Assembly: GCA_900299255.1 (NCBI GenBank)
Contig: OMJB01000020.1
Span: 1 to 34,700, forward strand
Length of the DNA: 34,700 nt
Direction: 5' to 3'
Source of the DNA: Sphingobacteriales bacterium
GTDB taxonomy: Bacteria > Bacteroidota > Bacteroidia > Chitinophagales > Chitinophagaceae
Position 1 is the stretch's first letter. Each line of letters begins with the position of its first letter. The position numbers were made by a program, and so were the translations under genes. Below the pieces are notes generated by a model. It had not been told where the DNA came from, did no database searches, and worked only from the letters and a program-made list of their open reading frames with translations. Positions 1 through 34,700 of the stretch are shown here, piece after piece.

Positions 1-470
1 ACCAGGTTCAGCACACAATTGCTTACTACCACATCGGCCACACCGGCTGTAATGGGCATTTTTTCAATATCCCCAAATCTGAATTCAACATTATTGAACC
101 CGAGTTTCTCTGCATTAGCCCTTGCCTTTTCAATCATGGCTTCGGTAAAATCAATACCAATAATCTTTCCCGTCTCTCCGGACACTGCCCTTGCAATAAA
201 ACAATCATTGCCTGCCCCGCTGCCCAGGTCTACCACTACATCACCTTTTTTTATCTGCGCAAATTCTGTAGGTAGTCCGCATCCTAAACCAAGGTCTGCA
301 TCCGCATTGTAGCCTTCCAGTCTGGTGTAGTCATAACTCATTATGTTATACACTTCGGTACTACAGCCGCCTGCACCACAACACGAGCTCATATTCGTCT
401 CTTTGTCCTGTAGGGCTATCTCACTGTATTTTTGCCTTACGAGTTCCTTCAATTCCTGTTCTGTTTGCAT
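1..470 (-). CDS. arsM: Arsenite S-adenosylmethionine methyltransferase, 3' part missing
   Basis: This enzyme transfers methyl groups from S-adenosylmethionine to trivalent arsenic, giving methylated and finally volatile arsenicals in the cytoplasm. The frame opens at an ATG ending at base 470 and runs off the left edge without a stop; about 156 residues are visible. Cys30, Cys31 and Cys36 form a cysteine-rich N-terminal patch. A GLGCG motif follows at 61-65, then a class I methyltransferase SAM motif (VVDLGSGAGND, 79-89), an acidic strand end IGID (104-107) and the SNC motif (150-152). Cys64 and Cys152 are at positions used for arsenic binding in this family. It lies 41 bases downstream of arsR on the same strand, so the two are probably one arsenic-inducible transcript. 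The C-terminal domain is outside the window, so completeness cannot be judged. Confidence 0.9.
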   Translation of the reverse strand, partial: MQTEQELKELVRQKYSEIALQDKETNMSSCCGAGGCSTEVYNIMSYDYTRLEGYNADADLGLGCGLPTEFAQIKKGDVVVDLGSGAGNDCFIARAVSGETGKIIGIDFTEAMIEKARANAEKLGFNNVEFRFGDIEKMPITAGVADVVVSNCVLNL

Positions 471-511
471 AAAATTTATTTTTAGAAGATTATAGCAATT
501 AATTCTTACGT

Positions 512-859
512 TCAGCAGCAACCTGGTTCACAGGCGGCTTTGTTACTTTGTTTAACCTCAGCAAAAAATTCACCAAATAATTTCCTGTACTTTTCCCACA
601 CTTTAGGGTCAATACAATAGCATACACTGGTACCTTCTATAGTGCCCTGAATCAGGCCTTGCTGTTTCAGCTCCTTCAGGTGCTGCGAAATGGTAGGCTG
701 CGCAAGACCCAGCTCACCTACCAGGTCTCCGCAGATGCAGGCATTGGCTTTCAGCAGATGCTGCAATATGGCTATACGCGCCGGATGGCTTAGTGCTTTT
801 GCAATATTGGCCAGTTCATTTTGCTTTTTAGTGAATAACTCTGTTTTGCTGATACCCAT
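512..859 (-). CDS. arsR: ArsR-family metalloregulatory repressor
   Basis: A 115-residue winged-helix repressor of the ArsR/SmtB family that would leave its operator when it binds As(III) or a related thiophilic metal. The helix-turn-helix lies around residues 45-68 (LGLAQPTISQHLKELKQQG). The metal site is suggested by Cys41-Ile-Cys43 at the start of the DNA-binding helix region, matching the ELCVCDL site of classical ArsR. Further cysteines sit at 80, 82, 110, 114 and 115, the last three in a C-terminal CEPGCC end. The gene precedes arsM by 41 bases. A large palindrome begins one base upstream of the ATG and overlaps a good promoter, which fits autoregulation. The family call is secure. The inducer (arsenite, antimonite or another metal) is inferred from the neighbour. 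Confidence 0.93.
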   Translation of the reverse strand: MGISKTELFTKKQNELANIAKALSHPARIAILQHLLKANACICGDLVGELGLAQPTISQHLKELKQQGLIQGTIEGTSVCYCIDPKVWEKYRKLFGEFFAEVKQSNKAACEPGCC

Positions 860-860
860 T

Positions 861-890
861 TTAATCGTTTCATTGCAATATTACGATTAA
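861..890. promoter_or_regulatory. Nested palindrome, probable ArsR operator
   Basis: Two perfect 8-bp arms, TTAATCGT (861-868) and ACGATTAA (883-890), flank a second perfect 8-bp palindrome, ATTGCAAT (872-879). Both palindromes share the same centre, between 875 and 876. ArsR/SmtB repressors bind hyphenated inverted repeats of about this size as dimers. The site sits directly before the arsR start codon and covers its -7 element, where bound repressor would block transcription. Assignment to ArsR is inferred from position. Confidence 0.75.
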
Positions 891-906
891 TAGTTGAACC
901 GGCAAA
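876..906 (-). promoter_or_regulatory. arsR promoter, Bacteroidota type
   Basis: On the minus strand a -33 TTTG (906-903) is followed after 19 bp by TAATATTG (883-876), one mismatch from the TAnnTTTG -7 consensus. Transcription would start about 7 bases further on, leaving a leader of roughly 10 nt before the arsR ATG. The -7 box lies inside the nested palindrome. Confidence 0.55.
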
Positions 907-966
907 ATATTTCTTTTGGCGCTTAATGAATAGCCCTCTTATTTTTTTTATTTTGTGTGCTCATTC

Positions 967-2319
967 ATGCCTGCGGCTATAGATAAACCAAAACTGGAAA
1001 GAGGCCTGTCCCTGTGGCAGGCTACAGCTATCAATATGATAGACATGGTGGGCATTGGCCCATTTGTAACCATGTCGCTGATCGTGAGCCTGATGCATGG
1101 GCCGGCAAGCATATTTGCATGGCTGCTGGGTGCCGCACTTGCTTACTGCGATGGCATGGTATGGGCAGAGATGGGTGCAAGATGGCCGGAAGCCGGTGGC
1201 AGCTATGTGTTCCTCAGAAAACTCTTTGGAGAGCATAAGGGTGGCAAACTGATGTCATTCCTGTTCATCTGGCAGACAACCCTGCAGGCGCCGCTAGTGA
1301 TTGCCAGCGGGGCTATAGGTTTTGCCAATTACTTCTCTTTCCTGGTGCCTGTAACAGATATACAGAAGAAAATGGTTAGCGGCGGGCTGGTGTTGTTACT
1401 GATAGCATTGCTTTACAGAAACATCAGGAGCATAGGCAGGATTTCGGTGGTGCTTTGGATTATAACAGGAGGCACAATAATCTGGTTGATATTATCTGGT
1501 ATACCACACTTTAATGTGGCGCAGGCATTTGATTTGCACACAGACAGTTTCAGCGGCAGCTCGTTGCTGTATGTGGCACTTGGCCAGGCTTCACTCAAAT
1601 CAGTTTATTCTTACCTTGGATACTATAACGTTTGCCACCTCGGGGCTGAAATCAAAGATCCGGCAAAAAACATTCCGAAAAGCATACTCATTTCTATTAC
1701 CGGTATTGCCATTTTTTACCTTGGCATGGAAACAATAATATTGGGCGTACTACCCGCTGATGTTGTTGCCAAATCTGATTTTGTGGCGAGTATATTTTTC
1801 GAGCATATTTACAACCATGCAGTTGCACAGGTGGCTACGCTGCTCATTCTCGTGATTGCCTTGTCTTCCCTCTTCTCAGCAATGCTGGGATATTCGCGTA
1901 TACCTTATGCCGCAGCAGTTAATGGCGATTTCTTTAAGGTTTTTGCCAAAGTGCATCCAAAATATCACTTCCCACATGTTTCTTTGCTGGCAGTAGGCGG
2001 AGTAGGATTTATTTTCAGCTTGCTGTTCAAGCTGGGGGACGTGATCACGGCTATCCTTACGATGCGTATATTGGTGCAGTTTGTCTCGCAAGCGGTGGGC
2101 ATAATAGCCTGGAACTACAAACACAAGGGCGAACCTCGCCCTTATAAAATGCCATTGTTCCCAATTCCGGCAATACTGAGTATTATCGTCTGGCTATTTA
2201 TTTACTCCTGTATCAGGTGGGAGTATATTCTCGGATCGCTGGGCATAATTGCTCTGGGCGTTATCGTATATTTTGTGAGAAAACAATACACTACGCCCGA
2301 ATCAGCAACGACCTCATAG
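967..2319 (+). CDS. APC-superfamily amino acid permease
   Basis: A 450-residue inner-membrane transporter of the amino acid-polyamine-organocation superfamily. The first helix carries GIGPFVT, the family's glycine-rich GxGxFxT substrate-binding loop. A conserved segment WAEMGARWPEAGGSYVFLR follows near residues 65-85, and about twelve hydrophobic helices run to a short charged C-terminus. The length is usual for the family. The frame also allows a GTG start at 955, but the ATG at 967 gives a normal N-terminus just before the conserved region. The last 29 bases overlap the 3' end of the convergent dioxygenase gene. The substrate cannot be read from the sequence; a cationic or neutral amino acid taken up by proton symport is likely. 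Confidence 0.88.
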   Translation: MPAAIDKPKLERGLSLWQATAINMIDMVGIGPFVTMSLIVSLMHGPASIFAWLLGAALAYCDGMVWAEMGARWPEAGGSYVFLRKLFGEHKGGKLMSFLFIWQTTLQAPLVIASGAIGFANYFSFLVPVTDIQKKMVSGGLVLLLIALLYRNIRSIGRISVVLWIITGGTIIWLILSGIPHFNVAQAFDLHTDSFSGSSLLYVALGQASLKSVYSYLGYYNVCHLGAEIKDPAKNIPKSILISITGIAIFYLGMETIILGVLPADVVAKSDFVASIFFEHIYNHAVAQVATLLILVIALSSLFSAMLGYSRIPYAAAVNGDFFKVFAKVHPKYHFPHVSLLAVGGVGFIFSLLFKLGDVITAILTMRILVQFVSQAVGIIAWNYKHKGEPRPYKMPLFPIPAILSIIVWLFIYSCIRWEYILGSLGIIALGVIVYFVRKQYTTPESATTS

Positions 2320-3187
2320 AAATCGAAGCCATATCAAACCTATCGTTGAAGTATGTGATGTGCTCATTCTTTTGCTGCAGGCCGAGTATATAAAAAAGCG
2401 GCAGCAAATGATCGTATGAAGGGTGTGCCATCGTTGCCGTATTACCCAGTATTTTCTGGTAATTGAGTATAGAGGCAATATCGCCTTTATTCATCCAATC
2501 TGTGAACTTGGTATCAAACTCACGAGCCCAGTCGTATACTTTGTTACCTCCGCTCCAGTCTATGTCGCGCAGGTTATGCACAAGGTTGCCACTTCCTATT
2601 ATCAACACACCCTTCTCCCGCAGCTTCATTAGTTGCTTACCAATCTCGTAATGGTAACTCGGTGGCTGATCGTAGTCAATACTCATTTGGTACACTGGTA
2701 TATCTGCAAGTGGGTACATAGGCAGTAGCACACTCCATGTGCCATGGTCCAGCCCCCAACTGTCATCTGTCTGCACATGGCTGTAGGTGATCATCTGCGC
2801 AGTCAGTTTGGCCAGTTCCGGTGAGCCCGGTGCCGGGTATTCTTGATCAAACAATTTTTTGGGGAAACCTCCAAAATCATGAATTGTTTTAGGATGGCAC
2901 ATGCCGGTAACCTTAGTTCCCTTAGTCAGCCAGTGTGCCGATATGGATAGTATAGCCTGAGGCTTGGGCAGTTTTTTGCCTATCTCCTGCCAGCTTTTGT
3001 GGTAAAAATTGTCCTCGATTGCATTCATCGGGCTTCCGTGCCCTACAAACATAACCGGCATTTTCTCTGAGGGCGCAAGAGCCCTTCCAAAAGCCTCCAA
3101 AGCTGATAATGTAGACATACCTGAAATTTGTGCAAGAGCCAGCAGGCCTCCCGCTTTTAATAATGTTCTCCTTTGCATTTCAATCAA
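2291..3187 (-). CDS. ygiD: Extradiol ring-cleavage dioxygenase of the YgiD (4,5-DOPA dioxygenase) family with a Tat-like signal
   Basis: A 298-residue member of the LigB/YgiD class III extradiol dioxygenases, which use a metal to open catechol rings such as L-DOPA. Family histidines are present: His50 in GHGSPMN, His85 in SAHW, His148 in DHGTW, His204 in LVHN and His255 in AHPSYDH. Cytosolic relatives are about 260 residues. This one has an extra N-terminal 40 residues with RRTLLKAGG followed by a hydrophobic stretch, which reads as a twin-arginine export signal. A second in-frame ATG at 3178 starts just before the Arg pair. A well-formed promoter lies upstream at 3232-3264. The 3' end overlaps the convergent permease gene by 29 bases. 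The natural substrate is not known. Confidence 0.87.
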   Translation of the reverse strand: MIEMQRRTLLKAGGLLALAQISGMSTLSALEAFGRALAPSEKMPVMFVGHGSPMNAIEDNFYHKSWQEIGKKLPKPQAILSISAHWLTKGTKVTGMCHPKTIHDFGGFPKKLFDQEYPAPGSPELAKLTAQMITYSHVQTDDSWGLDHGTWSVLLPMYPLADIPVYQMSIDYDQPPSYHYEIGKQLMKLREKGVLIIGSGNLVHNLRDIDWSGGNKVYDWAREFDTKFTDWMNKGDIASILNYQKILGNTATMAHPSYDHLLPLFYILGLQQKNEHITYFNDRFDMASISMRSLLIRA

Positions 3188-3231
3188 AGTTATACGTTAA
3201 GCTGCAAAACGTACTCCATTTATTTCTTCAG

Positions 3232-3264
3232 CAAAGATACATGTATGTACATTCATTTTGCAAA
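3232..3264 (-). promoter_or_regulatory. Promoter of the ygiD-like gene
   Basis: On the minus strand TTTG (3264-3261) is followed after 21 bp by TATCTTTG (3239-3232), an exact TAnnTTTG. This predicts a start site near 3225 and a leader of about 40 nt. It lies inside the long frame that extends the divergent glycosylase to 3173, which argues against that longer start. Confidence 0.65.
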
Positions 3265-3322
3265 AAATCTAATCCTATCCGCATATAATCGCAGGTTATA
3301 TTCCTTTTCATACATTTATAAA

Positions 3323-3940
3323 ATGGCACAAAAAATCAAACCCGAAGTACTGGAACATCTGTCGAAAGACAAAAAACTGATTCCATTGTTGCAGACAATA
3401 GAACCCTATCCGCTTAAAAAACACAAAAATATCTGCGTGAGGTTATGTGCCTCTATAATGAGCCAGCAACTCTCTACCAAGGTTGCGGAAGTGATTTTTA
3501 AACGATTCTTGCAGCTATACGGCGGCAATGAGCCAACACCCCATGAAATCATTGATACACCGTTTGATACATTGCGCGGCATAGGCCTGTCTAATGCCAA
3601 GACTCACTACGTGCAAAACGTCGCTAAGTATATGCTGGAGCATGGCGCAGACGATAAAAAACTAGGCAAAATGACCAATGAAGAGATCGTTGAGTTTCTG
3701 CTGCCAATCAAAGGTGTCGGTAAATGGACGATTGAAATGCTGCTGATGTTTACTCTTGGCCGGGAAGATGTATTTGCAGTTGATGATCTGGGCATACAAA
3801 CAGCTATGGCACGTATCTACAAACTTGATGTGACAGATAAAAAAGGGCTACGCGAAAAGATGCTCAAAATCTCATCAAAATGGTCTCCCTACAGAACATA
3901 CGCCTGTTTCTACCTCTGGAAATTTAAAGACACCAAGTAA
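3323..3940 (+). CDS. alkA: DNA-3-methyladenine glycosylase II (AlkA type, HhH-GPD)
   Basis: A 205-residue base-excision-repair glycosylase that removes alkylated purines from DNA. The helix-hairpin-helix is LPIKGVGKWTIEMLL at about 127-141, followed by the GPD region FTLGREDVFAVDD. One of Asp154/Asp155 is the catalytic aspartate, most likely Asp155 by comparison with endonuclease III and AlkA. The N-terminal helical part includes the LCASIMSQQLS segment (41-51) seen throughout the family. It lacks the extra N-terminal domain of E. coli AlkA, as is usual for the short bacterial forms. The frame can be extended to 3173, but that would overlap the divergent gene's start and promoter, so the ATG at 3323 is preferred. 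Confidence 0.9.
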   Translation: MAQKIKPEVLEHLSKDKKLIPLLQTIEPYPLKKHKNICVRLCASIMSQQLSTKVAEVIFKRFLQLYGGNEPTPHEIIDTPFDTLRGIGLSNAKTHYVQNVAKYMLEHGADDKKLGKMTNEEIVEFLLPIKGVGKWTIEMLLMFTLGREDVFAVDDLGIQTAMARIYKLDVTDKKGLREKMLKISSKWSPYRTYACFYLWKFKDTK

Positions 3941-4010
3941 TTAAACTGCTATTTTTGCTGCTTTCACAGAATTACCTCAATGGCACCGCAGTGCATGAAA
4001 GCCAGATGGC

Positions 4011-4661
4011 ATGAAGGACTACTATAAAATACTGGGTGTACCATCTGCTGCCACACAGGCTGATATCAAAAAGGCATATCGTTCTCAGGCGTTCAGGTAC
4101 CACCCTGATACTAACGCCGGCAGCACCCTTGCCGAAGCTCAGTTTAAGGAACTGCAGGAAGCGTATTCCGTTTTATCTGACCCCACCAAACGAGCCCGTT
4201 ATGACGACGAAAGATGGCTGGCCGGCATGGGCAGAAAAAGCGAAACGAGGGAGGAGGTATCACCAGATTGGCTGCTGAAAGTTTCAAGGGAAATGAATAC
4301 CGCCATTGCAGGGATGGACACCTACAGGATCAGTACAAACGCACTGAAAACATACATCTTACTGATTCTCAGCGACCCTCATCTGGGAATATTGCTGCAG
4401 CATAATAATAAAGAAATCAACGGCCTGATAGTAAGGGAAATACTAAAGACAGTCAGAAAACTAAACACAGATCAACTGCACGAAATAGAGCAGCGGCTTG
4501 TTACTCTGGCTGATGGCGATGATGTGTTACTGGCAGCTATTGACGAAAAAACCGAAGAGCGCAGAAAAAATGAACTACTGGAAAAATTGCTGCCTTTCTT
4601 CATTCTTGCAGTGACAATTGTACTGTGTATCTGTATGTACTTCTACAGCGGCTTCAGATAA
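4011..4661 (+). CDS. Membrane-anchored J-domain protein
   Basis: A 216-residue DnaJ-domain co-chaperone. Residues 1-66 are a complete J domain (KDYYKILGV start, HPD triad at 31-33 that stimulates DnaK ATPase, then the [10 protein letters not shown] end). There is no Gly/Phe region, zinc finger or client-binding domain. The middle is a helical region without recognisable motifs, and residues about 192-213 form a single hydrophobic segment near the C-terminus. It is therefore a specialised J protein held in the membrane rather than DnaJ itself. A TAttTTTG -7 element at 3950-3957 suggests its own promoter downstream of alkA, though no good -33 accompanies it. The client is unknown. Confidence 0.87.
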
Positions 4662-4664
4662 TCG

Positions 4665-5180
4665 TCAACTGCCAATAAAGCCTGTCTTTCGCTTCATCAC
4701 TTCCACAACATTGTATATAATAGGGCAGGTACCGTAGTAGTTGAGTGTACCTGCCAGCCTTGCCTTAAACCCCAGCTTATGCAGGTGCGGAAATTCACGG
4801 CACTCTGTAAACCTGCCTGTGTATATTGTGCACTTCTTATCAGAAAGAAAATGACAGGGGATGGTGTTAACAAAACAATTTCCTCCCATGCTTTCTTCAA
4901 TGTATAATTCTCTGGTCTCCCGTTCTGATATGCCCAGCGTGCCAGCCAGACCTTTCACCTCTGGGCCTGTTACATTGATCACCAGCCTGCTGCAGCAATT
5001 GCCGCATTCAGTGCAGTCAATCGCAGACGACACTTCATTGTTTACCAGATGTGCAGTAGCATCTAAAGCATCCGCATCAAGCGTACGCAAAGAGCGCAGA
5101 AAGTGGTCATTTTCCTCAGCCCTTGCTTCTGCTTCTGCGGCAATAAAATCGAGATCTGTTATATATTGAGGCGGCTGCAA
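4665..5180 (-). CDS. YkgJ-family cysteine cluster protein
   Basis: A small cytoplasmic protein of the YkgJ/UPF0153 cysteine-cluster family, thought to bind zinc or an iron-sulfur cluster; its function is not established. It has the diagnostic DCTECGNCC motif, then spaced cysteines in PCHFL, KCTIY, TECREFP and GTCP. The open frame extends to a GTG at 5291, but that codon lies inside the smc terminator hairpin. The extra 37 residues resemble translated non-coding sequence, and a TAccTTTG -7 element sits at 5198-5205 within them. The first usable codon after that element is TTG at 5180, giving 171 residues and a family-like N-terminus. The start is inferred; the family call is firm. It ends three bases from the convergent J-domain gene. 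Confidence 0.82.
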   Translation of the reverse strand: MQPPQYITDLDFIAAEAEARAEENDHFLRSLRTLDADALDATAHLVNNEVSSAIDCTECGNCCSRLVINVTGPEVKGLAGTLGISERETRELYIEESMGGNCFVNTIPCHFLSDKKCTIYTGRFTECREFPHLHKLGFKARLAGTLNYYGTCPIIYNVVEVMKRKTGFIGS

Positions 5181-5197
5181 CCGGATTAATTGAGCAG

Positions 5198-5205
5198 CAA
5201 AGGTA
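5198..5205 (-). promoter_or_regulatory. -7 element for the YkgJ-like gene
   Basis: TACCTTTG on the minus strand matches TAnnTTTG exactly. No TTG is found 19-21 bp upstream, so only half of the promoter is visible. It supports a start codon at 5180 rather than 5291. Confidence 0.4.
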
Positions 5206-5283
5206 TACGAAAACAAACAGCTATTAGTTGTCAGTTCCAAAACGGCTGTGTACACCGCTTTTATGCTACCACTAATTAACCAA

Positions 5284-5308
5284 AGAGCCACCCTTTTGGG
5301 GCGGCTCT
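5284..5308 (-). terminator. smc intrinsic terminator
   Basis: A 10-bp stem with one mismatch pairs 5284-5293 with 5299-5308 around a short loop. On the minus strand it begins 23 bases after the smc stop codon and is followed by TTTGGTTAATT, a modest U-rich tail. Confidence 0.65.
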
Positions 5309-5331
5309 CAATATAATGCTCAAATTGAAAC

Positions 5332-8300
5332 TTAATTCAAACTCCTGAAATCCACCGGCACGAGCTTACTTACGCCCGGCTCCTGCATGGTCACACCATA
5401 TATCACGTCCACAGCAGCCATGGTCTGCTTGTTGTGGGTAACAATGATGAACTGCGAGTTGTCGGAGAACTTGCGGATCATGTTGGTGAATTTACCAACG
5501 TTGGCATCGTCCAGCGGCGCATCCACCTCATCAAGTATACAGAACGGTGCCGGCTTGATCAGGTAAATGGCAAACAAAAACGCCGTAGAAGTAAGCGTTT
5601 TCTCACCACCCGAAAGCTGTGTCAGCGTGCTCGGTTTCTTTCCCTTAGGCTGTGCGTATATTTCAATATTGCTGTCTGCTATGTTGTTGACATCCGTCAG
5701 GCTGAGGTCGCAATTATCGTCTTCTGTAAACAGTGCTTTGAACACCTGTACAAAATTGGTACGCACCAGGTCAAATGTTTCCTTGAACTTGGTATTGGCA
5801 GTATTCTCTACTTCTTCAATGGTTGCCAGCAGTGAGTCCTTGGCGTTCACCAGGTCATCTCTCTGCTCGGTGATAAAGTCATTCCTTACTTTCATCTCGC
5901 TGTAAGCCTCAATAGCAGTCGGATTGATCTCACCCATGTTCTCCAGCCGCTTCTTCATCTTCTCTGCATCAGCAGTGAGCTCCTCTATAGTCAGTTCACC
6001 CGTTCTTGGCTGTTCAAGTATTTCGTCAAGCACCACCTTAAACTCTATAGCCAGCCTTTCACTCATTCCGGCAACCTGAATCTTCATGGTGTTCAGCTTA
6101 TCTTTTATGCCATTCAGTATAGCTTCAGCATGTTCTTTTTCCCTGCGTTTCTGATTCAGGTTACCCTCCTGCGCGCTGATGCTGTTGCGCATTTCATAAT
6201 AAGCCCTATCTTTTTCGTTGAGTATTTTCTCATCGCTTTCTTTACGGCTCATTAATTCATACAGCTCATTGTCGCCGGTGTGCAGCAGCTTTTCTGTTTC
6301 TTCCAGCTGGCCGGATATCTGCAGCAACTGCTCGCTGTTCTCAGCAATCTGCTTTTTCAGGTCAGCCATCTGGTTGTTCCTGAATGTGAGTTCCTGGCGC
6401 AGATTGTCCAGTTTGCTGTGCTGCCTTGTGTAAACTATGTTCTGCTGGTTATACTGCTGTGTTATTTCATTAAATACCTGCTCTACAGCTTTAAATTCGC
6501 CGTCGGCAGTTTGTATTGTCTCGTGCAGCTCTTTCAGTATATCATTAATTCTGTCCAGTTCTTCCCTTGTATCAGATATACTCTCCCTGTTATGGTCCAG
6601 TTGATCCTGTATTTCCTGCAGGCGCTTGTCCGCATTCTGGTTCAGGTGTTCATAGTTCTCAATCCTGTTGCCCAGGTTCAGACTATGGTTCTGCAATCTG
6701 TTTATATCATGCCGCGTTTGTTCAATCGCTTTGTCACTCAGCTCGTTATTGAAACCCGTGATCAGTGTCTGCGTGTCGGCAATATATTGCTTCAGTTCTG
6801 TTGTCGTATTGGTCAGCTCCCGTATTTCTGTTGCCAGGCGTTCCAGGTTTTTTGCCCTTCCTATTTTATTTCCTTCAAACAGCCCTATGGAGCCACCGCC
6901 GAATGTGTGCTTACCGCGAATTGTTTTGCCGCTTCTGGCCACGAGCACATTGCCATTCTTCAGCTCCACCTGCGTTATATCCACTCCTTCGTTGGTTATG
7001 TACACATGCCCCAGCAGGTGCTTCGCCAGTTCTGCATACTGCGGATCTACAGTTACTACACTCAATGCAGGCACAGCATCTGCCGGTGCGTCTGTTCCGG
7101 CCGCTTTGTATTCACCCAGATGGCCTAATACAAAAAAGTTAGCCTTGCCTTTCTTATTGCTGTCCAGCAGCGACACTGCCTTTGCAGCCTCCTGTGTATT
7201 GGCTACTATATAGTAGTTCAGGTAATTATCGAGTACATTTTCCAGCGCAGTACGGTATTCATTTTTTGCTACGAATACATCCGAAAGCAATGGCGCATCA
7301 TTATTCCATTCCTTATTTTTCTTCAGAAATTTAATACTGTCCGGATAACCCTCCAGGCTTTCCACCAGCGATTTCAGCAGGTCATGTTCGTTGCGGCGGG
7401 CATCCAGCTTACGGTTCTCTTCCACCAGTTTCGCCCGCAGCCCTTCCATCTGCTCCTGGCTCTGCAGTATCTTGGTTTTTACCTCTTCATGCTTGGTAAT
7501 CAGATCCTGCAGCTCATTCTGTTTGTCTTCAAGTTGCTCATCTGTATCCTTGCGTTCTGTACTCAGCTGTGCTATCTGTGCGGTGCGTTGTGCTTTCTCA
7601 TCCTGCACCTGCTGCATACTGCGCTGCAGGTTCATTACAGATGTATCAGCAATAGCCACCTTTTTCTCTGCTTCAAACTGCACGCGCTGCTTCTGCTGGT
7701 AATCGGCACGCATCTGCTCCAGCACCTGCTTTTTAGCATCAAAAGCCGTGCGCTTTTCATCTACGCTGGCCCGTAATGTTTCCAGTTCCTGCTTTATCTT
7801 TTCAATGCCTGCCTCCTCTTCTGCTATCTGCTTTTCTGAGAATGCTATCGAATCTTCCAGCTTCTGCGACTGCCCCCCTGCTCCATCCAAAAAATTGCGC
7901 AGGCTTTTCTCCCGCTCTTTCAGATGCTCCAGCCGCTGTGCAGCCAGCTTCTTATCGTTCTCCAGTTGGCGCAGCCTGTTCACCAGTTCGTTAAACTGCT
8001 TCTGCAGCCCGCTCAGCTCCTGTTCTTTTTCAATCAGTTTTACTTTCTGCTGTTCTACGCTGGCTTCTTCCGTACCCACAAAAGCCTCCAGTTCTACCTT
8101 CTTATCGGTTTCAGCATCATGCTGCTCATTCAGTGTTCTGTACTGCTCATTAAAGTGCTCCAGCGATGCCTTAGCCAGTTCTATACTTACTTCCTTGTAT
8201 TCAGCTTTTATATTAAAATACCGCTCTGCTTTCTTTGCCTGGCTCTCCAGTGTGCGCAGGTTATTCCCTATCTCAAACAGCAGGTCTTCTATACGGGCTA

Positions 8301-8862
8301 TATCCAGTTCGGTAGCTTCCAGTTTTTGCTTGGCTTCCTTTTTACGGGTTTTATAAATAGATATGCCTGCAGCCTGCTCCAGCATTCTGCGGCGCGCACC
8401 TTCTTTATCCTTTATAATGTCGTCCACCATGCCCAGCTCTATGATCGCGTACGAATCATTGCTCACACCGGTGTCCAGAAACAGGTTATGAATGTCTTTC
8501 AGGCGGCAGCTTACATCATTGAGCCTGTATTCGCTTTCACCATTCTTATAAAACTTCCTGGTGATGGTAACTGTAGTAAATTCAGTAGGCAGCAGATTGC
8601 GCGTATTCTCAAATGTAAGAGATACCTCTGCCATACCCGATGCTGTACGGGTACGCGATCCGTTAAATATCAGATCGTCGAGGTTATCAGATCGCAGAGA
8701 TTTTATTTTATGCTCACCTATCACCCAGCGTATGGCATCCACAATATTGGATTTACCACAACCGTTCGGACCGACAATACCTGTTATCGGATTATCTAAC
8801 ACAATGTGGGTTTTGTCTGCAAAAGACTTAAACCCTTTTATTTCCAAGGACTTTAATCGCAA
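5332..8862 (-). CDS. smc: Chromosome segregation protein SMC
   Basis: A full-length 1176-residue SMC ATPase, the core of the condensin-like complex that extrudes and organises chromosomal DNA with ScpA and ScpB. Walker A is GPNGCGKSN at 31-39. Long heptad-rich coiled coils follow to about 500 and from about 680 to 1010, separated by a globular hinge around 510-670. The ABC signature LSGGEK is at 1083-1088, Walker B with the catalytic glutamate (CILDEVDAPLDD) near 1108-1119, and the H-loop VTH near 1141. The start is TTG at 8862, since MRLKSLEIKGFKSF is the family N-terminus and no ATG is available. Its own promoter lies at 8887-8917 and a terminator follows the stop. Confidence 0.98.
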   Translation of the reverse strand: MRLKSLEIKGFKSFADKTHIVLDNPITGIVGPNGCGKSNIVDAIRWVIGEHKIKSLRSDNLDDLIFNGSRTRTASGMAEVSLTFENTRNLLPTEFTTVTITRKFYKNGESEYRLNDVSCRLKDIHNLFLDTGVSNDSYAIIELGMVDDIIKDKEGARRRMLEQAAGISIYKTRKKEAKQKLEATELDIARIEDLLFEIGNNLRTLESQAKKAERYFNIKAEYKEVSIELAKASLEHFNEQYRTLNEQHDAETDKKVELEAFVGTEEASVEQQKVKLIEKEQELSGLQKQFNELVNRLRQLENDKKLAAQRLEHLKEREKSLRNFLDGAGGQSQKLEDSIAFSEKQIAEEEAGIEKIKQELETLRASVDEKRTAFDAKKQVLEQMRADYQQKQRVQFEAEKKVAIADTSVMNLQRSMQQVQDEKAQRTAQIAQLSTERKDTDEQLEDKQNELQDLITKHEEVKTKILQSQEQMEGLRAKLVEENRKLDARRNEHDLLKSLVESLEGYPDSIKFLKKNKEWNNDAPLLSDVFVAKNEYRTALENVLDNYLNYYIVANTQEAAKAVSLLDSNKKGKANFFVLGHLGEYKAAGTDAPADAVPALSVVTVDPQYAELAKHLLGHVYITNEGVDITQVELKNGNVLVARSGKTIRGKHTFGGGSIGLFEGNKIGRAKNLERLATEIRELTNTTTELKQYIADTQTLITGFNNELSDKAIEQTRHDINRLQNHSLNLGNRIENYEHLNQNADKRLQEIQDQLDHNRESISDTREELDRINDILKELHETIQTADGEFKAVEQVFNEITQQYNQQNIVYTRQHSKLDNLRQELTFRNNQMADLKKQIAENSEQLLQISGQLEETEKLLHTGDNELYELMSRKESDEKILNEKDRAYYEMRNSISAQEGNLNQKRREKEHAEAILNGIKDKLNTMKIQVAGMSERLAIEFKVVLDEILEQPRTGELTIEELTADAEKMKKRLENMGEINPTAIEAYSEMKVRNDFITEQRDDLVNAKDSLLATIEEVENTANTKFKETFDLVRTNFVQVFKALFTEDDNCDLSLTDVNNIADSNIEIYAQPKGKKPSTLTQLSGGEKTLTSTAFLFAIYLIKPAPFCILDEVDAPLDDANVGKFTNMIRKFSDNSQFIIVTHNKQTMAAVDVIYGVTMQEPGVSKLVPVDFRSLN

Positions 8863-8886
8863 AGCTTAAAAAATTTAGGAGGGAGA

Positions 8887-8917
8887 CAAAGATAACTGAA
8901 AATATTGCCTGTCGCAA
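8887..8917 (-). promoter_or_regulatory. smc promoter
   Basis: On the minus strand TTG (8917-8915) is followed after 20 bp by TATCTTTG (8894-8887), an exact match to the Bacteroidota consensus. The start site would be near 8880, giving a leader of about 18 nt before the TTG start codon. Confidence 0.7.
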
Positions 8918-8949
8918 TCAGATTTTAATAAATATTGCTGTTTCGCAAT
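8901..8949. repeat. Two direct copies of a small palindrome upstream of smc
   Basis: AATATTGCCTGTCGCAAT (8901-8918) and AATATTGCTGTTTCGCAAT (8931-8949) begin exactly 30 bp apart. Each contains the inverted repeat ATTGC/GCAAT with a 5- or 6-base centre. The first copy covers the -33 element of the smc promoter. The rest of the 179-base smc-ruvB interval shows nothing else recognisable. Confidence 0.6.
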
Positions 8950-9041
8950 AGCAGTATCTATATATCAAAATATTAATCAACAGTAGGCAATTGCAAGGAT
9001 TTCAACCTGATCTCCGGCCCTAAATAACCAAACCAAACCGG

Positions 9042-10064
9042 CTAGAACAGCGTTATTGCCGAGCTGTCTTTTGTGCGGCCCAGATGTTTGTAGGCTTTCT
9101 CTGTTGCCTCCCTGCCTCGTGGTGTACGCATTATATAGCCTTCCTGAATCAGGAACGGCTCATAAACCTCTTCAATGGTTCCGGCCTCCTCACTCACAGC
9201 GGTGGCAATATTGTTGATGCCCGCAGGCCCGCCTTTAAATTTATCTATAAGGGTGGCCAGTATCTTATTGTCCATATCGTCCAGCCCGCTCTCATCTACA
9301 TTCAGCGCTCTCAGGCCGTGCGATACTATACCCAGGTCTATAACCCCATTGCCCAGCACCTGAGCAAAATCGCGCATTCTGCGAAGCAGGCCGTTGGCTA
9401 TACGTGGTGTCCCGCGGCTACGCCCTGCTATCTCCCTGGCTGCATCCGATGTGATTTTTACTTCCAGCACGCCTGCGGCACGCACTATTATCTGCTGCAA
9501 TACATCGGCACTATAATATTCCAGCCGCGACTTAATGCCAAACCTCGATAGCAGCGGCGCTGTGAGCAGGCCGCTGCGGGTAGTAGCACCCACTAAAGTG
9601 AATGGATGCAGCGTAAGCTGTATAGACCGGGCCGATGGGCCGCTGTCAATCATAATATCTATCTTAAAATCCTCCATGGCCGAATACAGGTATTCTTCCA
9701 CCACTGTGCTGAGCCTGTGTATCTCGTCTATAAACAGTACATCGCGCGCCTCAAGGCTGGTGAGCAGCCCAGCCAGGTCGGCAGGCTTTTCTATTACCGG
9801 CCCGCTGGTTTCCTTTATGCTCACGCCCAGCTCATTGGCTACAATTCTGGACAGGGTTGTTTTACCCAGCCCCGGTGGGCCATGAAACAGTACATGATCC
9901 AGCGATTCGCCCCTCAGATTAGCTGCTTTAATAAATATCCGCAGGTTTTCTATCAGTTTCGGCTGCCCCGAAAAATCTTCGATCGTCTGGGGCCGTATCG
10001 TATTTTCATACTCCCTTTCCTGAGAACTCAGATCGTTAGAGGGCCGGATATTGCTGTTAGCCAT
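9042..10064 (-). CDS. ruvB: Holliday junction branch migration helicase RuvB
   Basis: A 340-residue AAA+ motor that, with RuvA, drives branch migration of Holliday junctions in recombination repair. Walker A is GPPGLGKTT (62-70), Walker B is [10 protein letters not shown], sensor 1 is [11 protein letters not shown], and the C-terminal winged helix ends with the family sequence [21 protein letters not shown]. Length and N-terminus ([11 protein letters not shown]) are typical. The gene reads in the same direction as smc and lies 179 bases upstream of it, but smc has its own promoter, so they are probably separate transcripts. ruvA and ruvC are not in this window. Confidence 0.98.
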
Positions 10065-10230
10065 TGGTATAAAGTTAGGAAAGATTATTTATACCCGCAG
10101 TTCCTTTTAAGATACCCACACCCGCAATTGATTTAACGCCCGAAAAAACCAAAAGCCACTCACCTGAGTTGCAATAATCAGATAGCAGAAAACAAACATT
10201 TAGTGCTATTTTTATGGTCAGCCTAAAGTC

Positions 10231-11631
10231 GTGAGAGCATTCCTGATAATATTATCCTTTGTTTGTACCTGTATAAATGTACATGCACAGGTGAATATTA
10301 TTACAACAATAGCTGGTAAAGCCCTTGTGCCAGCGAGCGATAGCGGTGATGGAGGACCAGCAACTGGCGCAAGATTTTATGGTCCGGCAAGTTTGTGCAT
10401 TGACAATTTCAATAACATCTATATAGGAGATGGTTACAATTGTAAAATAAAGAAAATTGACAATGCGTCGAGAAATATTACTACTATTGCCGGGAAAAAA
10501 AGTAGCGGATATTCTGGTGATGGTGGACCCGCTACGAATGCAGAACTATTTTTGCCTACTGGAGTAAAAATTGACACACTAGGAAATATCTATTTTGCTG
10601 ACGAAGGCAATAATCGGATTAGAAAAATTGATTGGCAAACAGGAATTATTTCGACGATAGCAGGTAGTGGACCAACGGGGGTTGGAAGTGCCGATTCAAC
10701 AGGTGACGGCGGACCGGCAACTAATGCCCAAATCGGCATACCTACTGGATTATTTTTGGATAAGTCAGGAAACATTTACATTGCAGACTATGGCAATTGC
10801 AAGGTAAGGAAAATTGATGCAAGTACCGGAGTCATCACAACCTTTGCGGGCAAAGGAAGCAAGCATTATTTAAGCGGAAATGTTGGGTACTCGGGGGATG
10901 GCGGCTTAGCAATAGATGCTGAGTTCTCGGGTCCAGTGAATTTATGCCTCGATAAAAGTGACAACCTAATCATTTGTGATCAGTGGAACCACGCAGTGAG
11001 AAAAGTTGACGCAATATTCCACACAATTACTACAATTGCAGGCAACGGCACCTCTGGATACTTTGGCGATGGTGGGTTGGCGATTCATGCTAAATTATCA
11101 CAACCGGCTGGGTGTATCGTTGACAAAGAGAATAATATCTATATCGCAGAATTTGGGAATGGTGTTGTACGTAAAATTGATGCGGTAACGGGTATTATTA
11201 CAACAGTAGCAGGCAATGGTATCTGGGGGTATTCGGGTGACGGAGGCCCGGCAACTGCCGCTGAATTAACTTGTACCGACCTGGTATTTGATTCTTACGG
11301 CTGCATGATTGTTGCGGATTATGGCAGCAATACAATCCGCAAAGTATACAACCCCCAGCTTGCAGTAAACACCACCAAAACCAGCAACGAACTATCTGTT
11401 TACCCCAATCCTGCTAATGATGTGCTGCAAGTGCATTATCGCTTCCCCGGCCATGAATTTGCCGAGTTTCAGATAACAGATGTAACCGGCAGAGTGCTTA
11501 CCACCAGTACCCTTTTATCCGGCAAGCTATCTGAGCAAATAGATATCCGGCACCTGCCTCTGGGGCTGTATCTGTATAGGGTGTTGCAGGATCATCAGCC
11601 TATTGCCACCGGCAAGTTCATCAAAGAATAA
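10231..11631 (+). CDS. Secreted six-blade NHL-repeat protein with a type IX sorting domain
   Basis: A 466-residue exported protein starting at GTG. Residues 1-20 are a signal peptide ending HAQ. Six NHL-type repeats of about 55 residues follow. Each has the pattern TxAGxG...GDGGxAxxA, a family-like L/I-D...NIYIAD strand and xxVRKID; together they would close a six-bladed beta-propeller. From about residue 389 comes a T9SS type A sorting domain (LSVYPNPAND start, VTGRVL, LPLGLYLYRV, ending GKFIKE). This sends the protein across the outer membrane through the gliding/Por secretion machinery. NHL propellers usually bind protein, carbohydrate or RNA; no catalytic site is visible and the ligand is unknown. 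Codon use of the propeller part seems more AT-rich than that of the sorting domain. Confidence 0.88.
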   Translation: MRAFLIILSFVCTCINVHAQVNIITTIAGKALVPASDSGDGGPATGARFYGPASLCIDNFNNIYIGDGYNCKIKKIDNASRNITTIAGKKSSGYSGDGGPATNAELFLPTGVKIDTLGNIYFADEGNNRIRKIDWQTGIISTIAGSGPTGVGSADSTGDGGPATNAQIGIPTGLFLDKSGNIYIADYGNCKVRKIDASTGVITTFAGKGSKHYLSGNVGYSGDGGLAIDAEFSGPVNLCLDKSDNLIICDQWNHAVRKVDAIFHTITTIAGNGTSGYFGDGGLAIHAKLSQPAGCIVDKENNIYIAEFGNGVVRKIDAVTGIITTVAGNGIWGYSGDGGPATAAELTCTDLVFDSYGCMIVADYGSNTIRKVYNPQLAVNTTKTSNELSVYPNPANDVLQVHYRFPGHEFAEFQITDVTGRVLTTSTLLSGKLSEQIDIRHLPLGLYLYRVLQDHQPIATGKFIKE

Positions 11632-11682
11632 TCATCCGCCCAAAACACAAAATTCACCTAAAATCAGCCGGGCAAAAAAATC

Positions 11683-11698
11683 TGGTATGGTTTTTGAA
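11683..11698 (+). promoter_or_regulatory. Sigma54-like promoter
   Basis: TGGTATGGTTTTTGAA resembles the -24/-12 promoter (TGGCAC-N5-TTGCW) recognised by RpoN. The GG at 11684-11685 is separated by exactly 10 bases from the -12 G at 11696, followed by A instead of the usual C. No protein-coding gene follows on the + strand, only a structured interval ending in a terminator. Confidence 0.5.
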
Positions 11699-11708
11699 CT
11701 GTATTAAT

Positions 11709-11807
11709 TGCATTTCAGGGTTTAGTGTGTGTTTGATGGAAATTTATGATGAACCGAATGCCATAAATTAAATTTCCACAAAAGGTGCCTTTTCAGGCAC
11801 CTTTTTT
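11709..11807 (+). ncRNA. Candidate structured small RNA
   Basis: A transcript from the sigma54-like promoter would start near 11709 and end at the T-run at 11807, about 100 nt. It contains a perfect 10-bp stem, TGGAAATTTA (11737-11746) with TAAATTTCCA (11769-11778), closing a 22-base loop. One base later comes the terminator hairpin. No open frame of useful size fits. Promoter, internal stem and terminator in series fit a small RNA gene, but no known RNA family is recognised. An alternative is that this is only the 3' region of the NHL gene. Confidence 0.4.
11780..11807. terminator. Bidirectional intrinsic terminator
   Basis: GGTGCC (11784-11789) pairs with GGCACC (11796-11801), extended by four A-T pairs, around a TTTTCA loop. 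On the + strand it ends in six T. On the minus strand it ends in four T and lies 36 bases after the stop of the beta-barrel gene. It can serve both directions. Confidence 0.85.
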
Positions 11808-11841
11808 AGTTCCGGTTAGCAGGCCTTGCCTGTAAGAAAGA

Positions 11842-12561
11842 TTATAAACCGGTAAGGCACAAACCCAGCGCAAGCGGTGTAATCGTTGGCCCTGCTTTGT
11901 CTTTAAATACATTGGTGATGTTGTACGATCCAAACAGGCTGAAATTGCCCCAGCCGATGCGGGCTGTTGCTGCAAAATTCCACGGAGCCAGGTAGCGCTT
12001 GGTATCTGTCTTGTATTTCACACTGTTCCCGTTCACTGATGTTACTGATTTTGTATGCGCACCCAGCAGCACTCCCACTTCTACGCCTAGAGCCGCTTTA
12101 AAACCTTTGTTGCGGTTGGCAGAGTTGCCAAAATAACGCAGCTCAAATGGCGCCTGCAGGTATGTGGTAGTAAATTTGTTTCTCTTGTAGTTATTGGTAT
12201 CAGCAATAAACCGCACTGTTGACCCCAGCGTGCCGGTATCCGTAAAGCGCATTACCTGGTTGTTGAGGTATATAACATTTACATTCACACCCAGCCCTGC
12301 AGCAAAGCTCAGGTGGGTTTTCTTGATTGGGAAATCGTAGCACAGATAACCATTGAAGGCATACCCGAAGCTCTTTATTTTAACACTGTCCGGCTTGGTG
12401 ATCCAGGTGTTGTACAAAAAATCAATCATTACAAAATCACGCGAAGGCCTCGACAATGCCGACGGAACAGCATTGGCGTTCACTTTTTCAGTAGTTTCCT
12501 GTGCATGCACGGTAGTTAACGATACTATTAAGAGAGCCATTGAGGCAAGAATCCTGCGCAT
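11842..12561 (-). CDS. Outer-membrane beta-barrel protein
   Basis: A 239-residue protein with a signal peptide (residues 1-20, ending HAQ). The rest is built of alternating hydrophobic and polar strands typical of small Bacteroidota porin-like barrels (PorT/OmpW-like size). Segments such as AFNGYLCYDFP, FELRYFG and IGWGNFSLFGSYNITNVF read as amphipathic beta-strands, and the last residues LALGLCLTGL form a final strand without the usual terminal aromatic. A TATATTTG -7 element lies upstream on the minus strand at 12579-12586. It shares the bidirectional terminator with the converging NHL/small-RNA side. No ligand or enzymatic role can be proposed. Confidence 0.75.
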   Translation of the reverse strand: MRRILASMALLIVSLTTVHAQETTEKVNANAVPSALSRPSRDFVMIDFLYNTWITKPDSVKIKSFGYAFNGYLCYDFPIKKTHLSFAAGLGVNVNVIYLNNQVMRFTDTGTLGSTVRFIADTNNYKRNKFTTTYLQAPFELRYFGNSANRNKGFKAALGVEVGVLLGAHTKSVTSVNGNSVKYKTDTKRYLAPWNFAATARIGWGNFSLFGSYNITNVFKDKAGPTITPLALGLCLTGL

Positions 12562-12713
12562 AAATCTGTATTAGGGCGCAAATATAATGGCTGCGAAACG
12601 GAAAATTTGTTAAAAATGCAATACAATCATAAAAAGTAGCTGCATTGTGTGCTTTCGGGCCATCTCCACCGGCTATTACCCGCCTTCCGCAGCACAAATC
12701 CCCTCAAAAAGAA

Positions 12714-12738
12714 AAACTCCCCGGTATGCGGGGAGTTT
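12714..12738 (-). terminator. Terminator of the susC-susD-lipoprotein operon
   Basis: A perfect 10-bp stem pairs 12714-12723 with 12729-12738 around a 5-base loop. On the minus strand it is followed by TTTTTCTTTTT. It lies just downstream of the lipoprotein stop at 12759. The remainder of the 12562-12758 gap shows nothing else clear. Confidence 0.9.
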
Positions 12739-12758
12739 CCTTATAAAAAGTATTACTG

Positions 12759-13424
12759 TTATTGTTTTTTGAATGTCCTCACCTGAGTACCAAATCCGCT
12801 GAGCGACAAAGCATAATTCAATGTTGTATCAGCTACTGCCAATGAAAGCGAGGTTGTGTTAGCTGTGAGTGTACCTGCACTGGTCAGCTGGTTGCCAAAA
12901 TCAATTGTAGTTGGGTCAAGCACCGCAAATACTGCGCTCACCACAGCACCTGTTGCCGAGTTGCCTGTATCCACGCCACCCACATTGCTGGTCATAAATA
13001 ATCCCTGGCCCAGTTTGGTCACAAATGCCACCCTGCTTGGGTTGGCAGGCGATACCGTTCTGATGTAGTAACCAGAAAGGTCCAGTGAGTCTGATACATC
13101 AGTTACTGCTACGTATACATTGGCTGTACCTTCAAAACCATAGTGGTTCTTGGCAGAATAGGTTACTGTATACAGCCCTGGCTTGGTATTGTCCAGCGTA
13201 CCCAGGTTCTTTACTACCGTAGGCTTCTCCTTATAAAAAGTATCCCATGCTGTTGCCGAAGGAGGAGTAAATGACCCGCCTACACGAATGCTCACATACT
13301 GAGATCCTGATATAGTGATGATTGGATAAGATACAGTAACCGGGGTAGAAATAGTACCGGTTTTTTTCTTACAACCTGTAATCACTAAGGCAGCAGCAAT
13401 TGACAATATTAATATTCTTCTCAT
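12759..13424 (-). CDS. Surface lipoprotein with Ig-like (DUF5011/BT_2262-like) domain
   Basis: A 221-residue lipoprotein: a short signal peptide ends in the lipobox ITGC with Cys17 as the lipidated residue, followed by KKK. Residues about 30-110 look like an immunoglobulin-like domain of the type found in Sus-operon accessory lipoproteins (...GLYTVTYSAKNHYG..., then a VAVTD strand end). The C-terminal half (about 115-221) is Thr/Ser/Gly-rich with beta character and no family I can name. It is the last gene of the susC-susD operon, 27 bases after susD, and is followed by the operon terminator. By position it would act at the cell surface alongside the transporter, as SusE/SusF proteins do, but its ligand is unknown. 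Confidence 0.8.
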   Translation of the reverse strand: MRRILILSIAAALVITGCKKKTGTISTPVTVSYPIITISGSQYVSIRVGGSFTPPSATAWDTFYKEKPTVVKNLGTLDNTKPGLYTVTYSAKNHYGFEGTANVYVAVTDVSDSLDLSGYYIRTVSPANPSRVAFVTKLGQGLFMTSNVGGVDTGNSATGAVVSAVFAVLDPTTIDFGNQLTSAGTLTANTTSLSLAVADTTLNYALSLSGFGTQVRTFKKQ

Positions 13425-13451
13425 TTTTATACCTTTTAAAAATACTATTTA

Positions 13452-15011
13452 TTAATACAGATCCCACCACATTTTCGAAGTCAGCGGAGCAACACCAGGG
13501 AAACTAAAGTTTCTGGTGCTCTCAGATGTAGGATACAGGAAACGCTTTGGCAGGTTAGTGCCGGTTAATGAGTTTTTAGATACTACAAAGAAATCAGGGT
13601 ATCCTGTGCGCCTCTGCTCGGTCCATGCTTCAAAGCCCTGGTTACCGCACATTGCAAACCACTTCTGTGTAATGATGTGACGAACTTTCTCAGCCACAGT
13701 ACCAGCAGATGGATATACCACCCAGTAGCCTGGCGAAGGAGTAGCTGAAGAACCACCCAGCATTGCGCCGTAAATATAATCTGAGTCAATCGCAGATGTT
13801 ATCGGAGCACCGTAAACTGCATTCAGGCCTGTGCTGTAGTAAGCAAAGTTGGCCTGTATACCCTGGTAGAACAACTGTTGATCATCAGAGCCAAAGCTGG
13901 CACCTACCCATCCTCTTGCTACAGCCTCTGCCTGCAGGAAAAGACTTTCATAGCCGGTAAGGAAATTCACAGGTGCTTTGCCTGATGCTGAATTCTGAGC
14001 ATTTCCGGCTACATACACACTAGGAATACTGAATGAACTGGTCAACGCCGGAGTGCTGTAATCGCCCTGTGGTATACCGGCAATTGCTCCGTTTGACAAC
14101 GGCTCATAAAACACATAAGCACGTGGGTCACCGTTGTTGTTCATGCTGTCAATACATGTATTGCTGCCCACCAGGTTCTGAATGCTGCCCAGAGTTGTTG
14201 AGCTGGCCTCAGCATACAGCGGACTCTTGTTTGAGGTAGAATATCCAAACCCGATAAATGCATCATCACCAGATCCGATAAGAGCCAGATTAGGATCATT
14301 GTACAACGCCACCACACCGGCTTTAGCTGCTGATGGTGATTTTTCGCTCATACGCAGATACATTCTCAGCTTAAGCGTATACGCAAATTTGCGCCACTTG
14401 GTCATGTCTCCACCGTAAATAAGGTCATCAGAGCCAGGCAATACTTTATCGCTCGGATTGATCAGTTTCAAACCAGAGTCAACCGTTGCCAGTAAACCTG
14501 CATAAATTGCGCTCTGTGCATCGTATTTAGGATTCAGGATATTGCTGTCGGCAAACTGGCCTTTCAATGCCTGTTTGTATGGCACATCGCCCCACGCATC
14601 AGTAATCAGCTGAAAAGTGTAAGCTTTCATAATCAGTGCAATGGCTTTATACTGCTTTTTGTGCTGAGAATCGGCCAGGTTATATAACTGGTAAAAATTC
14701 TCACCTGCAGCATACAGGTTATCCCACGGAGTAGAAAAATCGTCCTGTCCGGGAGAATACTGCTCCAGTGTCTTGTATTGGCTTGCATTTGGCGACTGTG
14801 TCCAGTACTCACCCCATATAGAGCCATGAATCTGCAGCTCAACACCCAGGGCTGATGCTACCAGCAGCTGCGAAGCCGGCAGTAACGTCTGCACTGTTGC
14901 CGTTGGCGACACATTCGGGTTATCATTTACATCCATAAATTTCCGGCATGAAGAAACCCCAAGCACAAGGAGCATCGCAGCAGAAATTATAATCTTTTTA
15001 TTACCTGACAT
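13452..15011 (-). CDS. SusD/RagB-family nutrient-binding lipoprotein
   Basis: A 519-residue outer-membrane lipoprotein that forms the lid over the SusC channel and captures ligand. The signal peptide ends in the lipobox VSSC, with Cys22 lipidated. It is followed by RKFMDVNDNPN, a start typical of the SusD-like_2 subgroup, and the helical TPR-like body follows (for example AIALIMKAYTFQLITDAWGDVPYKQAL, which carries the conserved D-x-WGDVPY segment). The C-terminus has the TEQRRTGYPDF and RFLYPTSE motifs of the subgroup. It lies 24 bases downstream of susC. SusD-like_2 members are linked to glycans and to peptides; no carbohydrate-active enzyme or peptidase sits next to it, so the nutrient cannot be named. 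Confidence 0.94.
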   Translation of the reverse strand: MSGNKKIIISAAMLLVLGVSSCRKFMDVNDNPNVSPTATVQTLLPASQLLVASALGVELQIHGSIWGEYWTQSPNASQYKTLEQYSPGQDDFSTPWDNLYAAGENFYQLYNLADSQHKKQYKAIALIMKAYTFQLITDAWGDVPYKQALKGQFADSNILNPKYDAQSAIYAGLLATVDSGLKLINPSDKVLPGSDDLIYGGDMTKWRKFAYTLKLRMYLRMSEKSPSAAKAGVVALYNDPNLALIGSGDDAFIGFGYSTSNKSPLYAEASSTTLGSIQNLVGSNTCIDSMNNNGDPRAYVFYEPLSNGAIAGIPQGDYSTPALTSSFSIPSVYVAGNAQNSASGKAPVNFLTGYESLFLQAEAVARGWVGASFGSDDQQLFYQGIQANFAYYSTGLNAVYGAPITSAIDSDYIYGAMLGGSSATPSPGYWVVYPSAGTVAEKVRHIITQKWFAMCGNQGFEAWTEQRRTGYPDFFVVSKNSLTGTNLPKRFLYPTSESTRNFSFPGVAPLTSKMWWDLY

Positions 15012-15035
15012 ATACTGTGATTTAATAATTATGGT

Positions 15036-18000
15036 TTAGAAAGTAACTCTTATGTACGCACCGTAGTTCCTCAGTGATGGGCGTGCAGTATAGTTAAATC
15101 CTTGTCCGTTTCCTGTTGCACCATTTGATGTTTCTTCTGGATCGTCATATTTATTGCTGGTAGCTGTCCACAGAATCAGATTGTTTCCGAATATACCGGC
15201 TTCAAGTGATCCGAATGGTGAGCGCTTGTAAAACTTCTGAGGTATCTTGTAAGAGATAGCAACCTCCTGCAGCCTCACATAGCTTGCGTTAACCAGACCC
15301 TGCGCAGGCAGATTAGTTCCTTCTACGTTAGTGTAGTAGTCATAAGGAGACATTGCTGTTGTGTTAGGCAGGTAGTTGTTGGTAGTTCCCACCTGGTATA
15401 CTGAATTTGGCAGCACATATGGGTTACGGTTGTTAACAGTAGTCTCGGTTGAAGTACCGTTAAAGTCCATATTCATTTTATTGCGGCTGTAGAATTGCCC
15501 GCCTTTCTTGCCGGTAAACAGTACATGGAGTTTCACACCTTTAAATGAAAGGTCGGTACCCCATGATGCTATGTGGTCAGGCTGGAAAGAGCCACGATAA
15601 ACAGGTTTGCTGGTAGCTATTGGCAGGCCAGTGTTCTTGTCCACTACCGGATGATTGCCATAGTACTGGATGTCTGCTGCATAAAACGTACCATAAGGCT
15701 TGCCTACTGCTGCTACGATGGACATGCCGCTGTAGCCACCTATCACCACATGGTCCAGGCCGCTGGTCAGGCTTTCTACCGTATTCACGTTGTGCGTGTA
15801 GGTACCAAATACTTCCCACCGCAGACCATATTTTGTTGATATTGGCGCACCCCTCAGTGATACTTCAACACCTTTGTTGCTGATATCACCGATGTTCTGC
15901 CACTCAAACTGATATCCTGTAGAAGGTGCAACCGGAACCAGCGTCAACAGTTTGCGTGTAAGCTTGTTATAGTAAGTAAACGAACCGCTTAAACGGTCTT
16001 TGAAAAACGACAGGTCTGTACCAATTTCAAATTCGCGTGTTTGCTCTGGCTTCAGGTTTTCAGAACCGAAGCTGTTTTGAATCTGGTAAGTTGGGATTGA
16101 GTTAAACGGAGTCCTGATAGTACCAAACGAACTGCTGATTGGCGCCTGAGTAAAGCCGGCTCTGTTGTTGGCATATTCGGTTGGGTCATTACCCACGCCT
16201 GCCACACCTACCCTGATCTTGCCATAGTTCAGGAATTTCTCTTTAAACCCTGTTCCTTTGAGGCGCTCAGTAAACACCCACGATGCGTTGGCACCAGGGT
16301 AGAAATAAGAATTCTCGTGGTGTTTCAGTGCAGAAGACCAGTCATTTCTTCCGGTCAGTTCAAGGAATAATTCCCTCTGGTAGTTAAAAATGAAATCACC
16401 ATAAATGCCCCAGTTCCTGTGCTTGTGAATAGGGTTGTCGGCATCAACAGGCCCCTGATTATTTCTCAGGTTATAAAAATTAGGCTGTACCAGCCCGTTT
16501 GTTCCGGGGTCTATCACATCCGAAAGTGACTCATCAGATGCAATGGTTACGTTGTGGCCCAGATTGATGTTCATGCCGAAATTAGAACTCAGGTCATGAT
16601 GGAAATTGCCAATCAGGTCATTGTACATCCTGAAGCCCGTGTAGTTGCTCTGAGCATATCCGCCCGGAGAAATATAGTTCAAGCCTGAATACAGCGGGTC
16701 GTTTGGCTGAGCATTTATCTGTGGTGATTTGTAGTACGACCTGTCAGAAGAAATGTTGGCGCCTACCCTGTCATAAATATTAAACTCACCTTTTTTGTAG
16801 CCGATTTTCACGTCGCCCAAAATCTGATCGCTTTTATTACGGTTGTCGTAATGCTCTGCAGTCCAGTATGGGTTTTTGTAGTAAGCACCATAATATCCGT
16901 AACGTTCAACGCCACCAGTATCAAGGTACTGCATGGAATAAAAATGGTTGTTTACGTTTTTCAGTTCCTGTATCGGAATGTCGCGTGCGGTTTCATACAG
17001 GTTATCCAGCACAGAGCCGGTAGCCTGCCCGCTGCTTTCTACCCTTGAATAGCTGTTGATGTAGTTGAAATTAACCGCTGAATAGAAATGGTTGTTCAGC
17101 TGCGTAGTGCCGTTGAAACGAACGCTGTATTTGTTGTAGAAAGTGTTTGGTACCACACCCGATGTATTCACCGCATCCAGCGACAGGAAGTAAGTAGATG
17201 TTTCACTGCCGCCGGAGAGCGAAACAAAGTTGTTCAGGTTTTTGCCGTTATTGAAAAAGTTCTTCACATTGTCTGGCTGGTCTACATAAGGCTTCACCAG
17301 CTGTTTGTTGTCAATAACCTGTCCCCATGGGCGCAGCTGGCCATCAAATTTGTAACCCCAGCTGAAGTTTTCACGGCGGTCATCAGAAATACCCTGATAA
17401 AGGTTGCCCTGGCCGTAAGTGTGCTGCAGCTCGGCATATTTAAGTATGTCAGACTGTGTATAGGTTGCTTTGTAAGTAACTTCCATTTTGCTGGCTTTGC
17501 CGCTCTCGCTGTGCTTGCCAGCTTTTGTAGTAATCATGATAACGCCTTTGGCACCAGCCGATCCGTACAGTACCGAACCAAGTGCACCCTGAATAACGTT
17601 TACTGATTCAATTTCTTCCGGGTTAATATCATTGGCACTGTTACCAAAATCTACCTGCTCCAGTTCGTTTGACCTGGTACGGTCGTAGTTGTTCATGATA
17701 ACACCATCTACAACTATCAGCGCATTGTTGTTGCCAACGATTGAATTCTCACCTCTTAAAATTACCCTTGTAGAACCGCCTGGCCCGCCTGTAGAGCTGG
17801 TAATATTAGCACCTGCTACTTTACCTGCCAAAGAAGAAATTGCACTCACGTTGTTAGCTGCTGTAAGGTCTTCGCTGTTTACAGTAGTGGTGTTGTAGCC
17901 AAGGTCTCTCTTTTCCCTCCTGATGGTTTGGGCAGTTACAACAGTACCTTCCAGTTCTTTCGACTTGCGCTGCAGCCTTACCTGTATCGCCTGGTCAGTC

Positions 18001-18254
18001 TCTTTCACCTGCACATTGTTGTAGCCCACTGCCTGTATCACGAAGATGTTTGTGCCATCCGGCACATCAATCATAAAGTCTCCGTTTGCATCAGTTACAG
18101 TTCCTATTTGCGTTCCTTTCAGGGATACACCAGCACCCGGATAACCATTGCCTTTCTCATCTAAAACCTTACCGGTAACCGTATGGGTATTCTGAGCGAA
18201 TGCATGTATTCCAACAGTGAGTAGCAATACAAATAGTAAACAAAATCTTTTCAT
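15036..18254 (-). CDS. SusC/RagA-family TonB-dependent outer-membrane transporter
   Basis: A 1072-residue TonB-linked beta-barrel importer. Residues 1-21 are the signal peptide (ending FAQ). About 24-110 is a carboxypeptidase-regulatory-like domain (TVTGKVLDEKGNGYPGAGVS). About 115-240 is the plug, with the SusC signature LYGSAGAKGVIMITTKAGK. The remainder is the 22-strand barrel, ending in IRVTF with the terminal Phe used for outer-membrane assembly. It is the first gene of a three-gene operon with susD and an Ig-like lipoprotein. No sigma/anti-sigma pair or hybrid two-component regulator is nearby, so control is not evident beyond a long, structured upstream region. Confidence 0.96.
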   Translation of the reverse strand: MKRFCLLFVLLLTVGIHAFAQNTHTVTGKVLDEKGNGYPGAGVSLKGTQIGTVTDANGDFMIDVPDGTNIFVIQAVGYNNVQVKETDQAIQVRLQRKSKELEGTVVTAQTIRREKRDLGYNTTTVNSEDLTAANNVSAISSLAGKVAGANITSSTGGPGGSTRVILRGENSIVGNNNALIVVDGVIMNNYDRTRSNELEQVDFGNSANDINPEEIESVNVIQGALGSVLYGSAGAKGVIMITTKAGKHSESGKASKMEVTYKATYTQSDILKYAELQHTYGQGNLYQGISDDRRENFSWGYKFDGQLRPWGQVIDNKQLVKPYVDQPDNVKNFFNNGKNLNNFVSLSGGSETSTYFLSLDAVNTSGVVPNTFYNKYSVRFNGTTQLNNHFYSAVNFNYINSYSRVESSGQATGSVLDNLYETARDIPIQELKNVNNHFYSMQYLDTGGVERYGYYGAYYKNPYWTAEHYDNRNKSDQILGDVKIGYKKGEFNIYDRVGANISSDRSYYKSPQINAQPNDPLYSGLNYISPGGYAQSNYTGFRMYNDLIGNFHHDLSSNFGMNINLGHNVTIASDESLSDVIDPGTNGLVQPNFYNLRNNQGPVDADNPIHKHRNWGIYGDFIFNYQRELFLELTGRNDWSSALKHHENSYFYPGANASWVFTERLKGTGFKEKFLNYGKIRVGVAGVGNDPTEYANNRAGFTQAPISSSFGTIRTPFNSIPTYQIQNSFGSENLKPEQTREFEIGTDLSFFKDRLSGSFTYYNKLTRKLLTLVPVAPSTGYQFEWQNIGDISNKGVEVSLRGAPISTKYGLRWEVFGTYTHNVNTVESLTSGLDHVVIGGYSGMSIVAAVGKPYGTFYAADIQYYGNHPVVDKNTGLPIATSKPVYRGSFQPDHIASWGTDLSFKGVKLHVLFTGKKGGQFYSRNKMNMDFNGTSTETTVNNRNPYVLPNSVYQVGTTNNYLPNTTAMSPYDYYTNVEGTNLPAQGLVNASYVRLQEVAISYKIPQKFYKRSPFGSLEAGIFGNNLILWTATSNKYDDPEETSNGATGNGQGFNYTARPSLRNYGAYIRVTF

Positions 18255-18633
18255 ATTTTTCTATTTAAAAAATGCGCTTGTTGATCACAAAACAACTGAT
18301 ATCCGCCCGTGCCACACAAGGCCCGAGGGATAATTTGGGGTGAATTTATTACAACATTGCGAATAATCAAAGGATTCACCCGATTATTTGCTCAAATCAA
18401 TTTCACTGGGTTTTGTGTTTTCTTCAAATCTCCGGCAATAAATATTTGTTGGCTGTTTATATAACATCTCAAATGTAAATACCTGCCATGCAACTGGCCT
18501 AAGCAAAAAACAAATTTTTGGGCAAAATGCATTTTACAATAGATTGCAGTTTAAATCAAACGCCGGATTTTTTGGCCTACATTATTGTTATGCCTGTATC
18601 ATTTTATAGCTTATAATCATTTGTTGTACAATT
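18255..18633. other. Intergenic region upstream of susC and of a small membrane gene
   Basis: This 379-base AT-rich gap separates divergent genes. A TACATTTG -7 element on the minus strand (18477-18470) could start the susC transcript, giving a leader of about 210 nt, though no -33 lies at the right distance. Within that leader, GGGTGAAT and ATTCACCC (18338-18345 and 18374-18381) form a perfect 8-bp inverted repeat across 28 bases. A 12-bp palindrome AAAATGCATTTT lies at 18524-18535. No gene is seen. Confidence 0.5.
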
Positions 18634-18843
18634 ATGAATAAAAGGAGGGCAAAGGTGATCTTGTTTGCGGGGGTTGTATCGGGGCTTGCCGGAGCACTCA
18701 ATCAGTTTTTCCGGGATAATGGCCATCATATTGTACGGCCGTTTTCAGACTGGCTCTATATCAGTGCATTTAGTATTGTGCTGTTTACGGCCGGGCTGTT
18801 TATGATTTTTTTCATTTTGTTCCTGATATTCAAGATAAAGTAA
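18634..18843 (+). CDS. Small hypothetical membrane protein
   Basis: A 69-residue protein with two probable membrane helices: about 8-26 (ILFAGVVSGLAGALNQFF) and about 42-67 (YISAFSIVLFTAGLFMIFFI and onward), joined by a short polar loop and opened by a basic NKRRAK stretch. Positive charges at the N-terminus suggest it stays in the cytoplasm. The clear two-helix layout and the ATG start in a gap between two transcription units favour a real gene. I do not recognise the family. It precedes the rplM operon by 252 bases and has no obvious link to it. Confidence 0.55.
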   Translation: MNKRRAKVILFAGVVSGLAGALNQFFRDNGHHIVRPFSDWLYISAFSIVLFTAGLFMIFFILFLIFKIK

Positions 18844-18977
18844 CGTCAGGTTCAATTTTCACCTTCCCACCTGCTTGTTTTTACAAACTCCACACGGGTT
18901 GATGAAAAAAATATCGCCTCATTTTTATTGATAATCAATGACTTATAACGGTGACATAAAATTTCTTAATGAATTTC

Positions 18978-19008
18978 TTGGTGCATTCACTGTTCACCTG
19001 TACCTTTG
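18978..19008 (+). promoter_or_regulatory. Promoter of the rplM-rpsI-rpsB-tsf operon
   Basis: TTG (18978-18980), a 20-bp spacer and TACCTTTG (19001-19008) match the Bacteroidota consensus exactly. Transcription should begin near 19015, leaving a leader of about 80 nt before rplM. Confidence 0.8.
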
Positions 19009-19015
19009 CGCTCCC

Positions 19016-19068
19016 AAATAAAATCTGTTATCGGTTTTATTTTTATTTAACCTGCTTCTGGCAGAAGC
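19016..19068 (+). promoter_or_regulatory. Two-hairpin mRNA leader of rplM
   Basis: The predicted leader holds two perfect stems. AAATAAAA (19016-19023) pairs with TTTTATTT (19035-19042) around an 11-base loop, and GCTTCT (19054-19059) pairs with AGAAGC (19063-19068) around GGC. Ribosomal protein operons often carry such autoregulatory leaders. Binding by L13 itself is inference. Confidence 0.45.
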
Positions 19069-19095
19069 TATTGAACAAAAAATATTTGTAAGAAA

Positions 19096-19539
19096 ATGAG
19101 ACACTTAAGTTTTAAAACACAATCCGCAAACGAGAAAATCGTAAAACGCGATTGGTATGTTGTAGACGCAACCAACCTGACACTTGGCCGTATGAGTTCC
19201 AAAATCGCATCAGTACTGCGCGGTAAGAACAAGGCATATTTCACTCCACACTTCGATTGCGGTGATTATGTGATTGTAATCAATTCTGCTAAAGTTGTAC
19301 TTACAGGCAACAAAATGGATGAAAAAGAATACCAGACTTTCTCTGGTTACCCGGGCGGTCAGAAAATCGAAACTGCGGTTGAAATGAATCACCGCCGCCC
19401 TAACCTCATGATTGAGCGCGCTGTAAAAGGTATGCTTCCTAAAAACAGGCTGGGCCGTACGATGTACAAAAAGCTGTTCGTATACGAAGGGGCTGAGCAT
19501 CCGCATAAAGCACAGAATCCAAAACCACTGAACGCATAA
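19096..19539 (+). CDS. rplM: Large-subunit ribosomal protein L13 (uL13)
   Basis: A 147-residue ribosomal protein that binds 23S rRNA early in 50S assembly. The family core is intact: [25 protein letters not shown] near 21-45, [22 protein letters not shown], then SGYPGG, and [13 protein letters not shown] near 113-125. The short extra N-terminus is normal for Bacteroidota. It is the first gene of the operon and is followed after 89 bases by rpsI, the usual L13-S9 order. In the gap, CTTCC (19553-19557) and GGAAG (19580-19584) with inner CGGTT/AACCG could form a hairpin. Confidence 0.98.
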
Positions 19540-19628
19540 ACCCCTGAAAGGGCTTCCACCGGTTGTTTTAACCGTAACCGGAAGAATTCTTAAACAAGAT
19601 TTAAATAATAATTAAACCATTAAATAAA

Positions 19629-20018
19629 ATGGAAAAACAAAAAAACGCAGTTGGCCGCAGGAAGGAAGCAGTTGCCCGCGTATATATAAGCAAAGGCACC
19701 GGCAACATCACGGTAAATAACAAGGAATATAAGGCTTATTTTCCGATAATGTACCTGCAGAATCAGGTAGAGCTGCCATTAAAAACTATTGATGTAGTTA
19801 CTTCATTCGACATCGTGATAAATGTACAGGGTGGCGGCCCAAAAGGGCAGGCTGAAGCTATTAAAATGGCTATTTCCCGTGCACTTTGTGAGGTGAATCC
19901 AGAATATCGCCCGCTGTTGAAGAAAGACGGATTACTTACCCGCGACAGCCGTTCTGTTGAACGTAAGAAATTCGGTAAACGTAAAGCGCGTAGAAGCTTC
20001 CAGTTCTCTAAACGTTAA
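19629..20018 (+). CDS. rpsI: Small-subunit ribosomal protein S9 (uS9)
   Basis: A 129-residue ribosomal protein of the 30S head. It begins with the family's AVGRRKEAVARVYISKGTG, has VNVQGGGPKGQAEAIKMAISRAL-type core sequence near 72-95, and ends in the basic tail KARRSFQFSKR. The terminal Lys-Arg contacts P-site tRNA in characterised ribosomes. It sits between rplM and rpsB, 45 bases before rpsB, with no separate promoter visible. Length is typical for the phylum. Confidence 0.98.
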   Translation: MEKQKNAVGRRKEAVARVYISKGTGNITVNNKEYKAYFPIMYLQNQVELPLKTIDVVTSFDIVINVQGGGPKGQAEAIKMAISRALCEVNPEYRPLLKKDGLLTRDSRSVERKKFGKRKARRSFQFSKR

Positions 20019-20063
20019 TGGTACAGGTACATTATTTTTTTTAACCAACAAGAAATTATTCAA

Positions 20064-21032
20064 ATGGAAGATAATAAAACATTACACCAACAGCTCCTCG
20101 AAGCTGGTGTACACTTCGGTCACCTGAAGAAAAAATGGAACCCTAAAATGCTCCCATACATTTTTGCGGAAAAAAATGGTATCCATATCATTGACCTGAA
20201 CAAGACTATCGAAGGGCTTGACGAAGCTGCAGCAGCACTGAAGTCTATCGCTAAGAGCGGTAAGAAGATCATGTTTGTTGCTACTAAAAAGCAAGCAAAA
20301 GAGATCGTGGTGGACGCAGCGGTGAAAACGAATATGCCTTATGTTACTGAACGCTGGCTGGGTGGTATGCTCACCAACTTCAGCACTATCCGTAAGAGTG
20401 TTAAGAAAATGCTGAGCATCGAAAAAATGCTTCAGGACGGTACTATGGACAGCGTTACTAAAAAGGAGCGCCTCACCCTTACCCGCAGCAAAAACAAAAT
20501 GGAAAAAGTATTGGGTGGTATTGCTCAAATGGGCCGTATCCCTGCCGCTCTTTTCATGGTAGATATCAGCCACGAGCATATCGCTCTTGCTGAAGCAAAG
20601 CGCCTGGGAATTTCAACCTTTGCTATGGTTGACACTAATAGTGACCCTACTAAGGTTGACTTTGCTATCCCTGCAAACGACGATGCTACAAAATCTATCG
20701 CAATCATCACTCAGTACCTCACTGCTGCAATTCTCGAAGGGCTGCAGGAGCGTGCACAGGTGAAGGAAAACGAAGATGAAAATGCTGACGAAACATCAGA
20801 AAGAATGCGTGGCCTTGAAATAACTGAAGAAGATGGTGACGGTGGCCGTCGTAGTGGACGTGGTCGCGGACGTGGTGCCGGCGCAGGCGCAGGTGAACCC
20901 GGTCGTGGACCAGGCGGTGGCCGCGGAAGTGCAGGTGGCAGCCGTGGCGCAGGCGGCGGTCGCGGACCAGGTGGCGGCAGTGGCCGTGGACCAGGTGGTG
21001 GCAGCAGCAGACCAAGCACTGCAAAACACTAA
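20064..21032 (+). CDS. rpsB: Small-subunit ribosomal protein S2 (uS2) with a Gly/Arg-rich tail
   Basis: Residues 1 to about 230 are a standard S2: [19 protein letters not shown] near the start, [14 protein letters not shown] (97-110), the long helical insert, [27 protein letters not shown], and [19 protein letters not shown] (190-208). S2 binds the 30S body and is needed for S1 attachment. An acidic linker (about 234-260) leads into a tail from about 259 to 322 made almost wholly of Gly, Arg, Ala, Pro and Ser, in RGRGRG and GRGPGGG units. The total of 322 residues is well above the usual 230-280. The tail resembles RGG-type RNA-binding regions; its function is unknown. Confidence 0.97.
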
Positions 21033-21077
21033 ATTACACTCCTGATACTATCAGAAGGGTTAATGGAAAAATAACTT

Positions 21078-21105
21078 GTAGAGACGCAACACAATGCGTC
21101 TCTAC
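21078..21105. repeat. 28-base palindromic element between rpsB and tsf
   Basis: GTAGAGACGCA (21078-21088) and TGCGTCTCTAC (21095-21105) form a perfect 11-bp inverted repeat around ACACAA. Sequences of the GTAGAGACGC...GCGTCTCTAC type are, as I recall, scattered palindromic repeats in many bacterial genomes. In the mRNA it would form a stable hairpin without a T-run, so it is more likely a processing or stabilising structure than a terminator. Confidence 0.75.
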
Positions 21106-21162
21106 TCAGATAATAACGGATTTTGTAACCTTATTTGAAAATTATTAAAAGATAAAAATAAA

Positions 21163-22005
21163 ATGAGCACAGTAACAGTATCAGCAGCTGAAGTTAACAA
21201 GCTGCGTCAGCAGACAGGAGCAGGCATGATGGATTGCCGCAAAGCACTTATAGAAAGCAACGGTGATTTTGAAAGCGCTATTGACTACCTCCGCAAAAAA
21301 GGACAGAAAGTTGCAGCTAACCGCAGCGACCGTGAAGCTAAAGAAGGTGTGGTTATTGCTAAAGCAAACGCAGAAAATACATACGGTATCGTTATTACGC
21401 TCAGTTCAGAAACTGATTTCGTGGCAAAGAACCAGGAGTTTATTGACTTTGCACAAAGCGTTGCAGACCTCGCTCTTTCATCAAAAACCACAACTGTTGA
21501 AGAATTGCTGGCAATAGCCATGGGCAGTGCAACCATCGGTGAGAAACTGATGGAAATGGTTGCCAAAATCGGTGAGAAAATCGAAGTATCCCGTTTTGAG
21601 CAGTTGTCTGGCGATGCAGTAGTTCCTTATATCCATCAGGGTTACCGCATTGGTGTACTTGTAGGTATGAATATGGCTGCAAATGACGCTATTATTCTTG
21701 CAGGCAGAGACGTAGCTATGCAGATAGCTGCTATGAAGCCGCTGGCTGTAGATGCAGAAAGCGTACCTGAAGAAATGATTGCCCGTGAAAAAGCAATCGC
21801 AGTTGAGCAGATCATCGCAGAAGGCAAGCCAGCTGATATGGCTGAAAAGATTGCTGCAGGCAAACTGAACAAATTCTTCAAAGACAATACTTTGCTCCCT
21901 CAGCCTTTCGTAAAAGACAGCTCAATTAGCGTTGCTGATTATTTGAATTCAGTGTCAAAAGGCCTTACAGTAACTGCTTTCAGGCGTTCTGCAGTTGGTG
22001 CATAA
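21163..22005 (+). CDS. tsf: Translation elongation factor Ts
   Basis: A 280-residue guanine-nucleotide exchange factor that recycles EF-Tu. The N-terminal UBA-like domain has VNKLRQQTGAGMMDCRKALIE (11-31), followed by GDFESAIDYLRKKG and the core signature SSETDFVAKN, where the TDFVAKN loop inserts into EF-Tu to displace magnesium. The C-terminal KFFKDNTLLPQPFVKD region is also present. It is the last gene of the operon. The rpsB-tsf gap is 130 bases and contains a palindrome but no clear promoter. A strong terminator begins 24 bases after the stop. Confidence 0.98.
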   Translation: MSTVTVSAAEVNKLRQQTGAGMMDCRKALIESNGDFESAIDYLRKKGQKVAANRSDREAKEGVVIAKANAENTYGIVITLSSETDFVAKNQEFIDFAQSVADLALSSKTTTVEELLAIAMGSATIGEKLMEMVAKIGEKIEVSRFEQLSGDAVVPYIHQGYRIGVLVGMNMAANDAIILAGRDVAMQIAAMKPLAVDAESVPEEMIAREKAIAVEQIIAEGKPADMAEKIAAGKLNKFFKDNTLLPQPFVKDSSISVADYLNSVSKGLTVTAFRRSAVGA

Positions 22006-22029
22006 TATATTTTGATTGGCATTTTAGAA

Positions 22030-22056
22030 ACGGGCGGCGATTGCTGCCCGTTTTTT
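22030..22056 (+). terminator. Terminator of the rplM-tsf operon
   Basis: A 9-bp stem (ACGGGCGGC with GCTGCCCGT, one G-U pair) around GATT ends in six T at 22051-22056. The long open frame of comEC begins at TTG 22041 inside this hairpin, which argues for a later comEC start. Confidence 0.92.
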
Positions 22057-22100
22057 ATTTGTTGAATATCCTTATGTACATTCGTTTCAGTGATCATTCA

Positions 22101-24161
22101 ATGAAACGCTGGCCATTACATAACGCCTATTTCTGGGAAACGGCTCCTTTCTTCAGGCTGCTACTCCCCCTGGCTGCAGGCATAGTTATTTACGATTGCT
22201 GGTGGTTCAATAACAGTACCGGATATGCACCTCTGGCGCTGTTGTTGTTTTTCTGGGTACTGTTCACAGTTATTATTTCCGCCAGAAAAAACAACATGCT
22301 CACCTCTGTATTGAGTACCGTTGCGCTGAATGGCACACTTCTGTTTTCCGGCATTACAATTTCACATCTTTGCGATATCCGGAACGACACACAATGGTTT
22401 GGCAACAGTTCAAAAAGTACCAGCCTGGCACGGATTACAGAAGATCCGGCAGAAAAAGAAAAAACATGGAAACTACAGCTGAGTATAGTAAATACATTCC
22501 CCGATGGCAATGCCAGGCCAGCAAAAGGCAGTGCTTTTCTGTATTTGTATAAAGACGGTTATCCGATGCTGTTGCACAAAGGCGACAGTATCTTGATTCC
22601 TGGAAAATGGGAACCCGTTAAAAATGCTGGTAACCCCCACGAATTTGATTATGCCACCTATTGCCACCGCAATAACCTCTTTTACCAGCAGTTCTGTTCC
22701 GGAAAAGACATACGGCTGTATTCGGCCGGAGATCCGGCCCATACGCCTTTTATGGAGCGCACACACCAGTGGTGCATGTCAGCGCTGGATAAGTACCTGC
22801 CAGATAAAAAGACCAAAGGCCTGATTCAGGCCATGCTGCTAGGCGATGAAGTAAACCTGGATGAGGACCTACGCCGCTCCTATGCCGAGACGGGTATTAT
22901 TCACGTCATTGCCATATCCGGCGGCAACATTGCCATTTTCTTCCTGGTTATTTCTTTTCTGCTCAGGTGGCTAAGAAACAACAGGTACCTGTGGGTTAAG
23001 TACGCGCTAGCCCTGCCGCTTGTATGGCTCTATGTGGTTATGGCAGGGTCATCTCCTTCAGCTGTAAGGGCAGCCGCAATGTTCTCGCTGCTCGCATTTG
23101 GCATCATGTTCGAAAAAAACAACAACAGCCTCAATCAATTATTTGCCACTGCTTTTATATTGCTTTGTGCACAACCCATGTGGTTGTTTTCTGTAGGTTT
23201 TCAGCTTTCGTTTGTCGCAGTCTTATCGCTTATATTGTTTTACCGGCCTGTTTACAAATGGCTGTCTCCCCCTAATCTGGTTGCACGGGCTTTGTGGGCT
23301 ACTGTTGCCGCCAGCATTGCAGCTGAGATCCTGGTTGCGCCACTGGTCATCTATTACTTTCATATTTTCCCGCTGCTGTTCATAGTTGCCAATGCCGCAG
23401 CCTATCTTTTTATGGGTTTGGTACTGGTACTGGGTATAGCTGTGCTGGCACTCAGTTTCCTGCCACTTTTGGCGCAGATGGTTGGCTCCTTTACAGCATT
23501 GCTTGTTTCTTTTTTCGACCGCCTGATAGTTTGGCTACAGCAATGGAACCCTCCTTCGTTTCATTACCTGATGATCACTGGCCTGGAGCTGGTGGCGATT
23601 TGGTTAGCTGTTGCAGGCCTGGCCACTTTTCTACTGAAAAAGAAAAAAACCGCGTTGTTTGCCGGATTAAGCGCAGTAATCGTTCTTTTGATGCTTCTTA
23701 ACGCAGATGAATGGGCTGCCCTGCAGCAGAAAAGCCTGGTTGAGTACAACATTGCCGGCCTGAACCGAATAGAATTGATAAAAGGGAAATACTATAACCC
23801 GCTCACCCCTGATACCGGCGATCTGAAAAAAATTAATTATGCCACCGACGGAAACCATATTAGCCGTCACGCATGGAAAAAAGGCAGGGATTATGGTGGC
23901 CTTTTTATTGTCAATGGTAAAACGGTTTTGATACTCAACCGTAACATATACAGCCATGCCAAATTCCATATTGATGTACTAATTCTGAATTTAAGAGATT
24001 TACCAGACCTCGTACAGCTACAATCCATTTTCACACCACAGGTGATAGTTATTGGCTGCAACATTTCAAGACAACAACAGCGCCAATTGCCCCGAAATAG
24101 GCCTATAACTGGATCAAATATTCACTCAGTAGCCGTAAACGGGGCTTTTGTTTTAAACTGA
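22101..24161 (+). CDS. comEC: ComEC/Rec2-family DNA-uptake channel protein
   Basis: A large inner-membrane protein related to ComEC, the channel that carries single-stranded DNA into the cell during transformation. From the ATG at 22101 it has 686 residues. Two or three helices start at about residue 15 (APFFRLLLPLAAGI), followed by an extracytoplasmic DUF4131-like region to about 190. The Competence domain then begins with GLIQAMLLGDEVNLDEDLRRSYAETG and HVIAISGGNIAIFF, with multiple helices to about 510. The C-terminal 150 residues lack the His-rich HxHxDH metallo-beta-lactamase motif of longer ComEC proteins. An ATG at 22074 is an alternative start; the TTG at 22041 lies in the tsf terminator. 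No other competence gene is nearby. Confidence 0.9.
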   Translation: MKRWPLHNAYFWETAPFFRLLLPLAAGIVIYDCWWFNNSTGYAPLALLLFFWVLFTVIISARKNNMLTSVLSTVALNGTLLFSGITISHLCDIRNDTQWFGNSSKSTSLARITEDPAEKEKTWKLQLSIVNTFPDGNARPAKGSAFLYLYKDGYPMLLHKGDSILIPGKWEPVKNAGNPHEFDYATYCHRNNLFYQQFCSGKDIRLYSAGDPAHTPFMERTHQWCMSALDKYLPDKKTKGLIQAMLLGDEVNLDEDLRRSYAETGIIHVIAISGGNIAIFFLVISFLLRWLRNNRYLWVKYALALPLVWLYVVMAGSSPSAVRAAAMFSLLAFGIMFEKNNNSLNQLFATAFILLCAQPMWLFSVGFQLSFVAVLSLILFYRPVYKWLSPPNLVARALWATVAASIAAEILVAPLVIYYFHIFPLLFIVANAAAYLFMGLVLVLGIAVLALSFLPLLAQMVGSFTALLVSFFDRLIVWLQQWNPPSFHYLMITGLELVAIWLAVAGLATFLLKKKKTALFAGLSAVIVLLMLLNADEWAALQQKSLVEYNIAGLNRIELIKGKYYNPLTPDTGDLKKINYATDGNHISRHAWKKGRDYGGLFIVNGKTVLILNRNIYSHAKFHIDVLILNLRDLPDLVQLQSIFTPQVIVIGCNISRQQQRQLPRNRPITGSNIHSVAVNGAFVLN

Positions 24162-24619
24162 CCTGGACACCTAAAATATCAGACAAGCAGCTCTCTTTTA
24201 CGGCGCCAACAACTATATTTTTTTATTCATCGTTCAATTTATTCGCGGCTTGCTATGCTATTTTTTAACAGATACCCCATGTTTTTGCTGTACCCCGATT
24301 TTTTTTGCCGGTTACTTTAGCATCAGGAATTGGACTGCCTAGAGAGTCAAAAAGATACCTTAGAACAACTGATCTACACATACAGAGTTACTAATCAGAA
24401 GGATCGTTCAGATTACCATCGTGAAACAATTAACCAGAATACAGGTACAACTTCAATCGCTACCTAACTAATAATTCAAAAACAATTAGCTATATTTAAG
24501 AAAAGGATATTTAATGTATAAATTACGCATGTATTCAAAATAAGCGCTTGTGCATGGGTTTGGGGGTTTTTATTATTACTTTTGCCCCCCGTTTAACAGT
24601 TAAATAAATTGCTTCTTTC
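24162..24619. other. Intergenic region between comEC and the RND exporter
   Basis: A 458-base AT-rich gap. At 24330-24467 there is a 45-codon frame with a TTG start on the + strand (beginning LDCLESQKDTLEQLIYTYR) that reads like charged, helical protein but has no recognised homologue or promoter. A TACTTTTG -7 element at 24577-24584, with a weak ATG in place of TTG 20 bases upstream, probably starts the exporter transcript. Nothing else is seen. Confidence 0.45.
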
Positions 24620-26995
24620 ATGTGGCATAGCATAGCCGCTTTCATTATTAAATTCCGGATCGCACTGCTTATTATTTTGCTGGCGGCTACCGGTATCATG
24701 GGGTACTATGCAGCCAAAGTGAAGATCAGTTACGAATTCACCAGCGCTGTACCGGTTGATAATCCAAAATACATCGAATACCAGGCCTTCAGAAAACAAT
24801 TCGGCGAGGATGGCAACCTGATGGTAATTGGTGTGCAGACAAAAGATTTCTTTAAACGGGATTTTTTTAACGATTACGCAAAACTTACCGCCGATATTGA
24901 CTCAGTAGAGGCTGTTGAAAATGTACTGAGTATACCCGGCGCCATTACTCTTGTAAAAGACACAACAACCCAGAAATTAAAAGTACTGCCACTTGCGGCC
25001 GAACGGCCGATTGTAAACATTGATAGTTTCAGGCAGGAGTTCCTGAGCCTGCCCTTTTACCGTAACTTTTTGTACAACCCAGATTCAAATGCGTATCTGA
25101 TGGCCATCAGGATTGAGAAAACAGTCCTGAACTCAGAAAGAAGAGCGGCCGTGATAACCCGTATACTTGAACTGGGAGACGCATTTGCCAAAAAACACAG
25201 TACCGAAATTCACTATTCCGGGCTTCCGCTCATTAGGACGGAAATGGCGATGAAAGTACAGTCAGAAATGAAGCTTTTCCTGATTGTTTCGTTCATACTC
25301 ACTGCTGTTATCCTGGTCTTTTTCTTTCGTTCATTCACCGCCGTACTCGCTTCAATGCTCTTAGTGGCCACAGGCGTGGTATGGTCTATGGGCACTATAT
25401 TCTTGCTGGGTTATAAAATTACCATACTTACCGCCCTTATTCCTCCCCTGGTTGTTGTGATTGGCATACCTAACTGTGTATACCTGCTCAACAGGTACCA
25501 TTACGAATACTACCGCAATCCCAATAAAATGAAATGCCTGCTCAGAATGGTAGACAGAATGGGTATAGTAACATTCTTCACTAACCTAACTGCGGCAATT
25601 GGTTTCGGTGTATTCTTCTTTACAAAAAGCGTCTTGCTCAAGGAGTTCGGCCTTGTAGCCGGCATTAATATCCTTGCGCTGTTCTTCATATCGCTGGTAT
25701 TTATCCCTGCTTTCTTTAGTTTCCTTCCTCCGCCTGATGTCAGGCATACAAAATACCTTGAAAGCGGCTGGATCAACAAACTGCTTACCAGCATCACCAA
25801 CTGGGTATTCAGCCACCGCGCTTGGATTTACGGCTTCACTTTCGCAATTTGTGCATTTTCAGTTGCCGGCCTACTTCGCCTGAAAAATGATGCCCACATT
25901 GTAGACGACCTGCCTAAATCTGACAAAGTATCACAAGACCTCAAGTTTTTTGAACGGAACTTCAGAGGAGTGATGCCACTGGAGATAGTACTCGATACCA
26001 GAAAAAAGAATGGGGTACTCTCACTCGATGTGTTGGGAAAGATGGAAAGAATTACAAAGTACCTGCATTCTTTCCCTGAGATTGGCCGGCCGCTTGCAAT
26101 CACTGAAGGAATCAAATTTGCCAACCAGGCCTATTTTGGCGGCGACACCTCCAACTACGAAGTACCCGGAGATATGCTTCAGGCTGCTTTTATTATGCCT
26201 TATTTGAGAACCAGCAAAGGCGACAACAATTCCATGTTCAGCAGGTTGCTACACTCATTTATTGACAGTACGAAGCAGAAAGCAAGGATCAGCGTTAGCA
26301 TGGCAGATGTTGGTTCCAGGCGCCTCCCTGCACTGCTTGACAGTATCAGGCCTGAGGTTAACCGCATATTCGATAGCACTAAATACACTGTCACCTATAC
26401 TGGCACCAGCATTACCTTCCTGGAAGGCAGCAAGTTTATTGTCAATAGCCTGCGCGACAGCCTTTTACTGGCTTTCCTGATCATATTCGGATGTATGATT
26501 GCATTGTTCCGCTCCTGGAGAATACTGCTCATTTCAATTGTTGTGAATATAGTGCCATTGCTGATCACAGCTGGGCTTATGGGTTGGATGGGCATCAGGA
26601 TAAAACCTTCAACTGTACTCGTGTTTTCCGTGGCATTGGGAATCACGATAGATGTAACAATCAGGTTTCTTGTCAATTTTAAGCAGGAACTCGCCAGGCA
26701 CGACGACAGCATTGCAGATACCGTTCATCGTACCATTCACGATACTGGCCTGAGCATTATTTATACCTCACTCATTTTAATTGCCGGATTCAGTGTTTTC
26801 ATTCTTTCTCAGTTCGATGGTACAAAGTCACTGGGCTACCTTACTTCTATTACTTTATTCCTGGCAATGGTTACCAATCTCACATTGCTTCCGGCGCTCC
26901 TGCTTTGGATGGATAAAGTGATAGAGAAGAAAAATAATGCCGCTGCGTTCCTGATGGGTGAAGATGATAACGATGTCATAAAATTGACAGACTGA
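24620..26995 (+). CDS. RND/MMPL-family transporter
   Basis: A 791-residue inner-membrane exporter of the RND superfamily, MMPL/Patched-like branch, driven by the proton gradient. The layout is one helix (about 10-30), a periplasmic domain (about 31-215), five helices (about 216-365), a single helix near 395, a second periplasmic domain, and five more helices (about 610-775). The first domain opens with YEFTSAVPVDNPKYIEYQAFRKQFGEDGN, typical of the family, and the second set contains SVALGITIDVTIRFLVNF, the usual GIxxDYxI-like helix 4 region. No membrane-fusion or TolC gene is adjacent. Relatives move lipids, hopanoids or hydrophobic compounds; the cargo here is unknown. Confidence 0.92.
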   Translation: MWHSIAAFIIKFRIALLIILLAATGIMGYYAAKVKISYEFTSAVPVDNPKYIEYQAFRKQFGEDGNLMVIGVQTKDFFKRDFFNDYAKLTADIDSVEAVENVLSIPGAITLVKDTTTQKLKVLPLAAERPIVNIDSFRQEFLSLPFYRNFLYNPDSNAYLMAIRIEKTVLNSERRAAVITRILELGDAFAKKHSTEIHYSGLPLIRTEMAMKVQSEMKLFLIVSFILTAVILVFFFRSFTAVLASMLLVATGVVWSMGTIFLLGYKITILTALIPPLVVVIGIPNCVYLLNRYHYEYYRNPNKMKCLLRMVDRMGIVTFFTNLTAAIGFGVFFFTKSVLLKEFGLVAGINILALFFISLVFIPAFFSFLPPPDVRHTKYLESGWINKLLTSITNWVFSHRAWIYGFTFAICAFSVAGLLRLKNDAHIVDDLPKSDKVSQDLKFFERNFRGVMPLEIVLDTRKKNGVLSLDVLGKMERITKYLHSFPEIGRPLAITEGIKFANQAYFGGDTSNYEVPGDMLQAAFIMPYLRTSKGDNNSMFSRLLHSFIDSTKQKARISVSMADVGSRRLPALLDSIRPEVNRIFDSTKYTVTYTGTSITFLEGSKFIVNSLRDSLLLAFLIIFGCMIALFRSWRILLISIVVNIVPLLITAGLMGWMGIRIKPSTVLVFSVALGITIDVTIRFLVNFKQELARHDDSIADTVHRTIHDTGLSIIYTSLILIAGFSVFILSQFDGTKSLGYLTSITLFLAMVTNLTLLPALLLWMDKVIEKKNNAAAFLMGEDDNDVIKLTD

Positions 26996-27022
26996 TATCT
27001 GTTTTTCCCGGGTTGCCTTTAT

Positions 27023-27484
27023 TTGAATTGTAGTGGGCTTAGTAAAATCAGGAAAAAGGGGCAGGCACGCGTTTTTCGAAATGACTGTATCGAGATGCTG
27101 ACAAAACTCATCCACTGGCCACTTATTCCATATACATCCGGGTTGTTGTTTTCACTCCTTATTTTGGCCATGTTTACAGGAGTATTCCGGCTCTCACTGA
27201 TAATAAACCGCTAATCAATTTTATTAAAACGATGAAAAGAGAGTGTCATGGTGAGCCCCGCCGAACCATGACTTGCTGATATCTTATTCTGAGCTTAGTA
27301 GCATTTTTGATAGCAGTTCATTATGAAACCTGTTTTTTCTGGCAGGCTTATTCTGGACATTCTTCGAGTACGCCATACACAGGTTTCTGTTTCACTATCT
27401 GATTGAAAGCAGGTGTGATAAAAAGGTGATTTATGCCATCCACGGTGTTCACTATGAATACCCACGAGGCAAAGAAACGGGTTA
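27023..27484 (+). pseudogene. Broken fatty-acid hydroxylase (sterol desaturase superfamily)
   Basis: Two fragments of one membrane di-iron hydroxylase are visible. The first (27023-27214) reads SKIRKKGQARVFRNDCIEML and TKLIHWPLIPY, then a hydrophobic helix, and stops. The second (27327-27484) reads NLFFLAGLFWTFFEYAIHRF, then LFHY, and later IHGVHYEYPRGKETG before a stop. HRFLFH and HGVHY match the first two histidine boxes of the superfamily (HRxxFH, HGxHH), the second with His changed to Tyr. The last histidine boxes and roughly half the protein are missing. About 110 bases between the fragments, containing a palindrome, interrupt the frame. Relatives hydroxylate fatty acyl chains of sphingolipid-like or other membrane lipids. 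27485-27566 shows no further recognisable remnant. Confidence 0.72.
27245..27272. repeat. Palindromic repeat inside the hydroxylase pseudogene
   Basis: GTCATGGT (27245-27252) and ACCATGAC (27265-27272) form a perfect 8-bp inverted repeat around GAGCCCCGCCGA. Sequences of the GTCAT..TGAGC..GCCGAA..ATGAC type are, as I recall, dispersed palindromic repeats in many Bacteroidota genomes. The hexamer CTGATA occurs on both sides (27197-27202 and 27276-27281) and could be a short target duplication or chance. Confidence 0.6.
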
Positions 27485-27566
27485 AGAAATGAACCACACA
27501 GAAACCCGGCCATTACAGCAGGCCAGTTCTAATTTGGTGCGTTCTGTTTGGTTCACTATTGAGTAT

Positions 27567-29234
27567 TTACTTACCCATCAGTTCTATCGGCAAAGTCATT
27601 TGTTTGCCATTGCGCATAAAAATCACCTCTGTTTTATCGCCAGGCTTGAACTTGCCCAGAGCTTCCATATAGCTCTGCATACTTTTCACTTCTATAGGGC
27701 CCAACTTAATGATAACGTCTCCTTGTTTTAGACCTGCTTTTGCAGCAGGCCGGTTATCACTCACCCCGTCTATACGTACCCCTCCTTCTTGATAACTATA
27801 ATCTGGCATAATGCCAAGTGTCACTTTGAAAGGTGTAGCACCAGGCGATTTCTGTTTTGTCTGCGTGTAGGCTGGTTTCACATTCGCCTTATCTTCCTTG
27901 GCTATTATCTGCTCCACGTATTTGATTATCTGCGCCTCACCAGCATAATTGATCCGCTCAGCCAGGTCTGTAGGTTTATGGTAATCGTGGTGTTGCAGCG
28001 TAAACAAAAACAAAACAGGCAGCCCGGCATTGTAAAAACTCGTGTGGTCTGACGGCCCCTGGCCCGAACTATCAATCACAATCTTGAATTCCTTGCCTGC
28101 CATCCCAGCCAGTTCGCTCCATGAAGGCGAGGTTCCTACCCCACCTAGTTCAAGCGCATGTGTGCTATCGTTCAGGCGGCCCACCATGTCCATATTAATC
28201 ATATAGGCATACTGTGTGCTGTCAATTTTATGCTCTTTCACAAATGCTTTCGATCCAAACAGGCCCAGCTCTTCACCTGAAAAATTCAAAAAAAGGTAAT
28301 TGAAGTTCTTAGCCTTTTTATGATTGTTTTTCACCCACGCCGCCACCTGTAGTACTGCAGCCGTTCCGCTGGCATTGTCATCGGCTCCGTGGTGTATCTG
28401 ATGTTCTTTAACCGCATTGGCAAAAAGGCTGTTTCCATCCTCACCATACCCAAGGTGGTCGTAGTGGGCGCCCACAATAACTGTATATTTCGCGCCATTA
28501 TCTATCAATGCCGCAATGTTATGGCCGTTGCGCTCTGTTTTGCCGATAACGATCTCCATTGATACCGGTATTCCGCCTTTTGATGATGTACCCACAATGT
28601 GCTTCTGGTATGCGTCATTGCTCAGAAAAATGGCCGGAATCCCTGTGGATTCAAACGTAGACTGTGTGTTAAACGAAGGCGCCCATTTTCCACCGAACCC
28701 ATCATAAAATATAACACCGGCTGCTCCTTTTTTCTCCAGCTCCCGGGTACGGTCATACATGAATTTTTCAGCTTCAAAATGCGCATTGTTAGACTCCTCA
28801 AGGTCTTTGTATAATGGCACCAGCCAAATTCCACCCTGCTCATTTGCCTCGGGTATAAGATCCCCGGTGACTGATTTGTTCGGGCTGAACGGCAGTGGAA
28901 AAGCATCCTTGCCTAGTTGCAGCAGCATGCCATTGAGCCTGAGCTGAGTGGCCATAGATAAATCCTTACCGTACACAAAATGAAAAGGGTAAATATATTG
29001 CCCTTTAAACGGCGATATGCCCAGTTCTTTGTACCTGCGCACTATGTAGTCCGCAGCTATACCTTCCCCCACGGTACCTGTCCGCCTGCCCTCCAGCTCA
29101 TCTGAAGCCAGATAACCGATATCATTTTTCAGCTGCATAATCATCATCTGGCCAGCCTTTTTCTGAGCCAGAACCGAAGAACAGGCTACACATAAAGCTA
29201 TAGAAAACACAAACGTGGAAAACCTCGGCAGCAT
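27567..29234 (-). CDS. Exported M28-family zinc metallopeptidase with PA and PDZ domains
   Basis: A 555-residue exported peptidase, probably an aminopeptidase. The frame runs to 29309, but a TACATTTG promoter element (29250-29257) lies in that extension and MLPRFSTFVFSIALCVACSS at 29234 is a good signal peptide start. The order is signal peptide (1-24, ending LAQ), an N-terminal segment, a PA-type insert (about 135-225, GAAGVIFYDG), the M28 catalytic domain and a C-terminal PDZ domain (about 470-550, PAAKAGLKQGDVIIKLG). Zinc and catalytic residues are all present: His257 and Asp259 in AHYDH, Asp286 in ADDNASG, Glu321-Glu322 in SGEELG, Asp349 in NMDMVG and His397 in SDHTSF. It should act in the periplasm on peptides. 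Confidence 0.94.
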   Translation of the reverse strand: MLPRFSTFVFSIALCVACSSVLAQKKAGQMMIMQLKNDIGYLASDELEGRRTGTVGEGIAADYIVRRYKELGISPFKGQYIYPFHFVYGKDLSMATQLRLNGMLLQLGKDAFPLPFSPNKSVTGDLIPEANEQGGIWLVPLYKDLEESNNAHFEAEKFMYDRTRELEKKGAAGVIFYDGFGGKWAPSFNTQSTFESTGIPAIFLSNDAYQKHIVGTSSKGGIPVSMEIVIGKTERNGHNIAALIDNGAKYTVIVGAHYDHLGYGEDGNSLFANAVKEHQIHHGADDNASGTAAVLQVAAWVKNNHKKAKNFNYLFLNFSGEELGLFGSKAFVKEHKIDSTQYAYMINMDMVGRLNDSTHALELGGVGTSPSWSELAGMAGKEFKIVIDSSGQGPSDHTSFYNAGLPVLFLFTLQHHDYHKPTDLAERINYAGEAQIIKYVEQIIAKEDKANVKPAYTQTKQKSPGATPFKVTLGIMPDYSYQEGGVRIDGVSDNRPAAKAGLKQGDVIIKLGPIEVKSMQSYMEALGKFKPGDKTEVIFMRNGKQMTLPIELMGK

Positions 29235-29249
29235 AAAAAATCTTTTGCG

Positions 29250-29257
29250 CAAATGTA
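29250..29257 (-). promoter_or_regulatory. -7 element of the M28 peptidase gene
   Basis: TACATTTG on the minus strand is an exact TAnnTTTG. The start site would be near 29243, about 9 nt before the ATG at 29234. No -33 TTG is found at 19-21 bp, so only the -7 half is supported. Confidence 0.5.
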
Positions 29258-29383
29258 AAAAAAAGAAAGCAGGTATCAGGTAGTGCGAGAATGGAACCCA
29301 ATTCCACACGCATTATTCGTCACCTCAGTATTGTTCTGTTCAGCAAACTCAGCGTTACCGCCGTATATGGATAGTATTATTGG

Positions 29384-30106
29384 TTAAAACCTCCACCTCA
29401 AACCAAGTGTTTCAGGGAAATACAGCAGATAGTACTTAGAATTTTCAGATCCGTAGCGGCTGTCGTTTGTTTTGATATGTGCATACCTTACACCCAGGTC
29501 AATGTTGAGGCCCAGCCTGGGAATGATGTACCATGTGTAACCCAACTGAATGCCCACATTATAACCGTTACCCGCATTGTAGTCATACTTCGACATGTAC
29601 ATTAAGGTAGAGTCCGGTGCTGAATTGTACCTGCTGTAGCCCATAGACCCATCATTAACTGTCTGCATCAATCCTACCATTACACCAAAGTAAAGATTAG
29701 CCCTGTTAAAATTATTGTACCTGGTATAAAACGGAATTACATAATTGATTCCTACCGATTCATCCACTGCGTGGTCGGCCATCACAAATGTTACATCTCT
29801 GGTTTTCAGCTGCTGTCCCATTTGGTCATTGATTTGCCACGAACCGTAGGTCGCCCAATGCCTGGTGCCTGCATCAAAATTCAGCATCCAGTGCTCACTT
29901 GCATAGTAATTCAAACGTATGGAATAATCATGTTCGCCTTTTGTTCGGTTACCCTGATACGCTTCTGCGGGACCGGTTGGCCTTACCATGTTACTGTAAC
30001 CAGCATTTATACCTACTTCCCACAAATAATCCGGAGGTAAATTCTGCGCAAACACCGAGTTTAAACATGCCAAAACACTGACGGCCATAAGTAATAATGC
30101 CTTCAT
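29384..30106 (-). CDS. Outer-membrane beta-barrel protein
   Basis: A 240-residue protein with a signal peptide (residues 1-21, ending FAQ) and a body of alternating beta-strands rich in Tyr, Asn and Gly. Examples are YSIRLNYYASEHWMLNFDAG, NLYFGVMVGL, YNVGIQLGYTWYIIPRLGLN and IDLGVRYAHIK. It ends in LGLRWRF, whose terminal Phe is the usual outer-membrane assembly signal. The size suits an 8- to 10-strand barrel. TAGATTTG at 30136-30143 (minus strand) is an exact -7 element about 30 bases before the start. An AT-rich inverted repeat (GTATTTTT/AAAAATAC, 30145-30163) lies just upstream and may weakly terminate the preceding ATPase gene. The family and function are not recognised. Confidence 0.78.
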   Translation of the reverse strand: MKALLLMAVSVLACLNSVFAQNLPPDYLWEVGINAGYSNMVRPTGPAEAYQGNRTKGEHDYSIRLNYYASEHWMLNFDAGTRHWATYGSWQINDQMGQQLKTRDVTFVMADHAVDESVGINYVIPFYTRYNNFNRANLYFGVMVGLMQTVNDGSMGYSRYNSAPDSTLMYMSKYDYNAGNGYNVGIQLGYTWYIIPRLGLNIDLGVRYAHIKTNDSRYGSENSKYYLLYFPETLGLRWRF

Positions 30107-30200
30107 ACTGGGAGCAATTTTTTTAAAATTAGTTTCAAATCTAAGTATTTTTTCTAAAAATACCTATCAATCCAGCCGCAAACCCCTCCAATTCGCCTTA

Positions 30201-31736
30201 TCAGGCTTCATCTTCGTCGCTAAAGTTCATATTCAGCATACTTCCAAGCATGTCGGCAAAGGCATACCCTCCTTTTTCAACCCCCTTCTTACTGATAAGA
30301 GAAAATTCAGATAGGCCATGCAGCAAAAACTCCATCAGCAGGCCCGCCTGCTCTTCATTTGCATTTGGATAATATTGCTTAACTGCAGCATACAACCCAT
30401 CAACCATATATAACTTTGCTATATAAACTTCTGGGGTATCGCCTTGCAGCACCGACAGGCCGTTACCTTTGCCAAACCAGTCAATTACAGGCTGGTACGG
30501 GTTCGGCTTGTGTTTTGTCTTGCCTATGGCACCCGATTCCGAATTGTCTCGCCCCTTTTTAAACGACTGAGGATCAGGAAAATACATTGTAAAAAGTGAT
30601 CTTATAGCCTGCCCCAGCAGCCTGTGGGCTACAGTCAGCGGCCCCTCTTGCTCCCCTTCATATACCAGTTCTATTTTCCCGGTAATTGATGGCACAACAC
30701 CCACAAAATCTGCAATTCTGGTCACCGTTGAGCTTTCTCCATTCTGCAGCGCACGGAGTTCAGCTGTACTTACCAGATTTTCAAATGCCGAAATAGTGAG
30801 CCTCGCCGAAACACCGCTTTTCTGATCTACATATTCACTTTTGCGGGCCTCCATGGCTATTTGTTCAATCAGCTGCCGGCAGATTTCTGGCACATCCACC
30901 CTTTGCACCTGCTCGGGCAGTAGATTGGCTTCCTGTTTCGTTATTGCCCCTGATACCTCTATCGTTTTTGGGTAATGCGTAATAATCTGGCTCTCTATCC
31001 GGTCCTTCAACGGAGTGACAATACTGCCCCTGTTGGTATAATCCTCCGGATTGGCAGTAAATATGAACAGGATATCCAACGGAAGCATGAGTTTGAAGCC
31101 ACGGATCTGGATGTCCCCCTCTTGCAGAATATTAAACAGCGAAACCTGTATCCTTGCCTGAAGGTCTGGCAGCTCATTAATCACAAAAATACTTCTGTGC
31201 GACCGTGGTATTATACCGTAATGCAGTACCTGCTCATCAGCAAAGCTAAGCCTGAGATTGGCTGCTTTTATCGGGTCTATATCTCCTATGAGGTCAGCCA
31301 CAGAAACGTCTGGCGTAGCAAGTTTCTCACCATACCGCTCGCTCCTGTGTATCCAGTCTATGGGTGTTTCATCTCCGTTTACCTCCAGCAATCGCCTCGC
31401 ATAATGAGAAATAGGTGCAAATGGGTCATCATTAATCTCACTGCCGGCTACTACCGGTATCCACTCATCCAGCAGGTTCACCATTTCCCGTGCCATTCGT
31501 GTTTTAGCCTGTCCGCGCAGGCCCAGAAATAAAATATTATGCCTGGAAAGGATGGCCCTTTCCACATCAGGTATTACTGTATCCTCATACCCCAGTACCG
31601 TCTGAAACGGGCTTTGTTTTTCCCCGATAAATCGTATCAGGTTGCTCCGCACTTCGTCTTTTATCTTCTTTGGTGTATACCCAGCTTTTTTCAAAGCTCC
31701 AAAAGTGCTGATTGTTGGTTTGTTCGTTTGCTGCAT
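30201..31736 (-). CDS. AAA+ ATPase of the magnesium-chelatase ChlI / MoxR type
   Basis: A 511-residue AAA+ ATPase. Walker A is GLRGQAKT at 72-79. The Walker B position reads IFVINELPDL (183-192), with Asn where most ATPases have the first Asp; the following Glu187/188 region is kept. Sensor 1 is FTANPEDYTNRG (226-237) and the arginine finger lies in LKDRIES (Arg246). The C-terminal 200 residues form a helical lid and an extension without known motifs. Proteins of this type remodel partners, often ones with von Willebrand A domains, or insert metal ions. No such partner is encoded next to it. An unknown exported protein precedes it by 61 bases on the same strand, and the two may be co-transcribed. 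Confidence 0.87.
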   Translation of the reverse strand: MQQTNKPTISTFGALKKAGYTPKKIKDEVRSNLIRFIGEKQSPFQTVLGYEDTVIPDVERAILSRHNILFLGLRGQAKTRMAREMVNLLDEWIPVVAGSEINDDPFAPISHYARRLLEVNGDETPIDWIHRSERYGEKLATPDVSVADLIGDIDPIKAANLRLSFADEQVLHYGIIPRSHRSIFVINELPDLQARIQVSLFNILQEGDIQIRGFKLMLPLDILFIFTANPEDYTNRGSIVTPLKDRIESQIITHYPKTIEVSGAITKQEANLLPEQVQRVDVPEICRQLIEQIAMEARKSEYVDQKSGVSARLTISAFENLVSTAELRALQNGESSTVTRIADFVGVVPSITGKIELVYEGEQEGPLTVAHRLLGQAIRSLFTMYFPDPQSFKKGRDNSESGAIGKTKHKPNPYQPVIDWFGKGNGLSVLQGDTPEVYIAKLYMVDGLYAAVKQYYPNANEEQAGLLMEFLLHGLSEFSLISKKGVEKGGYAFADMLGSMLNMNFSDEDEA

Positions 31737-31797
31737 GTATTCTGTTTTCTGACCTTAACTTCTCTTTTGTAATTACCGCACTAGTGTTCACAGCGGT

Positions 31798-33087
31798 TTA
31801 TTCATCATCATTGTTTGCCCTGGCCCGTTTCTTCGGCTTCTCCTCCTTTACATCCTCCTGCTTCTTTTTTACTCGTTTATTATCATCGTCTTTCTTTTTT
31901 GTTTCCTGAGCAGCCTTGTTCTTTTTACCTGTCACTGATGTTTCATCACTTCTCCCCACCATTCCCAGGTCCAGTATTTTTTCAAGCTGCATGAGCTTGC
32001 TGGCGCTGATGTCCGTTTGCTTTAGTTCCACATCATAGCCTGTCTGGTTGTCGTTGTTGGTCCATGATCCGGTGTAAACCCTGTTTTTTAGTTCCAATTC
32101 CATGGTGCCTATCGGGGGATTGTCTTCCATTGTCCACTTTCCGTCGTCACTCCTCACGATATGAAGTAATACATAGCTTACCTGATCGCCGAACTTATAC
32201 AATCCGTCATATGCATTGATTTTCCCAGTTCGCAGGTCCTTCATATAACGCACAAACAGTTTTACCGGAATTTCATCATCGAATTTCCCCTCATAGTAGC
32301 GCCTGTCCACAACTTCCCGCCTACCCTTGAAACTGTCATCTTCTATCAGGTTTACGCCCAGCAACGCTTGCCGCTTGATGATGGCGGAGTCAAGTGTCAC
32401 AGCAGATGTATCCAGCAGCCCGTTCTTCACAGAGTCGCTTTTTGCACTGTCTATCTGCCTGCTTTTTGCCAGCCACTCAAAATACTTTTGTTCTTCTGCT
32501 TCTTTTTTCAGGTACTGCTCTATCGTAGACGCTTCAAGCATGTTGATTACCTGCCCTCCGAAAAAATAACCATTGATTTTTTGAATCTCAGTAATGGTGA
32601 TGCAAAAGGTAAGCCTTCCCACAACATCCCTCACAAAAAGATAACCCTTGAACCGTTCGGGAACAATTCTGTTATATCCTACAAGGTCTCTGTTGGGTAT
32701 CATTTTGCTCAGCTCATACCTTTGTATCACTACATTATCCCAATGTATGCCAGAGTCTTCCCCTTTTGTAAGTACATTCAAAAACCTCGCCATTATCTGG
32801 TGATTGTACATAGGGTCAAACTGCAGCAATGATTTGGGGTGTTCTTTTAAATGATTCAAGTCTCTCAAAGCTTCAGGCGACCTGTCGGGCGGGTGCATCA
32901 CCAGAGCCCAAAGGCTGTCAAATGGCGGGAAAAGGTAAAAATACCCTGTTGAGTCTTTATGGCTCAGGCAACCTACCACATTGTTCATCAGCCCCACTTC
33001 TGTTCTCGGCTCTCCACGGTAGCGGCGCTTACCTGCAAGCGAGGTAAAACCCGCTATCAATAAAAGCACTGCCAGAAAATACTTCAT
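31798..33087 (-). CDS. Exported protein of unknown function with a charged C-terminal tail
   Basis: A 429-residue protein I do not recognise. A signal peptide covers about residues 1-19 (MKYFLAVLLLIAGFTSLAG). The body has no repeats or cofactor motifs. It includes aromatic segments (STGYFYLFPPFDSLWALVMH) and a sequence like a lipocalin-type or surface-binding beta region near 300-350 (DGLYKFGDQVSYVLLHI, WTMEDNPPIGTMELELKNR and VYTGSWTNNDNQTGYDVELK). From about 380 the chain is almost all Lys, Glu, Asp and Arg, and should be disordered. It precedes the AAA+ ATPase by 61 bases. A TAACTTTA -7-like element with TTTG 22 bases upstream lies before its start. Function is open. Confidence 0.7.
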   Translation of the reverse strand: MKYFLAVLLLIAGFTSLAGKRRYRGEPRTEVGLMNNVVGCLSHKDSTGYFYLFPPFDSLWALVMHPPDRSPEALRDLNHLKEHPKSLLQFDPMYNHQIMARFLNVLTKGEDSGIHWDNVVIQRYELSKMIPNRDLVGYNRIVPERFKGYLFVRDVVGRLTFCITITEIQKINGYFFGGQVINMLEASTIEQYLKKEAEEQKYFEWLAKSRQIDSAKSDSVKNGLLDTSAVTLDSAIIKRQALLGVNLIEDDSFKGRREVVDRRYYEGKFDDEIPVKLFVRYMKDLRTGKINAYDGLYKFGDQVSYVLLHIVRSDDGKWTMEDNPPIGTMELELKNRVYTGSWTNNDNQTGYDVELKQTDISASKLMQLEKILDLGMVGRSDETSVTGKKNKAAQETKKKDDDNKRVKKKQEDVKEEKPKKRARANNDDE

Positions 33088-33145
33088 TTATGTTGGTTGT
33101 GGAAAGCAGAAAAAAATAAAGTTAGTGTTTTTAACCCTCACGCAC

Positions 33146-33511
33146 TCAAATAGCCTTACCTGCTATTTCATACAATCTTTCCGGCGGACGGGCAATCAAC
33201 GCTGTATCACCCTTTTCAATGATGGGGCGTTCTATAAGTACCGGATAGGCCGCTAGTATTTTCAGCCATTCGTCTTCAGTTATATTTTTACCTTCATACT
33301 GTTCCTTATACAAGGGTTCACTTTTGCGAACCAATGCAGATGGCGTCATTCCCAGTTTCCTGAGCAGGCTTTGCAGCTCCACCTCACTTAACGGGTCTGT
33401 AAGGTACCACCTCACCTCATGCGGAATATGCGCCTCCTGCATTATTTCCAACGCACCCCTGCATTTACTGCACGCTCCGTTGTGGTATATTGTTATTTCA
33501 AAATCAGCCAT
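33146..33511 (-). CDS. arsC: Arsenate reductase family protein (ArsC, glutaredoxin-type)
   Basis: A 121-residue thioredoxin-fold protein of the ArsC/YffB family. The catalytic cysteine is Cys14 in NGACSKCRGAL, with a second cysteine at 17. Three family arginines are present: Arg62 in LVRKSE, Arg95 in IERPII and Arg108 in IARPPER; in characterised ArsC they hold arsenate. ArsC reduces arsenate to arsenite with glutathione and glutaredoxin. It is 25 bases downstream of scoB and could be co-transcribed with it. It is about 32 kb from the arsR-arsM locus, so it is not part of that operon. A Spx- or YffB-like role unrelated to arsenic remains possible, but the complete arginine set favours ArsC. 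Confidence 0.88.
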   Translation of the reverse strand: MADFEITIYHNGACSKCRGALEIMQEAHIPHEVRWYLTDPLSEVELQSLLRKLGMTPSALVRKSEPLYKEQYEGKNITEDEWLKILAAYPVLIERPIIEKGDTALIARPPERLYEIAGKAI

Positions 33512-33536
33512 AAATATTTCAGGCTACCGCCCCTCG

Positions 33537-34193
33537 TTACACTGCCATTTCCTTTACATCTTCAGCTATCACCAGCCTGCCTGCTGTTTTTGCTTTGATT
33601 TCATCTATTGTTACACCGGGTGCATATTCCAGTAGTTTGAAGCCTTCGCTGGTAATATCAAATAACCCAAGGTCGGTTACTATCTTCTTCACACATTTTA
33701 CACCGGTTATAGGTAGCGTACACTTAGGTAGTAGTTTACTTTCACCCTTCGGATTAGTATGCTGCATGGCAACTATGATGTTTTTTGCCGCAGCCACCAG
33801 ATCCATCGCACCTCCCATTCCCTTCACCATTTTACCGGGTATTTTCCAGTTAGCTATATCACCGTTATCTGCTACTTCCATAGCGCCCAGCACGGTAAGG
33901 TCTACCTTACCCGCCCGTATCATACCAAAGCTCATGGCACTGTCAAAAAACGCCGATCCGGGAATAGTAGTTATTGTCTGCTTGCCGGCATTGATCAGGT
34001 CAGCATCTTCTTCCCCTTCATACGGGAACGGCCCCATACCCAGCAACCCGTTTTCACTTTGCAACACCACATCCACGCCTTCCGGTATGTAATTGGCCAC
34101 CAGCGTAGGTATGCCAATGCCCAGGTTCACATAAAAACCGTCTTTCAATTCCTGCGCTATGCGCTTCGCAATTTGTTCTTTATTTAACGCCAT
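33537..34193 (-). CDS. scoB: 3-oxoacid (succinyl-CoA:acetoacetate) CoA-transferase, subunit B
   Basis: A 218-residue beta subunit of a family I CoA-transferase, which moves CoA from succinyl-CoA to acetoacetate so that ketone bodies and branched-chain or aromatic degradation products can enter central metabolism. The nucleotide-type GIGIPT loop is at 25-30, and the catalytic glutamate is Glu47 in SENGLLGMGP (46-55). Further family segments are GAMEVADNGDIANWKIPGK and KGMGGAMDLV. Length is typical. It starts three bases after the scoA stop, so the two are translationally coupled. arsC follows after 25 bases. Confidence 0.96.
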   Translation of the reverse strand: MALNKEQIAKRIAQELKDGFYVNLGIGIPTLVANYIPEGVDVVLQSENGLLGMGPFPYEGEEDADLINAGKQTITTIPGSAFFDSAMSFGMIRAGKVDLTVLGAMEVADNGDIANWKIPGKMVKGMGGAMDLVAAAKNIIVAMQHTNPKGESKLLPKCTLPITGVKCVKKIVTDLGLFDITSEGFKLLEYAPGVTIDEIKAKTAGRLVIAEDVKEMAV

Positions 34194-34196
34194 GTT

Positions 34197-34700
34197 TTAG
34201 TTTCTTTTGCGGGTTGTTCTTTGTTCTATTCTTTTTTCATAATCCCTTCCCTCGAAAATTCTGTGCACATAGATACCCGGCACATGTATGCAATTAGGAT
34301 CCAGTTCGCCTACCGGCACCAGATGCTCTACCTCAGCAATGGTTATTTTTCCTGCCATCGCCATCATCGGACTAAAATTGCGTGCAGTGCCTTTAAAAAT
34401 CAGATTGCCTTGAGTATCGCCCTTCCACGCTTTTACGATTGCAAAATCAGAGTCAAAGGCATATTCCATCAGATAATCCTTACCGTTGAAATTGCGCACT
34501 TCCTTTCCTTCCGCCACCTCTGTGCCAATACCCGCCAGCAGAAAAACAGCTGGCATCCCGTATCCCGCAGCCATACAGCGCGTAGCCAGCGTGCCTTGTG
34601 GCACCAGTTCTACTTCAAGTTCACCACTGAGCATCTGCCGTTCAAACTCTGCATTCTCTCCCACATATGATGAGATCATTTTCTTTACCTGCCTTTGCTG
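34197..34700 (-). CDS. scoA: 3-oxoacid CoA-transferase, subunit A, 5' part missing
   Basis: The C-terminal 167 residues of the alpha subunit partner of ScoB. The frame is open to the right edge, where it already reads QQRQVKKMISSYVGENAEFE, the middle of the family sequence, so the N-terminal third lies outside the window. Conserved segments are LSGELEVELVPQGTLATR, then GKDYLMEYAFDSDFAIVKAWKGDTQGNLIF, KGTARNFSPMMAMAGKITIAEVE and the end VPVGELDPNCIHVPGIYV. The internal Met at 34679 is not the true start. It forms the active heterodimer or heterotetramer with ScoB and the genes are three bases apart. Confidence 0.96.
   Translation of the reverse strand, partial: QQRQVKKMISSYVGENAEFERQMLSGELEVELVPQGTLATRCMAAGYGMPAVFLLAGIGTEVAEGKEVRNFNGKDYLMEYAFDSDFAIVKAWKGDTQGNLIFKGTARNFSPMMAMAGKITIAEVEHLVPVGELDPNCIHVPGIYVHRIFEGRDYEKRIEQRTTRKRN

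Follow-up and report, generated by a model that had tools for sequence, protein, structure and literature searches.

A conserved sigma54-type candidate small RNA gene with a predicted pseudoknot in Chitinophagaceae

Organization of the intergenic stretch

The window, by which we mean the whole stretch of DNA that was analysed (34.7 kb), contains a 210-nt intergenic stretch (11632–11841) flanked on one side by an NHL-repeat/T9SS-sorting gene (10231–11631, plus strand) and on the other by a convergent outer-membrane beta-barrel gene (PF13568; 11842–12561, minus strand), which lies outside the RNA described below and whose homologs adjoin that RNA in 13 of the 17 relatives first aligned. The initial annotation had proposed that a sigma54-like promoter here drives a short structured RNA ending in a terminator, with no plus-strand gene behind it, and the elements that it named are in place. 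The promoter-like element (11683–11698, plus strand) has TGG at 11683–11685, of which 11684–11685 are the -24 GG, and G at 11696 and A at 11697 at positions -13/-12, giving the form GG-N10-GA. A perfect 10-bp inverted repeat joins 11737–11746 to 11769–11778 and is followed by an intrinsic terminator (11780–11807) with arms at 11780–11790 and 11795–11805 and T's to 11807; the next gene is the barrel gene on the minus strand. If the start is placed 12 nt past the -12 position and the end at the terminator, the predicted small RNA is about 99 nt long (11709–11807, plus strand). Beyond the initial annotation we recognized two further elements, namely a helix, here called helix A, which joins the first letters of the RNA (11710–11715) to 11756–11761 inside the loop of the inverted repeat (helix B), and loop 1 (11718–11736), which carries a GU run with letters invariant in our alignments and is the proposed effector. 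An additional perfect 8-bp inverted repeat (11741–11748 with 11762–11769) allows a shifted pairing within helix B. Elsewhere in the window, a 12-pair terminator-like hairpin on the minus strand (12712–12740) lies between the barrel gene and an Ig-like gene, downstream of a minus-strand Ig-like/SusD-like/TonB-receptor run.

Among 2,000 dinucleotide shuffles of the 210-nt stretch, an inverted repeat of at least 10 occurred in 40, a terminator, scored by a criterion of our own, in none, and both together in none. The fold of the region has a z-score of -2.5, and 2 of 200 shuffles folded equally well. An automated terminator scan of the window did not list the hairpin at 11780–11805, probably because the stem rule of the scan pairs A's with the T run. 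By themselves the inverted repeat and the fold are just mildly unusual, and the case for an RNA rests on conservation.

Distribution and independence from neighboring genes

By BLASTN with the 210-nt stretch as query, 17 of 24 genomes of the same genus (own genome excluded) proved to contain the block, each match lying within part of 11660–11814. In the alignment the block is a single unit in which GGYAYRGTTTTTGAAC is separated by about nine unconstrained letters from TTGCATTTCC, and this by a short unconstrained stretch from GTGTGTGTTTGATGGAAA; the two stems and the terminator follow. The 19th row of this alignment, a 24-bp match from a genome of another family (L026 in G027), lacks the RNA and was not taken as a member. 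Using a covariance model we identified the promoter-to-terminator block in two genera of the family: in the window's genus 28 of 35 genomes have it, 26 scoring at least 85.9 bits and two divergent ones about 53, and in the second genus 9 of 11 do. Credible copies number one per genome, and the named records that carry them are titled as Flavipsychrobacter, Taibaiella, Chitinophagaceae, Bacteroidia, or Bacteroidetes MAGs. A pattern scan of the genome contigs gave 49 loci, of which 23 score at least 77 bits with the model while the other 26 have nothing above 22 bits. The alignment used for the structural counts below holds 34 sequences, 26 from the first genus and 8 from the second, and five of these loci (L040, L042, L045, L057, L061) came from a pattern that demanded the GU core.

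Seven of the 35 genus genomes have no credible match, and three of these are at least 90% complete (G012, G019, G434). In G434, which was not counted as a 29th genome, the weak matches are terminators without promoter and GU run (L156, L157). Outside the two genera no credible match was found among sampled genomes, 394 from the family and 298 from the order; because these large groups were sampled and searched with stricter filters, distant members may be missed. In the family sample, 17 of the 394 genomes were true by score, and another 22 had weaker matches, none above 41 bits; in the order sample no genome but the own one reached an E value of 1e-5. The inspection of weak matches covered 13 of these 22 (L095–L107) together with L156 and L157; a further weak match, of 36 bits, is in G256. 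The 13 are likewise terminators that lack promoter and GU run, and we set them aside.

The genes around the RNA vary. The NHL gene stands upstream only in the window, and in L093 an NHL-type gene lies downstream. A family of 240–260 aa proteins, barrel-like by eye, is encoded upstream in 23 of 33 relatives from both genera. A plus-strand ORF follows the RNA at 50 nt in L017 and at 278 nt in L093. Since the NHL gene (plus strand) ends at 11631, the convergent gene ends at 11842, and the terminator is nearly symmetric and could also serve the barrel gene, the intergenic signals might be explained without a separate RNA, as the 3'UTR of the NHL gene with its terminator or as a bidirectional terminator between convergent genes. 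This explanation is quite improbable. The gene upstream is RuvB on the minus strand in the closest relative (L009) and another minus-strand gene in L012, L013, L024, L025, L061, and L089, and in these 7 of 33 relatives promoter, pseudoknot, and terminator are all still kept; the RNA there is no 3'UTR, given the opposite strand of the gene upstream. ORFs were called mechanically for this count, and L085, with a doubtful minus-strand ORF upstream, was left out of the seven. Nor would a terminator alone account for a promoter that is conserved and a helix A that covaries. A tie of the RNA to the NHL gene fails, because relatives have another or an opposite-strand gene upstream.

No conserved reading frame was found across the 34 aligned members. 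An 11-codon ORF begins at an ATG at 11736–11738, and ATGGAA recurs in 28 of the 34 members, as a short peptide gene would have it; we rejected such a gene as extremely improbable because length and residues of the ORF vary among the members. It has three codons in 20 of them and 10 to more than 20 codons in eight, with mostly unrelated residues that agree only between the window and L009; ATGGAA is missing in six, and the ATG overlaps helix B. With a putative promoter and terminator of its own, no coding potential, and conservation apart from its neighbors, the unit has the marks of an independent intergenic small RNA gene, and we regard an independent sigma54-type structured RNA gene as highly likely. 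Computation supports both the gene and its conservation, and the small-RNA idea of the initial annotation gains from it accordingly, with promoter, both stems, and terminator conserved with compensatory changes.

Predicted pseudoknot and promoter type

Because helix A reaches into the loop of helix B, the two would cross and form an H-type pseudoknot. The structure was read by eye from one alignment row and then counted in the alignment. Helix A is paired in 97.0% of cells (34 genomes), and six of its eight pairs show two-sided changes. There are 33 cells with two-sided changes compared with 8.0 in shuffles, and the covariation score is 0.441 compared with 0.241; for neither measure did any of 500 shuffles reach the observed value, and cell counts take related sequences many times. 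Two of the five measures fall within the shuffles, namely the number of two-sided pairs (6 vs. 4.1, reached in 32 of 500) and of further pair types (11 vs. 11.1, reached in 378 of 500). When the partner strand was slid as a control, pairing fell to 24–54%. The switches include C-G to U-A (nine sequences), A-U to G-C or C-G (six), and U-A to C-G (eight). Mapped onto a tree of 13 genomes built from rpoN, an independent sequence, four helix A pairs remained standard through 1, 1, 2, and 7 changes, a fifth was unchanged throughout, and the other three changed to non-standard pairs as well. The window retains 6 bp of this helix, two of its eight pairs being broken, where most relatives have eight, and the duplex has -4.8 kcal/mol compared with a mean of -11.4.

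Helix B is paired in 94.1% of cells in the 34 sequences, and its own covariation support is thin because the arms are mostly invariant, with two-sided change in 1 of 11 pairs. The terminator is paired in 98.4% of cells, and 9 of its 10 pairs have two-sided changes. The initial annotation had named conservation of the stems in close relatives as the point on which its idea could fall; both stems are kept there, and compensatory changes are seen. In two divergent sequences (L154 from G014 and L155 from G007), the arms of helix B appear by eye to be rebuilt in other pairing letters, with helix A and the GU run kept. A pseudoknot with these two crossing helices is thus supported by computation. 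Because GGAAAU/AUUUCC recurs, a swapped fold of two hairpins is also possible and is pairable in 90.6% of cells; it showed no covariation above shuffles, 62 of 500 of which reach its score, and a conserved switch between pseudoknot and two hairpins is therefore unsupported.

Turning to the promoter, the pattern TGGYAYNNNNTTTGM, chosen after the site was seen, matches exactly only at this site in the window, and with one mismatch it matches eight times where 7.8 are expected. All 17 relatives in the first alignment, which were picked by BLAST of the whole stretch, have GGYAYRRTWTTTGRA. In all 18 loci of that alignment the -24 GG stands at a fixed spacing from the G at -13, and GG, A, T, and TTTG are invariant. 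Extending the comparison to 37 loci from distinct genomes, one locus each, we find GG-N10-G in all 37, a count that itself required GG-N10-G near the GU run. The initial annotation had pointed out that A replaces C at -12; A proves to be the family's usual letter, since -13/-12 reads GA in 29 of the 37 loci, GG in five, GC in two, and GT in one. GC at -13/-12 is the sigma54 norm, and both loci that have it belong to the second genus, where L091 reads GGCACGGTTTTTGCT and L085 reads GGCATGATGTTTGCA. Both promoters are close to the sigma54 consensus TGGCACN5-7TTGCT given in PMC12316311.

Another sigma factor, either the primary one or an ECF factor with GAAC at -35, might be supposed to read the site, and of the 28 loci from the window's genus, 20 do have GAAC after the T run. 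We consider this improbable: GAAC is found in 1 of 9 second-genus loci, whereas GG-YAY-N4-TTTG is found in 37 of 37 (GG-N10-G being required), the sequences of L091 and L085 point to sigma54, and the primary -7 box TAnnTTTG (PMC7366714; PMC9723704) recurs, by our reading, at no fixed place. A sigma54 promoter is the best reading of the site, a promoter type that the computations support, and we infer that the RNA is transcribed and that RpoN controls it.

We searched rpoN in 40 genomes, own genome included, and found it in 38, the other two being 78% and 82% complete. The own genome has two full rpoN genes (L076 and L077, at G000:C48:25311-25784 and G000:C75:4393-4863) with frames of 509 and 496 aa, and a second copy recurs in several relatives, not in every carrier of the RNA. 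Across 35 genomes of the genus, TGGYAYRNTTTTTGM has 155 sites, 20 of them in G136, compared with 34 for the reversed pattern. Among the 150 sites listed, 91 end in GC and 59 in GA, and by hand count 11 of the latter are the present RNA. Viewing 51 sites, 20 of them hand-chosen, we found 31 intergenic by mechanical ORF calls, with three being the RNA itself and two duplicates. GA and GC are also exchanged before 82%-identical orthologs that are NadA-like by eye, with TGGTATGATTTTTGA in L320 and TGGTATGATTTTTGC in L204. Several of the viewed sites precede ORFs that by eye have signal peptides. Sites of this kind (L204 and L320; L317–L319; L215 and L323; L314 and L326) precede genes that by eye are NadA-like and SelU-like, NHL-repeat-like genes, and other secreted-protein-like genes, which hints at a surface-centered RpoN regulon in this genus.

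A TGTTAA box starts 28–29 nt before the -24 GG in 15 of 37 loci (L014–L023, L040, L045, L057, L092, L093), and the window is without it. Anywhere in about 140 nt and on either strand, TGTTAA occurs in 25 of 36 loci compared with 4.4 in shuffles. The box is possibly an activator or UP-type site, and we take it only as a lead.

The GU loop and relation to known regulators

The first alignment (18 sequences) has 17 consecutive invariant letters (11725–11741), the first 12 of which lie in loop 1. In the 34 sequences, GTGTGT (11725–11730) is the only unbroken invariant run left. The longer core GTGTGTTTGATGGAA occurs in 24 of 28 first-genus loci and in none of the nine second-genus loci, in which the 3' half of the loop differs. 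An invariant GU run points to a seed or a protein site. Exact CAAACACACAC has 105 occurrences in 35 genomes, 25 of which are the RNA gene itself, compared with 83 for the reversed control (hand-summed). With up to two mismatches, CCATCAAACACACAC has 127 matches in 10 genomes compared with 82 for the control; the RNA gene itself accounts for 10 of the 127. Among the 60 of 117 non-self sites that we fetched from 5 of the 10 genomes, with one G010 site and the five other genomes left out, no upstream target common to the genomes was found. Four of the 60 are at most 15 nt upstream of an ORF (L270, L278, L301, L306), each in a single genome, and in the sole protein pair with a common CCATCAAACACACAC site the site is inside the coding region. 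A conserved target near a start codon, as would mark a trans base-pairing small RNA, did not emerge from the search with CCATCAAACACACAC at up to two mismatches. As to a protein partner, the own genome has one RRM protein gene, and a search of it for Hfq gave no match. RbpB, an RRM protein of Bacteroides, binds small RNAs preferentially in single-stranded regions (PMC11697453).

These results bear on a structured RNA that titrates a protein or senses a ligand and does not pair with mRNAs, with GGAAAU/AUUUCC perhaps allowing a pseudoknot/two-hairpin switch. We regard this as a real though minority possibility, and it overlaps with the protein-site half of the explanation that we prefer. In its favor, a large part of the sequence is structured, the GU run could plausibly be a site for an RRM protein, the swapped pairing can still form in the large majority of cells, and the loop-complementarity searches yielded no conserved mRNA target; against it, the swapped pairing does not covary above shuffles and no such protein or ligand is known.

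Searched against Rfam 15 at the gathering cut-off, the window gave no match, and neither did 20 loci including relatives. The 27 sub-threshold matches in the intergenic stretch (to E 10) were read as chance, the best being MicX on the opposite strand (E 0.024, 19.2 bits vs. 75). Small RNAs that depend on sigma54 are known in Proteobacteria, namely Qrr in Vibrio, GlmY in Escherichia coli, and CrcZ in Pseudomonas. They resemble the present RNA as small RNAs behind a -24/-12 promoter, but they are proteobacterial and linked to Hfq or RapZ, and we know of none with a pseudoknot of the present layout. SAM-II and preQ1-type riboswitches are H-type pseudoknots with the same crossing topology of two helices; in contrast to them, the present RNA continues into a separate terminator, has no following same-strand gene in the window, and has no Rfam match.

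Within the same phylum, Rfp36 of Flavobacterium psychrophilum is a putative regulatory RNA that Table 2A of PMC9723704 places under the sigma54-type SM4 promoters. It too is a small transcript with a -24/-12 promoter, its start site has been mapped (PMC9723704), and it belongs to another order, the comparison being by description and not by sequence or structure. GibS and FopS of Bacteroides are likewise Bacteroidota small RNAs, with a conserved single-stranded seed and the RRM partner RbpB (PMC11697453). FopS, as described there, has a single-stranded 5' seed and a terminator, canonical primary-sigma promoters, and 14 copies (PMC11697453), whereas the present RNA is single copy, pseudoknotted, and of sigma54 type; the Rfam GibS model scores 17.9 on it, the cut-off being 115. 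Among the titles and abstracts listed by searches of open-access papers, none reported the present RNA or described a regulatory RNA in Chitinophagaceae. The RNA is probably a new family of a known kind, the sigma54-controlled small RNA, with an unusual pseudoknot body, Rfp36 having been compared by description only.

Taken as a whole, the explanation that we favor and consider likely is a trans-acting, RpoN-controlled pseudoknot small RNA whose GU loop is the effector. Positions 11709–11807 would be an independent gene for a regulatory RNA of about 100 nt that acts in trans, transcribed from 11683–11698 by RNA polymerase with sigma54 (RpoN) and an enhancer-binding protein and ending at its own terminator. 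The H-type pseudoknot would tie up the 5' end of the RNA and hold out the GU-rich loop, which would be the working part, either pairing with CA-rich sites in mRNAs or being bound by an RRM protein. We infer action in trans and the role of the loop as effector; that the loop acts in trans as a seed or protein site is, in our estimate, about evenly balanced. Tentatively, and as an unlikely case, the RNA may in this Hfq-less host use its GU-repeat loop to act as decoy or partner of an RRM protein and so connect RpoN signals with a surface-protein network that works post-transcriptionally; to our knowledge, no sigma54-controlled pseudoknot riboregulator acting as an RRM decoy or partner is known in Bacteroidota. 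As a conserved, single-copy pseudoknot RNA of sigma54 type, it offers a defined starting point for learning how signals from RpoN could reach mRNAs in Chitinophagaceae, and its GU loop is a concrete candidate site for binding of an RRM protein or pairing with mRNAs.
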